Shown piece by piece: positions 1 through 64,000 of a DNA stretch of 64,000 nt. The stretch lies in NCBI GenBank assembly GCA_015063085.1, contig SUTD01000002.1, positions 1 to 64,000 of the forward strand, read 5' to 3'. The notes beneath the pieces were generated by a model. It ran no database searches and had not been told where the DNA came from. It saw nothing but the letters and a program-made list of their open reading frames with translations. Made by a program: the position numbers and the translations under genes. This DNA comes from Methanocorpusculum parvum. GTDB taxonomy: Archaea > Halobacteriota > Methanomicrobia > Methanomicrobiales > Methanocorpusculaceae. Positions within the stretch are counted from its first letter, which is position 1; the number at the start of each line of letters is the position of its first letter.

Positions 1-41
1 AAAACGTCTCAGAAAGGTGCTCTAACATATTAGTCGCTAGA

Positions 42-59
42 ACTTATAAACCCTTCGAA
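42..59 (+). promoter_or_regulatory. Candidate archaeal promoter with TTCGAA palindrome
   Basis: An ACTTATAAAC TATA-like box (42-51) is followed at once by CCTTCGAAG; another TTCGAA lies at 65-70. A TTCGAA palindrome just downstream of a TATA box is where an archaeal repressor could block initiation. The likely start, about 25 bases on, would begin just before the hairpin at 84-132. The role is inferred from position only. Confidence 0.4.
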
Positions 60-83
60 GAAACTTCGAAGAGAGGAAAGCTG

Positions 84-132
84 ACAAGTCCTCAGATTCA
101 GTTCGCCCAAACCGGGAAACTGTCTGACTTGT
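84..132 (+). ncRNA. Long imperfect hairpin, candidate small RNA or structured leader
   Basis: Three nested complementary segments are visible: ACAAGTC (84-90) with GACTTGT (126-132), CAGTT (99-103) with AACTG (118-122), and CCC (106-108) with GGG (114-116). The structure starts about 35 bases after the TATA-like box at 42-51 and ends 113 bases before the first gene. It could be an independent small RNA or a leader structure. No known RNA family was recognised, and no clear C/D box pair is present. Confidence 0.3.
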
Positions 133-157
133 GAGGTAACATAGTTGGATGCAGATT

Positions 158-174
158 CATAAATAAGCTTCGAA
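158..174 (+). promoter_or_regulatory. Second TATA-like box followed by TTCGAA
   Basis: CATAAATAAG (158-167) is followed by CTTCGAA (168-174), repeating the arrangement at 42-59. It lies about 75 bases upstream of the acetyltransferase start and is the better candidate promoter for that gene run. Confidence 0.35.
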
Positions 175-245
175 ATACATTCACAAAAACTCCCGGACCG
201 CTACCCTCATAACCAAAAAACACCTACAAAATACCTAAGAGACAG

Positions 246-677
246 ATGTCCAGCATAAATATCGCGCCGGAAGAAATCACCATAACCGCAGTACGCGCAT
301 GGAACGCAGAAGAAGTAATAGACCTCTATCGCGCAGGCGGATGGTGGGAAATGGGATGGGACAAAACCCAGATACCAACACTCATCAACGGAAGTTTTCT
401 CGTTCTTATTGCGCGTGATTTGGAAAACAACGCAATAGGCATGGGCAGACTCATCAGCGACGGATCGAGTGACTGTTACATTCAGGATGTCGTAGTCTTT
501 CCCGAATACCGCGGATTAGGCATCGGAAGCCGGATTGTTGCAGCACTCAAACGCATCGCAGAACTTACCGGACATACTTGGATTGGACTCATCTCCGCAC
601 CGGGCAAGGAAGAATTCTACAAGCGCGCCGGATTTTCCATCATGGAAAACTACACCCCCATGCTCACCGAGGAATAA
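246..677 (+). CDS. GNAT family N-acetyltransferase
   Basis: This 143-residue protein is a single GNAT domain. The acetyl-CoA pyrophosphate-binding loop is visible as RGLGIG (residues 89-94), after the beta strand DVVVFPEY and before the helix SRIVAALKRIA. GNAT proteins move an acetyl group from acetyl-CoA to an amine; the substrate here cannot be told. The N-terminal 15 or so residues resemble the start of the domain rather than a targeting signal, so it should be cytoplasmic. Its TAA stop directly abuts the ATG of the next gene, so the two are probably co-transcribed. The start is the first ATG in the frame, 70-80 bases below a TATA-like box. Confidence 0.85.
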   Translation: MSSINIAPEEITITAVRAWNAEEVIDLYRAGGWWEMGWDKTQIPTLINGSFLVLIARDLENNAIGMGRLISDGSSDCYIQDVVVFPEYRGLGIGSRIVAALKRIAELTGHTWIGLISAPGKEEFYKRAGFSIMENYTPMLTEE

Positions 678-1589
678 ATGCTTACGCGCGCAGACTTTTC
701 GCCAATCACCTTCGAAAACAGAGACAGAATAGAAGAATACTTTGCGCGCTGCCCGCAGTATCACTCAGAATCATCTATAGTCACCATACTGTCCTGGGCA
801 CACTGCGCCCCCTGTTCATTTGCAGAATACAAAAACCACCTCATAATTACCTGCACGATGGACGGAGAAACCGGCATTCATACCCCAATAGGCATCTATG
901 ACCCCGAACTCTTCAAAGAACTGCTCTCCTTTGCGCGCAAAGAAAACTTCAGTGTAGAAATCTTTGAAGAAGAAACACGAAACCGGATAAAAGAAACCTA
1001 TCCGCAAATTCCAATCACAGAAAACCGAAACTACTTCGAGTACTGTTATAGCACAGAAAGCCTCGCAAACCTCAAGGGCAAAAAATATCTCAACATCAGA
1101 GGACAGATAAACACCTTCAACGCGCGCTGGAAATACCGTGTCGAAAAAATATCTGCAGAAAACATCCGCGAAGTAACAGAACTGGTAAGCGAATGGGCGC
1201 GCGAAAAACAACACACAAAAAATACCATCCTCAATGAAGAAATAACAGCCGCGCAATTCTCCCTCGAACACTGGGACAAACTCCCTCTGGAAGGCATTGC
1301 TATCCGAATCGAAGAAGACAACCGTCTTGCCGGAATGGCAGTCTGGGAAATCCAGAACAAAGATGCAGCCCTCATCCACTTTGAAAAAGGTCTCTTACAG
1401 TATCCGGGAATCTACAAAATCATCAACAAAGAAACAGCACGAAAACTCCTAGGAAAAGTCCGGTGGATTAACCGCGAAAGCGACATGGGAGAGCCAGGCC
1501 TTCGCGAGGCAAAACTCCGCTACCACCCGGAATACTTTGTCAAAGCATACTACATCCCCGCAGAAGACATCCCGGAAACACTCAGTTAA
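678..1589 (+). CDS. DUF2156 / lysylphosphatidylglycerol synthase C-terminal-like protein
   Basis: The 303-residue protein has the layout of stand-alone DUF2156 proteins, which consist of two tandem GNAT-like folds related to the aminoacyl-transferase domain of lysyl-phosphatidylglycerol synthase. The N-terminal half carries the typical opening about a phosphorylated or lipid substrate (SPITFENRDRIEEYF) and the C-terminal half has the GMAVWEIQNKDAALIHFEKG strand-turn region. No transmembrane segment is present, so this is the soluble form. Substrate is unknown. It starts on the base after the GNAT gene's stop codon, and 6 bases separate its stop from the GTG that is the alternative start of the next gene; the three genes look like one transcription unit. 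Confidence 0.75.
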   Translation: MLTRADFSPITFENRDRIEEYFARCPQYHSESSIVTILSWAHCAPCSFAEYKNHLIITCTMDGETGIHTPIGIYDPELFKELLSFARKENFSVEIFEEETRNRIKETYPQIPITENRNYFEYCYSTESLANLKGKKYLNIRGQINTFNARWKYRVEKISAENIREVTELVSEWAREKQHTKNTILNEEITAAQFSLEHWDKLPLEGIAIRIEEDNRLAGMAVWEIQNKDAALIHFEKGLLQYPGIYKIINKETARKLLGKVRWINRESDMGEPGLREAKLRYHPEYFVKAYYIPAEDIPETLS

Positions 1590-1619
1590 ATAAGAGTGAA
1601 CAACCCACATATAAGACGG

Positions 1620-2576
1620 ATGAAACTGCTGTATGAACTCTCAGGAGATAATCAGGCATTAGCCGAAGCCGAAATCGCCTGTGTCGGCACTGTTACCGAA
1701 CGGGCAAACGGCATCGCTGTCGCCGAAACCGAAAATCCTGATGAGACCACACGGCTCGCAGAAACACACATCGTCTCTGAACTTCTTGGAGTGTGTAACG
1801 GCACTGCAGAAAGTTTACGGGAGCTCATGACCTCCTTAAACATCACCGCAGAAAAACCCTACTGCTGCAGAGCAAGAAAGATTCATCCGGCCGTCGTTGA
1901 TATTTCCCAGCTTGAACTGGAGAAAATGATGGGATCCTTAATCAAAGGAAAAGTCTCCCTCAAAAATCCCGAGATAGAATACCGTGCAGTATTCAGCGAC
2001 GGTCAGTGCTGGTTCGGCCGCGTCATTCACAAAATAGACCGCGGAAGCTACTCGGAAAGAGATCCGAAACAGCGGGCTTACTTCCATCCCGGAGTAATTA
2101 TGCCCTTACTTGCCCGGGCAATTGTAAACCTGACCCGGGTAAAACCCGGAGAACTTCTGCTAGATCCGTTCTGCGGAACAGGCGGAGTTGTCCTTGAATG
2201 CCGCATGCTTGGAGTAAACGCTGTTGGAAGCGACTATGACGAGGAGATGCTTGCCGGCTGCAGACTGAATAATCCAGGCAGCATCTGTATCAGAGCTGAT
2301 GCAGCAAAGATGCCCTACAAGGATGAAACATTCCACGCAGTCGCTGCAGACCTCCCCTATGGACAGTCCACCTCAATTGGAGCAGACAGCCTTGAAGCAC
2401 TCTACCGCGGCTCACTTGCCGAAATCAGACGGGTATTGAGAAAAGACGGACGCGCAGTAATTGTAACCCACCGCGACATCCGCCATCTCATCCCGGAGTT
2501 TGATTTCGAACTGGAAGGCTTCTTCGAACAGTACGTTCACAAAAGCCTCACCCGAAGAATCCACGTCCTCAAATAA
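1620..2576 (+). CDS. trmG10: tRNA (guanine(10)-N2)-dimethyltransferase, TrmG10/Trm11 family
   Basis: It resembles archaeal TrmG10, which methylates N2 of G10 in tRNA using S-adenosylmethionine. An N-terminal THUMP-like tRNA-binding half is followed by a Rossmann methyltransferase domain. The SAM motif DPFCGTGG lies near residues 182-189 and the catalytic motif reads DLPYG near 244-248, a variant of the usual DPPY. I chose ATG 1620 because the family begins with a sequence like MKLLYELSG; a GTG at 1596 would add eight residues. ACATATAAG lies 6 bases before the ATG, so an internal promoter with a nearly leaderless start is possible. Length is about 318 residues, normal for the family. Confidence 0.8.
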   Translation: MKLLYELSGDNQALAEAEIACVGTVTERANGIAVAETENPDETTRLAETHIVSELLGVCNGTAESLRELMTSLNITAEKPYCCRARKIHPAVVDISQLELEKMMGSLIKGKVSLKNPEIEYRAVFSDGQCWFGRVIHKIDRGSYSERDPKQRAYFHPGVIMPLLARAIVNLTRVKPGELLLDPFCGTGGVVLECRMLGVNAVGSDYDEEMLAGCRLNNPGSICIRADAAKMPYKDETFHAVAADLPYGQSTSIGADSLEALYRGSLAEIRRVLRKDGRAVIVTHRDIRHLIPEFDFELEGFFEQYVHKSLTRRIHVLK

Positions 2577-2578
2577 TT

Positions 2579-3988
2579 ATGACACCGCAAACACGAGAGA
2601 CGTCTTCGATGCTCTCCTGGATTACTGAACAGTTTACCCGTTACAAACCGGAACGAGCGGTAGCTGTCCGCGCCCTCCGTCACATGCGTTCGGCTGACAG
2701 AAAGAACCTCTTCTCAGACGACATCATGGTGATGCGGACAGCCGAAGGATACTGGTTTGAATACCTCATCTACGAACAGTTAATCCGTATTGCCGAGCAG
2801 ACAAAGACCATTAAAAAAATCGTCAGAAAAGGTGCTGACGTCAAAAAACACAAAACCAAGCGTCAGCTTGGAACAAACGGCATCTATTCCGCTGACAAAG
2901 GAGATATCCGGGTTCGCGGAAACGGGCAGGACTTAGCAGAAGTTGACTTACTCCTCTTTGACAAAGATGACCGCGTGGTCTTCTGCGAGATTGTAACATC
3001 TCCGTCTGATTTGAAAGACCTCGAAGCAGAAATCATCTACAAGAAGAAACTCTTCGGCTATCTTTTCAGTCAGGACAACGTAGGATTTATCCTCTTCTCA
3101 TCTGTCGACATCGCAAACACCCAGGTTGTCCGCCGCTTAAGAGCCGACCCGGACAATGCCTACATCTGTACCCGCGAATGCGAAGTAATGAAATCCTGCC
3201 TCAAAGGTATGCGGATTATGAACCTCCCGACCCAGCAGGAAAACAGTCCGAAGCTCGTCCGCGCAGAAGACCTGCGAACACAGCTCTTCGATTACAAAAA
3301 ACTCCATGACGAAGCACTCGCACAGCTCTATTTCGCACAGGAGCATGACTTAACCGCAAACCAGTTCTTCGACAACCCGTCAGTATCGCCTCTGGTCAAA
3401 AAGGTCATTTGCGGAGGAATGTATCCATCCGCCATCAAACACCTCATCCAGAACTACGGTCTGCGGATTAAATCCGAACAGCTGACCGTGCAAAAAGTGA
3501 TGGAAGACTACTCCAAAGTCATCATGGCTGTTGATTTCCCGGAGATTGAACCGGTAGTCTACCTCAAACCAAGAAAGCAGCGTCAGTATCTGAAAATGGT
3601 TCCGTCAAGTTCCGGAGGTTTCAAGTACGAACGCCCGACCCCGCCAAGAGTCGGCTTCTACCTCTGGCTCGAAACAGTAAAACCGGGCCTTGGAAGCGAA
3701 CGGATGGAGTCTATTATGGAGTACTGCGCAAGTGAGCTTACTGCATTCCCGAAGACCGGAAAACCGGAGCGCCAGCCAGACCCGGTAAACGCGCCGAAAC
3801 CGAAAAAAGGAAAGGGGAAGAAACGCTCACGCGGAAACGTAGCACGGACAGCGGACAATCAGAAGTCCGGCTGCGAGACACAGAAGCCCGCAGAGCAGAT
3901 ACACAGCAAGGTATCCGGCGGGAACCGCAAGAAATCCCGCAAGAATCGGCAAAAACCACATTCCTCCGTACTGAACGAACAGGAATAA
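2579..3988 (+). CDS. Unknown protein with possible PD-(D/E)XK-like core and long basic tail
   Basis: I do not recognise this 469-residue protein by name. Residues about 60-170 resemble a PD-(D/E)XK nuclease core: an early glutamate helix (EGYWFEYLIYEQL), then AEVDLLLFDKDDRVVFCEIVTS. The position that would be ExK reads EIV, so the catalytic lysine seems lost. Residues about 365-390 look like a small ordered domain. The last 75 or so residues are low-complexity and rich in Lys, Arg and Pro. The final 54 codons overlap the convergent MFS gene. ATG 2579 is three bases after the previous stop; an internal ATG at 2609 is possible. A nucleic-acid-related role is inference. Confidence 0.6.
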   Translation: MTPQTRETSSMLSWITEQFTRYKPERAVAVRALRHMRSADRKNLFSDDIMVMRTAEGYWFEYLIYEQLIRIAEQTKTIKKIVRKGADVKKHKTKRQLGTNGIYSADKGDIRVRGNGQDLAEVDLLLFDKDDRVVFCEIVTSPSDLKDLEAEIIYKKKLFGYLFSQDNVGFILFSSVDIANTQVVRRLRADPDNAYICTRECEVMKSCLKGMRIMNLPTQQENSPKLVRAEDLRTQLFDYKKLHDEALAQLYFAQEHDLTANQFFDNPSVSPLVKKVICGGMYPSAIKHLIQNYGLRIKSEQLTVQKVMEDYSKVIMAVDFPEIEPVVYLKPRKQRQYLKMVPSSSGGFKYERPTPPRVGFYLWLETVKPGLGSERMESIMEYCASELTAFPKTGKPERQPDPVNAPKPKKGKGKKRSRGNVARTADNQKSGCETQKPAEQIHSKVSGGNRKKSRKNRQKPHSSVLNEQE

Positions 3989-4906
3989 TCCGTTCATAAC
4001 ACCCTGCGGGCGGTTCGTTTTTGCAATGTAATCCATAACTCCTGCGTTGATGACACCATAAACCGCCCCGACCAGAATAATTCCAAGCGGGGAAAAGACA
4101 ACAAGAGGTAAAACGAGCGCTAAGCATATTGCAGAGAAGCGAACAACCGCAAGTGAATCACGGATTGCAAAGCGGGACGTAAAGTACACAGTCACCGCGG
4201 TTGCAACGCTCATGAGACCCGTTAAAATCCCGGTTAAATCAGCGGAAAGTCCGGAGAGTTCCGGATACGTGCTTGTTACAACTCCTGTCACTCCCGTAAA
4301 CATAAAAATTCCAATCCACAGCCAGAGATGGTATCTTGCAACCGAGACAGTCTCTCCTGCGGAAAGAACCTCTTTTGTCTCATTTGAATCCTGGAAGAAG
4401 AGAGATGCCGCAGCCGCTGTTCCGCAGAGAACCCCGAAGAACAAAACACCGGCATACGGGTGAAGGACAGCAAGAAATCCGGAAATAACAAGCCCTGCCA
4501 CCATTCCAATATTCATCAGCGCAATGTAGAGACCGGAGAGTTTGAGATGATCTGCCTGGGAGTTAACATATGAGAATGCCGCAGCCGCAAAAACTCCGGT
4601 AAAAATTCCCTCCAGAGCGCGGAACACAATCGAGAGGGTGATGTCGGGATAGACCAAAAACAGCAGAACTGCGGATGCAAACGTACCAAACAGTCCGATT
4701 TTCAAAAGCGGAGCACGACCGGTTTTATCAGACAGCCAGCCGACAGGAAATACCGTTGCAAAAGCTCCAAAGAAGTATGCGGCATACAAAAGCCCCTGAA
4801 CAGAGGCGTCCGGTGCAATCTCTGCCAAAACAGGCACAAGGGCATTGGAAAAAGCCATTGCAGAGAATGCTCCAAGAAGCAGTGTAATTTTTGTTGCCAG
4901 GTTCAT
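3827..4906 (-). CDS. Major facilitator superfamily transporter
   Basis: A 359-residue integral membrane protein with the hydrophobic periodicity of an MFS permease (about 11-12 helices, slightly shorter than the usual 400). The loop between helices 2 and 3 carries the signature-like GWLSDKTGRAPLLK (near residues 57-70), matching the MFS motif A pattern G-x-L-x-D-x-x-G-R. The helix 5 region has a glycine-rich stretch. Substrate cannot be predicted. It is divergent from mutS, with 84 bases between the two starts. Its last 54 codons, coding the final helices, are overlapped antisense by the end of the unknown gene at 2579-3988. The normal ending after a last helix suggests the MFS frame is the original one. 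Confidence 0.8.
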   Translation of the reverse strand: MNLATKITLLLGAFSAMAFSNALVPVLAEIAPDASVQGLLYAAYFFGAFATVFPVGWLSDKTGRAPLLKIGLFGTFASAVLLFLVYPDITLSIVFRALEGIFTGVFAAAAFSYVNSQADHLKLSGLYIALMNIGMVAGLVISGFLAVLHPYAGVLFFGVLCGTAAAASLFFQDSNETKEVLSAGETVSVARYHLWLWIGIFMFTGVTGVVTSTYPELSGLSADLTGILTGLMSVATAVTVYFTSRFAIRDSLAVVRFSAICLALVLPLVVFSPLGIILVGAVYGVINAGVMDYIAKTNRPQGVMNGLFLFVQYGGMWFLPILAGFLAVPAGYLAVYLLCGLLCLAAGLLIVRCPCYVSA

Positions 4907-4990
4907 TTCATATACATTCGCTTTTGAAATATATGACTGCAGTGTTATTCAACAACCCTCTTACCTTTCAAAATCCAATACTATTACACT

Positions 4991-7594
4991 ATGGCATCTG
5001 AGAAAAAACTCACCCCTGCAATGCAGCAGGTCAAAATGTTCAAAGAGCAGTATCCGGACTGCATTCTGTTCATGCGTATGGGGGACTTCTATGAGACGTT
5101 TTTTGAGGATGCCGAAATCTGCTCCCGCGAACTGGATCTGGTACTGACCTCGCGCTCCAAAGATCCGGAGGGAAATCCGATTCCCTTATCCGGAATTCCC
5201 TATCATGCCGTAGATCTCTACCTGCCCCGCATGATTCGCAGAGGATACAAGGTTGCCATCTGTGAGCAGGTTGAAGATCCGAAACTGGCAAAAGGAGTGG
5301 TGAAGCGCGATGTCGTCCGTGTGGTTACTCCCGGCACAGCCATAGATGCAGATATTATCCCCGGACAGGGCGCACGGTACCTCATGGCGGCAAACCCGGA
5401 TTTGAAGAAGAATGTCATCGGCCTCTCCTTCCTGGATATCACCACCGGTGAGTTCTTCATCAAAGAAATTCCGGCAAACGCCGACTTTGCACCGCTTGCA
5501 ACCGAGATTGAGCGGTACTCGCCGCTGGAAATTCTGGTTCCGCAGGACACTCCGGCAGACCTCATCCCCTTCCTTGCATCAACCGGAAGAGTGCTCACTC
5601 CGGTTCGCTCACTCTTCTTCGACAACGCAGAACAGACCTTATGCGAACAGTTCGGTGTTGCATCTCTGGAAGGATTTGACACCAGCTCCCCGCTCTGCCT
5701 GAGTGCCGCAGCTGCCTCTCTTTGCTACACCAAAGAGACACAGAAAGTCTCTCTCAGTCACATCCAGGGCTTCTCGAAAAAATACGACACTGATGCCATG
5801 ATTCTGGATGCAGTATCGCTGCGGAATCTCGAAATCCTCACACCGCTTCGGGGAGACAGAAACGATACCACACTCTTCGGTTTCCTCAACCGGACAAAGA
5901 CGCCGATGGGTGCACGTGCCCTTCGAAGTATCGTAACCAGGCCGTCGACCTCTCCGACAGAGATTAATTACCGGCTCGATGCAGTCCAGTACTTCACCGA
6001 GCATCCGGTTCTTCTCTCAGCAGTTCGAACAATTCTTGCCCGCTTATCTGATATCGAACGGATTGCCGGAAGAATTTCGTACGGAAACGCATCCCCGCGC
6101 GACCTTTTATCGCTATCCGCAAGTCTGTCCGCGATTCCTGCGCTCAAAGAAGAGCTCGCAGGAGCAGCAGGGCTTCTGTCCGAGAAACTTGCAGACATCC
6201 CGGAGTTTTCCGGAATCTCGAACCTCATAAACTCCGCGATTGTGGATGAACCTCCGGTCGTCTACAAAAACGGCAATGTCATCAAAAGCGGCTACTGCGA
6301 AGACTTAGACGCGCTCCGTGATGTGGTTGCAAACGGCAGAAGCTGGATTGCTGAACTCCAGAACACCGAGCGGGAACGAACCGGCATTAAGTCACTCAAA
6401 ATTGCCTACAACAATGTCTTTGGCTACTATATCGAAGTCACCAAAGCAAACCTCGACAAAGTGCCGGCAGAGTACGAGCGAAAACAGACAACAGCAAACG
6501 GCGAGCGGTTCACCATTTCGGCTCTTCGCGAACGCGAAGCATTGATGGCACAGGCAGATGACCGTATGCTTGCGCTGGAAATCCAGCTTTACGAAGAACT
6601 CATTTCCGTTCTTCGCGGCTCTGTCCGCGAACTGCAGGAAGCAGCAGGAGCTGTTGGTGTCATCGACAATCTTGCGGCATTCGCAGACCTTGCGCTTACC
6701 AACGATTACGTGCGCCCGGAGCTTGTTGAACAGCCGGAACTCTTAGTCCGTGACGGGCGCCACCCGATTGTCGAAGACGCGGTTCCGGGAGGGTATGTGC
6801 CAAATGATACCGAGATGAGTTCGGTTGAGAAGCAGATTTTAATTCTCACCGGAGCGAACATGGCCGGAAAATCCACCTACATGCGAAGCGTTGCCCTTCT
6901 TGCCATCATGGCGCAGACCGGCTCATTCGTTCCCGCACGCTTCGCACGCGTCGGAATTGTGGACCGTGTGTTTACCCGTGTCGGAGCATCGGATGACTTA
7001 GCCGGCGGTCAGAGCACCTTCATGGTTGAGATGCTCGAGCTTGCAAATATCCTGAATAACGCAACCGAGCGGAGTCTGATTCTCTTAGACGAAATTGGAC
7101 GCGGCACCAGTACAGTAGACGGATACTCGATTGCCCGCGCAGTCCTTGAGTATCTGCACGGGAAAGGTGCGGCAGGACCGCGGACGCTTTTTGCAACGCA
7201 CTTCCATCAGCTCATCTCGATTGAAAGCGAGCTGCGCCGTGTCAAAAACTATCACTTCGCAGTAAAAGAGGATGCGCACGACATCACCTTCCTGAGAAAA
7301 CTGATTCCGGGAGCAACCGACAGGAGTTACGGAATTCACGTAGCCCGGATTGCCGGAGTTCCAAAGAAAGTACTCACCCGGGCAGAGGAGGTCTTAAAGT
7401 CCGCACTCCGCGAGGACGCATCCTCCGGAGGTCAGAAGTATTACACACAGATGCTTCTCTTCGACGCGGCAGCACCGGAAACCGAGCCGTCAGCAGTGGA
7501 AGAACGTCTCCGCGAGGTCAACCCGAATGACATGACGCCAATGCAGGCATTACTGCTCGTCAATGAACTCAAAGTTTTAATGGAGAAGAAATAA
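4991..7594 (+). CDS. mutS: DNA mismatch repair protein MutS
   Basis: An 867-residue full-length MutS1. The mismatch-reading Phe-x-Glu motif is present as F33-Y-E35 in GDFYETFFEDAE. The connector, lever and clamp regions follow, then the ATPase domain with Walker A GANMAGKST near residues 621-629, the Q-rich STFMVEM segment, Walker B LILLDEIGRGTST and the helix-turn-helix end region. It recognises mismatches and recruits MutL. A short beta-clamp/dimer-type C-terminus (AVEERLREVNPNDMTPMQAL) is also seen. The stop codon TAA shares its last base with the mutL ATG, so translation is coupled. MutS1/MutL are uncommon in archaea and are thought to have been acquired from bacteria. Confidence 0.97.
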   Translation: MASEKKLTPAMQQVKMFKEQYPDCILFMRMGDFYETFFEDAEICSRELDLVLTSRSKDPEGNPIPLSGIPYHAVDLYLPRMIRRGYKVAICEQVEDPKLAKGVVKRDVVRVVTPGTAIDADIIPGQGARYLMAANPDLKKNVIGLSFLDITTGEFFIKEIPANADFAPLATEIERYSPLEILVPQDTPADLIPFLASTGRVLTPVRSLFFDNAEQTLCEQFGVASLEGFDTSSPLCLSAAAASLCYTKETQKVSLSHIQGFSKKYDTDAMILDAVSLRNLEILTPLRGDRNDTTLFGFLNRTKTPMGARALRSIVTRPSTSPTEINYRLDAVQYFTEHPVLLSAVRTILARLSDIERIAGRISYGNASPRDLLSLSASLSAIPALKEELAGAAGLLSEKLADIPEFSGISNLINSAIVDEPPVVYKNGNVIKSGYCEDLDALRDVVANGRSWIAELQNTERERTGIKSLKIAYNNVFGYYIEVTKANLDKVPAEYERKQTTANGERFTISALREREALMAQADDRMLALEIQLYEELISVLRGSVRELQEAAGAVGVIDNLAAFADLALTNDYVRPELVEQPELLVRDGRHPIVEDAVPGGYVPNDTEMSSVEKQILILTGANMAGKSTYMRSVALLAIMAQTGSFVPARFARVGIVDRVFTRVGASDDLAGGQSTFMVEMLELANILNNATERSLILLDEIGRGTSTVDGYSIARAVLEYLHGKGAAGPRTLFATHFHQLISIESELRRVKNYHFAVKEDAHDITFLRKLIPGATDRSYGIHVARIAGVPKKVLTRAEEVLKSALREDASSGGQKYYTQMLLFDAAAPETEPSAVEERLREVNPNDMTPMQALLLVNELKVLMEKK

Positions 7595-9456
7595 TGGGAA
7601 GGATTCATCTCCTGGATGAAGAGACCATAAACCACATCGCAGCAGGTGAAGTGGTTGAACGGGCGGCATCAGTGGTCAAAGAGCTGGTGGAAAATGCCGT
7701 TGACGCAAAAGCGGCAAAGATTATCATCGACATCACAGCAGACGCATCCGCAGTCAAACGGATTACCGTTACCGACGATGGAGTCGGTGTGAGTGCAGAA
7801 GATGCCGCACTCGCCTTCCGCCAGCATGCAACGAGCAAAATCTCCGCGCCGGATGATTTAGCAGGAATTGTTACTCTCGGTTTCCGCGGCGAAGCATTGG
7901 CCAGTATTGCTGCCGTCTCCAAAGTCACCTTTACCTCCAAAGAGCGAGAGTCGGCAGCGCCGGAGGCCGTGCAGGTGGTAATCCACGGCGGAGAACTCAT
8001 CCGCCGGACATCCGTCGGTGCTCCGGAGGGAACAACGATTATTGTCGAGGATTTGTTCTACAACACTCCGGCACGCCGTAAATTCCAGCGCTCCGTCTCA
8101 ACCGAACTCTCGCACATTTATGACATGGTGGAACGAATCGCGCTCGCGCACCGTGAGGTTGCCTTCGTTCTCCTCTATCAGGGAAAAGAGCGGTTCAGAA
8201 CCTACGGCACCGGCGCATATCCGGATGCAATCGCATCTGTATTTGGAACTGCCTTCGCCCGCGACCTGATTCCGGTGGAAAAAACAGGAGGGATTGCAGA
8301 AGTCCGCGGTTATGTCTCCAAACCCGGATGCAACATGCGCCCGACACCAACCCGCTTCTATCTGACGATTAACTCCCGTCAGGTAACCTCCAAGTCCCTG
8401 CAGTGGGCGGTTCGGGAAGGCTATGGAACACTGCTCCCCAAAGGCATGTATCCTGCGGCATTCCTCGACATCATCATTGATCCGCGGGATGTGGATGTCA
8501 ATGTGCACCCGACTAAACGCGAGGTCCGCCTCTCCCGCGAGAGGGATGTTGGATCTGCGGTTCGCGATGCCGTGTATACCGCACTTCACGATGACGAAAT
8601 CTTCACCGCAGCCCCGGCAGTTCCTGCCGCAAAACAGCAGAAACTCATTGCGGATGAAGAAAAAACCGCAGAGCAGAAGCATGAAAAGACCTATGAGATT
8701 CCAAAAGAAGAGGCACCAAAGACCACTTCTTTTACCGAATCGAAGAGAAGCCTGCATGAAGCGGTGATGTCCTACCTCTCTCCTGCAGGAGCATCAGATA
8801 AAACACCAATCCGCTCCACGCTTCGCCAGACGGAAATTCAGCTTCGAAGAACCGAATCAGAAACCGGGGCAAAACCTACTGCGGAAGTTCCGGAGGTCCT
8901 GGGACAGATTGCCGGGACATACATCGCTGCCCGCAACGCAAACGGAGAACTGGTCATCATCGACCAGCACGCCGCCCACGAGCGGGTGATGTACGACCAG
9001 CTCTTGCAGAAGATTGCAGAAAAGAAGGCATCGCAGGAACTCTTAACCCCAATCACCCTCACCCTTTCCCGTGCTGAATCCGCATCCATGCCGGAACTTT
9101 CCAAGACATTGGTGCAGGCAGGGTATGTCATCGAACCGTTCGGACAGGATGTCTGGGCAGTCCGCTCCGTTCCGGTCATCTCTTCCACGCTTGGAGACGT
9201 GAAAGTAATCCATGAAATCATCGCTGAAACGGCCGGCATCTCCGAGAAAAATCCGGAACGGGTTTTAGACCGGGTGGTAAAGACCATTGCCTGCCGTGCA
9301 GTAATCAAAGGAAACACCCCGCTTACCAGAAATCAGATGGAACGCCTGCTTTGCCAGCTCGCCGAAACAAACTCCCCACACACCTGTCCGCACGGACGGC
9401 CGACCGCGCTGGTGCTATCGAAGGAAAAACTGGCTGCAATGTTTCTCAGAACATGA
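7594..9456 (+). CDS. mutL: DNA mismatch repair protein MutL (endonuclease type)
   Basis: A 620-residue MutL with an N-terminal GHKL ATPase (ENAVDAKA, DDGVGV, GFRGEALASIA) and a variable linker at about 335-430. The C-terminal domain carries the endonuclease motif DQHAAHERVMYD, where the family consensus DQHA(x)2E(x)4E ends in Glu and here ends in Asp. Other metal-site motifs are present: ACRAVIKG and CPHGRP near the end. It should nick the strand to be repaired after activation by MutS. No MutH would be needed. The start overlaps the mutS stop by one base. A T-rich run (9464-9480) after the stop probably ends the transcript. Confidence 0.96.
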   Translation: MGRIHLLDEETINHIAAGEVVERAASVVKELVENAVDAKAAKIIIDITADASAVKRITVTDDGVGVSAEDAALAFRQHATSKISAPDDLAGIVTLGFRGEALASIAAVSKVTFTSKERESAAPEAVQVVIHGGELIRRTSVGAPEGTTIIVEDLFYNTPARRKFQRSVSTELSHIYDMVERIALAHREVAFVLLYQGKERFRTYGTGAYPDAIASVFGTAFARDLIPVEKTGGIAEVRGYVSKPGCNMRPTPTRFYLTINSRQVTSKSLQWAVREGYGTLLPKGMYPAAFLDIIIDPRDVDVNVHPTKREVRLSRERDVGSAVRDAVYTALHDDEIFTAAPAVPAAKQQKLIADEEKTAEQKHEKTYEIPKEEAPKTTSFTESKRSLHEAVMSYLSPAGASDKTPIRSTLRQTEIQLRRTESETGAKPTAEVPEVLGQIAGTYIAARNANGELVIIDQHAAHERVMYDQLLQKIAEKKASQELLTPITLTLSRAESASMPELSKTLVQAGYVIEPFGQDVWAVRSVPVISSTLGDVKVIHEIIAETAGISEKNPERVLDRVVKTIACRAVIKGNTPLTRNQMERLLCQLAETNSPHTCPHGRPTALVLSKEKLAAMFLRT

Positions 9457-9505
9457 GCTGCACTTTTTTTTAATTTTTCAAAAAGAGAAATGATGAAAGG
9501 CCGCC

Positions 9506-10495
9506 TTATCGGGTAAGCGGCATATTCCAGGAAGTTTCGTTATCCAGCACGAACTCCCACTCCTCGCGGCAGTTCTCCCCTGCATCCCATACTGCCTGAA
9601 GGACCGACTTGTCTCCGGAGAGAGAGTACTCATTAATTGCTGCGACAATCTCCTTATCCAGACATCCTTCTGCCTGCTTTTCCCCGTTGTGCGGACCGCG
9701 CTTAAAACCGCCTCCCACCGGATCACAGGACACAAACACATCTGCATCAAGCAGAACTTTAACCGCAGACCAGAGGTACGGCGGTCTGAATGAACCGCGC
9801 TGCCAGTACTGTTCAAGCTCGGTTTTGCCCTGCACCGTACAGAGATTCATCGAGATCATATCCGCGTACGGAGTAACCTCGGCAATCGACTTCTGCATAT
9901 CCTCCATTGCCTCGCGCTCGGTTAAGAACAGCGGCTTCATCATCAGGTATGCCTTAATGGAAACCCCTGCCTTGTGCGCAATGTCTGCCGCACGCTTAAA
10001 GTCCTCGAAGGTGTTTCCTTTATCTATTGACTTTTCGCGGATGGCATCATTGGTCGTCTCAAGACCGATTGCAACGGTCAGCGGGTGTTCCTGACCGGTA
10101 TCTACAGTGGAAAGCAGGCGTTCGAGAGCGTCTTCTGTGACATACTCACAGCGGGACTCGGCAACCAGCGGCTTTCCGGCAAAGAAGGTGCCGAAGGTAT
10201 CCAGCACCTCAAGCGGCACCTCGTTTTCGTCAAAGACACTGCCCGAGGTAAAGATTTTTCCCAGCTCATACTCATCCGCCTTGAAGTTCTCGCCAAGCCA
10301 GGAGACCTGGGCTTTCATGTGCTCGATTAACTCAGGCCGCAGACTGCAGTCACGGTCATTTTTGTATCCGCACATGCGGCATCTGTTCCAGGAACATCCG
10401 CCGGATAAGAAAATCGCCGTCAAGGTCGGTTTTACCTCGCCGAAAAATCTGTCCTGCCCCTTCCACGAGGCTAACGGTTTAATTGGTCGATTCAT
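9506..10495 (-). CDS. Archaeosine biosynthesis radical SAM protein RaSEA
   Basis: The 329-residue protein has the radical-SAM cluster motif near its N-terminus as CSWNRCRMCGY (CX4CX2C), typical of the Elp3-like group that includes RaSEA. RaSEA works with ArcS to turn preQ0-modified G15 of tRNA into archaeosine. Further family-like features are the segment LGKIFTSGSVFDENEVP and the ESRCEYVTEDALERLL strand of the TIM barrel. It overlaps the upstream M20 peptidase gene by four bases (ATGA type), so the two are co-transcribed. A queuosine/archaeosine precursor transporter lies at 50 kb in the same window. The assignment is by motif and length; another Elp3-like enzyme is less likely. Confidence 0.8.
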   Translation of the reverse strand: MNRPIKPLASWKGQDRFFGEVKPTLTAIFLSGGCSWNRCRMCGYKNDRDCSLRPELIEHMKAQVSWLGENFKADEYELGKIFTSGSVFDENEVPLEVLDTFGTFFAGKPLVAESRCEYVTEDALERLLSTVDTGQEHPLTVAIGLETTNDAIREKSIDKGNTFEDFKRAADIAHKAGVSIKAYLMMKPLFLTEREAMEDMQKSIAEVTPYADMISMNLCTVQGKTELEQYWQRGSFRPPYLWSAVKVLLDADVFVSCDPVGGGFKRGPHNGEKQAEGCLDKEIVAAINEYSLSGDKSVLQAVWDAGENCREEWEFVLDNETSWNMPLTR

Positions 10496-11667
10496 CGTCT
10501 CTCTCCATATTTTTCCATTACAGCAGTGTAAATCTCTGCTGCAGTATTCAGCTGATCAATTCTGACACGCTCGTTTACCGCATGCATCGTCTTGAGCTCT
10601 CCAGGTCCGTACTCGACTGCACGGAAACCTGCCAGGCGCAGGGCGCGGGCATCGGATGCTGCCCACTGCGCCATCGGACGGCAGGCGATTCCGTAGGCAT
10701 CACCGATACAGGAGCAGACGGTTTTGACAAGGAACGAATCCGGTTCGGTCATCGAAGCGTCTGCTGCGGTCTTCATGCGAAAACCGGCGTTTGCCGGCAG
10801 GTGGGAAACAATCTCTTCTTCAATGTCCTTGCGGGAGACACCCCACGGAAGCCGCATATCCATAACCAGACTGCACTGCTGGGCAACGATGTTTTCCCGC
10901 TCGCCCCCCTCAATGATTCCCGGGTTGTAGGCAATCCGCCGGAACACCGAGGAAAAATCTCCGCCGTAAATCTCCTGGGCAACCGCACAGGAATGCGCAA
11001 TAACCTCTTCCAGCTGCGGGGAGAGCGGATACTCGCGCTCATGCAGAGTCGAAATCCAGGACAGGAAATCTGCGGCCTGCATGATTGCGCTCGTTCCAAA
11101 CTGCGGGAAAAGCGATGAGTGGCCGGGCTCTCCGGTAAAGTTTACGGTAAAGCGGAAGACGCCTTTTTGACCGATGCAGGGGGCATGTTCCGGAGTCGGT
11201 TCAGCGATTAAGCAGTCGCAGGGATGAATGATCTTCTCGGCTAAGAGCTGGCGCGTTCCGTATCTGCCGCCGCCTTCTTCATCACAGACGAGCGCAACCG
11301 ATACCGGAATCTCCGCTCCTTTTTCCTGCACAGCAGACAATGCGGATAAGATTGCCGCACAGCCCCCCTTCATGTCTGCCGCACCGCGTCCATGAACATA
11401 GGTCTCGTCAATGAACCCGGAGTAGGGAGGATGATTCCAGCCGTCGGCTAAGGCAGGTACAACATCCATGTGACCGAGAAGCAGAAGGTCTCCGGTCTGG
11501 TCACGGGAGTAGACGTTTGTCCTCCCGTCCGGACCGTAGGTATAGGAGACCGGAATGCCGATGCTTTCCAGAAAGTCTCCGACGAACTCTGCACAGTCAC
11601 GGGTATCTCCAGGGGGATTTTCCGTTTTGATTTTCACCATTTCCGAGCAGAGCTTTGCAGTATCCAT
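10492..11667 (-). CDS. M20 family metallopeptidase (ArgE/DapE/ACY1 group)
   Basis: A 391-residue di-zinc hydrolase. Metal and catalytic motifs are visible: LLLGHMDVVPA (first His and catalytic Asp), GRGAADMKGG (bridging Asp) and CDEEGGG (catalytic Glu pair). A dimerisation domain separates the two catalytic halves at about residues 180-290. Members release amino acids from N-acyl or dipeptide substrates (acetylornithine, succinyl-diaminopimelate, peptides). The exact substrate cannot be read from the sequence. It is 3 bases downstream of the unknown gene at 11671-12177 and overlaps RaSEA by 4 bases, so the three form one transcription unit. Confidence 0.85.
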   Translation of the reverse strand: MDTAKLCSEMVKIKTENPPGDTRDCAEFVGDFLESIGIPVSYTYGPDGRTNVYSRDQTGDLLLLGHMDVVPALADGWNHPPYSGFIDETYVHGRGAADMKGGCAAILSALSAVQEKGAEIPVSVALVCDEEGGGRYGTRQLLAEKIIHPCDCLIAEPTPEHAPCIGQKGVFRFTVNFTGEPGHSSLFPQFGTSAIMQAADFLSWISTLHEREYPLSPQLEEVIAHSCAVAQEIYGGDFSSVFRRIAYNPGIIEGGERENIVAQQCSLVMDMRLPWGVSRKDIEEEIVSHLPANAGFRMKTAADASMTEPDSFLVKTVCSCIGDAYGIACRPMAQWAASDARALRLAGFRAVEYGPGELKTMHAVNERVRIDQLNTAAEIYTAVMEKYGERR

Positions 11668-11670
11668 TCT

Positions 11671-12177
11671 TTAGAGTCCTTTTTTGAATTCAGCGAACAG
11701 TTTTCCAAGCTTTCCTTCCGGATAGAGGCTTCTCAGCAGGTTCTGGGCAAACAGGTCGTCAGTCATGTCCTGGAAGAACTGCGGCGGAAGCGGCAGTTTG
11801 GAGGAACGGTCGAGAACAACACGGAATCCGACATATCCTGCATCCTCGTCCGGATCATACTCAAGCTGCCAGAGAATCGGGGTGTTTTCGAATGCTTCCT
11901 GGTGGTTGTCGCGAAGCCAGACCATGAACTCAGGGAAGAGTGCGTAGTCTCCGGTTTTTGCGGTGTTGACGCGGTATCTGAGGTATTCTCCGGTCATTGC
12001 GCATTTGATCGAGTCAACGCTGTGGGCAAGGGCAGCTAAAGTATAGTCGAGGTGGGCGACAGCGTCCATCCAGTAGAAGTAAAGGACGGGATCCATCTGA
12101 GACGGAGACTCTAAGATGAGGGATTTGTGATAGAGGTACTCCATCTGGGAGTTGTAGTCATTGCGGGGACCTAACAT
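11671..12177 (-). CDS. Unknown conserved-looking protein, 168 residues
   Basis: I do not recognise this family. The protein is soluble, acidic and rich in aromatic residues (YLYHKSLILESP, LYFYWMDAVAHLDYTLAALAHS), with no cysteine pattern or signal peptide; the middle helix suggests an all-alpha segment. I start it at ATG 12177, which begins MLGPRNDYN; an upstream in-frame ATG adds nine residues, including a Cys pair, that look like leader sequence. It is the first gene of the unit ending in RaSEA. Its 3' end is 3 bases from the peptidase start. Confidence 0.6.
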   Translation of the reverse strand: MLGPRNDYNSQMEYLYHKSLILESPSQMDPVLYFYWMDAVAHLDYTLAALAHSVDSIKCAMTGEYLRYRVNTAKTGDYALFPEFMVWLRDNHQEAFENTPILWQLEYDPDEDAGYVGFRVVLDRSSKLPLPPQFFQDMTDDLFAQNLLRSLYPEGKLGKLFAEFKKGL

Positions 12178-12225
12178 ACTGTATCTATTTGGTCTGCAAC
12201 ACAAAAAGGGTTTTTAGTGAGGCAG

Positions 12226-13287
12226 TTACACAAACACACGAATCGCAGTTGCCTTGCAGGTCACAGTTACCCTGTCCCCCACTGCAAACTGCAGACGCTC
12301 AACCGACTGATGCGTAACCGCCGCGGTCAGAGGGATTCCAATATCTACGTGGACAAGCATCTCATCAGCATTTGAATCCTGTTCAATTTTTACAATCCTT
12401 CCTTCAAAGACATTGACCGCAGTTGAAACAAAACGGTTTCTGGACAAAATCAGCTCTTCTGGTCTGACCGACACTGTAACAGTACCGCAAAGAGGCGTTA
12501 CAGCACGGAAATCAACACAGCCAACTCTTACACAAATAACCCCGTTGTCCTTAACCCAAATCTCACCGCGGAAAATGTTCGGATTTTCGCACGTCACAAA
12601 ACCGTATGCAGGGTTGTGAACAATCTCTTCCGGAGTACCGATTGCAGTAATTCTGCCGCGCTCGATAACTGCTGTCCTGTCAGCCACAGCCAGAGTATCA
12701 AGAATCGAATGTGTTACAAGAATACATGGAATATCCTCCTGCCGTATAACTGAAGCCAGTTCCTGACGAAGCTTCTCCTGCGTCTTTGAATCAAGTGCTG
12801 AAAGAGGCTCGTCAAGCAGTAAAAGTGACGGATTCGGGGCAAGAGCTCTTGCAAGAGCTATTCTCTGCCTCTGACCTCCGGACATTTTTGTCACCGGCTC
12901 GTCTGCAATTTCTGCAAGACCAAGAGAGGAAATCAACTCATCAACGCGAATGTTTCTTTCTGCCGTATCAACGCGGCGCATCTTCAAACCATACTCAATA
13001 TTTTCTCGTGCTGTCATATGTGGAAAGAGAGCATAATTCTGGAACATATATCCAACATTTCGCTCCTCTGCCTGTTTGAAAACCCTTTTTGAAGAATCAA
13101 AGATAACTGTTCCTCCAAGCTCAATTCGTCCTGCATCAGGCTTCATAAGGCCGGATAAGAGCTTTAGCACAGTGGACTTTCCAGCACCGTTAGAGCCTAA
13201 GAGACCTAAAGTCTCGCCCGCGTTTACCGTGAAATTTACATCAAGCTCGAAGTCCCTGAGTTTCTTTTTCAGTGTTACATTAAGCAT
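12226..13287 (-). CDS. modC: Molybdate/tungstate ABC transporter ATP-binding protein
   Basis: A 353-residue ABC ATPase. Walker A GSNGAGKST lies at residues 31-39, the signature MSGGQRQ at 134-140 and Walker B LLLLDEP at 154-160. The C-terminal 120 residues form two TOBE-like (oxyanion-binding) repeats, ending in AVGDRVTVTCKATAIRVFV, as in ModC/WtpC. It powers the ModB channel. The start overlaps the end of modB by eight bases, and the gene is last in the modABC run. The presence of Mo-cofactor genes just upstream supports molybdate or tungstate as substrate. Confidence 0.92.
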   Translation of the reverse strand: MLNVTLKKKLRDFELDVNFTVNAGETLGLLGSNGAGKSTVLKLLSGLMKPDAGRIELGGTVIFDSSKRVFKQAEERNVGYMFQNYALFPHMTARENIEYGLKMRRVDTAERNIRVDELISSLGLAEIADEPVTKMSGGQRQRIALARALAPNPSLLLLDEPLSALDSKTQEKLRQELASVIRQEDIPCILVTHSILDTLAVADRTAVIERGRITAIGTPEEIVHNPAYGFVTCENPNIFRGEIWVKDNGVICVRVGCVDFRAVTPLCGTVTVSVRPEELILSRNRFVSTAVNVFEGRIVKIEQDSNADEMLVHVDIGIPLTAAVTHQSVERLQFAVGDRVTVTCKATAIRVFV

Positions 13288-14101
13288 ATTTTCTCATCTC
13301 CAGATTTCCAATGTATTTGACAGCTAAAATAATCGCAAACGAGAAAATAACCAGAACAATCGACAAAGCAATCGATACTGACATGTCGCTTTGCATCTGC
13401 CCGTAGATTGCAAGCGGCATGGTCTGGGTTTTTCCCGGAAGATTTCCGGCAAACATCATGGTCGCCCCAAACTCACCAAGAGCACGGGCGAAGGTCATGA
13501 TGATTCCGGACATAAGCGAACCTGATGCAAGAGGAAGCGTTACGCGGAAAAAGGTCGAAGCACTACCTGCACCAAGTGTCCTTGATGCATATTCGAACTC
13601 CACATCAACTGCTTCAAAACTTGCTCTTGCCTGCCTGATGTAGAATGGAGACGCCACAAATATCTGGGCGATTACAACTGCAAGTGTTGTGAAAGCGATT
13701 TTTATTCCAAATACCGAGAAATACTGCCCTATCATTCCATTCGCACCGAATGCTGTAAGGAGGGCCAGACCTGCAACCGTAGGCGGAAGGACAATTGGCA
13801 GGTCGGTCAGCGTATCGACGATGTTTCGTCCCGGATAGCGGACGCGGGCATTAATGTAGGCAAGCGGCGTTCCAAAGAGGATGACGATTACCGTCGAAAC
13901 AAGAGCCGTTCCTGAGCTGAGGGCAAGCGCCTGCAGTGCGGAAGGAGACGTCAGCGCCGTCAGCATATCCGCTGGCGATATGCGGGTAAACAGCGATATC
14001 AGCGGGACGGTGATAAATATCAGAAAGAGAAAAATAAGGGCCGCGGTCAGGACGGTTGTCCCGACACGTGCTGCGGTACGGTTTTTTACCTGGTACTGCA
14101 T
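13280..14101 (-). CDS. modB: Molybdate/tungstate ABC transporter permease
   Basis: A 273-residue inner-membrane permease with about six hydrophobic helices and the BPD_transp_1 coupling-loop signature near residues 163-190 (EYASRTLGAGSASTFFRVTL, matching EAAxxxGxxxxxxF). It forms the channel fed by ModA and driven by ModC. Six bases separate it from modA and it overlaps modC by eight. The length is a little above the common 225-residue bacterial ModB because of a longer N-terminal segment with an extra helix. Confidence 0.92.
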   Translation of the reverse strand: MQYQVKNRTAARVGTTVLTAALIFLFLIFITVPLISLFTRISPADMLTALTSPSALQALALSSGTALVSTVIVILFGTPLAYINARVRYPGRNIVDTLTDLPIVLPPTVAGLALLTAFGANGMIGQYFSVFGIKIAFTTLAVVIAQIFVASPFYIRQARASFEAVDVEFEYASRTLGAGSASTFFRVTLPLASGSLMSGIIMTFARALGEFGATMMFAGNLPGKTQTMPLAIYGQMQSDMSVSIALSIVLVIFSFAIILAVKYIGNLEMRKYA

Positions 14102-14106
14102 GATGC

Positions 14107-14910
14107 TTATGCGGTTACCGGAGAGAATCCGTAGTCGAGGAGAAGTGCATTGCCCTCAGGGCCGGTTAAGAATGCTTCGAAGGTCTCGACAGCCTTTTTG
14201 TTTTCGGTGTTCTTGAGGATTCCGTACGGGTAGTCTGCAATGACATTGTATTTGTCGGCAATCTCGAGGATGTCGATGGATTCCTTGTCTGCTTTGGAGA
14301 TGTCGGAGACATAGACAATGGATGCATCTGCTTCGCCTAAGGTTAAGTAGGACTTGACTTTGTCAACTGCGTCAACCTGGGTTACGACGTTGCCCATGAA
14401 GGCGTCAACGTATCCTGCGTGACCGTCGTCCTGGTATTTGCTGATGATATCTCTGGTGTACTGACCAAACGGAACGGATTCGTCACCGACAGCAAGTTCA
14501 ACGCCGCTTCCGGCAAGGTCGCCGAGGTCCTTGATTCCAAGCGGGTTGCCCTTGACAACAGCGATTCCGAGTTTGTTCTGCAGGAGAATCTTCTTGTCTT
14601 CGATGAGTCCTGCTTCCACAACCGGGTCAAACTGTTTGCTGTTTGCGGAGATGTAGAGGTCACAGTCAGCCCCTTCTAAAATCTGGGTTTTTAAGGTCTG
14701 ACTTCCTGCGAAGTTGTATACGACTTTGATGTTTGGATTTTCTAATTCGAAGTTTTCTCCAAGTTCGGTTAATGCACCGGTTAAGGATGCGGCGGCAAAG
14801 ACTGTGATTTCAACTTCTTCTGCCGGCTGTGAGATACATCCTGCGGAGGTGACTGCAATCAGAATACATAGTGCTACGGCAAGGATTGCCGGAAGTTTAT
14901 TCTGCTTCAT
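14107..14910 (-). CDS. modA: Molybdate-binding lipoprotein ModA
   Basis: A 267-residue solute-binding protein. The N-terminus has a basic stretch, a hydrophobic segment and a lipobox ending in Cys (VTSAGC, cysteine near residue 24), so it is probably anchored outside the membrane. The mature protein begins EEVEITVFAAASLTGAL, the strand and serine loop that binds oxyanions in ModA; WtpA proteins have a different opening (VFHAGSL). It captures molybdate or tungstate for ModBC. It is the first gene of modABC. Upstream, 14911-14981 is very AT-rich and holds its promoter. Confidence 0.92.
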   Translation of the reverse strand: MKQNKLPAILAVALCILIAVTSAGCISQPAEEVEITVFAAASLTGALTELGENFELENPNIKVVYNFAGSQTLKTQILEGADCDLYISANSKQFDPVVEAGLIEDKKILLQNKLGIAVVKGNPLGIKDLGDLAGSGVELAVGDESVPFGQYTRDIISKYQDDGHAGYVDAFMGNVVTQVDAVDKVKSYLTLGEADASIVYVSDISKADKESIDILEIADKYNVIADYPYGILKNTENKKAVETFEAFLTGPEGNALLLDYGFSPVTA

Positions 14911-14981
14911 AATAATTTGGTTTGCGGCATTTTGATAAATAATTATTTTTAATTTGATTTATTTAATCAATCAAACTCAAT
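14911..14981 (-). promoter_or_regulatory. AT-rich modA promoter region
   Basis: The 71 bases between trmO and modA are nearly all A and T and hold several TATA-like stretches on the minus strand (AATAATTATTTATC) and an inverted pair TTTGATT/AATCAAA around 14956-14976. It is a natural place for a metal-oxyanion regulator, but no known ModE or TunR site is recognised. Confidence 0.35.
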
Positions 14982-15467
14982 TTACACAAACCGCCCATCC
15001 GAACGCTTCTCTGAAATCCCGTCAAGCTTTCCCTCAAACCATCCGTCACGTTCAGCCGGATAAGAATCAAAAGCCGGAACATATGGTTTGACATCGAGAA
15101 CTGGCGTGCCGTCTAAAATATCCACATCAGAGATGCGAAGCACATTATCCTCACGCGACAAAAGCTGTACAACCGAAAAACCAAGCGGATTTGGTCTGCG
15201 TGGAATGCGGGAAGCAAAAACACCGTGTGGTACAGTATCTAAGAAAGGCTTTGCAGTAAGAAGAGGCCCTGCACTCTTGTGCAGATGGTAGAAAACCATG
15301 AGCCTCGAAAAGCCTTCGATATCCAAAAGACCTTCTGCAAACTCCGGGAAAATCTCAATCTCGCCGGTGATGCCTTCAGCCGACGGGGGCTGAACAGGCA
15401 TACCTGAAAGCTCTTTGTGCGGAGAGTGTACAACGCCTACCGGATAAAATGTGACAGGATTCATCAT
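14982..15467 (-). CDS. trmO: tRNA t6A37 methyltransferase TrmO (TsaA/VirR family)
   Basis: A 161-residue single-domain TrmO/TsaA protein. The family segments VGVVHSPHKE (N-terminal strand) and SRIPRRPNPLGFSVVQLL (the RxPxRPNPIG SAM-binding motif) are present, followed by VDILDGTPVLDVKPYVPAFD, also a family hallmark. It methylates N6 of threonylcarbamoyl-adenosine at position 37 of some tRNAs. The start overlaps the moaC stop by four bases, which places it in the molybdenum-cofactor operon rather than with other tRNA genes. Whether that reflects function or chance is not known. Confidence 0.9.
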   Translation of the reverse strand: MMNPVTFYPVGVVHSPHKELSGMPVQPPSAEGITGEIEIFPEFAEGLLDIEGFSRLMVFYHLHKSAGPLLTAKPFLDTVPHGVFASRIPRRPNPLGFSVVQLLSREDNVLRISDVDILDGTPVLDVKPYVPAFDSYPAERDGWFEGKLDGISEKRSDGRFV

Positions 15468-15934
15468 TCGCCCTTCAGTTTCTCGACAACGTGGACGTCT
15501 TCAATTCTGGTCACCGGGTACTGACCGTTCTCGTCCTTTTCTGCGGACTTGACCATGTCCCAGATGGTGAGAAGAGCAACCGAGACGCCTGTTAAGGCTT
15601 CCATCTCAATACCAGTCTTGCCGAATGTCTTAACCCGGCACGAAATCTCGATGTATTCTTTCGTCTGCTCAAATGAGACAGTTACAGCACCGACCGGAAT
15701 CGGATGGCACATAGGAATAATTGACCAGGTCTGTTTGACCGCCATAGTTCCGGCTACTTGTGCTGTTGCAAGCACATTTCCTTTCACAACCGTACCCTCG
15801 GCAATCGCTTTCAGCGTTGTGTCACGCAGATAAATCCTGCCGCGGGCTTCTGCCTCGCGGGAGACATCAGGCTTTGCTGTAACATCCACCATGTGGACCT
15901 CATTTTTCTCGTTTAAGTGTGTAAAAGTCGGCAT
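15464..15934 (-). CDS. moaC: Cyclic pyranopterin monophosphate synthase MoaC
   Basis: A 156-residue MoaC, which converts the MoaA product into cyclic pyranopterin monophosphate. The family segments MVDVTAKPDVSREAEARGRI, MCHPIPVGAV and GIEMEALTGVSVALLTIWDM are all present, with catalytic Lys and the final KSAEKDENGQYP. I start it at ATG 15934, which overlaps the moaE stop in an ATGA arrangement; a longer in-frame reading from 16153 has low-quality basic sequence that is antisense-like to moaE and is not MoaC. It lies between moaE and trmO. Confidence 0.95.
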   Translation of the reverse strand: MPTFTHLNEKNEVHMVDVTAKPDVSREAEARGRIYLRDTTLKAIAEGTVVKGNVLATAQVAGTMAVKQTWSIIPMCHPIPVGAVTVSFEQTKEYIEISCRVKTFGKTGIEMEALTGVSVALLTIWDMVKSAEKDENGQYPVTRIEDVHVVEKLKGE

Positions 15935-16341
15935 CAGTGCATCTCCACCCATTTTCCTTTTTCTCCGTTTACAATCTCCTGCTTCCAGATTGGAACAAGC
16001 TCCTTTAACCGCTCGATTGCATAGCGTGAAGCCTCGTATCCTTCCTGTCTGTGAGCCGAACAGATGATAATTACAACAATCGTCTCGCCAAGTTTGAGAT
16101 GACCGAAGCGGTGGATGATGTGAACCGCATTCACTCCAAAATTCTCTCGGCACTCTTGCGAAATTTTCTTCAGGTCTGATTCTGCTACCGGCACAAAGGT
16201 TTCAATCTCTAAAGCTTCCATGCCGTCATCTCTCACACATCCGACAAAGACAAGCTGTGCACCGTCTACCGGGGAGCGGGTCACTTCAATCAGTTTTCCA
16301 ATATCGATATCTTCCGTCTGCATGCGTAAAATTTCCGTCAT
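15934..16341 (-). CDS. moaE: Molybdopterin synthase catalytic subunit MoaE
   Basis: A 135-residue MoaE, the large subunit that puts the dithiolene sulfurs on the pterin. Family markers are GAQLVFVGCVRD at the N-terminus, HIIHRFGHLKLGETIVVIIICSAHRQEGYEASRYAIERLKELVPIWKQE in the core (quoted in part: RFGHLKLGE, AHRQEGYEA, LKELVPIWK) and the C-terminal KWVEMH. No MoaD-type small sulfur-carrier gene is nearby, so that partner must come from elsewhere in the genome. Both ends overlap neighbours by four bases or fewer. Confidence 0.94.
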   Translation of the reverse strand: MTEILRMQTEDIDIGKLIEVTRSPVDGAQLVFVGCVRDDGMEALEIETFVPVAESDLKKISQECRENFGVNAVHIIHRFGHLKLGETIVVIIICSAHRQEGYEASRYAIERLKELVPIWKQEIVNGEKGKWVEMH

Positions 16342-17285
16342 ACTTCCTCCGTAAAGTATGGTGAGCGGTTTGAGACAGCCTGGGTTACCGCAGCGATAAG
16401 TTCATCTCCGTGAAGCCCGCGAATGCTTACTTCATTTCCTGTTCGAAGAAGGCAGGGCTTGAGCTTCCCGTCAGATGTTATGCGAAGCCGGTTGCAGTTT
16501 GCACAGAACTCTGGGTTGTGCATTGGACGGACAATTTCAACTACAGCTCCGTTCAGATTATATTTTCTTCTGTGATGCATGCGCCGTGTCTCAACAATCT
16601 CAGCTTCAGTGCGGAAGCGTTCCTCTAAAGCTGATACAAACCCGGCATTTTCGGTCCCATTCTGAAGAGTATCAGTCCAACCGTTCATATCCATGAGTTC
16701 GATAAACTGAAGGATGAGATCATCCTGACCGCGGACAAGTGCCAGGAAATCTGCAATCTCGTCATCGTTGATTCCCGGGAGCAGGACGGTGTTTATTTTG
16801 ATTGGAGTAAGCCCTGCTTCTCTTGCCGCGGTTAGTCCTTCGAGAACATCTGACAGTAGATCACGTCCGGTGATTGCTGCATAGCGGTCGCGTCTCAGCG
16901 AATCGATGCTGATGTTGACGCGGGAAAGTCCTGCCTTTTTCAGTTCCCCGGCAAGATTTTTCAGGCGCGTACCGTTTGTAGTCATAGATACTTCAATTCC
17001 TCCCGGTACAGAACGTATGATGTCTGTTATGTCCTCGCGAAGTGTTGGTTCACCTCCGGTTAATTTCACCGTCTGTACTCCAAGATCTCCAAGTACCTGG
17101 AGAATTTCTGCAATCTCTTCTGCGGAGACGCCAGCAGATCTTTCATACCTCTCACATCCGTTTATCAATTCTCCCTCGTGATGGCAGTATATACAGTGCA
17201 GGTTACAGACGCTGTTTAACGCTATCCGTACGTCTGTAATACGGCGGGAGTATTTGTCTGTCATAAGCGATGAAGTATCAGTCAT
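16338..17285 (-). CDS. moaA: GTP 3',8-cyclase MoaA
   Basis: A 315-residue radical SAM enzyme for the first step of molybdenum-cofactor synthesis. The N-terminal SAM cluster motif is CNLHCIYC (CX3CX2C) and the C-terminal second cluster is formed by CANCNRL and CLL (CX2CX13C), as in MoaA. A GGEPTLR segment follows the first cluster. It is the first gene of moaA-moaE-moaC-trmO and is divergent from moeA, with 143 bases of AT-rich sequence between them. Confidence 0.95.
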   Translation of the reverse strand: MTDTSSLMTDKYSRRITDVRIALNSVCNLHCIYCHHEGELINGCERYERSAGVSAEEIAEILQVLGDLGVQTVKLTGGEPTLREDITDIIRSVPGGIEVSMTTNGTRLKNLAGELKKAGLSRVNISIDSLRRDRYAAITGRDLLSDVLEGLTAAREAGLTPIKINTVLLPGINDDEIADFLALVRGQDDLILQFIELMDMNGWTDTLQNGTENAGFVSALEERFRTEAEIVETRRMHHRRKYNLNGAVVEIVRPMHNPEFCANCNRLRITSDGKLKPCLLRTGNEVSIRGLHGDELIAAVTQAVSNRSPYFTEEV

Positions 17286-17335
17286 ATATCTTTACTGGTA
17301 TCTTTGAACATATGAACATTGTGTTTTTTGTAAAT

Positions 17336-17350
17336 TGTTTTTAGTAAACA
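17336..17350. promoter_or_regulatory. Inverted repeat in the moaA/moeA divergent promoter region
   Basis: TGTTT and AAACA form a perfect inverted repeat around TTAGT, in the middle of the AT-rich region between divergent moaA and moeA. It is a candidate operator for both units; the regulator is unknown. TTTTTAATAC at about 17396-17405 is a TATA-like box for moeA, about 25-30 bases before its ATG, so the moeA mRNA would be nearly leaderless. Confidence 0.35.
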
Positions 17351-17428
17351 TAATCCATTAAATTAAATTAACTCGATTTACTTTTTGCCGAAGGATTTTT
17401 AATACGATACTGCAAACAAGTACTCATC

Positions 17429-18898
17429 ATGATGAAAATCCCTTATGCAGACGCGCTGAATATGATAAAATCTGTAGAACCTGTTTATGCAGTACGTAGC
17501 TGTCCCGTTGAAAAGGCAGTCGGCAGGGTTCTTGCTGAACCAGTCTATGCAAAATATTCTGTTCCAATCTCTCCTGTTTCTGCAATGGACGGGTTTGCAG
17601 TATCTGCAAAGCAGACTGCTGCAGCTTCAGAGGATTATCCGGTAACACTTACAGATTTTGATCGGGTAAATACTGGAAATGTGGTTCGGGACTGTTATGA
17701 TGCAGTGATTATGACAGAGGATGTGGAGTTCTCCGGCTCAGAGAATGCAACAGAAATCACCATCCATGCTCCAATTTCTGCCGGACGAAATGTGCGGGCT
17801 GAAGGTGAGGATATTGAAGCAGGCCGCATGATTCTTCCAGCAGGAGCACGGATTCGGGCATTTGATGTGGGGGCTCTTGCCGGATACGGGATTTGCGAAG
17901 TGTCTGTATACAGTATTTCTGTTGGAATTATTCCCACCGGTTCAGAACTCGTTGAACCAGGGGAAATCCCGCGTGCCGGTGAGGTTGTCGAAAGCAATTC
18001 AATTATGACGGAAGCGTACCTCCGGCAGTTTGGTGTAGAGGTTATCCGTTATCCTCCTGTTGCAGATAATCAGGCATTAATCCGCAGTGCAATCGCAAAG
18101 GCAGTCTTAGAAAATGAGATTGTTCTGCTTTCTGCGGGCTCTTCAATAGGATCGCGGGACTTCACTGCTCAGGCAATCGCAGACCTGGGAGAGGTTCTTT
18201 TCCACGGTGTTTTGATGAAGCCTGCAAAGCCGTCCATGCTTGGAATAGTACAGGGTAAACCGGTTATTGGAATGCCTGGATTCCCGCTTGCGGCACAGAC
18301 TGCCGAACGTCTTTTTGTCCGGGCACTCTTAGAAGAATGGGGATGGGATGGGCCGAAACAGGAGATGCTGTTGGCAGAAGCCGGGGATGATATGAAATCC
18401 GACATGGATATTGATGAGTTCCGCTTTGCGGCAACAGCGAAAGTTGACGGGAGAGTGGTTGTTCTGCCGCAGATTCGCTCTGCCAGCATGCAGATGAACA
18501 GTATTCGGGCAAATGGATATATACATATTCCACGCGGAAAGGGAGGAGTAAAGGCGGGAGAAGCAGTAACTGCAATTCTGAATGTGCCGGTTGAGGAGCT
18601 GTCCTCAACGGTGCTTTTGGCTGGTGTGTATTCCGCAGGTCTTGAGCGGATTGCAGCTTCTGCCGCGGCAGCCGGACTCTCTGTCCGGTTTGGTGATGTG
18701 AGCTCTGAAAATCCCAATCTATTGAAAAACAAGGCATGTCATGCACTTTGTGTGACCGAAGCATTTGATGTTGAGGCACTTGCAGGAATCTCGCTTGAAC
18801 TCTACCCGCTTGGAGATGATACAATTCTTCTAATGAGGAGCGACATGCAGGACACAATCACAAACAAGATACGAATTTTTGCCGGAGGCGTTAAATGA
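17429..18898 (+). CDS. moeA: Molybdopterin molybdotransferase MoeA with C-terminal extra domain
   Basis: A 489-residue MoeA, which inserts molybdate into adenylylated molybdopterin. Domains are the N-terminal linker and domain II (PISPVSAMDGFAV), the MogA-like domain (GIIPTGSELVEPG, SAGSSIGSRDF, GKPVIGMPGFPLAAQ) and domain IV to about residue 395. About 90 further residues follow (from ELSSTVLLAGVYSAGLERI). Several archaeal MoeA proteins carry a C-terminal periplasmic-binding-like domain here; this one would be a much shortened version. The stop overlaps moaB by four bases. Two in-frame ATGs (17429 and 17432) are possible starts. Confidence 0.93.
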   Translation: MMKIPYADALNMIKSVEPVYAVRSCPVEKAVGRVLAEPVYAKYSVPISPVSAMDGFAVSAKQTAAASEDYPVTLTDFDRVNTGNVVRDCYDAVIMTEDVEFSGSENATEITIHAPISAGRNVRAEGEDIEAGRMILPAGARIRAFDVGALAGYGICEVSVYSISVGIIPTGSELVEPGEIPRAGEVVESNSIMTEAYLRQFGVEVIRYPPVADNQALIRSAIAKAVLENEIVLLSAGSSIGSRDFTAQAIADLGEVLFHGVLMKPAKPSMLGIVQGKPVIGMPGFPLAAQTAERLFVRALLEEWGWDGPKQEMLLAEAGDDMKSDMDIDEFRFAATAKVDGRVVVLPQIRSASMQMNSIRANGYIHIPRGKGGVKAGEAVTAILNVPVEELSSTVLLAGVYSAGLERIAASAAAAGLSVRFGDVSSENPNLLKNKACHALCVTEAFDVEALAGISLELYPLGDDTILLMRSDMQDTITNKIRIFAGGVK

Positions 18899-19383
18899 GC
18901 CGCACACATCACAAAAATATTGAGGTTCGTGCTGCTGTGATTACCGTCTCCACAAGCAGGACGGAGAAGACGGATTTGTCCGGGAAGATTATCCGCACGT
19001 GCTTTGAGAATGCGGCAATTTCTGTGGTTTCGCAAACGCTTGTCCCGGATATCGAAACAGATATTCGCCATGCCGTAGAGGGAGCAGCGGCAGCAGCAAA
19101 CTGTGTTGTAGTAACAGGCGGCACCGGTCTTACTGCTGATGATAGAACAATAGAAGCAGTGTCACCGCTTTTTAGAAAAAGAATGGATGGGTTTGGAGAA
19201 CTGTTCCGCCGCCTCAGTTATGAAGAGGTGGGAACAGCAGTTCTGCTTTCCAGAGCCGCAGCAGGACTTGTCTGCAGGTCGGCTGTCTTTTGTATTCCTG
19301 GTTCTCCAAATGCAGTACAGACGGCGATGGAGAAGATTATCATCCCGGAAATCCGGCATATCCTAACTCATGCAGGGCAATAA
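18895..19383 (+). CDS. moaB: Molybdopterin adenylyltransferase, MoaB/MogA family
   Basis: A 162-residue single-domain MoCF protein that activates molybdopterin with ATP for MoeA. The N-terminal strand AAVITVSTSR, the active-site segment CVVVTGGTGLTADDRTIEAV and the C-terminal CIPGSPNAVQTAMEKI are all as in MoaB. It is translated from an ATGA overlap with moeA. Convergent to cdc48, with 29 bases between stops. Confidence 0.93.
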   Translation: MSRTHHKNIEVRAAVITVSTSRTEKTDLSGKIIRTCFENAAISVVSQTLVPDIETDIRHAVEGAAAAANCVVVTGGTGLTADDRTIEAVSPLFRKRMDGFGELFRRLSYEEVGTAVLLSRAAAGLVCRSAVFCIPGSPNAVQTAMEKIIIPEIRHILTHAGQ

Positions 19384-19412
19384 CCCTGCATTATTTTATT
19401 TGAAGGAGTGCC

Positions 19413-21878
19413 CTACTGATACTCCACAAAATTTTGGACTTCTTTTGGAAGGCCGCCCTTGAACCGTTGACGAATGCCATCATAATACTCACGGACCCGC
19501 GGATTCATCGTCGGATGCACAGCCTCCTTTGCCGCGGCAAAATCAGCCGCAGAGACAGTAGCTGCACCGCGGCGAAGGGCAAGCATCGCGGCCTCACGAC
19601 AGAGACCTTCAAGATCCGATCCAACATAGCCTTCAGTCTCTCGGACAACTACATCCAGAATCTTCTCACGGGCGGCATCCTTCACAAAAACAGCCTCGCG
19701 GGCAAAGGCGGATGCAGTCTCGCGGCGCAGTTCAAAGAGCGGCATCTCTGTATCGCGGGGATACTTCTTTGCCGCGGAAAGAACCTGTTTTACCGTAACT
19801 GAACGGCCGGAGAGTTTCTGTGAAAGATCTGCAATATCTGCCGCAGAGATTCCGGAAAGGCCGGCGCAGAGTTCCGCAAAGACCGACCCTTCAAGCGGCA
19901 TCTCCCGCGTATGCACCGCAAGAATTGCCCGGCGGTCTTCTGCGGATGGCTCGGGAATATAGACCAGACGGTCAAAACGGCCGCTTCGAAGAAGGGCGGG
20001 ATCGATGATGTCCGGGCGGTTGGATGCAGCGAGCACGACCACGTCATTGAGCTCTTCAATGCCGTCCATCTCCGCTAAAATCTGGTTTAAGACGTTTTCA
20101 ACAACTCTGCCGCCCTCACCTCCGCCGCGGGACGGAGTAAGCGAGTCGATCTCGTCAAAGAAGAGAACCGAAGGCGCAACCTGCCGTGCTTTTTTGAACA
20201 TCTCGCGAACCGCACGCTCGGACTCTCCCACCCACTTCGATAAGAGCTGCGGCCCTTTTACCGCGATAAAGTTTGCTCCGCTCTCATGGGCAACCGCTTT
20301 GGCAATCAGCGTCTTGCCGGTTCCCGGCGGGCCGTAGAGAAGAACTCCCTTCGGCGGGCGGATGCCAAGCGCTGAAAACCGTTCCTTTCTCGTCAGCGGA
20401 TACTCAACCGACTCACGGACATCAAGAAGTGCGCCCGCACAGCCGCCGATATCTGCCCAGGAAACATCTGCGGTTTCAAGCGCTATCTCGCGCATGGCAG
20501 ACGGCGTTATCTCATGCATTGCGCGGAGGAAGTCCGCCTTTGTAACCTCAAGTCCCCGTAAAATCCCGTCCGGAATTTTTTCATTCTCCAGACTCACCAA
20601 ATCAACCTGCCGACGCAGAGCAATAACTGCCGCTTCACGGGCAAGTGCGGCCAGGTCCGCACCCACAAAACCGCGAGACAGTACGGCAAGACTTGCCAGA
20701 AGCCGCTCCCGACTCTCCTCATACTTCTGCACCGTGCGGTCCGTTGGGTGCTGTACTTCATGGAACGCGGCAGCACCTTCTAGCGGCATATTTCTGGTAT
20801 GGATTTTGAGAATCTCTAACCGGTCCTCTTCAGACGGCACGCCGATCTCAATCTCACGGTCGAAACGTCCCGGACGCCGGAGCGCAGAGTCGATGGATTC
20901 CGGACGGTTGGTTGCACCAATCACAATCACCTGCCCGCGGGATGTGATGCCGTCAAGCATTGTCAGAAGCTGGGCAACCACACGGCGTTCGACCTCGCCG
21001 GTTACCTCCTCGCGGCGGGGAGCGATGGAATCGAGCTCATCGATAAAGATAATCGAAGGAGCTTTTGCCTCCGCCTCCTCAAAGATTTCGCGGAGTTTCT
21101 GCTCGGACTCACCGTAATATTTGGAGATAATCTCCGGGCCCGCGATTGGATAGAAGTTTGCCCCGCTCTCGCTTGCAACCGCTTTGGCAATCAGGGTTTT
21201 GCCGGTGCCCGGAGGGCCGTAGAGGAGAACTCCCTTCGGCGGTTCGACGCCAATTGTATCAAAGAGCTCCGGATGGCGGATGGGAAGCTCAATCATCTCA
21301 CGAACACGGGCAAGCTCGGCTTTTAAGCCTCCGATATCTTCGTAGGTAATCTTCTTCGAACCTTCAAACTCTGCAATATCATTAATCTCAAAGTCCGTTA
21401 AGGGGCTGATGATGCAGGCATTCTCCGGTTTGAGAGCAGTTACTTTGAATTCAATTACCGGATTTCCCATAAGACGCGTTTTGATCGGCAGGATGTCCCC
21501 TAAAGAAATAGGGAAGTTGATAACAGCTGCCGCATCAAAATTGAGCCCGTCCAGGAGCTGATCTGGAACTTCCGGCGGAGGTGTGAGTTCCACAAAGACT
21601 GCCGGCGCTTCCTCTTCGATTTTGGAAATCGTCACCCGGTCGCCGGGAGAAACACCGGCATTAGCACGCGTGTATTTGTCGATTCTGACCTTTCCCTGAT
21701 TCCAGTCCTGTGCTGCAGCACGCCAGACCTTGGCTGCGGTGGTCTTCTCTCCGGTGATTTTTACAATATCGCCCGGAGCAGCCCCTAAGGTCTCCATTGC
21801 CTTTGGGTCAAGACGAACCCTGCCGTACCCCTGATCGGTCGGGTATGCGCTGTCTACTTTGAGAGATACATCCGCCAT
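19413..21878 (-). CDS. cdc48: CDC48/VCP-like AAA+ ATPase
   Basis: An 821-residue archaeal Cdc48/VAT. The N domain (double-psi barrel and four-stranded half) opens with [20 protein letters not shown]. Two AAA domains follow, each with [15 protein letters not shown], near residues 220 and 513; Walker B motifs are [12 protein letters not shown] and [12 protein letters not shown]. Arg-finger segments RRPGRFDRE and LRSGRFDRL complete both rings. It unfolds proteins for degradation by the proteasome. I use ATG 21878; a longer in-frame reading to 22169 only runs antisense into hxlB and lacks Cdc48-like sequence. D1 carries an insertion of about 20 residues ([20 protein letters not shown]) not found in most relatives. 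Confidence 0.94.
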
Positions 21879-21974
21879 ATTCTTACCTAGGATATTGACG
21901 GGAGGAGAGATAAGGGTGTTTCTTGAAGATGCTTCCCACGCTTTATACCCTATGAGAACAAATATAAAATATCT

Positions 21975-22580
21975 ATGACTGAAGAAGGCAGTTCCGTAGA
22001 AAACATGATGTGTCTCATGACCAGCCGCATCGAAACAATCGCCAAAGGAATTGACAAAGACCAGATTACCGCCTTTGTCCATGCAATCCTGGAAGCAAAG
22101 CGCATTTATGTAAACGGTGCCGGACGCTCCGGCCTTGTTGCAAAATCCTTTGCCATGCGTCTCATGCACACCGGATTTATCTCCTATGTGGTAGGCGAGA
22201 CCATCACGCCTGCTATCGCTGAAGGAGACTTAATCGTTGCATTCTCCGGTTCCGGAAACACCAAGACCATCGGTGATATCGCAGAAACCGCAAAAGGAAT
22301 CGGTGCAAAAGTTGCTCTCATCTCCTCCAACCCGGACTCGCGTATCGGAAAGATTGCCGACTATATCATCAAGCTCGAAAGCCAGCGTGACCCGGTAACC
22401 AACGATGCACACGAGTACGAAATCCGCCAGATGCTCGGTGAACACCGTTCCTTTGCTCCGCTTGGAACCGTCTTCGAGACAACCTCTCTGATCTTCGCAG
22501 ACGCAGTCATCTCCACGATTATGACCATGCGCCAGATTGAGGAAAGCGAACTGCAGAAACGCCACACCAACATCGAGTAA
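21975..22580 (+). CDS. hxlB: 6-phospho-3-hexuloisomerase (SIS domain)
   Basis: A 201-residue SIS-domain isomerase. The family signature is present in [32 protein letters not shown] and the C-terminal histidine-containing segment [11 protein letters not shown]. In methanogens it works in the reversed ribulose monophosphate pathway, making ribulose 5-phosphate and formaldehyde from fructose 6-phosphate with hexulose-phosphate synthase. The start is uncertain: a TATA-like AAATATAAAATATC lies only about 5 bases before ATG 21975, so translation may begin at internal ATGs 22005 or 22017. Two bases separate the stop from the aminotransferase start. Confidence 0.92.
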
Positions 22581-22582
22581 TC

Positions 22583-23692
22583 ATGACTGATTTCGCAAAA
22601 CGCGTCACCTCTATCGACATATCCGGAATCCGCAAGATGTTTGAAGCCGCAGGTCCGAATGCCATCAACATGGGACTTGGACAGCCGGACTTCGACACAC
22701 CGGCAAACATCAAAGCCGCAGCAGTCCGGGCAATCGAGGAGGGCAAAACCGGATACACCAACAACGCCGGAATCGATGAACTCCGTCAGGCAGTCGCCGA
22801 CAAACTGAAGCGCGAAAACGGACTGGAATATGCGCCAAAGCAGGTCTTAATCACCGCAGGCGGCTCGGGAGCACTGCATGCCGCAATCTCATCCCTGATT
22901 GATGACGGAGACAAAGTTGTCTTCAACAACCCGGGATTCGTCTCCTACGGCTCGCTTGCAAAACTCGCCGGCGGACTGCCGGATCCGGTTGCCTTAAAGC
23001 CTGACCTGCATCTGGATGTCGAAGCACTCAAAGAACACTTCGCAGACAAAAAGACCAAAGTAATGGTCTTAAACAGCCCGGCAAACCCGACCGGAATGGT
23101 GGAGACAGAAGACACCATTCGCGCAGTAGTCGAAGCTGCCGCAGACTATGATGTCACGATTCTCTCCGATGAAGTCTACGAAAAGTTCTGCTACGGAGAC
23201 ACCAGGTTTGTCTCTGCCGCAAAATTCGGCGACAATGTCGTCACCATCAACGCAGTCAGCAAAACCTATGCGATGACCGGATGGCGTGTCGGATTCATGG
23301 CTGGAGATGCGGAAATCATCGAACAGGCAGTCAAAATCCAGCAGTACTCGCTTGCGTGCCCGACCTCTATCGCACAGTACGCAGCCCTTGAAGCATACAC
23401 CGGAGACCAGAGCTCGGTGGATGCCATGCGGGCTGAGTATGCGGCACGCCGCGACCTCTTAATCTCCGGCCTTCGGGAGATGGGAGTTGACGTTGCCATG
23501 CCGGAAGGAGCGTTCTACGCCTTCCCGAAGTTTGACGCAGAGACAGTATCTGAAATTGTCGCAAACGATGTCATCATCACCCCGGGACTTGCCTTTGGAA
23601 GCCTCGGAGACGGATACGCACGCATGAGCTATGCAGCGTCCCAGGAAAATATCAAAGAAGCGCTGAAGAGAATTCAGCAGGTGGTTGAATAA
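22583..23692 (+). CDS. PLP-dependent aminotransferase, class I/II
   Basis: A 369-residue fold-type I aminotransferase of the aspartate aminotransferase group. Visible are the PLP-lysine motif SKTYAMTGWRVGF (Lys near residue 226), NSPANPTG and LSDEVYEKFCYGD. It transfers amino groups between amino and keto acids; substrate preference is not visible. It is tightly linked to hxlB (2 bases) and to the M42 peptidase, whose ATG lies one base after the aminotransferase stop, so the three are one unit. Confidence 0.9.
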   Translation: MTDFAKRVTSIDISGIRKMFEAAGPNAINMGLGQPDFDTPANIKAAAVRAIEEGKTGYTNNAGIDELRQAVADKLKRENGLEYAPKQVLITAGGSGALHAAISSLIDDGDKVVFNNPGFVSYGSLAKLAGGLPDPVALKPDLHLDVEALKEHFADKKTKVMVLNSPANPTGMVETEDTIRAVVEAAADYDVTILSDEVYEKFCYGDTRFVSAAKFGDNVVTINAVSKTYAMTGWRVGFMAGDAEIIEQAVKIQQYSLACPTSIAQYAALEAYTGDQSSVDAMRAEYAARRDLLISGLREMGVDVAMPEGAFYAFPKFDAETVSEIVANDVIITPGLAFGSLGDGYARMSYAASQENIKEALKRIQQVVE

Positions 23693-23693
23693 T

Positions 23694-24743
23694 ATGGAAC
23701 TGACTGAAATTAACGCATTACTCGAAAAGCTCTCGAACGCAAACGGAATCTCCGGAGCTGAGGGGGCTGTTTCCAAAATCATCCGCAGCGAAATTGAACC
23801 GTACGTAGATGAAATCAGAACAGACCGCATGGGCAATCTGATTGCAGTCAAAAAAGGTGACGATTTCAAAATCATGCTCGCCGCTCACATGGATGAAATC
23901 GGTCTCATGGTGCAGTACATCGATGAGAAAGGATTCATCAGATTTGTCGGTGTCGGCGGATGGTACAACCCGGTCCTGGTTTCCCAGAGAGTCATTCTCC
24001 ACGGAGAGAAGGGAGATGTCCCGGGCGTTCTCGGCATGAAGCCGCCGCACGTCATGGAAGAGGCGGACAGAAAGAAGCCGATTGAGCTTGCAAACCTCTT
24101 CATCGATGTCGGGGCACACTCCGCAGAAGAAGTGGAAGCGATGGGAATCACTGTTGGAACGACTGTTACCATCGACCGTGACTACCAGCCGCTTGCAGGA
24201 ACGGTTGTAACCGGCAAAGCCCTGGACAACCGTGTCGGCTGTGCGATGCTGATTGGCGCATTAAAAGAGATGGAAACCAAACACACCATCTATGCGGTCT
24301 TTACCGTGCAGGAAGAGGTTGGTCTCAAAGGAGCAAAGACTGCTGCATTCAGTCTCAACCCGGATGTTGCCATAGCAACGGATGTGACAATCCCAGGAGA
24401 TTCGCCAGGAATCGAGAGACGCAAAGCTCCGGTTTTCATGGGAGACGGGCCTGTTGTCGTCATGGTCTCTGCATCCGGCCGCGGTCACTTAGCCGACCCG
24501 CGCATGGTTGACTGGCTCAGGAAAACCGCAAAGAAACATGACATCAAAATTCAGATTGAAGTCGGCGACGGCGGAAACACGGATGCTTCTGCCATAAACT
24601 TCGAGCGCGGAGGAATTCCGAGTGTCCCGGTATCCGTTCCGGCACGCTACATCCACTCGCCGGTTGAGGTCATCGACTTAGTGGATTTACAGGGAGCGAT
24701 TGAACTCCTGCGTCTTGCAGTCAAGACAAAACCAAACTTCTAA
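23694..24743 (+). CDS. M42 family metallopeptidase (TET-like aminopeptidase)
   Basis: A 349-residue M42 peptidase. Metal ligands and catalytic residues lie in AAHMDEIGLM (first His and Asp), KALDNRVGC (bridging Asp) and FTVQEEVGLKGA (catalytic Glu pair); a C-terminal YIHSPVE His is also present. Such enzymes form dodecameric tetrahedral shells that trim peptides from the proteasome. I use ATG 23694; a TTG at 23685 would add three residues and overlap the aminotransferase. A short T-run follows the stop and separates it from convergent NSS genes. Confidence 0.9.
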   Translation: MELTEINALLEKLSNANGISGAEGAVSKIIRSEIEPYVDEIRTDRMGNLIAVKKGDDFKIMLAAHMDEIGLMVQYIDEKGFIRFVGVGGWYNPVLVSQRVILHGEKGDVPGVLGMKPPHVMEEADRKKPIELANLFIDVGAHSAEEVEAMGITVGTTVTIDRDYQPLAGTVVTGKALDNRVGCAMLIGALKEMETKHTIYAVFTVQEEVGLKGAKTAAFSLNPDVAIATDVTIPGDSPGIERRKAPVFMGDGPVVVMVSASGRGHLADPRMVDWLRKTAKKHDIKIQIEVGDGGNTDASAINFERGGIPSVPVSVPARYIHSPVEVIDLVDLQGAIELLRLAVKTKPNF

Positions 24744-24761
24744 CTTTTTTTTAACGGGAAG

Positions 24762-26093
24762 TTACAGCAGTCCCGTAATCAGAATTATCAGAATAGCCGC
24801 CGGCACTAAATACCGAAGAGCAAACGAGAACACCTGCTGACCGCGGAATTTTACCCCGCATGAACAAATCTCATCAATAACAGCCTTAGGCTTCAAAATC
24901 CATCCTGCCGCAAAGCATGCGAAAAGCGAACAGACCGGAAGCAGAATGCTGTTTCCAAGGAAGTCGAGCATATCAAGGATGTTCATTCCGTTTACCTGAA
25001 CAAAATCCAGAACGCCGAATCCAAGAGACACAATTACGGCCGCGGCAGAAACGCCTGCAGTAATTCCAAGAACCGCCTTCTTTCTGGAAATCGAAAACTT
25101 CTCAGTAAGCGAGGCGACAGCCACCTCATACATAGAAACAGAAGAGGTGACCGCAGCAAAGAACACCATCAGGAAAAATGCCGCACCGATAAGCCCCCCA
25201 AGCGGGAAGGTCGAAAACACCTGAGGCAGCGCGATAAACATCAGGGCAGGTCCTGAGCCAAGCGTCTCAGGAGAGCCTCCCGAGAGAGCAAAGACAGCCG
25301 GAATTACCAGAAGACCGGCTAATATTGCAACCGCCGTATCGAAGAAATCAATCGAATGAGCTGACTTTACCAGATTCTCCCCCTTCGACAGATACGAGCC
25401 GTACGTCATAATAACACCTGAGCCTATCATGAGCGTGAAAAACATCTGGCCGAGCGCTGCCAAGACCAGCTCTGCCGAGAACTGCGAAAAGTCCGGGCAG
25501 AGGAAGTACCAGAGACCGTCAAGACCGCCAGGCATGCAGATACAGTAGACAGCAAGAATCACAAGCATGACCAGCAGAACCGGCATCAAAAGACGGGTGG
25601 TCTTTTCAATTCCGCGGCGAACCCCGCGAAGCACAATGCCTGCGGTCAGTGCGATAAAGATAAGCGTAAAGACGGCAGGGATTACAGGCTCTGCGGTAAA
25701 TGCCGAAAAGTATGCAGAATCAGCCAGAAGAGTTCCGTTTCCAAGGATAAACTGCAGGGCATAGTACATCACCCATCCGCCGACAACCGAGTAGAAGGAG
25801 AAAATAATCAGCGGAGTAATAAAGGTCAGATATCCGGCAAACGAGAACTTCCTGCTTATCTTCTCATACGCACAAAGAACGCCGGAACCGGTCATGCGTC
25901 CCAGAGCGCTTTCGGTAAGCACCAGAACAAAGCCCGCGGAAAAGACCAGAATAAGATATGTTAAAAGAAAGATTCCACCGCCGTACTCTGCGGCAAGGTA
26001 GGGGAATCTCCAGATATTTCCAAGTCCGACAGCAGCTCCGGCTGTCGCCAGGACAAAGCCCATGCGGTTTGTGAAGCTGCTGCGGGATGACAT
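24762..26093 (-). CDS. Neurotransmitter:sodium symporter family transporter, copy 2
   Basis: A 443-residue LeuT-fold symporter with about 12 hydrophobic helices. The opening FTNRMGFVLATAGAAVGLGNIWRF (in part: AVGLGNIWRFPY) is the sodium-site helix 1 motif of the NSS family. It carries an amino acid or similar solute in with Na+. It follows the other NSS gene by one base in the same direction and shares most of its sequence, so the pair came from tandem duplication. Helix 6 and the substrate pocket segments differ enough to suggest distinct substrates. Confidence 0.9.
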   Translation of the reverse strand: MSSRSSFTNRMGFVLATAGAAVGLGNIWRFPYLAAEYGGGIFLLTYLILVFSAGFVLVLTESALGRMTGSGVLCAYEKISRKFSFAGYLTFITPLIIFSFYSVVGGWVMYYALQFILGNGTLLADSAYFSAFTAEPVIPAVFTLIFIALTAGIVLRGVRRGIEKTTRLLMPVLLVMLVILAVYCICMPGGLDGLWYFLCPDFSQFSAELVLAALGQMFFTLMIGSGVIMTYGSYLSKGENLVKSAHSIDFFDTAVAILAGLLVIPAVFALSGGSPETLGSGPALMFIALPQVFSTFPLGGLIGAAFFLMVFFAAVTSSVSMYEVAVASLTEKFSISRKKAVLGITAGVSAAAVIVSLGFGVLDFVQVNGMNILDMLDFLGNSILLPVCSLFACFAAGWILKPKAVIDEICSCGVKFRGQQVFSFALRYLVPAAILIILITGLL

Positions 26094-27431
26094 TTAGATG
26101 AAGTTACTGAGGAGAATTAATGTGATAGCAATCGGGGCAATGAATTTTAAGACGACAAGATACACCTTCTTCATCCTGAACGTGTGACCGCCGTCCTCGA
26201 TTTCATCGATGACAACCTTCGGCTTAACAATCCAGCCGATTAAGATACAGGTCAGGATTGCAACGACCGGAAGCACGATACAGTTACTGAAGAAGTCAAA
26301 CATATCAAGGATATTATATCCGTTGAGGACCACGAAGTCGAGAACATTGTATCCAAGACAGACAACGATAGCCACCAGAAGGGTAAAGAGCGTCACGATT
26401 CCAACAGACACATACCGCTTAACATTGAACTTCTCCATAATGGCTGCGACCGGCACCTCATAGAGACAGATAGCTGACGTAAGCGCTGCGAAGAACACAC
26501 AGATGAAGAAGAGTGCTCCTACAACATCTCCGCCCGGGAATGTCTCGAAAACCTGCGGAAGAGCATGGAACATCAGACCGGGACCGGCTCCAAGGGACTC
26601 CGGAGAGCCTCCGGAGAAGACAAAGACTGCCGGAACGATCAGAAGACCGGAGAGGAGAGCAACACTGGTGTCGAAGATTTCGATGGTGTGCACAGACTTT
26701 TCCAGGTTCTCCTTCTTTGCAAGATAGGAACCGTACGTAATCATCACACCAAATCCAAGCGTTAACGAGTAGAAGAGCTGTCCCATTGCTGCAACAACCG
26801 CCTCGAACGAGAACTTCGAGAAGTCCGGATAGAGATAGTACCAGAGACCGTCAAGACCGCCAGGCATGCAGATACAGTATATGGCAAGACCTATCAGCAT
26901 GACAAATAAAATCGGCATCAGAATGCGTGCAGTCCGCTCAATTCCCTTCTGAACACCAAAGAGCATGATAACTCCCGTAATCAGGATGAAAAGCACCGTC
27001 CAGAAAATCGGTGATGCGATGCTGGCCGTAAATTCATTAAAGAATCCAACTGCATTCGAGGCGATAAGGGCTCCGCCGCCTGTGATGAACTCGAATCCGT
27101 ACTTCATTACCCATCCGCCGATTACCGAATAGTACGGCAGAACAATACAGGGAACCATCAGCGAGAGATATCCGATGAATCGCCATTTCTTACTGATTTT
27201 GGCAAAAGCGCCAAGAACACCGCAGCCGGTACTTCTTCCGATGGCAATCTCGGTAATCATAATCGTAAAACCGAGCGTTACCACTAACAGAAGATAGATT
27301 AAGAGGAATATTCCTCCTCCATACTCTGCGGCAAGGTATGGGAAACGCCAGATGTTTCCAAGACCAACCGCAGCTCCTGCTGTTGCCAGGATGAATCCCA
27401 TCCTGTTACTGAAGAGATGTCTTTCAGCCAT
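26094..27431 (-). CDS. Neurotransmitter:sodium symporter family transporter, copy 1
   Basis: A 445-residue NSS transporter, paralogous to the next gene at 24762-26093. Helix 1 has the sodium-site sequence AAVGLGNIWRFPYLAAEYGG, and a central SGGSPESLGAGPGLMFHALPQVF loop matches its partner almost exactly. The two are separated by no more than one base and read as one unit. It sits 2 bases downstream of the nucleotidyltransferase gene, so an operon with it is possible though functionally unexplained. Confidence 0.9.
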   Translation of the reverse strand: MAERHLFSNRMGFILATAGAAVGLGNIWRFPYLAAEYGGGIFLLIYLLLVVTLGFTIMITEIAIGRSTGCGVLGAFAKISKKWRFIGYLSLMVPCIVLPYYSVIGGWVMKYGFEFITGGGALIASNAVGFFNEFTASIASPIFWTVLFILITGVIMLFGVQKGIERTARILMPILFVMLIGLAIYCICMPGGLDGLWYYLYPDFSKFSFEAVVAAMGQLFYSLTLGFGVMITYGSYLAKKENLEKSVHTIEIFDTSVALLSGLLIVPAVFVFSGGSPESLGAGPGLMFHALPQVFETFPGGDVVGALFFICVFFAALTSAICLYEVPVAAIMEKFNVKRYVSVGIVTLFTLLVAIVVCLGYNVLDFVVLNGYNILDMFDFFSNCIVLPVVAILTCILIGWIVKPKVVIDEIEDGGHTFRMKKVYLVVLKFIAPIAITLILLSNFI

Positions 27432-27433
27432 AT

Positions 27434-28612
27434 TCAGGAGCCGTCAGCCTTCGTATCGTATCGGTCGTTTAGGATGTTCTCCTTTACGACAGCGTTTTCT
27501 TCGACAATTACATCCGGCCAGATGCGGACACCGGAGTGAATCGTGATTCCGGAGCGAAGAACGCAGCGCGGACCGATAACTGTATTGTGTTCAATGGAAC
27601 AGTCATCTCCAATTGTCGTGTTGATATCTAAGATACTGCCGGAGACTGTGGTCTCCTTTCCGATAACAACACCAGAATAAATCGAAGACGAGAAAATCTT
27701 TGCCCCGCTCTTGATGACACAGTTGTCACCAATACTCGTGTACGGGCCGATGATAACATTCTCACCAATGGTGACACCGTTTCCAACCAGAACCGGACCG
27801 ACCACGCGGGAGCCTGCACCAAGCGTGATTCCGTCGCCAAAGGTGACCGGGCCTGCAATATGTGCATCTTTGACGTTTAATGAGCCGGAAACACTGGTCT
27901 GGGTGTTCTCCTGAAGAATCCACTTCTCAGCGGAGCGAAGCATTGCCGGGTTTCCGACATCTGTCCAGTTTCCGCGTGCGAGCCAGCCGTTAATCTGGAA
28001 CCCGCGTTCCATTAAGAGCGGGAAGAGGTCTTTTGCGAAGTCGAACTTGGTGTTCTCCGGGATGTACTCGAAAATCATCGGATCGCAGACGTAGATTCCG
28101 GTACTTGCAAGGTTGGAGAAAATCTCTCCCGGAGACGGCTTCTCGCGGAATCTTCTGATACGCAGGTTTGCGTCAATCTCTGCAATTCCAAACTCGCGCG
28201 GGTCTTCGATGCTGATGAGACCAATAGAGGTCACAGCCGGACTGTTCATATGGTCACGGTAGAACTCAAGGACATTTAAGTCCGTCATGTGATCTCCGCC
28301 GACAACTAAAAACGGTGCGTCCTCTAAGTACTTCTGAGCGTTCTTGACGCTTCCGGCAGTACCGAGCTTGACCTCTTCGGAGACGTAGGTGATATTTGCA
28401 CCATAGAGTGAACCATCACCTAATGCATTCTGGATATCGTCTCCTAAGTATCCAATTGTAATGACGATATCTGTAAAACCGAGGTTTGCGAGATGTTCTA
28501 CCAGATGTACAATCGACGGCTTGTTTGCCACCGGAATACAGGGTTTCGGGCGTTCAAATGTGAGCGGGCGAAGGCGGGTGCCTTCTCCGCCGCACATAAT
28601 GCAGGCTTTCAT
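27434..28612 (-). CDS. Sugar-phosphate nucleotidyltransferase with left-handed beta-helix domain
   Basis: A 392-residue two-domain enzyme. The N-terminal 230 residues are a nucleotidyltransferase starting ACIMCGGEGTRLRPLTFERPKP, with GGDHMTDLN for metal binding. The C-terminal 150 residues are hexapeptide repeats (VTIGENVIIGPYTSIG and others). Proteins of this build make UDP-GlcNAc, GDP-mannose or dTDP-glucose precursors for envelope glycans. The acceptor cannot be named. The gene may be co-transcribed with the downstream NSS pair. Confidence 0.85.
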   Translation of the reverse strand: MKACIMCGGEGTRLRPLTFERPKPCIPVANKPSIVHLVEHLANLGFTDIVITIGYLGDDIQNALGDGSLYGANITYVSEEVKLGTAGSVKNAQKYLEDAPFLVVGGDHMTDLNVLEFYRDHMNSPAVTSIGLISIEDPREFGIAEIDANLRIRRFREKPSPGEIFSNLASTGIYVCDPMIFEYIPENTKFDFAKDLFPLLMERGFQINGWLARGNWTDVGNPAMLRSAEKWILQENTQTSVSGSLNVKDAHIAGPVTFGDGITLGAGSRVVGPVLVGNGVTIGENVIIGPYTSIGDNCVIKSGAKIFSSSIYSGVVIGKETTVSGSILDINTTIGDDCSIEHNTVIGPRCVLRSGITIHSGVRIWPDVIVEENAVVKENILNDRYDTKADGS

Positions 28613-28652
28613 GCCTTATAGATAGGCTGTATTTCAATATGTAGGTTACTTC

Positions 28653-29330
28653 TCAGAGGATGTAGAGCAGAATCGAGAAGAACTGCAGAACGCTTCCAAG
28701 AATCACAAACAGGTGGAAGATGCTGTGGACATAACGCTTTCCGGTCTTCTTGCCGATTCCGTAAATCACAGCCCCCACAGTGTATGCGATACCGCCTGCC
28801 ACAAGCAGGATAATTCCCGGGAGCGGGACAGCCGTTAAGAAGATATCAACGGCCAGGATAATACTCCAGCCGATTCCAATGTAGCAGGCCATCGAGAACT
28901 TAGAGTACTTCTTCAAATCAATTGCGGTGAGCGTGGTTGCAAGAGCGACCAGTCCCCAGATTACACCGAAGAGAATCCATGCCCGAACAGGAGAGACATC
29001 GCGGATTGCGCAGAGACAAACCGGCATGTATGAGCCGGCAATCAGGAAGTAAATCGTGCAGTGGTCTAAAATCTGGAACACTTTCTTTCCGGTGGATGAC
29101 GGAAGCCCATGATAGATGCTTGATACCGTATAGAGCAGGATTAAGGATGCGCCATATATACAGCTGCTGACAACAGCCCACGGAGAGCCGGAGATGCCGG
29201 AGAATACCACACATAAAACGAGAGCCACAACACCGAGGGCGGCTCCTACGATGTGCGATACCATATTGAAAATCTCTTCACCTTTTGTGTAGTCGGGAAG
29301 ACTGCGTTCGGAAAGTTTTGTTCTCTGCAT
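28653..29330 (-). CDS. PAQR / hemolysin III family membrane protein
   Basis: A 225-residue membrane protein with about seven hydrophobic helices. Markers of the family are HIVGAALG in helix 1, SSIYHGLP in helix 3 and the HSIFHLFVILGSVLQFF end with metal-ligand histidines. Bacterial YqfA/hemolysin III relatives affect membrane energetics or lipids; the archaeal role is unknown. The start is the first ATG, and the gene is divergent from the ACT gene over 87 bases. Confidence 0.85.
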   Translation of the reverse strand: MQRTKLSERSLPDYTKGEEIFNMVSHIVGAALGVVALVLCVVFSGISGSPWAVVSSCIYGASLILLYTVSSIYHGLPSSTGKKVFQILDHCTIYFLIAGSYMPVCLCAIRDVSPVRAWILFGVIWGLVALATTLTAIDLKKYSKFSMACYIGIGWSIILAVDIFLTAVPLPGIILLVAGGIAYTVGAVIYGIGKKTGKRYVHSIFHLFVILGSVLQFFSILLYIL

Positions 29331-29417
29331 GCTTTATTTCATATTAGCTATCGGACATTAAACTAATTTGTGGTAGATACAGAAACAGACATATACTGTT
29401 ACGGGAAATAAGAACCT

Positions 29418-29786
29418 ATGCATCTGGAAAAACTTGGGGATAATCTCTCGGTATGTCAGGTAAAAGACCTCGCAGATGTCAATGACTTTCTCTTCCTCGC
29501 AAAAACCGACAGCGAACTCTCGGTCGTATGCGAAACAGAGAAAGTCCCGGAAAATACCATAAACCGCGATGACGATTGGACAGCGTTTCGTGTTGCAGGA
29601 AACCTTGAGTTTTCACTCGTTGGAATATTAGCAGACATTGCACGCTGTCTGGCAGACGCCGGCGTCAGCATCTTTGCGGTATCCACATACAACACGGACT
29701 ATATTCTGGTGAAAAAAGATACTTGGGAGAGAGCTGAGGCTGCTCTCCTGAATGCCGGTTACGAGATTACTGAAGTTCTCCAGTAA
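29418..29786 (+). CDS. ACT domain-containing protein
   Basis: A 122-residue stand-alone ACT protein. The second half has the ligand-binding pattern FSLVGILADIARCLADAGVSIF and ends YILVKKDTWERAEAALLNAGYEI, as in CASTOR/ACT-7-like small regulators of amino-acid metabolism. No catalytic part is attached. Its last 20 bases overlap the end of the convergent VOC gene. A ligand cannot be predicted. Confidence 0.8.
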   Translation: MHLEKLGDNLSVCQVKDLADVNDFLFLAKTDSELSVVCETEKVPENTINRDDDWTAFRVAGNLEFSLVGILADIARCLADAGVSIFAVSTYNTDYILVKKDTWERAEAALLNAGYEITEVLQ

Positions 29787-30228
29787 CCATAGCAAGCGGA
29801 ATATCCATCCGCTTCGAAATTTCCTCAAAGCTCATACCCTCACCTGCAAAACGTCTGATTACAGCAGACAGCGGTTCTGCAATCTCAAGGATGTGGCAAT
29901 CCAAATCATAAATCCGGCAGACACGCTGTCCCCAGCGGTGTTCCAGCGGAGGGTGAACAAAAGAAATTTGCGGAAGAGAGAAAATCCTTTCCAGAAAATC
30001 ATCGTACTGCTCTTCCTCGAAATATATCTCAGAGTCCAATCCGCCAAACGTAACCGAATCAGCGGAGATAAACTCCTTCCAGGAATCCTCTGTCTGAAGA
30101 CTGAGACCTCCGGTAAGTGTCACATTTGCCCCAAAGTCCTGCTCAACAGATAACCCGAGAACCTCTGCATAGAATGCCTTTGCGGCATTCATGTCTTTTA
30201 CGACAAGCAGAGTGCTTTTCAGATTCAT
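29767..30228 (-). CDS. VOC family protein with C-terminal helix-turn-helix-like tail
   Basis: A 153-residue protein. Residues 1-115 are a glyoxalase/VOC fold (LLVVKDMNAAKAFYAEVLGLSV, then a typical strand-rich centre ending CRIYDLDCHILEIAEP). About 35 residues follow, ending in AGEGMSFEEISKRMDIPLAMV, which looks like a small helix-turn-helix. The usual VOC metal positions (His/Glu pairs) are only partly present, so function is uncertain. It overlaps the RimK-like gene by four bases and the convergent ACT gene by 20. Confidence 0.75.
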   Translation of the reverse strand: MNLKSTLLVVKDMNAAKAFYAEVLGLSVEQDFGANVTLTGGLSLQTEDSWKEFISADSVTFGGLDSEIYFEEEQYDDFLERIFSLPQISFVHPPLEHRWGQRVCRIYDLDCHILEIAEPLSAVIRRFAGEGMSFEEISKRMDIPLAMVTGELQ

Positions 30229-31028
30229 TTGCGGTAGAGTTTGTCCTGCTCAACCAAATACTCAGCCAACAGCCGCGGGATTGGTGCTGTCATGCAGTGC
30301 CAGTTCGGCGTTCCGTTGACCTCAAGACAGGTGTATCCGCCGTCTTCTGTCGGAAGCAGGTCAACACCGCAGTAGTCAATATTGACTGCACGGGCTGCTG
30401 CCTCTGCTGCCTCTGCCATCTCTTTTGGAATCTCAACCGCACAGCCGGTACCTCCCTGGTGGATGTTGTGGGTTAAGTGCTCAGACACTCTCTGGATTGC
30501 ACCGACAGCCTTGTTTCCGATAACGAAGATTCTAAAGTCGCGGTCGTTTTTCACATACTCCTGCACATAGTACGGAGGCTCTTCCTTGATTTCGTCTGCG
30601 GAGTGGAACAGATAAATGCCGTTTCCGTCAAAACCGTAAACCGGCTTGTACACCGCGCGGCCTCCGTGCTCGTCAACAAAGCGCTGAACAACTGCCTTGT
30701 CGTTGGTAAAACAGGTGGCAGGACTTGGAGCTCCGATGTGAAACATCTTTGCCGTGGTTGTGACTTTGCTCGCACAGGTCGCAATAGCCTCGGTGGAGTT
30801 TACCACACGGTTTTCCATCTCGAGAGCCTTTAACAGCTCGAACTGAACACCGTCCTGCTTAATTCCGCATGCCCAGATAATCTCGCCGGAGACCGGCAGA
30901 TTGAACGGGTCTACGGATGCAAGGTCTAAGACTTTGAAGGGAACACCCATCTTTCGAAGCGCGTCCATGACCATGCCGGTGGAGTTATCATCCGGAGTAT
31001 CAGTAGGCTTTGGGATAATATGAATCAT
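30225..31028 (-). CDS. RimK-like ATP-grasp ligase, possible MptN or CofF type
   Basis: A 267-residue ATP-grasp enzyme. Visible are the ATP-binding strand RAVYKPVYGFDGNGIYLF, the HQGGTGCAVEIP loop and the metal-site segment GVDLLPTEDGGYTCLEVNGTPNWH. In methanogens two close families add glutamate to tetrahydromethanopterin (MptN) or to coenzyme F420 (CofF); the ending NGTPNWHCM fits these better than bacterial RimK. Which one it is cannot be decided here. It overlaps the VOC gene by four bases. Confidence 0.75.
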   Translation of the reverse strand: MIHIIPKPTDTPDDNSTGMVMDALRKMGVPFKVLDLASVDPFNLPVSGEIIWACGIKQDGVQFELLKALEMENRVVNSTEAIATCASKVTTTAKMFHIGAPSPATCFTNDKAVVQRFVDEHGGRAVYKPVYGFDGNGIYLFHSADEIKEEPPYYVQEYVKNDRDFRIFVIGNKAVGAIQRVSEHLTHNIHQGGTGCAVEIPKEMAEAAEAAARAVNIDYCGVDLLPTEDGGYTCLEVNGTPNWHCMTAPIPRLLAEYLVEQDKLYRK

Positions 31029-31061
31029 GTATTCTCTCTATGCGGTGAGAGGGGATAAGGA

Positions 31062-32624
31062 TTACTTCACAACCCGCTTGCGCCGAAGCATGCGGTTATA
31101 CTCAATCGCAAACCGGTGGGCTTCGTCTCTGATTTCCTGCAGATACATATTTGCCCGCGTCTTCTTATCAAACGGAAGCGGGAAGGGAACTCCCGGGACA
31201 AATATCTCCTCCTCGCGCTCGGCAAGAGAGATGACCGGCGTTTCAATCTCCAGATCATCCAAGATCCGCTTTGCAGAACTCAACTGCCCCTTTCCGCCGT
31301 CGATTACAATCAGGTCGGGAAGCTCTCTGTCCTCATCCAGAAGCCGCGTATAACGCCTGCGGACAACCTCCGCCATGGATGCAAAGTCATCGATTCCGTC
31401 AACCGTTTTAATCTTAAATCGGCGGTAGTTTCTCTTATCCGGCTTGCCGTGCCTGAACTGTACCATAGACGCGACCGTATCTGTTCCCGAAAGATGCGAG
31501 ATATCAAAGCATTCGATAACATGCGGCGGATTTTTCAGATGCAGGGCATTCTGGAGCTCATGAACTTTGATGTCGTCTCCGAAGTGAACCGTCTCGATAT
31601 TCTTTCCGGCAAGCTCGACTAACTTCTTCTTCGCACCCTGACGCGGAGTTGTGAGAATCACCTTGTGTCTGGCAAGACCTTCCAGATACGGGATGAGTGT
31701 TTCGTCAAGCTCCTCTTCCGTGATAATCTCTTTAGGGATTGTGTTTTCCGCGTAGTATCGTGATACAAACTCCTCGAAACAGCCGTCCGTGTAGTCGAAG
31801 ATAAACTCATCGCGCCCGCCAAGCGTCCCCTTGTACACATGAAAAACCATCAGATAGACAATGCCTTCGGCAGTACGGTACGCAATAACATCCTCGTCAT
31901 GGTCGGTTTTGCGTGCGACATACTGCCTAGACGAGAGGTTTGTGACAGCAGTTATCATATCACGGCAGCGCATCGCATCCTCAAACTCCATCTTTACGGA
32001 GTAGGCATTCATCTCCTCGGTGAGCGCAGCGATGAGCTGTTTCGTATTTCCTTTGAGCGCGTCAGCCGCGTAGGCGCACTGCTTCTGATACGCCTCCTCA
32101 GTCACAGCCCCGACACAAGGACCTGCGCAGTATCCGATATGATACCGAAGACATGCTCTGTTATTCTTCGGCATATTTTTGCATGACCGAAGCCGGAAGG
32201 TCTTTTTGACAACAGACAAACAGTAGTCCCGCTCGCGTCCCGAGACAAACGGCCCAAAGAATGTCCCCTTCCCCTTCTTGCTTCGGGCAATTCCGATTCG
32301 CGGGAACTTCTCCTTCGTAAGCTCGATATATGCATAGGACTTGGCATCCCGCAGGTCGATGTTGTACTTTGGCTGATGGCGTTTGATTAAGGTATTTTCC
32401 AGAAGATATGCTTCCTCATCGGTTGCTGTTACGATGTACTCGAATGAGTCTATCGTCTCGACGAGCTTTCGCGTCTTTGGGTCATGGTCTTTCTTCTGGA
32501 AGTATGACGAGACGCGGCGCTTTAAGTCCTTGGCTTTTCCGACATAAATGATTGCTCCGCTTACGTCTTTGTAGAGATAACAGCCCGGCGCGTGCGGGAC
32601 TTCGGAGATGTCCGGATATGCCAT
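31062..32624 (-). CDS. uvrC: UvrABC excinuclease subunit C lacking the C-terminal HhH region
   Basis: A 520-residue UvrC. The N-terminal GIY-YIG nuclease (PGCYLYKDVSGAIIYVGKA), the cysteine-rich segment with CLRYHIGYCAGPC, the UvrB-binding helix (EDAMRCRDMI) and the RNase H-like nuclease (VIECFDISHLSGT, LIVIDGGKGQLSSA) are all present. The protein ends at EIRDEAHRFAIEYNRMLRRK, which is where most UvrC proteins continue for 60-90 residues with two helix-hairpin-helix motifs. This makes it a short form. No uvrA or uvrB lies in the window. It probably makes both incisions in nucleotide excision repair. Confidence 0.94.
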   Translation of the reverse strand: MAYPDISEVPHAPGCYLYKDVSGAIIYVGKAKDLKRRVSSYFQKKDHDPKTRKLVETIDSFEYIVTATDEEAYLLENTLIKRHQPKYNIDLRDAKSYAYIELTKEKFPRIGIARSKKGKGTFFGPFVSGRERDYCLSVVKKTFRLRSCKNMPKNNRACLRYHIGYCAGPCVGAVTEEAYQKQCAYAADALKGNTKQLIAALTEEMNAYSVKMEFEDAMRCRDMITAVTNLSSRQYVARKTDHDEDVIAYRTAEGIVYLMVFHVYKGTLGGRDEFIFDYTDGCFEEFVSRYYAENTIPKEIITEEELDETLIPYLEGLARHKVILTTPRQGAKKKLVELAGKNIETVHFGDDIKVHELQNALHLKNPPHVIECFDISHLSGTDTVASMVQFRHGKPDKRNYRRFKIKTVDGIDDFASMAEVVRRRYTRLLDEDRELPDLIVIDGGKGQLSSAKRILDDLEIETPVISLAEREEEIFVPGVPFPLPFDKKTRANMYLQEIRDEAHRFAIEYNRMLRRKRVVK

Positions 32625-32694
32625 GTCAAAATACCATTTGGCGGCTGAGCTAATATAGATAGGTTAATGTTACCCGGAGGATAAGGATAGTACT

Positions 32695-32916
32695 ATGGTA
32701 GTACCGTGTTTATCCTGCTGTCAGTTAGGTGAGTACAAATATCTGAGAAACGATGAGACGCAGGAATTTGAATATTTCCTGACCTGTAAAAAAGGAAAAG
32801 AACTGCCCTCTCCGGTGCCGAAGCAGGGCTTTGAGTGCGCAGAGTACGAAAACAAACTCGCAATCCTGCCGCGTACAAAAAGAAGCCAGTGTGCGATTGA
32901 GATTCGCCAGGATTAA
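32695..32916 (+). CDS. Small cysteine-containing unknown protein
   Basis: A 73-residue protein of unknown function. It has six cysteines, including C5, C8 and C9 near the start (VPCLSCCQLGEY) and single Cys later at about 30, 47 and 65, so metal binding is possible. TATA-like AATATAGATAGG lies about 45 bases upstream (plus strand, 32652-32663) and AGGATAAGG sits before the start. It is isolated between divergent uvrC and the downstream ATPase. The reading is supported by a clean start region and normal composition, not by homology. Confidence 0.5.
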   Translation: MVVPCLSCCQLGEYKYLRNDETQEFEYFLTCKKGKELPSPVPKQGFECAEYENKLAILPRTKRSQCAIEIRQD

Positions 32917-32970
32917 TTTCACTCCTCTTTTTTCCCAAAGATTCATTACCTCACAAACCACACATATTAT

Positions 32971-32999
32971 CTAATTCGAATTAGACTAATTCAGATTAG
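32971..32999. promoter_or_regulatory. Double palindrome overlapping the ATPase gene start region
   Basis: CTAATTCGAATTAG (32971-32984) is a perfect 14-base palindrome, directly followed by CTAATTCAGATTAG (32986-32999), an imperfect copy. The second ends seven bases before ATG 33006. TATA-like CATATTATC precedes them. Such a pair at the start site suggests an operator, perhaps bound by the gene's own product or a neighbour. Confidence 0.45.
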
Positions 33000-33005
33000 A
33001 TTAAT

Positions 33006-34400
33006 ATGAGATTCATCGGAAGAGAGAAAGAACTTACAGTTCTTCAGGAGAACTACGAGCGGCAGAACGGGTTTGTTGTACTCTACGGACGCAGACGTGT
33101 TGGAAAAACAACACTCATTGATGAATTCATTCGGGACAAAGATGCGCTGTATTTCTTCGCAACAGAGGAAAGTGAACGGCAGAATATGCAAAGTTTCGCA
33201 TCGGTTCTGGCAGACTTCACCGGACAGAGCTATCTGAAGTCCGCTGCATTTTCAAACTGGGACGCACTCTTTACCATATTTGCAAACACAAGACCGGAAG
33301 AAAAAAAGATTCTGGTAATCGATGAGTTCCAGAACTTAACCCAGGCAAATCCGGCATTTGCCTCTGTGTTCCAGAGAGTATGGGACACCATTCTCTCAAA
33401 ATATCAGATTATGGTAATTCTCTGCGGCTCATACATCCGCATGATGACGGAGGAAACACTCTCCTATACAAGCCCGTTATATGGAAGGAGGACTGCACAA
33501 ATCCGATTAAAGCCTCTGAGTTTCTCCGAACTGAGACGGCATTATCATGAGAAGTCATTCGATGAACTGATGAAGTTCTATGCAGTAACAGGCGGAGTGC
33601 CCAAGTATCTGGAGTTTTTTGACAACGCAGATGACATCTTCGAAAACATAGAGCGTCACATCTTAAACACGAACGGATATCTCTATGAAGAACCGGTCTT
33701 CCTTTTAGACCACGAAGTAAAAGAACCGGTGAACTACTTCTCAATACTTCGGGCAGTTGCCGCGGGAAACAGAAAGCTCGCAGACCTTGCAGGAGTGCTT
33801 GAGAAGAAGTCCAATGCATTAAGTCCCTATCTCAGAGTTCTTGAAGATTTAGACATCATCGAGCGCAGAGTTCCGGTGACTGAAAAATCTCCGGAAAAAA
33901 GCCGGCGCGGACTGTACTTTATCTCTGATTCGTTCCTTCAGTTCTGGTTCCTCTTCGTTTACCCGAACAGGCATGAGCTTGAGCGCGGGAAGACAGCAGG
34001 AGTTCTGGAAAAAATCCGAACAGAGTTTATACCAAGATATCTGTCATTTGTATATGAGGAAGTCTGCCGCGGGATGTTCTGGGAACTGTGCGATGAAAAT
34101 GCAGTACCATTCTCTCCGGTGAAGGTTGGTTCGTTCTGGGACAAAGCGGTCGAAGTTGATGTCGCAGCAGTCGATGCGGAGGGGAAACTGTTCTTTGGCG
34201 AGTGTAAGTATCACTCAGGAAATAAACCAGTTGATATGAGAGTACTGGAATCTCTAAGAGATAAAACTCTCTCTGCAGGTTTTGCGGAGAACGAAGTTAT
34301 ATTTGGTCTCTTCTCCGACAGCGGATTTACTGATGACGTAAAAGCTGAGGCAAAAAAGAGAGGTGTTGTTCTGATACATCAGGATAAAAATCTGCAGTAA
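33006..34400 (+). CDS. Archaeal ATPase (ATPase_2) with C-terminal DUF234
   Basis: A 464-residue STAND-type ATPase typical of archaea. Walker A is GRRRVGKTTLIDEF near residues 29-42; Walker B is KILVIDEFQNL; the sensor region LCGSYIRMM follows. A winged-helix segment (residues about 255-300, AVAAGNRKLADLAGVLEKKSNAL) links to DUF234, whose end has a nuclease-like DVAAVDAEGKLFFGECKY, a D...ECK pattern. Cellular role is unknown; such genes multiply in archaea and are often linked to mobile or defence regions. The start follows the double palindrome at 32971-32999. Confidence 0.88.
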   Translation: MRFIGREKELTVLQENYERQNGFVVLYGRRRVGKTTLIDEFIRDKDALYFFATEESERQNMQSFASVLADFTGQSYLKSAAFSNWDALFTIFANTRPEEKKILVIDEFQNLTQANPAFASVFQRVWDTILSKYQIMVILCGSYIRMMTEETLSYTSPLYGRRTAQIRLKPLSFSELRRHYHEKSFDELMKFYAVTGGVPKYLEFFDNADDIFENIERHILNTNGYLYEEPVFLLDHEVKEPVNYFSILRAVAAGNRKLADLAGVLEKKSNALSPYLRVLEDLDIIERRVPVTEKSPEKSRRGLYFISDSFLQFWFLFVYPNRHELERGKTAGVLEKIRTEFIPRYLSFVYEEVCRGMFWELCDENAVPFSPVKVGSFWDKAVEVDVAAVDAEGKLFFGECKYHSGNKPVDMRVLESLRDKTLSAGFAENEVIFGLFSDSGFTDDVKAEAKKRGVVLIHQDKNLQ

Positions 34401-34430
34401 AAATGTGTTGAGTGTTTTTGAGAGCGCTAA

Positions 34431-35696
34431 TCACTCCTCTTTTTCAAAGAGGCTTAAGCTTCTCTTTTTGTACTCGGCTTCCGAGATAATCTTATTGTCG
34501 CGTAAGAACTTCAGCGCATCCAGGGATTTATCGACTGTTGCCTCGTCAATTCCGTCACGCGGCTGAAGCGTTACCGCTTCTGCAGGCATCGAACCTCTTC
34601 GGTGAATCATAACCGGCTCAACGGCTTCGACCGGTTCAGCCGGAACTAAAGGCTCGGATTTGTTTGCCCGCGGTTTTACCGCTGGATTTGGAAGAACGGT
34701 TACCTTCTCGATAACCTCGACCTCTTCATCCTGATTTACCGGGTGTGCTGGTGCTTTCGGCTGCGGGACAGCAAGCTTCGGGCGTTCTCCTCCGCAGTAA
34801 ACCTCCGAGTCGTCATCTTCGGGAAGGAACTGTGATATCGGCTCCTGAACCGTCTTTGCCGGAGTGCGGCAGATATTTTTCCACGGACTTCCGCGCGGAA
34901 GAATCTCTGCATCGCCTCCGCCTTCTCCGTGCCACTGCTCGTTTTTGGATGCGGATGCGGACTCGTAAATAATCACATCATTCTCCAAAACGGCAGGTGC
35001 TGCCTCATCTGCTGCCGGCTCTGTTGCCTCAACCATGCGGGCAATACGGTCAACAACCGCAGAGGCGTGCTCTTCCTCTGACGGTTCCTCTGCGGCTTCG
35101 AAGAACGCATCCTCTTCGGTTTCTGCAGTCTCATCCTCTCCTTCCCGTGCGAAGCGGGCAAACAAATCCTCATCAGCCTCTGCCGGGGCAGGCTCCTGGA
35201 CGGGAAGCGGCATTACCGGTTTATCCTCAAAAATCTCCTCATCGGATGCAAAAATCACTGCATCCGGATCTTCCCGCAGAATATACTCATCCAGCAGCAG
35301 ATTCTTCTGCTGTACAATCGAGAAAACCCGAGAAGTCATCTCACGAAGGCAGTCGGCAGCAGAAAGCATCGCGCCTCTGACGGAGTCAACAGAGTCCTGC
35401 AGATGGGGGAAAACCAAATCGCGTCCCAAATCCGTATGAATGGTCAGCGTCGCAGAAACTGCAGGCGGGAACTTCGCACTGATAGAAACCAGATTCACAT
35501 ACTGCAGCTCGAAAACCTTGTAAACGGCCTCCTTTTCCGGATATCCCCAAAAGATTCTCTTTCGGGAAAACAAAACCGGGATTAAGAACTTCTCCTTCGA
35601 GCGGGCAAATAAGACATGCAAAACCTCTTCATCATACGGAAGGTCATTTAAAATCTCTATCGGAAGATCATACTGATACAAAACTTCGCGCCGCAC
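34431..35696 (-). CDS. Unknown acidic protein with C-terminal SHOCT-like motif
   Basis: A 421-residue protein. Residues 1-130 form an ordered domain (LPYDEEVLHVLFARSKEKFLI onward) that looks like a PH-like or similar small fold. Residues 130-370 are long, acidic and low in complexity with many Ala, Glu and Pro. The end, DKSLDALKFLRDNKIISEAE plus YKKR, is the short oligomerisation motif known as SHOCT. No membrane segment. Function unknown; such proteins often help assembly at membranes. It lies after the thermosome gene on the same strand, with 135 bases between. Confidence 0.6.
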   Translation of the reverse strand: MRREVLYQYDLPIEILNDLPYDEEVLHVLFARSKEKFLIPVLFSRKRIFWGYPEKEAVYKVFELQYVNLVSISAKFPPAVSATLTIHTDLGRDLVFPHLQDSVDSVRGAMLSAADCLREMTSRVFSIVQQKNLLLDEYILREDPDAVIFASDEEIFEDKPVMPLPVQEPAPAEADEDLFARFAREGEDETAETEEDAFFEAAEEPSEEEHASAVVDRIARMVEATEPAADEAAPAVLENDVIIYESASASKNEQWHGEGGGDAEILPRGSPWKNICRTPAKTVQEPISQFLPEDDDSEVYCGGERPKLAVPQPKAPAHPVNQDEEVEVIEKVTVLPNPAVKPRANKSEPLVPAEPVEAVEPVMIHRRGSMPAEAVTLQPRDGIDEATVDKSLDALKFLRDNKIISEAEYKKRSLSLFEKEE

Positions 35697-35831
35697 GCTC
35701 TAACTCCTTGCCTATACTGTTGGTTTTCCAAGGAGAAAAACACCACGAAGGAATACACGAAAAGGGGTGAGAAAAAATATTGGGGCAGGAATTTCCTGCC
35801 GATATTAGCGAGAAATGATACGCTGGTGACT

Positions 35832-37478
35832 TTACATCATGCCCGGCATGCCGCCCATTCCGCCGCCCATTGCTGCCATCTCTTCCGGAGACGGTCCTGC
35901 GGACTTTGCGGATGCAATGACATCATCGATTCTGAGAATCATGACTGCTGCTTCTGCTGCGGATGCGATTGCCTGGGTCTTTACTCTCAGCGGCTCGACA
36001 ACGCCTGCTTCCCACATGTCAACCGGCTTGCCCTCGAAGACATCAAGACCGAAGGTCTTCTGTCCCTTCTCGTGTGCTGCACGGAGGTCGACAAGTTTGT
36101 CGATTGGGTCGAGACCTGCGTTCTCTGCAAGGGTTCTCGGGATGACTTCAAGTGCGCCTGCGAATGCCTCGATTGCGAGCTGGATTCTTCCGCCCTGGGT
36201 TGCTGCGTACTCACGGAGTCTTAAGGAAAGCTCAACTTCCGGTGCTCCTCCGCCTGCGACAACCTTCTTGTCCTCAACAACACAGCCGACAACACGGAGT
36301 GCGTCTTCGAGTGCTCTGCCAAGCTCGTCAACGACGTGCTCGGTTCCGCCCTTGATGATGATGGAGACTGCCTTCGGGTTCTTGCACTTCTCAACGAAGA
36401 CCATTGCTTCGCCGGTTCCGACCTTGCGCTCTTCAACAAGTCCTGCAACTCCAAGCTCGTCGCCGGAGATTGCATCGATGGAGGAGATGATGGATCCACC
36501 GGTTGCGCGTGCAAGCTTTTCCATGTCGGACTTCTTGACACGGCGGATTGCAAAGATGCCTGCCTTGGATAAGTAGTGCTGTGCGATGTCGTCGATACCC
36601 TTCTGACAGAAGAGGACGTTTGCACCGGAGTTGACGATCTTGTCAACGATGCCCTTGATCATGCGTTCTTCTTCATCGAGGAAGAGCTGGAGCTGGTCTG
36701 GGGAGGTGATGGAGATCTCTGCATCGACTTCGGTCTTCTTGTACTCGACTGCTGCGTTTAAGAGGAGAATCTTTGCATCGTTGACGAGCTTCGGCATGCC
36801 TGGGTGGACACGCTCTTTGTCGATGAGCATACCCTCAACAATCTCGGAGTCCTCGATAGCTCCTCCGACACGCTTCTCGACCTTGACGTTTTCAGTGTCG
36901 ACGGTTCCGTCTTCATCTGCAACGAGGGTGATTGCGCGGACGATTAAGTCACAGAGCTTCTCTTTGGATGCTTCTGCGTTCTTTCCGGTCATTGCGGTAC
37001 CTGCGATCTTTGCGAGGATGTCGGTGTCGTTTGCTTCAACGTCCTGTGCAATGCCCTGGAGGAGTTCCTGTGCCTTCTCTGCTGCCTGTCTGTATCCGAG
37101 GGTGATAACGGTCGGGTGAACGTCCTGCTCGAGGAGTTCTTCGGACTTCTTTAAGAGTTCGCCTGCGATAACAACTGCGGAAGTGGTTCCGTCTCCGACT
37201 TCATCGTCCTGAGTCTTGGAAACCTCGACCATCATCTTTGCTGCCGGGTGCTCGATGTCCATCTCTTTTAAGATGGTGACACCGTCGTTGGTGATGACAA
37301 CATCTCCGATGGTGTCGACAAGCATCTTGTCCATTCCCTTCGGACCGAGAGTGGTTCTGACAGCTCCTGCAACTGCTTTTGCTGCAGCGATGTTCATACT
37401 CTGTGCGTCGCGTCCGCGGGTGCGGGATCCGCCCTCTTTGAGGATTAAAATTGGCTGTCCGCCAAGCTGTGCTGACAT
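35832..37478 (-). CDS. thsA: Thermosome subunit (group II chaperonin)
   Basis: A 548-residue group II chaperonin. ATP-site motifs [10 protein letters not shown] and GDGTTSAVV are near the start, an apical helical protrusion is in the middle, and [10 protein letters not shown] lies near 405. The end is a glycine-methionine tail ([11 protein letters not shown]), as in many thermosomes. It folds cytosolic proteins in a double ring closed by its built-in lid. I start at ATG 37478 (MSAQLGGQP), the family start; a longer in-frame reading adds four residues. A strong TATA box lies at 37537-37545. Confidence 0.96.
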
Positions 37479-37536
37479 AGTAATAATCACCTAATACCCA
37501 TGACGGGTAATGTAACAATTATGTTGTTTAGTAGTT

Positions 37537-37545
37537 CTATATAAA
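37537..37545 (-). promoter_or_regulatory. TATA box of the thermosome gene
   Basis: Read on the minus strand the box is TTTATATAG, preceded by AACAGC as a possible BRE. Start of transcription would be near 37512, leaving a leader of about 35 bases. The leader contains ACCCGTCATGGGT, an imperfect palindrome, as a possible heat-response site. Confidence 0.55.
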
Positions 37546-37637
37546 GCTGTTGTTTGTATATCCCAATCGGCGGAAGGGATGAGAGGGAAAAAAAAGTGAT
37601 GCGGGACAAAGCCCCATACGCGCCGAAGTAACAGCAC

Positions 37638-38930
37638 TTACTCTCCGGAAAACCGGATCATAGAGTAGAGTCCGTCAGAGTTCGGGTGAACCTCAAGCAT
37701 TGGCTCGAATTCATTGACGGTGACGCCTTTTCTGACTAAATATCCAAGATATGTTCCGACAAGACTGGTCGACGGGCCGGATGACGCAAAGCCTAAGATT
37801 CTGCCGTCAGCAGAGGTCTCAAGCTGCATGTGTCCGACCGTTCCGTCTAAGACATGCCAGTATGATTGCGGGCCTGCAATGTTTGGCAGAGTCTTTATCT
37901 CTCCGTCTTCCTTTGCCGGGCAGACAGTGTAATCAAGCCCGAGGACTACCGAGAACGGAATCTGCGAAAGGTCAATCTTTCGGGGACAGCCAAGGATTGC
38001 ATCAGCCGCAGCGAATCCCTGCAGACGGGCGACCGGAGTGAAACATTTGCCGCCTACGATATCTCCTGCGGCATAGACGCCTTTAATCGAGGTCTCCATG
38101 TTCTCGTCAACGAGAATCGCCCCGTCCTCTCCTTTGGCAACGCCGGTCACATAGGGCGATTCTGGTTTAACGCCGGTTGCAAACAGAACCGTATCGCATG
38201 GAATTGTTTTTCCGCCTGCAACAACGCCTTCGACCTTATCAGTTCCAAGAACCTTTTCCAGCGGACAGTTTTCCAGAATCGTAACCCTGGATAAGTCGCG
38301 GCGTGCATCTGCCAAAAGAGGCTTTGGGAGCATTGAGAGAAGGCTGCTCCTTGCAACAAGCGTAACCTCGCAGCCGAATGCCGCATAGATGTATGCAAAT
38401 TCTGCCGCAGAGATTCCGCCTCCGACAATTACCATACGGCTTGGAAGCTCCGGCATTGAGCGAAGCGTTCGTGCGTTGTAAGTGCCCGGAAGGTCTTTGC
38501 CCTCCACATCCGGGATGTTCATCTGACCGCCGCCTGCAATAATTACCGCTTCTGCTTCGCGGGGCTTGCCGTCCACATAAACAACACCGTCTCTGACTTC
38601 CGCTTCCTTTCCGTATTCAACGATGACACCGGATGCGGTTGTCTCCATATTCAGAATATAGCGGAGTTTGTCCTGCGTTGCCTCAAGTTTTTCCAGAAGT
38701 GCCGGATAGTCCACACCGACTTCTCCGGTTATGATTCCCATCTTTTCCAGATGGCGTACGCTTTCCAGGCTTCTTGCAGCATCGTTTAACGCACAGACAA
38801 GCATGCAGCCGTCATGCACGCACTGACCGCCTAAAGCACGCTTCTCGATAACAGTTACCTCGCGTCCTGCACCGGCAAGACGAAGGGCAGCCATTCTTCC
38901 GGCAGGCCCTCCGCCGACGACAATTATCAC
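37638..38930 (-). CDS. FAD/NAD(P)-dependent disulfide oxidoreductase (dihydrolipoamide dehydrogenase-like)
   Basis: A 430-residue flavoprotein. The FAD loop is VIIVVGGGPAGRMAALRLAG at the N-terminus and the redox pair lies in GGQCVHDGCMLV, as CX4C. The NAD(P) loop is VIVGGGISAAEF and the second FAD motif is GVYAAGDIVGG. The dimer domain is shorter than usual and lacks an obvious HPE-type His-Glu pair; it has LEVHPNSDGLY. I prefer GTG 38930, one base after the upstream stop and 8 bases from GAGGT; ATG 38954 would add eight residues without a Shine-Dalgarno. Substrate unknown. Confidence 0.8.
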   Translation of the reverse strand: MIIVVGGGPAGRMAALRLAGAGREVTVIEKRALGGQCVHDGCMLVCALNDAARSLESVRHLEKMGIITGEVGVDYPALLEKLEATQDKLRYILNMETTASGVIVEYGKEAEVRDGVVYVDGKPREAEAVIIAGGGQMNIPDVEGKDLPGTYNARTLRSMPELPSRMVIVGGGISAAEFAYIYAAFGCEVTLVARSSLLSMLPKPLLADARRDLSRVTILENCPLEKVLGTDKVEGVVAGGKTIPCDTVLFATGVKPESPYVTGVAKGEDGAILVDENMETSIKGVYAAGDIVGGKCFTPVARLQGFAAADAILGCPRKIDLSQIPFSVVLGLDYTVCPAKEDGEIKTLPNIAGPQSYWHVLDGTVGHMQLETSADGRILGFASSGPSTSLVGTYLGYLVRKGVTVNEFEPMLEVHPNSDGLYSMIRFSGE

Positions 38931-38931
38931 T

Positions 38932-39873
38932 TCAGAAGACCTCGCATCCCTCATCGGACGGGAGACAAAGTTCCTGTCCGTTGAATGCGTTGACCTCAAC
39001 AATATCTCTCTTGCCTCTTACCTGCCAGACAGGGACATAGACCTTCTCGACCTTGATTACGATGTTGTCCTCGGTCGGCTTGAACTCCTTCTCTTCGGCA
39101 AAGATGGCATCGCCTGCGGTTGTCTTGATTCTGACACGGCGGGTAAGCTTCTTGATAAGCTCTGCCATGACCGTCTCTTTGGCTTCGTTCTTCTGCGTCA
39201 TCGGAGCAACAACGTCAGCTTCCGGCGGAAGTTCTCCCGGTACCGGAACTGCATCGTCGTCGAACTCCCACTCAAGGCCGTTTACCGCATTAATCCAGCC
39301 GTCGCCTTCGGCATCGAAGCAGACACTCTTTCCTTTGTAGGTTGCCTCTCCCCCGCTTGTGTAATGGTATCTCCAGTACGGAATCATGCGAAGGACGGTT
39401 GGTCCTTCCTGATGTGCGACACGGACCGCATCCTTGGCAGAGATTCTGACCGGAAGCATGAGGTCGTAGCCGACTGCGGAGATATCCGGAGTTGCTCCGG
39501 CAGGATAGGCAAAGGACGGCGTTGCCTCGATATCAAACGGAAGTCCGTAGATTCTTGCTTCTGCAGAAAGAGCGATGTTCTGGAGAAGGGTTTCCTTTGT
39601 CCAGAGGGTTGACTCTTTTGGCTGGAAGTAGGAGTTTCCGGTGAAGATAATTTTGTCACAGCGTACCTTAGAGCCTCCAAGCAGGATGGTGTACGGCGTC
39701 ATATCGAATCGCTGGAGACCGTTTAAGTCGTCAGAGCACATTACCAGGATACACTTGTTCCCTCTGACACCGGAGAGATTGAATGGGCCTTCTTCCGGTT
39801 CACAATCATATCCGGCAGTCTGCAGAACTGCGGTGATTTCTGCTGCTGCCTGTTCGTGGTTTGGTTCACCCAT
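38932..39873 (-). CDS. Unknown protein, 313 residues, linked to the oxidoreductase
   Basis: I do not recognise this family. The first 90 residues (EQAAAEITAVLQTAGYDCEP, then RGNKCILVMCSDDLNG) have the alternating helix-strand look of a nuclease-like fold, but no catalytic set is clear. The middle is aromatic-rich (RMIPYWRYHYTSGGEATYKG). The last 80 residues have charged strands (RVRIKTTAGDAIFAEEKEFKPTE, in part) and end with LCLPSDEGCEVF, giving two C-terminal Cys. It is soluble. The oxidoreductase follows at once, so they may work together, for example through a thiol reaction at the tail; that is inference. Confidence 0.6.
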   Translation of the reverse strand: MGEPNHEQAAAEITAVLQTAGYDCEPEEGPFNLSGVRGNKCILVMCSDDLNGLQRFDMTPYTILLGGSKVRCDKIIFTGNSYFQPKESTLWTKETLLQNIALSAEARIYGLPFDIEATPSFAYPAGATPDISAVGYDLMLPVRISAKDAVRVAHQEGPTVLRMIPYWRYHYTSGGEATYKGKSVCFDAEGDGWINAVNGLEWEFDDDAVPVPGELPPEADVVAPMTQKNEAKETVMAELIKKLTRRVRIKTTAGDAIFAEEKEFKPTEDNIVIKVEKVYVPVWQVRGKRDIVEVNAFNGQELCLPSDEGCEVF

Positions 39874-40026
39874 GATTATTCTATATTGGTTCTCTGATTT
39901 GATAAAAGGTTAGTGCTTGTATCCGGGTGTGAAAAAACAAGAGACAGCCAGACACCCATACTTCGAGCAGGAAAATTACGGGTGCAGGTGTCTATACAAT
40001 TATATAGTCGGGATAGTATTTATTCT

Positions 40027-40058
40027 TTGACACTTGCTGTCATGACACATGTTGTCAA
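40027..40058. promoter_or_regulatory. Cluster of four TGTCA/TGACA half-sites
   Basis: TTGACA (40027-40032), the perfect palindrome TGTCATGACA (40038-40047) and TTGTCAA (40052-40058) make four TGTCA half-sites in 32 bases. They lie 10 bases past the nadE stop and 154 bases upstream of the unknown gene at 38932-39873. The arrangement fits an operator for a dimeric or tetrameric regulator. Confidence 0.4.
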
Positions 40059-40067
40059 TGCACTCAA

Positions 40068-40811
40068 TTACGGAATAAACACCGGCGGTTTTCGTTTGTG
40101 CTCGCTTTTTATCACAAGCCCTAAAACCTTCTCTTCGACCGCGTTTTGCGGCTCGAAATCATTGAGTTCCAGATTCCAGAGAGCAGTATCCAGCTCGGCA
40201 TACGAAAGTCCGATGTCTGCTTCGTCGGTCTGGCCTTCGAAAAATCCGGCACTTGGCGCTTTGTCGATGATTGCCTGCGGGATGTTCAGCTCTTTTGCCA
40301 GAGCATAGACATCCTTTTTGTAGAGATGTAAAAGCGGCTGAACATCGGATGCACCGTCTCCCCATTTGGTTGAGTAGCCGATCATGTACTCGGTTTTGTT
40401 TGATGTTCCGCAGACAAGATATCCTCTGGATGCAGCAATATTATAGAGCGTGGTCATCCGAAGGCGTGATGCAGTATTTCCTGCAAGAACCAGCGTGTTG
40501 GTGATTCCTTCTTTGGAAAGGAAGAGATCCAAAACATCGCCCAAGGGAACAGTTATCAGCTCGACGCCGAGCGCTTTGCAGAGCTCTGCGGCATCTGCTG
40601 CATCCTGCGGGGAGTTCGAAGAGACCGGCATGCTGACACCAAGCACCCGCTCAGGCCCAACTGCCTTTGCAGCCAGAGCGCAGGCAACAGCAGAGTCGAT
40701 TCCGCCGGAGATGCCGACAACAAACCCTGCGGCATGAGCGTTCCAGACAGCTCCTCTCATGTGGTCTTTTATTTTTACAATCTCGCATCCGATGCATTCG
40801 CACATTGTCAT
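40068..40811 (-). CDS. nadE: NAD+ synthase, ammonia-dependent
   Basis: A 247-residue NadE without a glutaminase domain, so it should use ammonia to amidate deaminated NAD. The PP-loop SGGIDSAV lies near residue 34 and GTSNKTEYMIGYSTKWGDGASD is the substrate segment (in part: GTSNKTEYMIGY, KWGDGASD). It is normal length. The start overlaps the upstream NcsA-like gene by four bases. A regulatory-looking palindrome cluster follows its stop. Confidence 0.94.
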   Translation of the reverse strand: MTMCECIGCEIVKIKDHMRGAVWNAHAAGFVVGISGGIDSAVACALAAKAVGPERVLGVSMPVSSNSPQDAADAAELCKALGVELITVPLGDVLDLFLSKEGITNTLVLAGNTASRLRMTTLYNIAASRGYLVCGTSNKTEYMIGYSTKWGDGASDVQPLLHLYKKDVYALAKELNIPQAIIDKAPSAGFFEGQTDEADIGLSYAELDTALWNLELNDFEPQNAVEEKVLGLVIKSEHKRKPPVFIP

Positions 40812-41356
40812 GAGATATCCTCCAGAAAGTCAGCAGTATTTTTCAGCGCATATTTGGTTCCGGGACGTCCTTTCGAGAACTCATCAAGGAACGCTTTTGT
40901 CGAAGAGAAAGAAATTCCGCCCTTTTTCCATCCGTGCGCCTGAGCGTAGAGGAGAACCTCTTCTGCCGGAATCACGGAAAGCGGGGCGATTATCCGTTTT
41001 TCTTTTGCCTCAAGATAATCAGCAGTCCGGCCTTCTAAGACTGCATCCAGAAGTCCGCAGGCGGCATCGTCCAAAGTCTCAGAGGAAAAGACAGTTGTTG
41101 CCTCCTCTTCTGATGCGACAAAGATGATGTCTGTTCGTTTCAAAAACAGAGCACTCACAAATATCCGAAGAGCAAAGAGCCTGTAGTCATCTCCGCCTTT
41201 TAGATAAATGTGCTCAGAAGATGCCAGGCCTCCTTTTTTGCGAATCTCTTTTTTCGCCTTCGATTCGATATCTGAAATCAGATGCCGCATACAAAGAGAC
41301 AGCCCCGAATAGGATTGAGTGACAACAGCCTCACTGCGGCATTTACTGCATTCCAT
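40808..41356 (-). CDS. NcsA/TtuA-like protein fragment without PP-loop
   Basis: A 182-residue protein opening CSKCRSEAVVTQSYSGLSLC, which is the start of tRNA 2-thiolation enzymes of the NcsA/TtuA group: a CX2C, then a Cys-His pair (LCMRHL). Past residue 45 these enzymes have an ATP PP-loop with SGGxDS; here the position reads KGGDDYRLF and no PP-loop Ser is present. The rest keeps an alpha-beta look with EEATTVFSSETLDDAACGLL. It may be a diverged relative that lost catalysis, or a metal-binding regulator. It is coupled to nadE by a four-base overlap. Confidence 0.65.
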   Translation of the reverse strand: MECSKCRSEAVVTQSYSGLSLCMRHLISDIESKAKKEIRKKGGLASSEHIYLKGGDDYRLFALRIFVSALFLKRTDIIFVASEEEATTVFSSETLDDAACGLLDAVLEGRTADYLEAKEKRIIAPLSVIPAEEVLLYAQAHGWKKGGISFSSTKAFLDEFSKGRPGTKYALKNTADFLEDIS

Positions 41357-41410
41357 GTAAGACTATTGGATGTATGAAAAAAAGAAACTGCCGGAGGGCA
41401 GTTAGTTGAT

Positions 41411-42193
41411 TTACTCTTCAACGAGGTTGTACTTTTCTTTAAGCTCGGTCCACTTCTCGGAAGCCATGAGTTCTTCAAGACCTTCGTTGAGAATTGCGAG
41501 GAGTTCAGTGTCGTCCTTTCTGACACCGATTGCAAACTGTTCTCCAGTGTCGGTGACGCCGAGTTTGACAAGTTTGTCGTTTCCGATGATGTACTCATCG
41601 ATACCTGCATCGTCGAAGATGACAGTTTCAACCTGTCCATTTCCGAGAGCAACCATAGACAGTGGGAAGGAGTCATAGAGACTAATCTTTCCATCTTTAA
41701 TCATCTGGTTGTATGCTTCAGTTCCGAAGTGGAGTTCAAGCCAGTCGTTGGAGGAACATCCTCTCTGGACACCAATGGTGACGTCTCCTGCATTAAACTG
41801 GTCCATAGTGACGTCATCGCCTGCCTGTGCAGCAACTGCGAGGTCAACGTTCCAGTACGGGATGGAGAATGCAATCTTCTCTGCACGTGCCGGAGTGATA
41901 CTCAGACCTGCATAAATCATGTCAATCTTTCCTGCCTGAAGTGCTGGTACAATTCCGTCCCATGCAGTTGGCTGAATCTTGACTTCAAAGCCTTTCTGCT
42001 CTGCAATCCACTGGATAGATTCAACATCGAATCCTGCTGCATTACCTGCCTCATCAATGTATGCATACGGCGGGTATTCTGCATCGATACCAACGATGTA
42101 AACACCGTCATCAGTCGAAATACATCCTGCCATTAAGACAGCAAAGATAACTAAAAGGGATACACCAATCCCCATAAGTGCTTTCTTGTGCAT
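41411..42193 (-). CDS. Amino-acid ABC transporter substrate-binding lipoprotein
   Basis: A 260-residue periplasmic-binding protein of the SBP_bac_3 family. It has a basic start, a hydrophobic helix and a lipobox with Cys (LMAGC, near residue 23). The family segments GIDAEYPPYAYIDEAGNAAGFDV, AEKIAFSIPYW and GVQRGCSSNDW are clear, in part shown. It should bind a polar amino acid. No permease or ATPase gene is next to it, so it is either an orphan binding protein or works with a distant transporter. Downstream are no genes on the same strand within 50 bases. Confidence 0.88.
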   Translation of the reverse strand: MHKKALMGIGVSLLVIFAVLMAGCISTDDGVYIVGIDAEYPPYAYIDEAGNAAGFDVESIQWIAEQKGFEVKIQPTAWDGIVPALQAGKIDMIYAGLSITPARAEKIAFSIPYWNVDLAVAAQAGDDVTMDQFNAGDVTIGVQRGCSSNDWLELHFGTEAYNQMIKDGKISLYDSFPLSMVALGNGQVETVIFDDAGIDEYIIGNDKLVKLGVTDTGEQFAIGVRKDDTELLAILNEGLEELMASEKWTELKEKYNLVEE

Positions 42194-42269
42194 CTGTTAA
42201 ACATTGACATACAAGAAATATATAACTTGCCGTTTGGCTGTGATGAAGAGAAGAAAAATAGAGTTGGGG

Positions 42270-42566
42270 TTATTTTTTCATATACAGATAGCAGTGACAG
42301 TGCCCGGTCTCTTCAATATCCTTTGCCGAATTGCGGCACGGACAGATGTATTTCTTGTCCTCTTCCTCATCTCCTGACGGAAGAACACACGGGCAGTATT
42401 TTTTGCCGCGGATAAGAACATTTCTTGCAAGTCCTTCCACAACAGAATCTGCGATGTCTTTGTTCTCATTGAGCCCCCAGCCCTTGACTTCTGCAACACG
42501 GAGGATTGCCGGATAAATCTCCTCGGCTTTGGCTTTGATTTCTTCGCGGGTCGGCTGATTTTCCAT
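42270..42566 (-). CDS. Ferredoxin:thioredoxin reductase catalytic chain
   Basis: A 98-residue catalytic subunit. The family CPC-CPC-CHC arrangement is visible in KKYCPC, YICPCRNSA and GHCHCYLY, giving a 4Fe-4S cluster and the redox-active disulfide. It passes electrons from ferredoxin to thioredoxin; methanogens use it without the variable chain of plants. I start at ATG 42566 (MENQPTREE); an upstream ATG adds ten residues. It is 26 bases downstream of the deformylase-like gene in the same direction. Confidence 0.9.
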   Translation of the reverse strand: MENQPTREEIKAKAEEIYPAILRVAEVKGWGLNENKDIADSVVEGLARNVLIRGKKYCPCVLPSGDEEEDKKYICPCRNSAKDIEETGHCHCYLYMKK

Positions 42567-42592
42567 AGTATCTTTTCCGCTGTTTATCTTTA

Positions 42593-43087
42593 TCAATCTG
42601 CTGTATCCGAAGCAATCCTGTCCAGCTCCTTCTGGATAAGCTTCCGCTGAGCCGGCTTTAAGTGGTCGATGAACATCTTTCCTTCATGGTGATCCATCTC
42701 ATGACAGAATGCGCGGGCGGCGATTCCTTTCAGTTCGCACTCAACAACCTCGCCGCTTTCATCCAGGTACCGGCAGAGAATCTTCTTCGGCCTCCTGATT
42801 GGACGCTGGATTCCCGGAATACACGGGCTTCCCTCGACATCCTCGGAAAGAGAGCCGGCAGACAAAACCTCCGGATTTGCTCCCCGGATAAAAACACCTC
42901 CAACAGCCACAATAAAGAGCCGGCGGCAGACACCAATCTGCGGAGCGGACAAGCCCACACAGTGATACTCACGCATAGTATCCTCCATATCATCAAGAAT
43001 CCGGCGCTCCTCATCTCCGATTTCTGCGACGGGTTCGCACACTGCAGTAAGACACGGATCGCCGTATTTGCGGATTGGCTGAATCAT
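42593..43087 (-). CDS. def: Peptide deformylase-like protein with altered motif II
   Basis: A 164-residue protein of the deformylase family. Motif I is GLSAPQIG (45-52, family GxGxAAxQ) and motif III is HEMDH (129-133), keeping the two His metal ligands and the Glu. Motif II, normally EGCLS, reads EGSPC (85-89), so the metal-ligand Cys is replaced by Ser with a Cys two residues later. Archaea start with unformylated Met, so a true deformylase is unexpected. I start at ATG 43087; an upstream ATG adds 16 basic residues. The 3' end is 26 bases before the FTR gene. Confidence 0.85.
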   Translation of the reverse strand: MIQPIRKYGDPCLTAVCEPVAEIGDEERRILDDMEDTMREYHCVGLSAPQIGVCRRLFIVAVGGVFIRGANPEVLSAGSLSEDVEGSPCIPGIQRPIRRPKKILCRYLDESGEVVECELKGIAARAFCHEMDHHEGKMFIDHLKPAQRKLIQKELDRIASDTAD

Positions 43088-43141
43088 ACTATGGTGTTTC
43101 TTTTTGCAGGGGATTATAATTTTGGAGAAACACAAAAAAAG

Positions 43142-44242
43142 TTAGAGGATATCCGTAATCTTCCTGTCCTCATCACCCTCATTTAAAATCTCCTGCGCAC
43201 CCTTATCTGCCACAATCACGATATTCGGCATCAGCGAATACACCGGAAACCTAAGGAAAAACTCCTGCACCAGAAGCTTATTCATCGAAAGCAGAATAAA
43301 CCGGCGTTTCAGACGGGAAAGCTCCTCTCCGTCTGCCATCTCCGCTGCCAAAAGCAAATCATCGCGCAAAACCGAAAGATGCGTAGTATTCATCTTCCGC
43401 ATAACCTTTGCACTGTCCACCCCGTGCATATACCGCATCCAAAGTCCGAGCAGAACAAGCGTTGCCGCGAGCATAAACGGATACGCAACAGGCATCGTGG
43501 TCACATCCGACAGATACTCCCCAAGCGTCATACCCGGAAGCATCATCCCGCCTAAAAGAATCACCGCCGTTAAAACACTGAAAATACCAATCGACAGCCA
43601 CACATGAACCCCTTTGGCAATTCCCATCCGCTCCTCAGGAATACCGTACTTAGTAAAGAATCCCGGAGTTCCCGGCACTGCCTTTACCACCTTCCAGTAC
43701 ATCAGAACGATAAGCACCGTCTGGCCGGTAAGAACCAGAAACGTCATCCAGTGTATCTTCCCCATCAGAAGAAGAACCGCCGCACAGAACACATTCGAGA
43801 TAAAAAGCGAGGAAAACGCTCTTGCCTGCGCTTTTGTATTGATGATAAACGCATTCCAGAAGAACTCCACAATAGTTACCTTATTCTTATTTACCGTCTT
43901 CAAAAGATTTGCAAGCCGCAGGAAATCACGGATTAAATCAGGAATCGGCTTGTCGATGATTTTGATATCCGCATCTGACCCAAATGACGGAATCATCATA
44001 AGGAAGAAGTTTGCCATGTAGAGAAGAAAGACCGAGCTTATCCAGAGAACCAGAACATTTTCCAAAGTATGGTCGCGGAGAACCGAGAGAAACACCGCGA
44101 GCAGATAGAGGAAAAGCGGAATCAGCAGAAACTTCCGTGAGCGGGAGAGCTTCTTTGGAGCTTCGTCCAGTATTTCTGAGTATTTCTCCTCGGATGCAAT
44201 CTGCTCTCTGATGCGGGAGAGGAACTCTTCTTTCGAGTACAT
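43142..44242 (-). CDS. Unknown membrane protein, 366 residues
   Basis: It has a cytosolic-looking first 30 residues rich in Glu and Lys, then hydrophobic segments at about 35-85 (two), 145-190 (two) and 220-270 (two), giving about six helices. A further soluble region ends in the strand FPVYSLMPNIVIVADKGAQE. No known transporter or enzyme motif is recognised. The gene is isolated, between divergent pentapeptide gene and the deformylase-like gene, whose ATG lies 55 bases past its stop. Transcription likely starts from the AT-rich region between 44243 and 44327. Confidence 0.6.
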   Translation of the reverse strand: MYSKEEFLSRIREQIASEEKYSEILDEAPKKLSRSRKFLLIPLFLYLLAVFLSVLRDHTLENVLVLWISSVFLLYMANFFLMMIPSFGSDADIKIIDKPIPDLIRDFLRLANLLKTVNKNKVTIVEFFWNAFIINTKAQARAFSSLFISNVFCAAVLLLMGKIHWMTFLVLTGQTVLIVLMYWKVVKAVPGTPGFFTKYGIPEERMGIAKGVHVWLSIGIFSVLTAVILLGGMMLPGMTLGEYLSDVTTMPVAYPFMLAATLVLLGLWMRYMHGVDSAKVMRKMNTTHLSVLRDDLLLAAEMADGEELSRLKRRFILLSMNKLLVQEFFLRFPVYSLMPNIVIVADKGAQEILNEGDEDRKITDIL

Positions 44243-44327
44243 GCTAAAAGATAATCTGCACGCGGTATGATATATCCTTCTATAACTGCCCGCCAGTTTT
44301 ATAACCTTCTATGATAACTATTCTATA

Positions 44328-45020
44328 ATGAAGTCCCGCCTCGATAAGAAGCAGTATGACCTCTTAGTCTCCTCGGTGAAGTCTGAGAATATTTCCGCGT
44401 GGAATGAGTGGTATGCAGCACATTTGAAGGAGACGATGCATCTGCGGGGAACGAGTGTTTTTGGCGCTCACCTGGACGGGGCGGATTTGTCGTATCTGAA
44501 TCTGGAAGGAGCAGACCTGCGGTTTGCGTCGCTTCAGAGTGCTGATCTTTCGTATTCGTATCTGAAGGATGTGAATCTGGAAGGGGCGAATCTGTTTTCT
44601 GCAAATCTCTGGCGGGCATCTCTTGACGGGACGAATCTGGAGGGGGCAAACCCTGATTCGGCAAACTTTGAGCCGGCAGGAAGGCTTAAGTTCGATGCAG
44701 TGCAGGCTGAGCTTTTGAAGATGGGTTCTGCTGTTTGGAATCCCTGGTATAAGGCAAAGCTCATGGAGGAGAACAGCAGTGTGCGGCTGTATGGTGCGTA
44801 TCTGGAGGAGGTGTCGCTTACCGGTCTTGATTTGTCAGGGGCGAATCTGTCGTATGCGCATCTGGAAGGTGCTGATTTGCGGCAGGTGAATCTTTCAGGG
44901 GCGGATTTGTCGTATGCGCATTTGGAAGGGGCTGATTTATGGAGGGCTGATCTGCGGGGGGCGAATCTGCAGCATGCAGAGCTTGGCGGGGCGAATCTGG
45001 AAGGAGCTAAGCGGAAGTAG
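44328..45020 (+). CDS. Pentapeptide repeat protein
   Basis: A 230-residue protein with two blocks of pentapeptide repeats (consensus A-D/N-L-x-x), about residues 45-110 and 160-228. Examples are GADLSYLNLEGADLRFASLQ and GANLSYAHLEGADLRQVNLS. Such repeats fold as a right-handed quadrilateral beta-helix; known functions include DNA-gyrase mimicry in some quinolone-resistance proteins. The two blocks are linked by about 45 residues of different sequence that resemble the N-terminal leader. DNA repeats within the gene suggest growth by slippage. It marks the left edge of the accessory island. Confidence 0.85.
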   Translation: MKSRLDKKQYDLLVSSVKSENISAWNEWYAAHLKETMHLRGTSVFGAHLDGADLSYLNLEGADLRFASLQSADLSYSYLKDVNLEGANLFSANLWRASLDGTNLEGANPDSANFEPAGRLKFDAVQAELLKMGSAVWNPWYKAKLMEENSSVRLYGAYLEEVSLTGLDLSGANLSYAHLEGADLRQVNLSGADLSYAHLEGADLWRADLRGANLQHAELGGANLEGAKRK

Positions 45021-45552
45021 GCTGTTTGGTGTGGGTTTAGGAGATACCCGCCGAGCCGCTTGGCTAATCGCCGCGGCTTTTTCGGCGGGCAATCAGATTT
45101 TTTGTGATGATTCTTTTTTTAAGATAGACAAAATGGTAGATGCTCTTTTGCTGTTTGTGCGTCGGGCTACGAAAATACGACTGCTCCTTTGTCCTCGAAA
45201 TCTCGCTGCTAACGCATGTCTAATCGCCATGCTATTGGCTTAGTCGCTGCGCTCCCTCGCCAATCACAGCTCGATTCCTGCGGACTTCGGCGCACTCGCC
45301 TTTTCGCTTACGCCCTCCTTAATATACAGGGGATGGGCGGGGCACAGGCGTGCACCCGCGAGAGGATAACCATACCGTTCTCGTCAGCCTTCGGCTTCCG
45401 ATTCCGGCACGGATATCGTCTCGCGGTTTACACGCCCTGTGTGTAAGCCCGCCTGGTTTGCCGGTTCGCTTCAGCTTTATTCAGATTGCCCTGCCGCGAA
45501 TAAGCGTAGGCGATTAGCCGAAGCGCGGCAGGCGGGCTTGTGGTGATACATT
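45021..45552. repeat. Repeat-rich spacer with hairpins before GxxExxY gene 1
   Basis: No gene is convincing in these 532 bases. Three hairpins are visible. 45047-45089 pairs CCCGCCG with CGGCGGG and inside it AGCCGC with GCGGCT, followed by T6. 45214-45232 pairs GCATG with CATGC. 45490-45532 pairs CCTGCCGCG with CGCGGCAGG. All hold CTAATCGCC or its complement in the loop, so they look like one hairpin family in two directions. The block 45335-45459 is repeated, inverted, at 48121-48241. Confidence 0.5.
45335..45459 (+). repeat. Copy A of about 120-bp block upstream of GxxExxY genes
   Basis: Its sequence is nearly the same as the reverse complement of 48121-48241 (about nine bases in ten agree by eye). 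Both copies lie just upstream of a GxxExxY gene and point to it. Between this copy and its gene is an extra hairpin segment of about 65 bases that the other copy lacks. No gene was recognised inside. It could be a promoter/leader or a mobility signal. Confidence 0.7.
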
Positions 45553-45924
45553 ATGAACAAGTTAGATACAAACTCGGATATGTACAGAATTGTCGGATGC
45601 GCACTTGGTGTGTATAATCACCTGAAGCCCGGTTATCTGGAATCGGTGTATGAGAAGGCATTTCAGATGGAATTAGAGGAAGCAGGCTTTTCGGTTCGCC
45701 GTCAGGTTAGGCTTCCGGTGTATTACAAGGGTGTTTTGCTCGATGCACACTTTGTTGCCGATTTGGTGATAAATGATTCACATCTTGTGGAGTTGAAGGC
45801 AGTGTCGAACCTCGCAAAGATTCACGAGCGGCAGGTTGAGAGTTATCTGAAGAGTACGGGGATGGAATGCGGGCTTCTGGTGAATTTTGGGAATTTAAGG
45901 AGGTTGGAGTGGAGAATCTTTTGA
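45553..45924 (+). CDS. GxxExxY family protein, copy A
   Basis: A 123-residue GxxExxY protein (PDDEXK_3 family). The name motif is GYLESVYEKA near residue 27; the nuclease-like core FVADLVINDSHLVELKAV keeps D, E and K as D-x(10)-ExK. The end is the family hallmark MECGLLVNFGNLRRLEW. Function is unknown; members are often scattered as mobile or repeat-linked singles. It shares about half of its residues with copy B at 47718. It is preceded by the repeated 120-bp block. Confidence 0.85.
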   Translation: MNKLDTNSDMYRIVGCALGVYNHLKPGYLESVYEKAFQMELEEAGFSVRRQVRLPVYYKGVLLDAHFVADLVINDSHLVELKAVSNLAKIHERQVESYLKSTGMECGLLVNFGNLRRLEWRIF

Positions 45925-46104
45925 AGATGGATTCCAAACCATCTATTTTCAGAAATTCACAGTATAAAACAGATTTAAAGAGGTGGACCGGCTTTTATGA
46001 ACGGGTAACGAATCCGCTCAGCCGGATAACCCAACACCTTTACATTGAATAAATGGGGTGTCTGACATTATAATACTTTGTCTGATATCACCCTGATAAA
46101 ATAA

Positions 46105-46131
46105 TGGGAGTTTGACCTCCCACTATTTTTT
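46105..46131. terminator. Hairpin terminator, possibly two-way
   Basis: TGGGAG (46105-46110) pairs with CTCCCA (46117-46122) around TTTGAC and is followed by TATTTTTT on the plus strand. On the minus strand the same hairpin is followed by TTATTTTATC. It lies past the stop of the small peptide gene. Confidence 0.6.
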
Positions 46132-46215
46132 GGTCAGCAACTGATACCACAACCGGATTTCTCGCGACAGAAGTATCACGAGTGTGACCACGATTAAAAG
46201 GTGTTGGGTTATCAT
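46123..46215 (-). CDS. Small hydrophobic peptide, 30 residues, type I toxin-like
   Basis: A short frame, ATG at 46215 to TAG at 46123, is preceded by GGAGGTGG three bases away, one of the best ribosome sites in the window. The product starts MITQHLLIVVTLVILLSREI and ends with aromatic residues and KK, giving one hydrophobic helix then a basic tail, as in Fst/TxpA/holin-like small toxins of Firmicutes. The stop is followed by a hairpin terminator. The first codons lie within a 17-base inverted repeat with 46025-46041. No homology search was possible; the call rests on layout, size and composition. Confidence 0.5.
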   Translation of the reverse strand: MITQHLLIVVTLVILLSREIRLWYQLLTKK

Positions 46216-46374
46216 ATCCACCTCCTTTATTTTGCTCGGTTCGTTACTCCGGCATAGAATATTGTCCCGCTACTATTATGAAGATAGAGGGTGGGACGAA
46301 ATATAGATACGATTTAGTTCTGGATTATTGCTAACAATTAATTATCTTCACATCCCATCTAAAGATACTGCGAA

Positions 46375-47145
46375 ATGGAACTATCACTCAATCTCAGTTA
46401 TGCAGACGGATACAAAAGCAGGTCACAGATTGCACGAGTAATTACTGAGACATGGGTTTCTCAAAATGCCTACTGTCCGCACTGTGGTTGCGAAACGCTG
46501 GTAAAAGATGTGAATAATTCACCTGTTTTAGATTTCCACTGTCCTATCTGCAAGCAGGGATTTGAATTAAAAAGTAAGTCTGGAAAATATGGGAGAAAAA
46601 TTGTTGATGGTGAGTACTCAACTATGATTTCCCGAATTACAAGCAGTACAAATCCTGATTTCTTCTTTCTAAACTATCAACTTGATACTAACAGAGTTAC
46701 TGATTTCCTTTTAATTCCAAAGCAGTTTATTACTGAGAGTATTATTGAAAAACGTCAGCCTCTTTCTGCATCAGCACGAAGAGCAGGATGGACAGGATGT
46801 AATATTCTTGTTGAGCGTATTCCAACTGACGGAAGAATTTTTATTGTCAAAGACAGTGTGGTATGCCAAAAAGATGATGTCTTATCCAAACTGAGAGAGA
46901 CTGAGTTCTTAACACGGATTGATTCTAATAAACGAGGATGGATTGTCGATATCATGCGATGTATCGACACTCTTGATAATGATGAATTTAGACTTTCTGA
47001 GTTATATGAGTTTGAGGAAGAATTACAGTCTCTTCATCCAAATAACCATCATGTACAAGCAAAAATAAGGCAACAGTTACAGTTTTTGCGAGATATGGGT
47101 TATGTTGAATTTTGTGGAAGAGGGTATTATCGAAAAAGGAGATAG
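46375..47145 (+). CDS. dpnI: DpnI-type restriction endonuclease (cuts methylated GATC)
   Basis: A 256-residue protein that lines up with pneumococcal R.DpnI from end to end. Catalytic residues D53, E64 and K66 (LDFHCPICKQGFELKSK) have the same numbers as in DpnI, and zinc ligands C34, C37, C56 and C59 are kept. Residues after about 180 form the winged-helix domain that reads the methylated site (IRQQLQFLRDMGYVEFCGRGYYRK). DpnI cuts GATC only when adenine is methylated, so it attacks Dam-modified incoming DNA. The gene is far more AT-rich than its neighbours, a sign of transfer. The DpnD gene follows 2 bases later. Confidence 0.93.
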   Translation: MELSLNLSYADGYKSRSQIARVITETWVSQNAYCPHCGCETLVKDVNNSPVLDFHCPICKQGFELKSKSGKYGRKIVDGEYSTMISRITSSTNPDFFFLNYQLDTNRVTDFLLIPKQFITESIIEKRQPLSASARRAGWTGCNILVERIPTDGRIFIVKDSVVCQKDDVLSKLRETEFLTRIDSNKRGWIVDIMRCIDTLDNDEFRLSELYEFEEELQSLHPNNHHVQAKIRQQLQFLRDMGYVEFCGRGYYRKRR

Positions 47146-47147
47146 TT

Positions 47148-47381
47148 ATGCCAAAGTATGCTTATGAAATTACAGAAACACTGAGCAAGGTAATTGTACT
47201 CGAAGCAGATAATGAAGATGATGCATATCAGGAGTTAAAAAGACGATATCACGAAGGAGAAATTGTTCTCTATAGTGATGACTTTGTAGAGTCAGATATT
47301 TTGGAGTTGACTGAAGGCGTGGAGGATATGCCAATTAGTGTGAAAAACTATCGCGGAGAATATGAAACACCGTGGGATTAA
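47148..47381 (+). CDS. dpnD: DpnD/PcfM family protein
   Basis: A 77-residue protein that begins PKYAYEITETLSKVIVLEAD and continues with ANEDDAYQELKRRYHEGEIVLYSDDF-like sequence (in part), the pattern of DpnD/PcfM proteins. In pneumococcus dpnD lies with dpnI; its function is unknown. The start is ATG 47148 with AAAGGAGATAG in front of it, three bases after the dpnI stop. A longer in-frame reading from 47112 overlaps dpnI and is rejected. AT-rich like dpnI. Confidence 0.85.
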   Translation: MPKYAYEITETLSKVIVLEADNEDDAYQELKRRYHEGEIVLYSDDFVESDILELTEGVEDMPISVKNYRGEYETPWD

Positions 47382-47717
47382 TGTATCTCTACTATTCCCA
47401 CAGTCCGCTCCCGGACTCCGTGCATGTCTCCGCTAACGCTTCGACATAAACTCCGTCCGCCCCGCTCTGTTTTCTTCCCGCCCGCAAAGACCAGACTAAG
47501 AGGTCGCCCATGCCGTCATGAACTCCGGCATCGGCTGTCTGTGGGTGTCGGTCGGAACATGCCTTCGGCATCTTCCTCCCTCGCTTCATCCGGCATCAGT
47601 CACACCCGCACCTATTTTGTTCACAATTTGTACACAAAAAACAGGACGGCCGAAAACAGTGCCCCCAATTTGCATCCGCGTTGGCAGCACGCGGGAACGC
47701 AAAATACAGCCAAAAAA
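47382..47717. other. Spacer between dpnD and GxxExxY copy B
   Basis: These 336 bases return to the GC content of the surrounding island. No gene, hairpin with a T-run, or repeat was recognised in it, apart from several short CCGGCATC-type similarities. Confidence 0.4.
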
Positions 47718-48095
47718 TTATGGAGAGATAGCTCTCCACTCAAGCCTCCTCACATTCCCGAAGTTCAGCAGCATTCCTTCCTGCATCCCGGTACTTCGCA
47801 GATAACTCACAAGCTGCCTCTCGTGTGCAGCATTCAGCGAAGAAACAGCCTTCAGCTCTAACAAAATACAGTCATTCACAACCATATCCGCATAGAAATC
47901 CTTCTTCAACTCAACACCCTTGTAGAACACCGGAATCCGAACCTGACGGCGAACCGAAAAACCTGCCTGCAAAAGCTCATATTCCAAAGCAGCCTCATAC
48001 ACCGATTCCATATACCCGTACTTCAGCGTATTGTACGTCTCAAAAGCACAGCGAAGAACTTTCAGTAAATCCGAATTGTCATCTAATCGTTTCAT
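47718..48095 (-). CDS. GxxExxY family protein, copy B
   Basis: A 125-residue GxxExxY protein, in the opposite direction to copy A. Motifs are GYMESVYEAA and the core FYADMVVNDCILLELKAV with the D and ExK residues kept; it ends in EGMLLNFGNVRRLEWRAI. About half of its residues are the same as in copy A, lower than for the upstream DNA blocks. The start ATG 48095 is 25 bases from the repeat block at 48121-48241. The two copies flank the DpnI cassette. Confidence 0.85.
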   Translation of the reverse strand: MKRLDDNSDLLKVLRCAFETYNTLKYGYMESVYEAALEYELLQAGFSVRRQVRIPVFYKGVELKKDFYADMVVNDCILLELKAVSSLNAAHERQLVSYLRSTGMQEGMLLNFGNVRRLEWRAISP

Positions 48096-48120
48096 AATAT
48101 AACTCCGAAGCCTGCCCGGG

Positions 48121-48241
48121 AAACCCGGCGGGCTTACACAGCGGGCGTGTGAACCGCGAGACGATATCCGTGCCGGAATCGGAACGAAGTGACGAGAACG
48201 GCATGGTTATCCTCTCGCGGGGAAACGCCTGTGCCCCGCCC
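48121..48241 (-). repeat. Copy B of about 120-bp block upstream of GxxExxY genes
   Basis: Reverse complement of 45335-45459 with a small number of changes. Read on the minus strand it runs from GGGCGGGGCACAGGCG to GTAAGCCCGCCGGGTTT and ends 25 bases before the GxxExxY start. Confidence 0.7.
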
Positions 48242-48661
48242 TATCCAACCGTTTGTATATGTAGTGAAGGCGTCAAGCAAAAAAGACGGACGCGCCGAGC
48301 TTGCAGGTTTGAGCAAAGCGAAAACCGAAAGCGAAGGAGCGGACGGAAGCAGAACCCCGAAGCTTGCGACAGCATGCGGAGGGGTGATGCGGTTTTTTGT
48401 AGCCGGAACGATTCTGCACGCCAAATCCCAAATCCTTCCTGACCTCCTCCGCCGTTAAGCCCGCCGCGACAGCGTAGCGGGCAGGCGGAGCAGTCGAATC
48501 TTATAAAAAAACGAAACAACCCGCCTGCCCGGAAACACTCAGCCGGATAGCAGAACTCGTCTTCCGGAAAATCCAGAATGAGACCTTCACCCTCACAAAA
48601 ATCAAAATCCGCGACCAGTCCAAAACCCAAAGCGCACCACAAAAACCAGACATCAGACATA

Positions 48662-48918
48662 CTCTACACACTCTACACAAAAAATGAAGGCTTATCGTCC
48701 TCTAAATCAAAATCCAAGCCGAAATGTAGAGTGTGTAGAGTATGTAAAGTTATATCCTTCAGAATATAGAAAAAAAACCATAATACAAACATAACAAATA
48801 CAACGGAAGAGCAAAACAACTCTACACACTCTACATAGTCTGCATAAACAGTCAAAATCAAAAAACAAGCTCAAAAAGCCTTCAGAATTCGTGTAGACTT
48901 CTCTCTCAACTCTACACT
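48662..48918. repeat. Cluster of CTCTACACACTCTACA repeats
   Basis: Three full 16-base copies lie at 48662-48677 (plus), 48725-48740 (minus) and 48820-48835 (plus). Half copies lie at 48891-48897 (minus, GTGTAGA) and 48910-48918 (plus, CTCTACACT). Spacing is 63, 95, about 70 and about 20 bases, in AT-rich DNA. Each copy is itself two CTCTACA units with a CA link. They look like protein-binding sites, such as iterons or operators. Confidence 0.55.
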
Positions 48919-48953
48919 GAAATGAAAAGTTCTGTAAAAAAAAGTTTGGGAGT

Positions 48954-49913
48954 TTATGCTCTGCCCTTATAGCTCTGCACGTATGCGTATGCATCTGCTA
49001 ACAGCTCGATTAACGCATCTCCGCAGGCATTCTTTAAGTCCATCGGGTGAACTTTTCCTGCACCATAGGACTCTGCAAGCTCTGCATAGCTGTGGAACTC
49101 CAGATCTCCGCCGAACTTCTCCGGTCTGCGGATTGCAACAGTATCCATTCTCGGGAAAATGTTGTACTGGAAAATCTGCATAATCGGATTGCCCTCAATC
49201 TCCGGCGGGCAGAAAGCCTTCTTCATCTTCTTCTTAATCTCCTCCGGAGAGTCAGCAACAGAGACAACGTTTCCTTTCGAAGAAGACATCTTCTCACCAT
49301 CAAGACCGTTAACGATTGGCGTGTGGATGCAGACCGGTGCCTTGTATCCAAGGGACGGAAGGTGCTCGCGGGCTAACATGTGAATCTTTCTCTGATCGAT
49401 TCCGCCGACTGCTGCGTCAACGCCCAAGGTCGGGATATCAACAACCTGCATAACCGGATAGACCATCTGGGAAACCATCGGGTTATCCATAGCGCGGCCT
49501 ACCTCATCCATACTGCGGGTTGCACGGTTTAAGGTAATCTCCTGACAGAGGGTTAAAACCTCGGTCTGGTACTTCGGAGTGAGCTGAACATCAGTTCCCA
49601 GAACAAACTCCGCGCCCTTTAAACCGACTGCCTCGATACATGCTCTGTTGTAGTCGGCAAGCTCTTTAATCTGCTCGAATGTTCCTTTTCTGTTCAGATA
49701 TGCGTGCAGGTTTGCAATTAAGACCACTACGTCAAACCCTGCATTTTTCATATCCATCAGTTTGTTGATGGTCACAAGGTGACCTAAGTGAATCTCGCCG
49801 CTTGGCTCATAGCCGGTATATACCCGTTTAGTCGGTTTTGCGAGCAGTGCTCTCAGTTCGTCTTCGGTGACGATCTCAGCCGTATTTCGGGTGACGAGTT
49901 CATATGCGTCCAT
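48954..49913 (-). CDS. tyrS: Tyrosyl-tRNA synthetase (archaeal/eukaryal type)
   Basis: A 319-residue TyrRS of the compact archaeal kind. The HIGH-type motif is GEIHLGHL near residues 37-44 and the KMSSS motif is DGEKMSSSKGN near 203. GGIDQRKIHMLARE is the tyrosine-pocket loop. The C-terminal anticodon-binding part reads VHPMDLKNACGDALIELL. It charges tRNA-Tyr. The gene stands alone, 45 bases from the divergent or downstream VUT gene on the same strand. Confidence 0.95.
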   Translation of the reverse strand: MDAYELVTRNTAEIVTEDELRALLAKPTKRVYTGYEPSGEIHLGHLVTINKLMDMKNAGFDVVVLIANLHAYLNRKGTFEQIKELADYNRACIEAVGLKGAEFVLGTDVQLTPKYQTEVLTLCQEITLNRATRSMDEVGRAMDNPMVSQMVYPVMQVVDIPTLGVDAAVGGIDQRKIHMLAREHLPSLGYKAPVCIHTPIVNGLDGEKMSSSKGNVVSVADSPEEIKKKMKKAFCPPEIEGNPIMQIFQYNIFPRMDTVAIRRPEKFGGDLEFHSYAELAESYGAGKVHPMDLKNACGDALIELLADAYAYVQSYKGRA

Positions 49914-49958
49914 ATGTCTTACACGTTAGAACTAAAAAGAGATAAGGGTAGTGGTATC

Positions 49959-50648
49959 TTATGCCTCAGGACCCTCGGCCTGCCCGTGGCGGGTTAAGAA
50001 GTAGAAGAACGGCGTGTCAGCAACAGCAATGATGACCTTTACCAGATACTGGCTGAAAATCATGACCAGCAGGTTTGGAACAACGCCCGCAAAGGCGATG
50101 GTGATGAAGATTGCCGTATCGATTAACTGGCTTACGATGGTGACATTGTTTCTCATCCACTTCGGCTTGAAGCGGGCTTTGATTCTGTGGAAGACTTCGA
50201 CATCGAAGGTCTGGGCGACCAGGTATGCAATCATGGATGCGAAGACGAAGCGTGCAGAGCTTCCAAGGGTTGCGGCAAAGGATTCCTGGAACTCAATCAT
50301 GTATGCTGCAGGCGGCAGGAAAAGAGCAGCATAAATCAGGACGAGCGAGAAGAGCTGTACGACAAATCCGAGACGCACAAGGAAGTTTGCTTCCTTTTTG
50401 CCCCAGATTTCACTGACGATATCCGTGCAGAGGAAGGTTATCGGGTACGCGACAACAGCAGCCGGAATTTCAATCCAGCCGATCTGCACAACCTTTGAAG
50501 CGATGATGTTGGATATCACCAGAGCAGTTACGAAGAATGCGGTAACGATGGTGAGGTTTCTGGTAGTTTTATACAAAGTGCTTATAGTGTTTGTGCTGAA
50601 GGAATATGATATGTTTGGGTGGCGTGATGCGGATGCCGAAAGGTGCAT
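49959..50648 (-). CDS. VUT/YhhQ family transporter (queuosine or archaeosine precursor)
   Basis: A membrane protein of up to 229 residues with about six helices. YhhQ markers include VQIGWIEIPAAVVAYPITFL, DIVSEIWGKKEANFLVRLGF (in part: CTDIVSEIWGKKEA) and ASMIAYLVAQTFDVEVFHRIK. YhhQ takes up preQ0 and preQ1, bases used to make archaeosine or queuosine, which agrees with RaSEA at 9.5 kb. The true start is unclear: ATG 50648 gives a polar 25-residue leader, while a TTG at 50576 gives a more usual start (YKTTRNLTIV). No Shine-Dalgarno is seen. Confidence 0.82.
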   Translation of the reverse strand: MHLSASASRHPNISYSFSTNTISTLYKTTRNLTIVTAFFVTALVISNIIASKVVQIGWIEIPAAVVAYPITFLCTDIVSEIWGKKEANFLVRLGFVVQLFSLVLIYAALFLPPAAYMIEFQESFAATLGSSARFVFASMIAYLVAQTFDVEVFHRIKARFKPKWMRNNVTIVSQLIDTAIFITIAFAGVVPNLLVMIFSQYLVKVIIAVADTPFFYFLTRHGQAEGPEA

Positions 50649-50754
50649 CCCTATATCTCCTGCCGTACGTCAGGCAGGACAGCGGGCACACAGAACACAC
50701 CCGCATTACGAGCACACCTTAAAGACGAATCCCGTCTAATATATATCCTCAACT

Positions 50755-51327
50755 ATGCTCAGATTCGCAATCGTCGGCCACAAAGCAACGACCGAACCTA
50801 CCTTCTCCTTAAACGATATGCCGGGAGGGGCAGGACGGCTTGATATTCTCTGCCGATGCATTAACAGTTCATTCTTCTTAAGTCACGACCTGCGCCGTGA
50901 TGTCGAGTGCTTCTTAATCTTAAAAGGCGGAGAGCCGACAAAGACGCTCCGCTTCGCTGGAGAGACGATTCGCTCCTTAAACCCTGACGAGAGAAGTGCC
51001 GGAGCACTCATCAAAAAAGGACTTACCAAAGAGGCGACCTCCTCCTTCCAGAAAGCAGCAGACGGCATCCACATCAGAGCAGGAGGACTTGCCGAACTGC
51101 TCAAAGAGATTCCGTTTGCCGTCCTCGATGAAAACGGAGAGGACATAAGAGAAGCAGAAACTCTCCCTGAAAACTTCCTCTTATCCGACCACATGAACTT
51201 CACCGAAGAGGAGATGGAGTTAATCAAAGACCTTCCAAAGTACTCCGTCGGCCCGCGTGTACTCCACGCAGACCACACGATTACTATTCTCTTAAACGAG
51301 TTCGACCGGAGGGCAGGCAATGTCTGA
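50755..51327 (+). CDS. trmY: tRNA (pseudouridine(54)-N1)-methyltransferase TrmY
   Basis: A 190-residue SPOUT-class methyltransferase. It starts LRFAIVGHKATTEPTFSLND as in TrmY and the knot region ends VGPRVLHADHTITILLNEFD. It methylates N1 of pseudouridine 54 in archaeal tRNA. Pus10, which makes that pseudouridine, is the next gene and overlaps by eight bases; the pair therefore makes m1-pseudouridine in two coupled steps. TATA-like TAATATATATCC lies about ten bases before the ATG, closer than expected. Confidence 0.93.
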   Translation: MLRFAIVGHKATTEPTFSLNDMPGGAGRLDILCRCINSSFFLSHDLRRDVECFLILKGGEPTKTLRFAGETIRSLNPDERSAGALIKKGLTKEATSSFQKAADGIHIRAGGLAELLKEIPFAVLDENGEDIREAETLPENFLLSDHMNFTEEEMELIKDLPKYSVGPRVLHADHTITILLNEFDRRAGNV

Positions 51328-52558
51328 GGAGATTACCGGAATCCTGGAAAAAGTCCACCAGATTTTAGAGTACGGAGATATCTGCGACCACTGCTTAGGA
51401 CGCCTGTTTGCAAAGCGTTCCTTCGGGCTTACCAATGTCGAGCGCGGACACGCCCTTCGCGTTGCCCACGCACTCGCATACAACATCCCGTTTGCAGACT
51501 ACGAGGCAGGAAACTGCTGGGTGTGCAACGACCTCTTCGACCAGATTCCCTACTGGGCAGAAAAAGCAGTGGACGCAGCAGAAGGCATCGAGTACGAAAC
51601 CTTCGTAATCGGAACCCGTGTTCCGCCGATGATGACCGAATCCGAGGAGATGCTCTGGTCTGACTTATCCCTGGAAAACCCTGAGCCGTTAAAGTCCGAG
51701 ATGAACCGCGAGGTCGGAAAAGCGGTTGCCGCCTTAACCGGCAAGCGCGGAGACCCGAAAAATCCGGAACTCACCATCGTTTTAAACATCGCAGACGACT
51801 GCACCGAGCTGCAGATTGCATCCCTCTACTTCCTCGGACGCTACATGAAACACGTCAGAGGAATCCCGCAAACCCACTGGGACTGCCGCGCATGCAAAGG
51901 AAAAGGCTGCGAACAGTGCAGCTTCACCGGCAAACAGTACCCGACCTCAGTCGAGGAAGAGATTGCAAAAGTCCCGGTTGAAATCTTCAAGGCTGACGCC
52001 GGAATCCTGCACGGAGCCGGTAGAGAGGATATTGACGCACTCTGCTACGGTACCGGAAGACCGTTTGTCATGGAGATGGCAAACCCGAAAGTCAGAACCG
52101 CTGACCTTCGCGAGTTAGAGGAAGCCATCAACAAATCCGCGTTACCGGAGGTAGAAGTCCGTCTCGAATCATGGTCAAACAAGAAAACTGTGGAAATGCT
52201 TAAATCACACAAAGGGCATAAAACATACAGGATTCTGGTTTCAGTAGATGACTCTATCTCTCTGGAAAACATCCAGAACGCCGTTTCAAAGCTGAATGGG
52301 GCTTGGATTGCCCAGCGCACGCCAAATCGCGTCTCGCACAGGCGTGCGGATCTGGTTCGCAAGCGTCAGGTAATCGGCATCCAGGTTCTGGGCGTAGAAA
52401 ACGGCCTCTACCGGTTAGAAGTAATCGGTGACAGTGGTCTCTACATCAAAGAACTTATCTCAGGCGATGAGGGCAGAACAAGCCCGAGTTTGTCTGAAAT
52501 CCTCGCCGCACCCGCGAAAGTCACTGAGTTGGACGTAGTGCAGGTCGACGGATTATAA
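51320..52558 (+). CDS. pus10: tRNA pseudouridine synthase Pus10
   Basis: A 412-residue Pus10. The N-terminal zinc-binding THUMP-like part has CDHCLGRLFAKRS and WVCNDLF, then WDCRACKGKGCEQCSFTGKQ. The catalytic domain has HGAGREDIDALCYGTGRPF with the active Asp, followed by RKRQVIGIQV and the SGLYIKELISGDEGRTSPSL end. It forms pseudouridine at positions 54 and 55 of archaeal tRNA. It overlaps trmY by eight bases and precedes rpl21e by 19. Confidence 0.94.
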   Translation: MSEEITGILEKVHQILEYGDICDHCLGRLFAKRSFGLTNVERGHALRVAHALAYNIPFADYEAGNCWVCNDLFDQIPYWAEKAVDAAEGIEYETFVIGTRVPPMMTESEEMLWSDLSLENPEPLKSEMNREVGKAVAALTGKRGDPKNPELTIVLNIADDCTELQIASLYFLGRYMKHVRGIPQTHWDCRACKGKGCEQCSFTGKQYPTSVEEEIAKVPVEIFKADAGILHGAGREDIDALCYGTGRPFVMEMANPKVRTADLRELEEAINKSALPEVEVRLESWSNKKTVEMLKSHKGHKTYRILVSVDDSISLENIQNAVSKLNGAWIAQRTPNRVSHRRADLVRKRQVIGIQVLGVENGLYRLEVIGDSGLYIKELISGDEGRTSPSLSEILAAPAKVTELDVVQVDGL

Positions 52559-52577
52559 TAATTGAGAGTGATTAAAA

Positions 52578-52874
52578 ATGGCAAAACACAACGGTATTAA
52601 GAAAAGAACAAGATATAAGCTGCAGAAAACCCTCCGCACCCGCGGAATGCCGAATGTAACCAAGTGCATTCAGCACTTCGAAGAGGGTCAGAAGGTCCAC
52701 ATCGTCCTCGACTCCAGCGTTCAGAAGGGACAGCCGCACCCGAGATTCCACGGAAAGACCGGAACCATCGTTGGTCAGAGAGGAAGAGCATGGCTCCTTC
52801 AGATTAAGGACGGAAAGGCAACCAAGACTGTCATTGCCAGACCGCAGCACCTTACTGCACAGAAATATAATTAA
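52578..52874 (+). CDS. rpl21e: 50S ribosomal protein L21e
   Basis: A 98-residue L21e, a large-subunit protein with an SH3-like barrel. It begins AKHNGIKKRTRYKLQKTLRT and has HPRFHGKTGTIVGQRGRAWL, both typical. GAGAGTG serves as ribosome site. The order rpl21e, rpoF, DUF655, rsmA, mtq2-like is common to many Euryarchaeota and supports one translation-linked unit. Confidence 0.95.
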   Translation: MAKHNGIKKRTRYKLQKTLRTRGMPNVTKCIQHFEEGQKVHIVLDSSVQKGQPHPRFHGKTGTIVGQRGRAWLLQIKDGKATKTVIARPQHLTAQKYN

Positions 52875-52913
52875 ACCCCCAATACTTATTTTACCGTACT
52901 TTTGGAGGTCAGC

Positions 52914-53285
52914 ATGAAGGTTAAGAAAATTATCAACGAAGAAATGATGACCCTGCCTGAACTCCGCGAAGAGTTAATTTCTATTCGCGATCAGAGAGCA
53001 GGCGGAGTTGAGGAGACGGAAGGTTCTGTCCGTACACTGTCTTACGAACTGCGTAAAAGTATTGACCATGCAGACACCCTGGGTAAATGCAGTGTTGATA
53101 CCGCAAAAGCACTCTACGAAGAACTTGTGGCCTTGGAAAAGATTACGCCGACCATCGCATGCCGCATTGTAAACATTATGCCGGCAAGCCGCGAAGAGGT
53201 TCGTGCAATCTATGCAAAAGAGAGATTCGTCCTTGTAACCGAGGATGTTGATCAGATCTTAGACATCATCCGCAAGTACGAGTGA
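52914..53285 (+). CDS. rpoF: RNA polymerase subunit Rpo4 (RpoF)
   Basis: A 123-residue Rpb4-like subunit. With Rpo7 it makes the stalk of archaeal RNA polymerase. Family features are INEEMMTLPELREELISIRD and ITPTIACRIVNIMPASREEVRAIYAKE (in part). I start at ATG 52914, preceded by GGAGGTC at six bases; TTG 52902 would add four residues and overlap that site. Ten bases separate it from the DUF655 gene. Confidence 0.92.
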   Translation: MKVKKIINEEMMTLPELREELISIRDQRAGGVEETEGSVRTLSYELRKSIDHADTLGKCSVDTAKALYEELVALEKITPTIACRIVNIMPASREEVRAIYAKERFVLVTEDVDQILDIIRKYE

Positions 53286-53295
53286 GGGAGTAATT

Positions 53296-53874
53296 ATGCC
53301 CCCAAAGACGGAAAGAACTGATAAGAAGGAAGTGGAGGCTATTGTTCTCGACTATCTCCAGTGGGGATATGCAGGCGATAAGCGTCCGTTAAACCAGCGT
53401 GAATCCATTATTCTCGCGGTTGGTACTGATCAGTTCAAGCTGCTGGAACTTACTGCAAAGAAGGATAAGGCAATCAATCTCCATGATGTTGTCTACATCG
53501 GTGACGGGGAAAGAAAGGTTGTCGACCGCGTTAAACGCCGCGTGTCCTTTGCAGAACTGACGCCGACTGCAAAAGGCGAGCTTGAGCCGGCTGTGGCAGA
53601 GATTATTGCTGCATCCGAAGCACGCTTCGTTGAGTTCTATAACACTGCAGTGCCGGTCAGTCTGAAGATGCATATGCTCAACCTTCTTCCGGGATTCGGT
53701 AAGAAGACGTTAACAGACACCCTTACCGAGCGTGAGAAGAAGCCGTTTGAGAGCTTCGCAGACATTAAGGCACGCGTAAAGACGCTCCAGAAGCCGGAGA
53801 AGTTCATTCTTGAGCGGATTATGCTTGAGCTGGAAAACCCTGAAGAGAAGTATCACCTCTTCACCTCCAAATAA
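53296..53874 (+). CDS. DUF655 protein with OB-like and helix-hairpin-helix parts
   Basis: A 192-residue protein. Residues 20-90 look like an S1/OB-like strand domain (IVLDYLQWGYAGDKRP through VVYIGDGERKVVDRVKRR). The second half has helix-hairpin-helix sequence LNLLPGFGKKTLTDTLTERE and ends PEEKYHLFTSK. DUF655 proteins are archaeal, nearly always next to rpoF and rsmA, and thought to bind nucleic acid. Exact role is unknown. A run of T follows the stop before rsmA. Confidence 0.88.
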   Translation: MPPKTERTDKKEVEAIVLDYLQWGYAGDKRPLNQRESIILAVGTDQFKLLELTAKKDKAINLHDVVYIGDGERKVVDRVKRRVSFAELTPTAKGELEPAVAEIIAASEARFVEFYNTAVPVSLKMHMLNLLPGFGKKTLTDTLTEREKKPFESFADIKARVKTLQKPEKFILERIMLELENPEEKYHLFTSK

Positions 53875-53885
53875 CTTTTTTTTTT

Positions 53886-54662
53886 ATGAGAGCGCCAAAC
53901 GATCAGCATTTTTTAGTCGATGACAATGCTGTAGAGAGGATTGCTGACGCAGTTCCTGTTTTCGGCCGCGATGTGTTAGAGATAGGTCCCGGCGGCGGTG
54001 TTTTGACTGCAGCACTTCTTGAGCGCGGAGCACACGTGAGAGCAGTTGAGCTTGATACCGGTCTTCTTCCTAATCTGGAAAGAAGATTTTCAGATGAGCT
54101 TGCGTCGGGAGATTTGACCATCACCGTAGGTGATGCTTCCAAAGTTGAGCTTCCAAAGTTTGATTTGGTTGTGGCAAATCTGCCGTACTCGATTTCTTCG
54201 AAGATTACCTTCCGTCTTTTGGAGGTCGGGTTCGAGAAGGCGGTTTTGATGTATCAGCTTGAGTTTGCAAAACGCCTGGCAGCCGCTCCCGGAAACGGTG
54301 ATTATGGCCGTTTGTCAGTAATGACGCAGGCATTAGCAGACGTTGAGTTTCTGCTGGAGCTTCCGCCGGAGTCCTTTAATCCTCCGCCGGAGGTCTGGTC
54401 TGCAGTGGTTATCCTGACACCGCGTGCACCGCCGGTTCCAATCGATAACCAGAAGGTGTTCTCCGATGTTGTCCGCGAGGTTTTCTCGCATCGGAGAAAG
54501 ACACTTTCGAACTGTTTAAAGGGACTCTCATCCATTTACGGTAAGGAAAAGACAACCGCCTTTATCGCATCATGCGAACCTGAGCTTTTGAAGAAGCGTC
54601 CGGAAGTGCTGTCGGTTGCTGAGTTTATCGAGCTTTCCAATTCCTTTGCGGCACACCTATGA
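53886..54662 (+). CDS. rsmA: 16S rRNA dimethyladenosine transferase RsmA/KsgA
   Basis: A 258-residue RsmA, which dimethylates two neighbouring adenines near the 3' end of 16S rRNA. The SAM motif is VLEIGPGGGVLTAALLERGA and the catalytic motif is VANLPYSISSK. It begins RAPNDQHFLVDDNAVERI, as in archaeal forms. The stop overlaps the next ATG by four bases. A poly-T tract immediately before the start (53876-53885) is unusual for a start region but spacing and family fit. Confidence 0.94.
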   Translation: MRAPNDQHFLVDDNAVERIADAVPVFGRDVLEIGPGGGVLTAALLERGAHVRAVELDTGLLPNLERRFSDELASGDLTITVGDASKVELPKFDLVVANLPYSISSKITFRLLEVGFEKAVLMYQLEFAKRLAAAPGNGDYGRLSVMTQALADVEFLLELPPESFNPPPEVWSAVVILTPRAPPVPIDNQKVFSDVVREVFSHRRKTLSNCLKGLSSIYGKEKTTAFIASCEPELLKKRPEVLSVAEFIELSNSFAAHL

Positions 54663-55228
54663 GTTTTGATGCGTCTCAGGTGTATCAGCCGGCAGAGGAT
54701 ACCTTTTTGTTAATCCGGGCAGCTCTTGCCGAGGTGAAGCCGGAGGATTCGGTAATCGAGATTGGAACCGGCTCCGGGGCTGTCGCAGGCGCTGTGCAGA
54801 AGGCGGCCAGAAAAACGCTTGGCGTTGATATTAATCCGCATGCAGTCGCCCACGCCCGCGAGGTCAACGGTGTCGATGCGATTCGAAGCGATTTGTTTTC
54901 GGCGGTTTCCGGCAGGTTCGATTTGATTTTGTTCAATGCTCCCTATCTTCCAACGCTTCCTGAGGAGAGAATCGATGACTGGCTTGAGTATGCGTTAGAC
55001 GGCGGGGTATCTGGCCGGGATGTTATCGAGCGGTTTTTGCCGGAAGCTGTTTCGCATTTGAGCGAACGCGGGCGCATTCTGCTTCTGATTTCCTCGCTTA
55101 CCGGTTTGCAGGAGACCATAGCACTCTGTGAAGCATGTGGATGTTCTGCCGTGGTCTTCGCAGAAGAAGAGATCGAAGGTGCCGAGATGCTGTATGTGCT
55201 GAAAATTGTTCCGGCGCCGGTTTTGTAG
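54659..55228 (+). CDS. HemK2/Mtq2-like protein glutamine methyltransferase
   Basis: A 189-residue class I methyltransferase. It begins SQVYQPAEDTFLLIRAAL, typical of Mtq2, with SAM motif VIEIGTGSGAVAG. The catalytic motif, normally NPPY, reads NAPY (ILFNAPYLPT), a Pro-to-Ala change. Mtq2/HemK2 methylates the GGQ glutamine of release factor aRF1 with a Trm112 partner. The gene overlaps rsmA by four bases and ends the translation cluster. Confidence 0.88.
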   Translation: MSFDASQVYQPAEDTFLLIRAALAEVKPEDSVIEIGTGSGAVAGAVQKAARKTLGVDINPHAVAHAREVNGVDAIRSDLFSAVSGRFDLILFNAPYLPTLPEERIDDWLEYALDGGVSGRDVIERFLPEAVSHLSERGRILLLISSLTGLQETIALCEACGCSAVVFAEEEIEGAEMLYVLKIVPAPVL

Positions 55229-55263
55229 AGGATAATCTCCGTTTACGGAAAGTGAAAAAAGAT

Positions 55264-56955
55264 TTACTCTCCCCGAATGCACATACATGCATCCGGCGAG
55301 TAACAGTTTTTGCAGTACACATACGAGTAGAACTGATATCCTCCCGATAAGTGGCTGCATACAAATCCGTGCTCTTTTAAAATCCGGCATGCCATATAGC
55401 TTCTCAGTCCGCTCTGACAGATAACAAAGTACCGCTTCGATGAATCAAGCTCACCAATACGTCTGCGCAGCTCAAAGAACGAAATGTTCACCGAACCTTT
55501 GATGTGCCCTGCTGCATATTCGGCAGGAGTTCGGATATCCAGAAACACCGCGTCTTTCATCTCTGCGATTTTTGAAATCATGTCATGGTGGAACTGAACA
55601 ACAAGCCCCTGCCGGACGTTTTCTATTACGTAGCCTGCAAGATTTACCGGATCTTTTGCCGAAGAGTAGGGAGGGGCGTAGGCTAAGTCGAGCTCTTCCA
55701 GATCAGCAGCTCTCAGTCCTGCCTGAATCGCTGTTGCGAGCACATCGATTCGTTTGTCCACTCCGTCAAAGCCGACGGCCTGCGCTCCAAGGATTCTGCC
55801 GTCTGTCGGTGAGAAGAGAACTTTCAGCGTCATGCTCTTTGCCCCCGGATAATAGGAGGCATGAGAGGGAGCGTGGACAATTACTTTGTCGAAGCGGATT
55901 TCTGCATCACGGCACGCCGTTTCATTCAGACCGGCGGATGCTGCCGTCATATCGAAGAGCTTCATTACAGAAACAGCAGCAGCCCCGCGGTAGGGACGCA
56001 TGCGTCCCATGATATTGTCGGCAGCCCATCTGCCCTGACGATTTGCAGGCCCCGCCAGAGATATGAGAGCGTCTTTGCCGCTTACACGGTTTCTGATGGT
56101 CACGGCATCTCCGACGGCATAGATGTCCGGGTTTGAGGTCTGGAGAAAATCGTTTACCAGAATCGAGCCCTTCGAGCCAAGCAGAAGACCGGCTTTTTCG
56201 GCAAGGCCGGTGTCCGGGACAACGCCTGCTGCAAGAATCACCATGTCAGCAGAAAGCGGCTCCCGGTCCTTTCGGTGAATCAGAAGACGGCCATCCTCTT
56301 CTGAAAAGCCTTCGAGCGACTCGTTGAAGAGAAGTGATACTCCCATCTCGCGCAGATACGGGTGAAGACCGGATGCCATATCAAAATCGAGAGAAGGCAT
56401 GACCTGCTTTCCGCGAAGGAGAATTGTTGTCTGAATTCCTGCACGGACAAGGTTTTCCGCAGTCTCCAGTCCGATAAAACCGCCTCCGACAATTACCGCA
56501 GAGGCGGGATTTTTCTCTTCAATAAAGCTGCGGAGGAAAAGTGCATCCTCAACGGTTCTGACGGTGAAAATATTTCGGCAGTCAAGACCGAATGCTTTGG
56601 GAAGAGCCGCTTTTGCTCCGGGCGAGAGGATGAGTTTGTCATAGGTCTCGATGTAGACCGTCCCGTCCTTCAGGTTTTTGACCTCAAGCGTTTTGGTCTC
56701 CGGATTGACGGCTGTCACCTCATTTTCGGTTCTGACCTCTATCGAGAACCACTTTTTGAAACTCTCTGGCGTATGAAGTGTTAACTCATCCTTTTCTGCG
56801 ATTTCGCCGCCGATGTAGTACGGAAGCCCGCAGTTCGCATAGGAGACATGAGCTGTCCGCTCAAAAATGATAATCTCTGCATCCTCGGAAAGCCTCCGAA
56901 GCCGTGCGGCAGCGGTCGCCCCGCCGGCAACCCCGCCAACAATACAGACCTTCAT
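55264..56955 (-). CDS. CoA-disulfide reductase-like flavoprotein fused to rhodanese
   Basis: A 563-residue two-part enzyme. Residues 1-440 are a pyridine-nucleotide disulfide reductase with VCIVGGVAGGATAAARLRR (FAD), SYANCGLPYYIGGEI (single redox Cys as in CoA-disulfide reductase), VIVGGGFIGLETAENL (NAD(P)) and IYAVGDAVTI. Residues about 460-545 are a rhodanese domain with the active CQSGLRS loop. The end has CKNCYSPDACMCI, four Cys in ten residues. It probably reduces a thiol-sulfur carrier such as CoA persulfide. It directly follows the NifX-like gene with no gap. Confidence 0.9.
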   Translation of the reverse strand: MKVCIVGGVAGGATAAARLRRLSEDAEIIIFERTAHVSYANCGLPYYIGGEIAEKDELTLHTPESFKKWFSIEVRTENEVTAVNPETKTLEVKNLKDGTVYIETYDKLILSPGAKAALPKAFGLDCRNIFTVRTVEDALFLRSFIEEKNPASAVIVGGGFIGLETAENLVRAGIQTTILLRGKQVMPSLDFDMASGLHPYLREMGVSLLFNESLEGFSEEDGRLLIHRKDREPLSADMVILAAGVVPDTGLAEKAGLLLGSKGSILVNDFLQTSNPDIYAVGDAVTIRNRVSGKDALISLAGPANRQGRWAADNIMGRMRPYRGAAAVSVMKLFDMTAASAGLNETACRDAEIRFDKVIVHAPSHASYYPGAKSMTLKVLFSPTDGRILGAQAVGFDGVDKRIDVLATAIQAGLRAADLEELDLAYAPPYSSAKDPVNLAGYVIENVRQGLVVQFHHDMISKIAEMKDAVFLDIRTPAEYAAGHIKGSVNISFFELRRRIGELDSSKRYFVICQSGLRSYMACRILKEHGFVCSHLSGGYQFYSYVYCKNCYSPDACMCIRGE

Positions 56956-57378
56956 TTAGTGGTGACAGTGACAGTCATCACCGTGTTCGTGGTGATGGTC
57001 ATGATGTCCGCAGTGACATCCTTCTCCGTCCTCATGGTCATGGTGATGGTGTCCGCAGGAGAAGTCTGGATCATAGGTCAGTGTGCCGTTTAAAAGAGCG
57101 GTTACTGCTTCCAGAGCGTTTCCGGTAATTCCCGGGAAAAGTCTGATTCCAAGCTGTGCTAAGCCGTTTCTGGCACCGCCGCCGATTCCCCCGCAGAGAA
57201 GGACATTTATTTCGTTTTCATAGAGAACCTGCAGAAGTGCTCCGTGTCCGCTTCCGGTGTTGCTGATAATATCGACGTCTAAAAATCCGTCTTCGCTGAC
57301 TGAGAAGATGGTAAACTCAGGACACGAACCAAAGTGCTGGAAGATTTCCCCATTGTATGTAGGCACTGCAATTTTCAT
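56956..57378 (-). CDS. NifX/NifB-like iron-molybdenum cofactor protein with His tail
   Basis: A 140-residue protein. The first 105 residues are the dinitrogenase cofactor-binding fold (KIAVPTYNGEIFQHFGSCPEF, then VLLCGGIGGGARNGLAQLGI). The last 35 residues are nearly all His, Asp, Glu, Gly and Cys, with HHHH and several CxCG/CHC-like groups; this should bind metal ions. I start at ATG 57378; an in-frame ATG upstream adds 24 unrelated residues. Such proteins (also called MTH1175-like) carry Fe-S or other metal clusters. It is the first gene of a pair with the disulfide reductase. Confidence 0.88.
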   Translation of the reverse strand: MKIAVPTYNGEIFQHFGSCPEFTIFSVSEDGFLDVDIISNTGSGHGALLQVLYENEINVLLCGGIGGGARNGLAQLGIRLFPGITGNALEAVTALLNGTLTYDPDFSCGHHHHDHEDGEGCHCGHHDHHHEHGDDCHCHH

Positions 57379-57496
57379 AGAATTGTATTGCCCACGTGAG
57401 GAGATAAACATTTTGTAATAACCAGTATCAGAGCTGAATTCTCGATTCACTGCGATACTGCGCGTAAAAAAAAGAAGTGTCCGGATTGGACGGTAT

Positions 57497-60400
57497 TTAC
57501 TTCGCGTGGTAGTGTGACAGAGGCTCGATGGTGATTGGATTGTTCTTCATAGACTCAATCGCAAGAGCTGCAGCCTCGGCTCCGAAGATGGTTGTGACAT
57601 ACGGAATCGAGTAGTCGATGGTGGCTCTCATCATCTGGAAGTGATCCTGACGTGCATTCTTGTCACCCGGAGTGTTGATGACTAAATCAACGTCTGCTCC
57701 GCGAATCATGTCGATGATGTTTGGAGAGCCTTCCTGAACTTTGCGAACCAGAGACATCGGGACACCGTTGTTTTCCATGTAGCGGACAGTGCCGACCGTT
57801 CCGTAGAGCGTAAATCCTAAGTCATGGAGCTTCTTTGCAATCGGGAGAATCTCCGGTTTCTGGGAATCGGTAACCGAGATAAAGACATTGCCGGCAAGCG
57901 GCAGAGTGTTGTCTGCGGCCTGGGATGCCTTGTAGAATGCACGGCCGAAGTCATAGTCAATTCCGATGACCTCCCCGGTACTCTTCATCTCAGGGCCTAA
58001 GATCGGGTCAACACCCGGAAGCTTGGAGAACGGAAGAAGGACTTCCTTTACTGCAACGTGTTTGATATCTCTTTCCTGGTAGCCGAGCTCGGAAAGTTTC
58101 TTTCCAAGCATGACTTTTGCGGCAATCTTTGCGAGCGGAAGTCCGGTTGCTTTGGAGACGAACGGAACGGTTCTGCTGGCACGCGGGTTTGCCTCGAGAA
58201 CGTAGATGGTTCCGTCATGGAGTGCGTACTGGATGTTGATTAATCCGACAACGTTTAAGGAGAGTGCAATCTTTCTGGTATACTCTTTGACGAGTTCAAT
58301 CTGCTCCGGGGTTAAGGTCTGGGCAGGCAGAACACATGCGGAGTCTCCGGAGTGGACACCTGCTTCTTCGATGTGCTCCATGACACCGCCGATTAAAACC
58401 TGCTCGCCGTCGCAGACAGCATCGACATCAAGCTCGGTTGCGTTGTCAAGGTAACGGTCGATTAAAACCGGATGGGTGTTGGAGACACGGACAGCTTCCT
58501 TGATGTAGGTCTGAAGCTGGAGTTCATCGTGGACTAACTCCATGGCACGTCCTCCAAGGACGTAGCTTGGGCGGACTAAGACCGGGTAGCCGATTTTTGC
58601 GGCAATGTCGTAGGCTTCCTTTTCGGAGTATGCGGAACCGTTTGCCGGAGACGGGATGCCGTCTTTTTCCAGGAGGACGCTGAAGCGGTTTCTGTCCTCT
58701 GCGATATCCATGTTGTCCGGGGCGGTGCCGAGCACTTTGGTCTTTAAGTTGAAGTGTTTGAGTTCTTCCTGAATCGGGATTGCGAGGTTGACGGAGTTCT
58801 GACCGCCGAACTGGACGATAACACCATCGTAGTCGCCTTTTCGTAAGATGTGGACGACATCTTCGAGCTGCATCGGCTCGAAGTAGAGGCGGTCGGAGGT
58901 GTCGAAGTCGGTGGAGACGGTCTCCGGGTTGTTGTTTACGATGTGGACCTCGACGCCTTCTTCGCGTAAGGACTGGACCGCATGTACGGTACAGTAGTCG
59001 AACTCAATACCCTGACCGATACGGATTGCGCCGGAACCAAGGATTAAGACCTTCTTCTTGTCGGAGACGGTCAGTTCACACTCGTCTTCCCAGGTGGAGT
59101 AGTAGTACGGGGTCTTTGCCGGGAACTCGGCGGAGCAGGTATCGACCATCTTGTAGGTCGGAAGGCCGACTAAGCTTTCGACGCGGTAGATGTTCCAGCC
59201 AGTGAGTTCATGAATCTCGGAGTTGGAGAAGCCGAACTTCTTTGCGGAGAGAACGAGCTCATCGGTCGGGTGGGCGCGGAGTTCTGCTTCCATCTCGACG
59301 ATGTTCTTAATCTTCTCAAGGAAGAACGGCTCAATCTGGGTTAAGGCGTAGACCTCGTCTACGGTCATGCCGATTCTGAAGGCGTCAAAGAGGGTCGGGA
59401 ATCTCTCGTCGGTCGGGCGGGAGAGAATCATCTTAATCTCGCTGATGTCGGTGTGCGGGGTGATGTCGGTATCAAGGGAGCGCAGCGCCTTCTTGAATCC
59501 TTCCTCGACGGTTCTGCCGATGGCCATAACTTCTCCCGTACTTTTCATGGCGGTGGTTAAGGTACGGTCTGCGGTCTTGAATTTGTCAAACGGCCAGCGG
59601 GCGACTTTGACGACGACGTAGTCGACGGCAGGCTCGAAGCAGGCAGGCGTGCATCCGGTAACGGAGTTGTCGATTTCGTCTAAGCGAAGGCCGATGGCGA
59701 TTTTTGCGGCAACGCGGGCAATCGGGTATCCGGTTGCTTTGGATGCGAGAGCGGAGGAACGGGAGACTCTCGGGTTGACTTCGATAATTCTGTAGTCCCC
59801 GTCTTTGAATGCCATCTGGATGTTGCATCCTCCCTGGACGTTTAAGGCGCGGATGATTTTGATGGCGGCTCTTCTCATGACACCGAACTCGTCAGCGGTT
59901 AAGGTCTGGATTGGCGCGACGACGACGGATTCTCCGGTGTGGACTCCCATCGGGTCAACGTTTTCCATGCTGCAGATGATGATACAGGTATCACTTGCAT
60001 CACGCATGACTTCGAACTCGATTTCGTTCCAGCCTTTGACGGACTCTTCGATTAAGACCTGGTGGACACGGGATTTGGTTAAGCCGTGCTCGACGATCTT
60101 CTTCAGTTCGTCTTTGGTGTTGGCAACACCTCCGCCGGCACCACCAAGGGTGTATGCAGGGCGGATGATTGCCGGAAGGCCGACTTCGTTGTAGGCTTCT
60201 TCAAGCTGAGCGATATCGGTTAAGATGAAACTCTTCGGGACCGGCTCGCCGATTTCGAGCATGAGCTTCTTGAAGAGGTCACGGTCTTCGCCGTGGTAGA
60301 TTGCATCAAGCGGGGTTCCAAGAATCTGGACGCCTTCTAAGGCACCCATTTCGTAGAGTTCGGCAGTCAGGTTTAATCCGGTCTGGCCGCCCATTCCGGA

Positions 60401-60661
60401 TAAGATTCCGTCCGGCTTTTCCTTTTTGATAATCTCGGCGATGATTTCTGCTTTGAGCGGTTCGACGTAGACGCGGTCTGCGGTTTCGACATCGGTCTGG
60501 ATGGTTGCCGGGTTGGAGTTGACGAGGACGACTTCAATTCCTTCTTCGCGGACAGCTTTACAGGCCTGGCTTCCTGCGTAGTCGAATTCTGCGGCCTGTC
60601 CAATCTGAATCGGTCCGGAGCCGATTAAGAGGACTTTTTTGAGTGTCGGGTTTTTAGGCAT
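57497..60661 (-). CDS. carB: Carbamoyl-phosphate synthase large subunit
   Basis: A 1054-residue CarB made of two matching ATP-grasp halves. The first has LLIGSGPIQIGQAAEFDYAG and RPAYTLGGAGGG, the second LILGSGAIRIGQGIEFDYC and RPSYVLGGRAME; both have the duplicate ANPRxSR-type glutamate motifs. The end is an MGS-like allosteric domain (LPLAGNVFISVTDSQKPEIL onward). It joins bicarbonate, ATP and ammonia into carbamoyl phosphate. The start overlaps the carA stop by eight bases. It should still work with free ammonia if CarA is not active. Confidence 0.96.
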   Translation of the reverse strand: MPKNPTLKKVLLIGSGPIQIGQAAEFDYAGSQACKAVREEGIEVVLVNSNPATIQTDVETADRVYVEPLKAEIIAEIIKKEKPDGILSGMGGQTGLNLTAELYEMGALEGVQILGTPLDAIYHGEDRDLFKKLMLEIGEPVPKSFILTDIAQLEEAYNEVGLPAIIRPAYTLGGAGGGVANTKDELKKIVEHGLTKSRVHQVLIEESVKGWNEIEFEVMRDASDTCIIICSMENVDPMGVHTGESVVVAPIQTLTADEFGVMRRAAIKIIRALNVQGGCNIQMAFKDGDYRIIEVNPRVSRSSALASKATGYPIARVAAKIAIGLRLDEIDNSVTGCTPACFEPAVDYVVVKVARWPFDKFKTADRTLTTAMKSTGEVMAIGRTVEEGFKKALRSLDTDITPHTDISEIKMILSRPTDERFPTLFDAFRIGMTVDEVYALTQIEPFFLEKIKNIVEMEAELRAHPTDELVLSAKKFGFSNSEIHELTGWNIYRVESLVGLPTYKMVDTCSAEFPAKTPYYYSTWEDECELTVSDKKKVLILGSGAIRIGQGIEFDYCTVHAVQSLREEGVEVHIVNNNPETVSTDFDTSDRLYFEPMQLEDVVHILRKGDYDGVIVQFGGQNSVNLAIPIQEELKHFNLKTKVLGTAPDNMDIAEDRNRFSVLLEKDGIPSPANGSAYSEKEAYDIAAKIGYPVLVRPSYVLGGRAMELVHDELQLQTYIKEAVRVSNTHPVLIDRYLDNATELDVDAVCDGEQVLIGGVMEHIEEAGVHSGDSACVLPAQTLTPEQIELVKEYTRKIALSLNVVGLINIQYALHDGTIYVLEANPRASRTVPFVSKATGLPLAKIAAKVMLGKKLSELGYQERDIKHVAVKEVLLPFSKLPGVDPILGPEMKSTGEVIGIDYDFGRAFYKASQAADNTLPLAGNVFISVTDSQKPEILPIAKKLHDLGFTLYGTVGTVRYMENNGVPMSLVRKVQEGSPNIIDMIRGADVDLVINTPGDKNARQDHFQMMRATIDYSIPYVTTIFGAEAAALAIESMKNNPITIEPLSHYHAK

Positions 60662-61715
60662 CAGGGATTCCTCTGTACATTATGTCGTATACTGGTTTTT
60701 CCGCGCCGTCGTACATGGCGTCGTGTTCGGGCTGGAACTGTACGCAGGTGATTCCAAGGTCGGTGTTTTCGAATCCTTCAAGGGTTCCGTCGTTTGCGTT
60801 TACGCAGGTGACGCTGCAGCCTTCAGGGAGAGTGTCTGCTTTTACTGCGTAGCCGTGGCTCTGGAAGGTGACAGCAACAGTTCCGTCGCTGAATTTGACC
60901 GGCTGGGATGCGCCGCGGTGTCCGAGTTTGAGTTTTTCAAACTCTGCGCCGAGTGCTGCGGCAATTATTTCAGAACCCATGCAGATTCCCTGGACCGGGA
61001 TAGTGCCTAAGATGTCTTTTACGGTCTGAATTGCTTTGGGGGCTGCAAGCGGGTAGCCCGGACCGTTAGTGACGAAGAGTGCTGCGGGTTTTTCCGCTAA
61101 AATAACGTCTGCCGGAGTTCCGTACGGGTAGATGTATAAGTCTGCGCCGCGTTTCTGTAAGCTCTGGTAGACTGATTTTTTGCATCCTAAGTCGAGGACT
61201 GCAATCTTTTTGCCGGTTCCTTCGATGCGGTACGGTGCATCGCAGGTAACAGCCGGGATAAGGTCGCGGGTTTCCTGAACCGGAGCGCTTCGGGCAAGGG
61301 CGACGGCTGCTTCTCCGTCGTCGGAGCCGGTGATGACTGCTGCCCGCATGACGCCTTCTTCTCTGAGTTTGATGGTAAGGCGTCTGGTGTCGATTCCCTC
61401 AATTCCGATGAGTCCGTTTTCTTCGAAGAAGGAAGCGAGTGTCGGCTGGTGTTTTGGTTTTGTGCAGAGTTCACGGACGATTGTTGCGGCGGCGTGAACT
61501 TTTGCGCTCTGCAGCTGGTCTTTATCTGCCCCGTAGTTTCCGACCAGAGGATATCCGAACATTAAAAGCTGTCCTGATACTCCCGGGTCGCTTAAGGCTT
61601 CCATGTATCCGTTGGATGCAAGGTTTACTATCAGTTCGCCGGATGCCTGGCCTTCCACGCCAAAGCCGGTTCCGGTGAGGATAGTTCCGTCTTCAAGTCC
61701 TAAGACCGCTTTCAT
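60654..61715 (-). CDS. carA: Carbamoyl-phosphate synthase small subunit with altered glutaminase site
   Basis: A 353-residue CarA. The N-terminal subunit domain (KAVLGLEDGTILTGTGFG) and class I glutaminase fold are normal in length. The catalytic Cys is kept at C245 in GICMGSE, but family GHQ is GSE. The catalytic His (family FHPE or GHPE) is Gln at Q328 in VQFQPEHD, with the partner Glu E330 kept. GPGDP reads GPGYP. The reading frame is whole. The protein may only bind CarB and let it use ammonia. I use ATG 61715; an upstream ATG adds five residues. Confidence 0.9.
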   Translation of the reverse strand: MKAVLGLEDGTILTGTGFGVEGQASGELIVNLASNGYMEALSDPGVSGQLLMFGYPLVGNYGADKDQLQSAKVHAAATIVRELCTKPKHQPTLASFFEENGLIGIEGIDTRRLTIKLREEGVMRAAVITGSDDGEAAVALARSAPVQETRDLIPAVTCDAPYRIEGTGKKIAVLDLGCKKSVYQSLQKRGADLYIYPYGTPADVILAEKPAALFVTNGPGYPLAAPKAIQTVKDILGTIPVQGICMGSEIIAAALGAEFEKLKLGHRGASQPVKFSDGTVAVTFQSHGYAVKADTLPEGCSVTCVNANDGTLEGFENTDLGITCVQFQPEHDAMYDGAEKPVYDIMYRGIPDA

Positions 61716-61881
61716 AGTAAATCCAAACATATACTTTTCTTGGGAGAGATAATAAGGCTATTCACTGATATGAATAGAGACTTGTTGAATTTCTCTGATG
61801 TTTAAGAGTGAACACTATTGATTTGCTTATTTCTCAATAGTTTTGCCCTTATGGATTATATATGAGGGAGGAGGTTCGCGC

Positions 61882-62014
61882 GAGCCGGAGGTGAAAAGGC
61901 GAAACCCGAAGGGTTGAGGCTCGCCCATATCTCCGCGACGCCTAAGGAGCATGCGCCTAACGGCTTAGCTCCCCGGTGAGCCGGAGGTGAAAAGGCGAAA
62001 CCCGAAGGGTTGAG
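61882..62014. repeat. Hairpin element copy 3 between 37-bp direct repeats
   Basis: The direct repeats 61882-61918 and 61978-62014 are identical over 37 bases and begin GAGCCGGAGGTGAAAAGG. Between them is the 51-base element (61922-61972), with CCGCGACGCCTAAGG, stem arms GGAGC (61946-61950) and GCTCC (61968-61972), and inner GCC-TAAC-GGC. Interval length is 59 bases. Confidence 0.75.
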
Positions 62015-62412
62015 ACTTTTGACCGACGGCGAGCAAACAGGCAGCCGATTTCACTGCGAGGAGGTTTCCGAGCGGTGAAATGGGCGACCGAATGCCGCTG
62101 GTTTTTGCATTCCTGATGTTTCAGAGGTACGGAGGCGCGACGCGGAGGCTTGTCCGAGGCGTGCCGCCGGAGTTTTGGAAAGGTGAAGCCGCAGGTGCAA
62201 GCCGTCGGAGGACTCCTTTGGAGGGCGACGGTTGTACCGGAGGCTGAGCCGGCAATATGAATATACGCAAAACAGAGGAGTCCGGTTGGAGAGGATATCC
62301 AACCGGAGACATGAGAGTCTGATTTTGTGGGTTCTTATTCTCTTGCTGTCTTTTATTCAGATGATTCTATGAAGGCTTCAGCCACTATCATAAGAACCCA
62401 GCCCACCCAGAT

Positions 62413-62439
62413 AAGGAGACGTTTTATTGTCTCCTTTTT
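62413..62439 (+). terminator. Hairpin with T-run
   Basis: AAGGAGAC (62413-62420) pairs with GTCTCCTT (62429-62436), ending in five T. It looks like an intrinsic terminator for a plus-strand transcript, although none with a gene is seen upstream. Confidence 0.4.
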
Positions 62440-62488
62440 GATTACGGGCAGGATTTTCTTTAAGATTTGCTCGACGAAGTCAGATATT

Positions 62489-62596
62489 TTATGCCATAAC
62501 ATCCTGAGTATATGCTCAGCGCCCAGAACTCCGCGACGCCTAAGGGACATGCGGCTCCGCCTTAGTCCCGGGGTTATGCCATAGCATCCTGAGTAT
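62489..62596. repeat. Hairpin element copy 2 between 23-bp direct repeats
   Basis: TTATGCCATARCATCCTGAG and three more bases occur at 62489-62511 and 62574-62596, differing at one base. Between them is the element (62520-62569) with stem GGGAC (62544-62548) and GTCCC (62565-62569) and inner GGC-TCC-GCC. The right repeat is the stop codon and last codons of the gene at 62574. Interval length is 62 bases. Confidence 0.7.
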
Positions 62597-63071
62597 CAGC
62601 CCAGGTTTCGAGGGCTTCGAGGGTTGCGTCATAAGCGAATCCGGTGATAAGCATGTAGTTTTTGCCGATGGTGACGGTGAAGGAATCTTCGTGGACTTTG
62701 CTGCCGATGGTGACATTTTTGGTGCAGGAGAACTTGACTGCCCAGTACTCCTCACCATCTGCTTCTGCAGCAGATCCGCCAACTCCAGCAAGAGTTTCCG
62801 TGGTCTCGTTTCCGGTGAGGAGGGAAACAGCGTCGGAGAGCTGGTCGTTGGAAGTTCCATAGACGAGAATGTATCCGTTTTCGTCTCCGTCTGCGTCCGT
62901 ATAGTCGATTCTGGTCTTGTAGGTTGCAGAAGATCTGTTTTTGGTAATCTCCATGGTGGTATCATCTGCGAATGCCTGTACAAGGGTGTTGAAGGTGTTC
63001 ACGTCCGCGATTTCTGCGGTGTAAACCCTCTTTGCATTTCTGGAAATAGAAGTCTCAGAAAAATCTGCCAT
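62574..63071 (-). CDS. Unknown protein, tandem paralogue 1, 165 residues
   Basis: I do not recognise this family. It begins ADFSETSISRNAKRVYTAEI and ends TLEALETWADTQDAMA. The middle is acidic and strand-rich (YKTRIDYTDADGDENGYILV), then YWAVKFSCTKNVTIGSK with its only Cys, then DSFTVTIGKNYMLITGFAYD. No signal peptide or membrane helix. The start ATG 63071 is preceded by GGGAG at about ten bases; a longer frame to 63374 is leader only. It is about 45 percent identical by eye to the gene at 63407 and has the same length. Its stop directly abuts element copy 2. Confidence 0.7.
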   Translation of the reverse strand: MADFSETSISRNAKRVYTAEIADVNTFNTLVQAFADDTTMEITKNRSSATYKTRIDYTDADGDENGYILVYGTSNDQLSDAVSLLTGNETTETLAGVGGSAAEADGEEYWAVKFSCTKNVTIGSKVHEDSFTVTIGKNYMLITGFAYDATLEALETWADTQDAMA

Positions 63072-63311
63072 AGTAATTGCTCCCGAGAAGAAGTAAGAAA
63101 ACAGGTATTTTGAGAGGAGGTAGTCACCGGTTTTCTTACCTCCTCTCTCTACTACTCTATTGGGGTGAAAACGGCATAAATTCTTTGGGGCAAAAGTGAA
63201 TCCGGGAAAGAATAATGATTTTTTGGTTTTTACATTCTGATAAGAGGATGAAGAGAGAAGACCGGCAATAGTATTTGGAAAAAAGAAAATCCGAGGATAC
63301 AGTATCCCGGA
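63072..63311 (-). promoter_or_regulatory. Leader of paralogue 1 with competing inverted repeats
   Basis: On the mRNA strand the order is GAGAGGAGGTA (63147-63137), GTAAGAAAAC (63139-63130), TACCTCCTCTC (63122-63112) and GTTTTCTTAC (63102-63093), then GGGAG and the ATG. The first pairs with the third over 11 bases and the second with the fourth over 10 bases. As the two stems cross, they would form a pseudoknot or exclude each other. Confidence 0.5.
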
Positions 63312-63437
63312 TTTATGCAAGTACAGTCTGACCGTCCGCCCAGCGCCCGTATGCCCGCGACGCCTAAGGGGCATGCGCCTAACGGCTTAGCCCCAAGACA
63401 GTGGGTTTATGCAAGTACAGTCTGACCGTCCGCCCAG
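63312..63437. repeat. Hairpin element copy 1 between 32-bp direct repeats
   Basis: The direct repeats 63312-63343 and 63406-63437 are identical over 32 bases and begin TTTATGCAAGTACAG. Between them is the element (63344-63394) with stem GGGGC (63368-63372) and GCCCC (63390-63394) and inner GCC-TAAC-GGC. The right repeat is the stop codon and last ten codons of the gene at 63407. Interval length is 62 bases. Confidence 0.75.
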
Positions 63438-63904
63438 GTTTCAATCTTACTGAGGGTTTCATCGTAGGAGAAGCCGGTGACGCTCATGTACTCTTTACTG
63501 ATGGTGACGGTGAAGATATCTTCAATTTCTTTAGAGCCAACAGTAACGAGATTCGTACAGGAGAACTTTACCGACCAGGTATCATCCCTGCTGTCTTTGG
63601 ATGCGGAGCCGCCAATTCCTGCCATGGTTTCAGATGCTTCATTTCCTGCGAAGAGCGAGGAAGCCTCTTCAAGCTCAGAGGCGGTTGCTGCATAGATAAG
63701 AGCATATCCATGCTCGTTGCTTGCAGCATCAAAGTAGATGATTTTGGTCTTGTATGTCTCGGAAGACTTGGTTTTGGTAATTCCCATGGAAGTGTCGCCG
63801 GTAAATGCAGCGATTACTTCGTTGAATTTTTCAAATGTGGGAATCGGAGAAATGTACTCCCGTTTTGCATTCTGGGAGATTGCTGTTTTTGTAAAATCTG
63901 CCAT
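63407..63904 (-). CDS. Unknown protein, tandem paralogue 2, 165 residues
   Basis: A paralogue of the gene at 62574. It begins ADFTKTAISQNAKREYISPI and ends TLSKIETWADGQTVLA. The middle keeps YKTKIIYFDAASNEHGYALI, TWSVKFSCTNLVTVGSK (one Cys at the same place) and DIFTVTISKEYMSVTGFSYD. ATG 63904 has GGGAG about ten bases before it, partly inside a CTCCC/GGGAG hairpin (63915-63926). An in-frame extension to 63982 is leader. The two genes read in the same direction with 335 bases between, each with its own element at the stop codon. Confidence 0.7.
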   Translation of the reverse strand: MADFTKTAISQNAKREYISPIPTFEKFNEVIAAFTGDTSMGITKTKSSETYKTKIIYFDAASNEHGYALIYAATASELEEASSLFAGNEASETMAGIGGSASKDSRDDTWSVKFSCTNLVTVGSKEIEDIFTVTISKEYMSVTGFSYDETLSKIETWADGQTVLA

Positions 63905-64000
63905 AGTAATTAGCTCCCGAGGGAGGCAGAAAATAGCCGGAGATAGGGGGCGAGAACCGGAGCAGAATTCATTGTTCTGCATCCGGGGTGTAATTTCTGC
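63905..64000 (-). promoter_or_regulatory. Leader of paralogue 2, cut by the window end
   Basis: GCAGAA occurs at 63926-63931 and 63962-63967, and its complement TTCTGC at 63975-63980 and 63995-64000, so alternative stems are possible as in the leader of paralogue 1. Next to the start, CTCCC and GGGAG form a small hairpin over the ribosome site. The upstream part lies outside the window. Confidence 0.4.

Follow-up and report, generated by a model that had tools for sequence, protein, structure and literature searches.

A non-coding hairpin element of Methanocorpusculum that inserts with target duplication of variable length

Three hairpin elements in one stretch of Methanocorpusculum DNA (the window, 64 kb in all) belong to a clade-restricted family within that genus, whose members are mobile and duplicate their target on insertion. 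The left edge of an insertion is exact, with TTKYYAAN followed by CGCCC, and the copies retain two stems while the letters of these stems turn over. The active form is likely to be the bottom DNA strand, to judge from the loops that it would form, and we consider it quite possible, if still tentative, that this non-coding mobile element of about 55 bp is a hairpin at the DNA level, inserted by target-primed or template-switch copying.

The window elements and the family in Methanocorpusculum

Parsing of the elements revealed a common layout: the module CGCCC-RTAT-SCCCGCGACGCCT, two free bases, an arm of about 5 bases, ATGC, an apical hairpin, TTA and the complementary arm. The three elements predicted from the window are present at 61922-61975, 62520-62572 and 63344-63397, all on the plus strand, with the following features.

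61882..61921, plus strand: left target-duplication copy of element 1, 40 bp, 39/40 identical to 61978-62017
61922..61943, plus strand: conserved 5′ module of element 1, CGCCCATATCTCCGCGACGCCT; covariance model (CM) match 61922-61975, E 6.8e-21
61946..61972, plus strand: hairpin of element 1, GGAGC - ATGC - GCCTAACGGC - TTA - GCTCC; parsed, with covariation
61978..62017, plus strand: right target-duplication copy of element 1, pairing with 61882-61921
62489..62519, plus strand: left target-duplication copy of element 2, 31 bp, altered near the element, 27/31 identical to 62574-62604
62520..62541, plus strand: conserved 5′ module of element 2, CGCCCAGAACTCCGCGACGCCT; CM match 62520-62572, E 4.5e-18
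62544..62569, plus strand: hairpin of element 2, GGGAC - ATGC - GGCTCCGCC - TTA - GTCCC; parsed, with covariation
62574..62604, plus strand: right target-duplication copy of element 2, equal to the 3′ end (stop codon TAA on the minus strand) of ORF 62574-63374 (minus strand)
63309..63343, plus strand: left target-duplication copy of element 3, 35 bp, 34/35 identical to 63403-63437
63344..63365, plus strand: conserved 5′ module of element 3, CGCCCGTATGCCCGCGACGCCT; CM match 63344-63397, E 9.2e-24
63368..63394, plus strand: hairpin of element 3, GGGGC - ATGC - GCCTAACGGC - TTA - GCCCC; parsed, with covariation
63403..63437, plus strand: right target-duplication copy of element 3, covering the 3′ end of ORF 63407-63982 (minus strand)

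The arm pairs GGAGC/GCTCC, GGGAC/GTCCC and GGGGC/GCCCC given in the original prediction were confirmed by the parse. The direct repeats that it placed around each element are real, but the lengths given there (32, 23 and 37 bases) differ somewhat from those found, which are 40 bp for element 1, 31 bp for element 2 and 35 bp for element 3. Elements 2 and 3 adjoin the minus-strand ORFs 62574-63374 and 63407-63982, and because their right repeats cover the 3′ end of the ORF including the stop codon, each ORF is intact and an end fragment of it lies beyond the element. These three were the only CM matches at E ≤ 1 in the 64-kb window, and all three were in the training set of the model. Rfam models gave no match at gathering over the window and none at E ≤ 1 over 61800-63500.

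A CM scan of 25 Methanocorpusculum genomes, in which candidates of a first look were scored (at most 150 per genome), revealed 154 matches, some of them partial, at E ≤ 0.1 in six genomes (21 in G000, 25 in G007, 30 in G002, 32 in G018, 18 in G010 and 28 in G023). Among the candidates so scored, 18 of the other 19 genomes had no match and G003 had one weak match (E 0.05). Further copies with matched stem changes, on which the prediction had staked its case, were thus found in relatives, and a failure to find any is excluded. By identity in a part of carB (not a tree), the six carriers are the closest group: identity to the window genome is 87-91% for the five others and at most 79% for non-carriers, with G023 aligned over 171 bases only and G001 giving no match. 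An order-wide scan of 199 genomes, with at most 29 candidates per genome and stricter filters, returned the same six carriers and single weak hits in G099 and G170. An exact-pattern scan of one genome per GTDB species found 14 stretches. Of these, 11 are in Methanocorpusculum, the named records being MAGs obtained from the colon or cecum of ruminants; the other 3, in bacteria that are not related, were taken as chance since no such hairpin follows there. A viral carrier was rejected as well: the exact pattern occurred in no viral contig, and a further scan gave 19 pattern stretches but, in viral contigs, no relative of window positions 63407-63937 (minus strand). The family is not named in the parts of the open-access full-text literature covered by our search, which is not proof of its being unpublished. 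From the 154 CM matches, 116 were taken on, and nhmmer on the stretches surrounding them (parts of the genomes) gave 125 matches.

Copies are mostly intergenic, often adjoining the 3′ ends of genes; 15 of 83 lie within a called ORF. Classified by neighbouring genes with a crude ORF finder, 61 copies comprised 21 between genes both pointing rightward, 19 between genes both pointing leftward, 15 between convergent and 6 between divergent genes, the corresponding intergenic gaps numbering 75, 84, 55 and 80 (294 in total). Copies between divergent genes are therefore under-represented (6/61 copies versus 80/294 gaps, P 0.003). In addition, 6 copies have the stop codon of the left gene at a distance of 1 nt, and 11 have that of the right gene within 8 nt. 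Both observations would agree with a use by the host as REP-like hairpins at the 3′ end of mRNA (stabilisers), which would maintain the stems after insertion. This use is very unlikely, as orientation among same-direction neighbours is even (21 versus 19), G-T pairs are nearly absent from the stems and the conserved 5′ module would go unexplained.

Target duplication and the left edge of insertions

Flanking direct repeats (score ≥ 28) were detected in 51 of 83 non-redundant full copies, a set obtained from 96 of the 125 matches, those with a full 5′ end and long flanks, by removing identical left 20-mers. In 46 of the 51 repeat-bearing copies the end of the left repeat is at most 8 nt from CGCCC, where the element starts; randomly paired left and right flanks reached this score and position in 0.5% of 1500 draws, versus 46/83 for the real ones. 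Repeats in these 46 copies are 17-139 bp long, with a median of 32-33; some of the long ones come from tandem arrays, where they take in a portion of a previous element. The remaining 32 of the 83 copies, in which no repeat was detectable, may be old or may have been inserted without one.

Comparison with counterparts that lack the element, inspected as alignments at five loci, revealed the repeat only once, with a length of 18-41 bp in the aligned cases (18, 21, 31 and 32-41). Therefore, we conclude that insertion duplicates the target, a long piece of it, as had been claimed from the window alone; the contrary arrangement, both repeats without the element, was not seen in the alignments inspected. 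Window element 2 has three ungapped counterparts with a single repeat, located at gene ends in G007:C14, G018:C7 and G007:C22, and the element-free counterparts of G000:C13:26553, the left copy of which has decayed, also carry a single repeat. The locus G023:C169:10960 has an element-free counterpart in G002:C6 (98% identity, repeat 18 bp); the locus of G018:C9:25570 and G023:C225:2075 is empty in G000 (repeats 41 and 32 bp), and that of G023:C28:201 is empty in G010:C120 (repeat 21 bp). One insertion separates genomes that are 98% identical across the flank. At a site just after a tRNA gene (by eye), four genomes carry the element and G007 has an empty counterpart, with no repeat. Of the earlier suggestion that the element is "mobile or self-copying", insertion is thus borne out by the empty sites, but for self-copying no source of the activity was found.

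Element 2 and G000:C13:26553 share some counterparts, which are gene ends of a paralogous family (two for the latter), so that orthology is unsure there. The G023:C169:10960 copy could stem from gene conversion by an adjacent paralogous site, as its repeat and linker resemble that neighbour.

The ends of an off-target spacer integration by Cas1-Cas2 would look similar at first sight, with an insert of about 55-60 bp between about 30 bp of duplicated target, and Cas1 was matched in all six carriers. Cas1 was also matched in the 19 non-carriers (25/25 genomes), however, and CRISPR integration joins a duplication of fixed length to a variable insert, whereas here the repeat length varies (17-139) and the insert is conserved, not random. 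We regard this origin as extremely improbable.

The bases preceding CGCCC read T T T K Y Y A/C A N, giving the target motif TTKYYAAN. Over the 83 copies, T makes up 73% at -7, G or T 69% at -6, and pyrimidines 88% at -5 and 87% at -4. This motif could be the recognition site of an enzyme, with no template involved.

Left and right repeat copies differ mainly close to the element. Among 49 pairs, mismatches amounted to 57% at -3, 24-27% at -2, -4 and -5, 20-22% at -8 and -9, 6-8% at -6 and -7, and about 4% at -13 to -20, and position -1 retains the target base in 41/49. After removal of tandem and repeated pairs, 43 independent pairs remained, in which -3 was mismatched in 27/43 (20/27 to A), versus 28/344 at -13 to -20 (Fisher P 1e-15), and -6/-7 in 11/86, which is above the 49-pair figure. 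Where the left copy is intact in an aligned locus (four cases), the sequence of the right copy next to the junction agrees with that of the empty site; it is on these junction letters that the left copy is taken to be the altered one. Over the whole repeat, a spanning hit was found for 16/49 copies, several of which are tandem copies within one genome, and among these 16 the best hit was closer to the left copy in 5, closer to the right in 5 and tied in 6. From the pattern at the left edge we infer a short duplex of primer and template, the mismatches of which were settled to the template.

Two further ideas about the edges were tried and rejected. In L055, L056 and L026 the repeats start with TTAG or TTAA, as if the 3′ arm were target sequence, but the left flank there resembles, by eye, a truncated earlier element in a tandem array. 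Pairing of the target flank with the 3′ linker, as an outer stem, gave a mean helix score of 7.62 versus 7.51 in shuffles (79 copies), with scores ≥ 10 in 16.5% versus 10.9%. Single striking cases of flank-linker pairing, such as G010:C105, do not form a distinct class.

Stems that persist while their letters change

The fold was assessed on 46 aligned copies. A regular expression gave 63 rows; 16 were dropped by hand, namely 3 false ones and 13 with truncated, mis-parsed or non-standard modules, and of the remaining 47 the one with a shifted 5′ end was omitted. Stem cells were paired in 92.4% versus 70.5% in shuffles, a percentage that is partly high by choice, as the copies were chosen as well-formed with G-T accepted as pairing. 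Both sides had changed in 87 cells versus 24.9, pairs with such a change 10 versus 6.9, and covariation was 0.388 versus 0.097. Four of the stem measures were reached by 0/500 shuffles and the fifth, further pair types, by 17/500; covariation was also greater than in every slid register, and mutual information, with no structure assumed, placed the arm and hairpin pairs first. The compensatory changes on both arms that had been noticed in three copies are thus far above shuffles in 46. Two stems are kept, the outer arm and the apical mini-hairpin, with the ATGC/TTA internal loop between them; the 46 standard copies (well-formed by choice) retain this loop as well as the unpaired 5′ module, and the position of CGCGAC is conserved. 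A few non-standard copies have ATAC/GTA or ATTC/TCA as internal loop. Within the 5′ module, a stem CGC/GCG (columns 1-3 against 14-16) is weakly indicated among 107 copies, with one compensated form each at 1-16 and 2-15 and several unpaired, and columns 5-19 covary (C-G 39, T-A 7), which may reflect one subfamily.

Copies grouped by their flanks defined 26 loci shared by more than one genome, and 20 of these have more than one apical hairpin sequence. Among arm-pair positions at the grouped loci, 16 changed on both sides with pairing kept, while in some member a G-T was present at 9 and the pairing was lost at 5. Paralogous gene ends are merged in the first of the 26 loci, and mis-parsed hairpins account for some of its G-T and broken cells. 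At the tRNA-adjacent site, GGGGC/GCCCC with GGCAACTTTGTTGCC is found versus GGAGT/GCTCC (one T-G) with GCCTTCGGC, and at the "acatctcc" site GAGGC/GCCTC versus CGGGT/ACCCG. One shared locus has a clean loop inversion GAA/TTC (GCCGAAGGC versus GCCTTCGGC). Different loci combine common arms and apical hairpins differently.

RNA stems usually show G-U intermediates. The eight pair columns of the element hold 368 cells, of which 359 are Watson-Crick, 4 A-C, 4 other and a single one G-T, versus 16.8 G-T expected from the make-up of the columns (P 2e-8); a looser parse of 95 copies gave a weaker depletion (798 Watson-Crick versus 25 G-T). Selection, or correction, therefore seems to act on DNA. If it is correction, the stems could be kept without selection, the two arms being corrected mutually by template switching during replication (quasipalindrome correction). 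The almost purely Watson-Crick covariation, the differing apical hairpin sequences at 20/26 grouped loci and the clean GAA/TTC inversion all accord with this explanation, which by itself predicts neither the kept ATGC/TTA loop and 5′ module nor the strand bias of the apical loops given below, and which we think unlikely. Such correction may act jointly with template-primed insertion of a hairpin.

In 107 of the 125 copies the apical hairpin was parsed, giving 61 distinct hairpins, 48 of which have a C-G closing pair. Short apical loops (3-4 nt) come in 48 distinct forms; the pattern GN(N)A is found in 25 of them when read on the bottom strand and in 1 when read on the top strand (P 6e-18 against 1/16). 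Tetraloops of this pattern on the bottom strand occur in eight distinct hairpins, as GTTA (4), GTCA (2), GCTA and GAAA; in RNA, GAAA alone among them would belong to the GNRA loops. DNA mini-hairpins that have a GNA or GNNA loop and two or more G-C pairs are described as extraordinarily stable and resistant to nucleases (PMC4686876). It is the stability of such DNA loops, together with the bottom-strand bias, that points to the bottom DNA strand as the active form; a stable small RNA appears, from the sequences, less favoured than a DNA-level hairpin.

Target-primed reverse transcription yields one exact and one variable end, a priming motif and duplications of variable length. An RNA-mediated, SINE-like element, in which a bottom-strand RNA ending in GGGCG would undergo target-primed reverse transcription with a second nick producing the variable duplications, would therefore explain the two kinds of end, the T-rich motif and the variable duplications seen here. 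We nevertheless find it decidedly unlikely, for G-T pairs are depleted in the stems, the loops GTTA, GTCA and GCTA are not RNA GNRA loops, and there was no Rfam match. A reverse transcriptase that tracks the element was sought and rejected: RVT_1 was matched in 3/6 carriers (G000, G002, G018) and 3/19 others (G020, G008, G011), in genomes of uneven completeness, and the hits of G000 and G002 resemble, by eye, reverse transcriptases of diversity-generating retroelements beside their target proteins.

Possible means of movement and related repeats

Among the families searched (Y1_Tnp, RVT_1, Cas1 and PF23343), no mover enzyme was found. Y1_Tnp (PF01797) was matched in 0/25 genomes of the genus, of which the carriers are 69-92% complete, and in 5/14 control genomes, and a transposase of the REP or IS200-IS605 kind was rejected on this count. 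The HUH family PF23343 was likewise rejected, being matched in 3/25 genomes, all of them non-carriers. A second repeat family, B, has 79 matches in the same six genomes and 0 in the other 19 (17-letter core, at most one mismatch), and is also found nested at GCGAC inside the element described above; the confinement of two families to one group suggests a shared cause.

Such a cause could be a recombinase or transposase that acts on the folded element and nicks the target at two points chosen independently of each other, with the left motif as its recognition site. The sequence-specific left edge, the conserved CGCGAC and ATGC/TTA positions and the restriction of family B to the same six genomes, as if one machine served both, would be in keeping with it. 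Y1_Tnp in 0/25 genomes and PF23343 in none of the six carriers, the only transposase families searched, argue the other way, as do the lack of terminal inverted repeats and of a fixed repeat length, and the alteration at -3 would be left unexplained; this possibility seems improbable to us.

In the copying mechanism that we propose, the functional form would be the single bottom DNA strand (5′-GGGGCTAAG...GGGCG), folded as a mini-hairpin of the GNA/GNNA kind, which would be very stable. Copying of this strand would be primed at its GGGCG end by a target strand that terminates in TTKYYAAN, and such a starting point would make the left edge exact. The duplex of primer and template would span about 9-10 nt, anchored at -1 and at -6/-7, and the intervening mismatches would be resolved to the template, so that the left copy is rewritten. 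The growing strand would then rejoin the target some tens of nt upstream and copy it again; since the point of return would vary, the right edge and the repeat length would vary too. Copying could be carried out by host replication and repair machinery or by a clade-specific factor; neither an enzyme, among the families searched, nor a single-stranded DNA intermediate was seen. Somewhat unlikely, in our judgement, is the further proposal of a self-propagating single-stranded DNA hairpin without an encoded or dedicated enzyme, which would be recognised by its shape and not its sequence, be copied by the replication machinery after annealing of primer and template at the short T-rich motif, rewrite the final few bases of the target to its own template and leave long duplications of random length.

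The attC sites of integrons fold from the bottom strand into hairpins with unpaired central bases, the structure being kept and the letters variable. The present element would be alike in these respects, but its insertions duplicate the target and the boxes of attC do not appear to be recognisable in it.

REP elements with GTAG or CGTC tags are, like the present element, short palindromes located mostly 3′ of coding regions (PMC3733652). As described in that source, CGTC REPs have one stem of 8-9 bp, a terminal CGTC tag and a tail that is mostly CCA, whereas the element has two stems of variable letters; on its bottom strand CGTC lies between the two stems and not at the end (by eye). The word "duplication" is absent from the text of that paper. 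The REP/RAYT system differs further in its Y1 transposase, which had no match in the 25 genomes of the genus.

Archaeal and bacterial MITEs are described as non-coding, dispersed, shorter than 200 bp and associated with target duplication (PMC2229807), all of which applies to the element. It is, however, not A+T-rich, and no parent transposon was found among the few families searched. Its ends are CGCCC... and ...arm3-AA, with the stems internal and no terminal inverted repeats, and its duplications are not of fixed length (17-139 in 46 copies; 18, 21, 31 and 32-41 at empty-site loci).

Mitochondrial GC clusters and repetitive or double hairpin elements are likewise short GC-rich or hairpin repeats held to be mobile, some of them tandem or double (PMC4478555, PMC2800124). 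As far as these accounts go, GC clusters have no flanking repeat other than AG or ACT (PMC4478555) and the hairpin elements of Allomyces mitochondria are said to lack duplications (PMC2800124). The host compartment also differs, being mitochondrial and not archaeal.

The YPAL (RU-2) repeat of Yersinia is described as an intergenic palindromic repeat of about 168 bp with duplications of 3 to 26 bp and both empty and filled sites (PMC2229807). By that description, it shares with the element its small size and intergenic location, internal inverted repeats, a composition that is not A+T-rich and a target duplication of variable size seen from empty sites, the last of which we found at the Methanocorpusculum loci. 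The Methanocorpusculum core is shorter (about 55 bp, versus about 168 bp for YPAL, compared by description) and its flanking repeats are longer; variable hairpin letters and an altered left copy are features of the Methanocorpusculum element. In kind, the element thus sits beside small palindromic repeats such as YPAL, and it stands out by conserving shape rather than sequence at the DNA level, by its longer duplications and by the change at the edge of the target.

Prokaryotes commonly contain small palindromic repeats, whose means of spread are mostly unknown. In this family the copies are many and confined to one clade, and some have empty counterparts in close relatives, so that the insertion event can be followed at the resolution of single bases. 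Three traits offer testable marks of the mechanism: an alteration of the target that is confined to a short stretch, DNA mini-hairpin loops that are specific to one strand, and duplications that are both long and variable. If no dedicated enzyme is involved, the element would be a minimal mobile genetic element, and if the self-propagating single-stranded DNA hairpin proved true, it would represent a mode of DNA mobility unlike that of transposases, retroelements and recombinases.

Target genes and target DNA

Element A, the mobile hairpin of about 55 bp, has repeatedly targeted the 3′ ends of genes for these paralogous small proteins:
62574-63374 (-), window ORF
63407-63982 (-), window ORF
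G000:C13:26428-28048

Neither window ORF had a Pfam match at E<=0.001, and DNA related to these genes was also present in the other carriers. The GC-rich region at 61860-62260 of the window holds an additional purine-rich repeat (GAGCCGGAGGTGAA...CCGAAGGGTTGAG), of which the duplicated target of element 1 is a part; similar stretches were found in G023:C98 and G000:C13.

Reverse transcriptases were found adjoining variable-protein-like ORFs in two carriers and one non-carrier, and judged by eye these loci look like diversity-generating retroelements:
G000:C19:117842 (L193), carrier
G002:C66:18121 (L192), carrier
G008:C3:133197 (L194), non-carrier

Tandem arrays and a variant 5′ module

Tandem arrays with target repeat plus element A as the unit are present at four loci in G018 and G002:
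G018:C11:37975-38195 (L055), three units of period 84, which differ by stem changes
G002:C30:9033-9201 (L056)
G002:C6:3270-3432 (L064)
G002:C49:52874-53076

One subfamily has the same kind of hairpin with CGCCCGTATCCGCCCCGGGAGCCT in place of the usual 5′ module (G002:C6:62957, G023:C293:3264, G002:C49:52874 and G023:C19:4091).

Long form and repeat family B

In the long form of element A, a second repeat, family B, is nested at the insertion point GCGAC. One long-form copy, identical over the part listed, recurs in a single MAG, G007, where it lies close to a contig end in four cases (C14:388963, C4:36, C12:39954 and C17:16096); therefore, the assemblies probably break at these repeats. Family B (approximate consensus GRCGAGAGC..GCTCGAGYCATGAGCAAG..CTTGCGA; for example, at about 9300-9700 of stretch L132) consists of two consecutive hairpins with variable letters. 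It is dispersed over 79 places and, among the 25 genus genomes searched, is confined to the same six that carry element A (G000, G002, G007, G010, G018 and G023).
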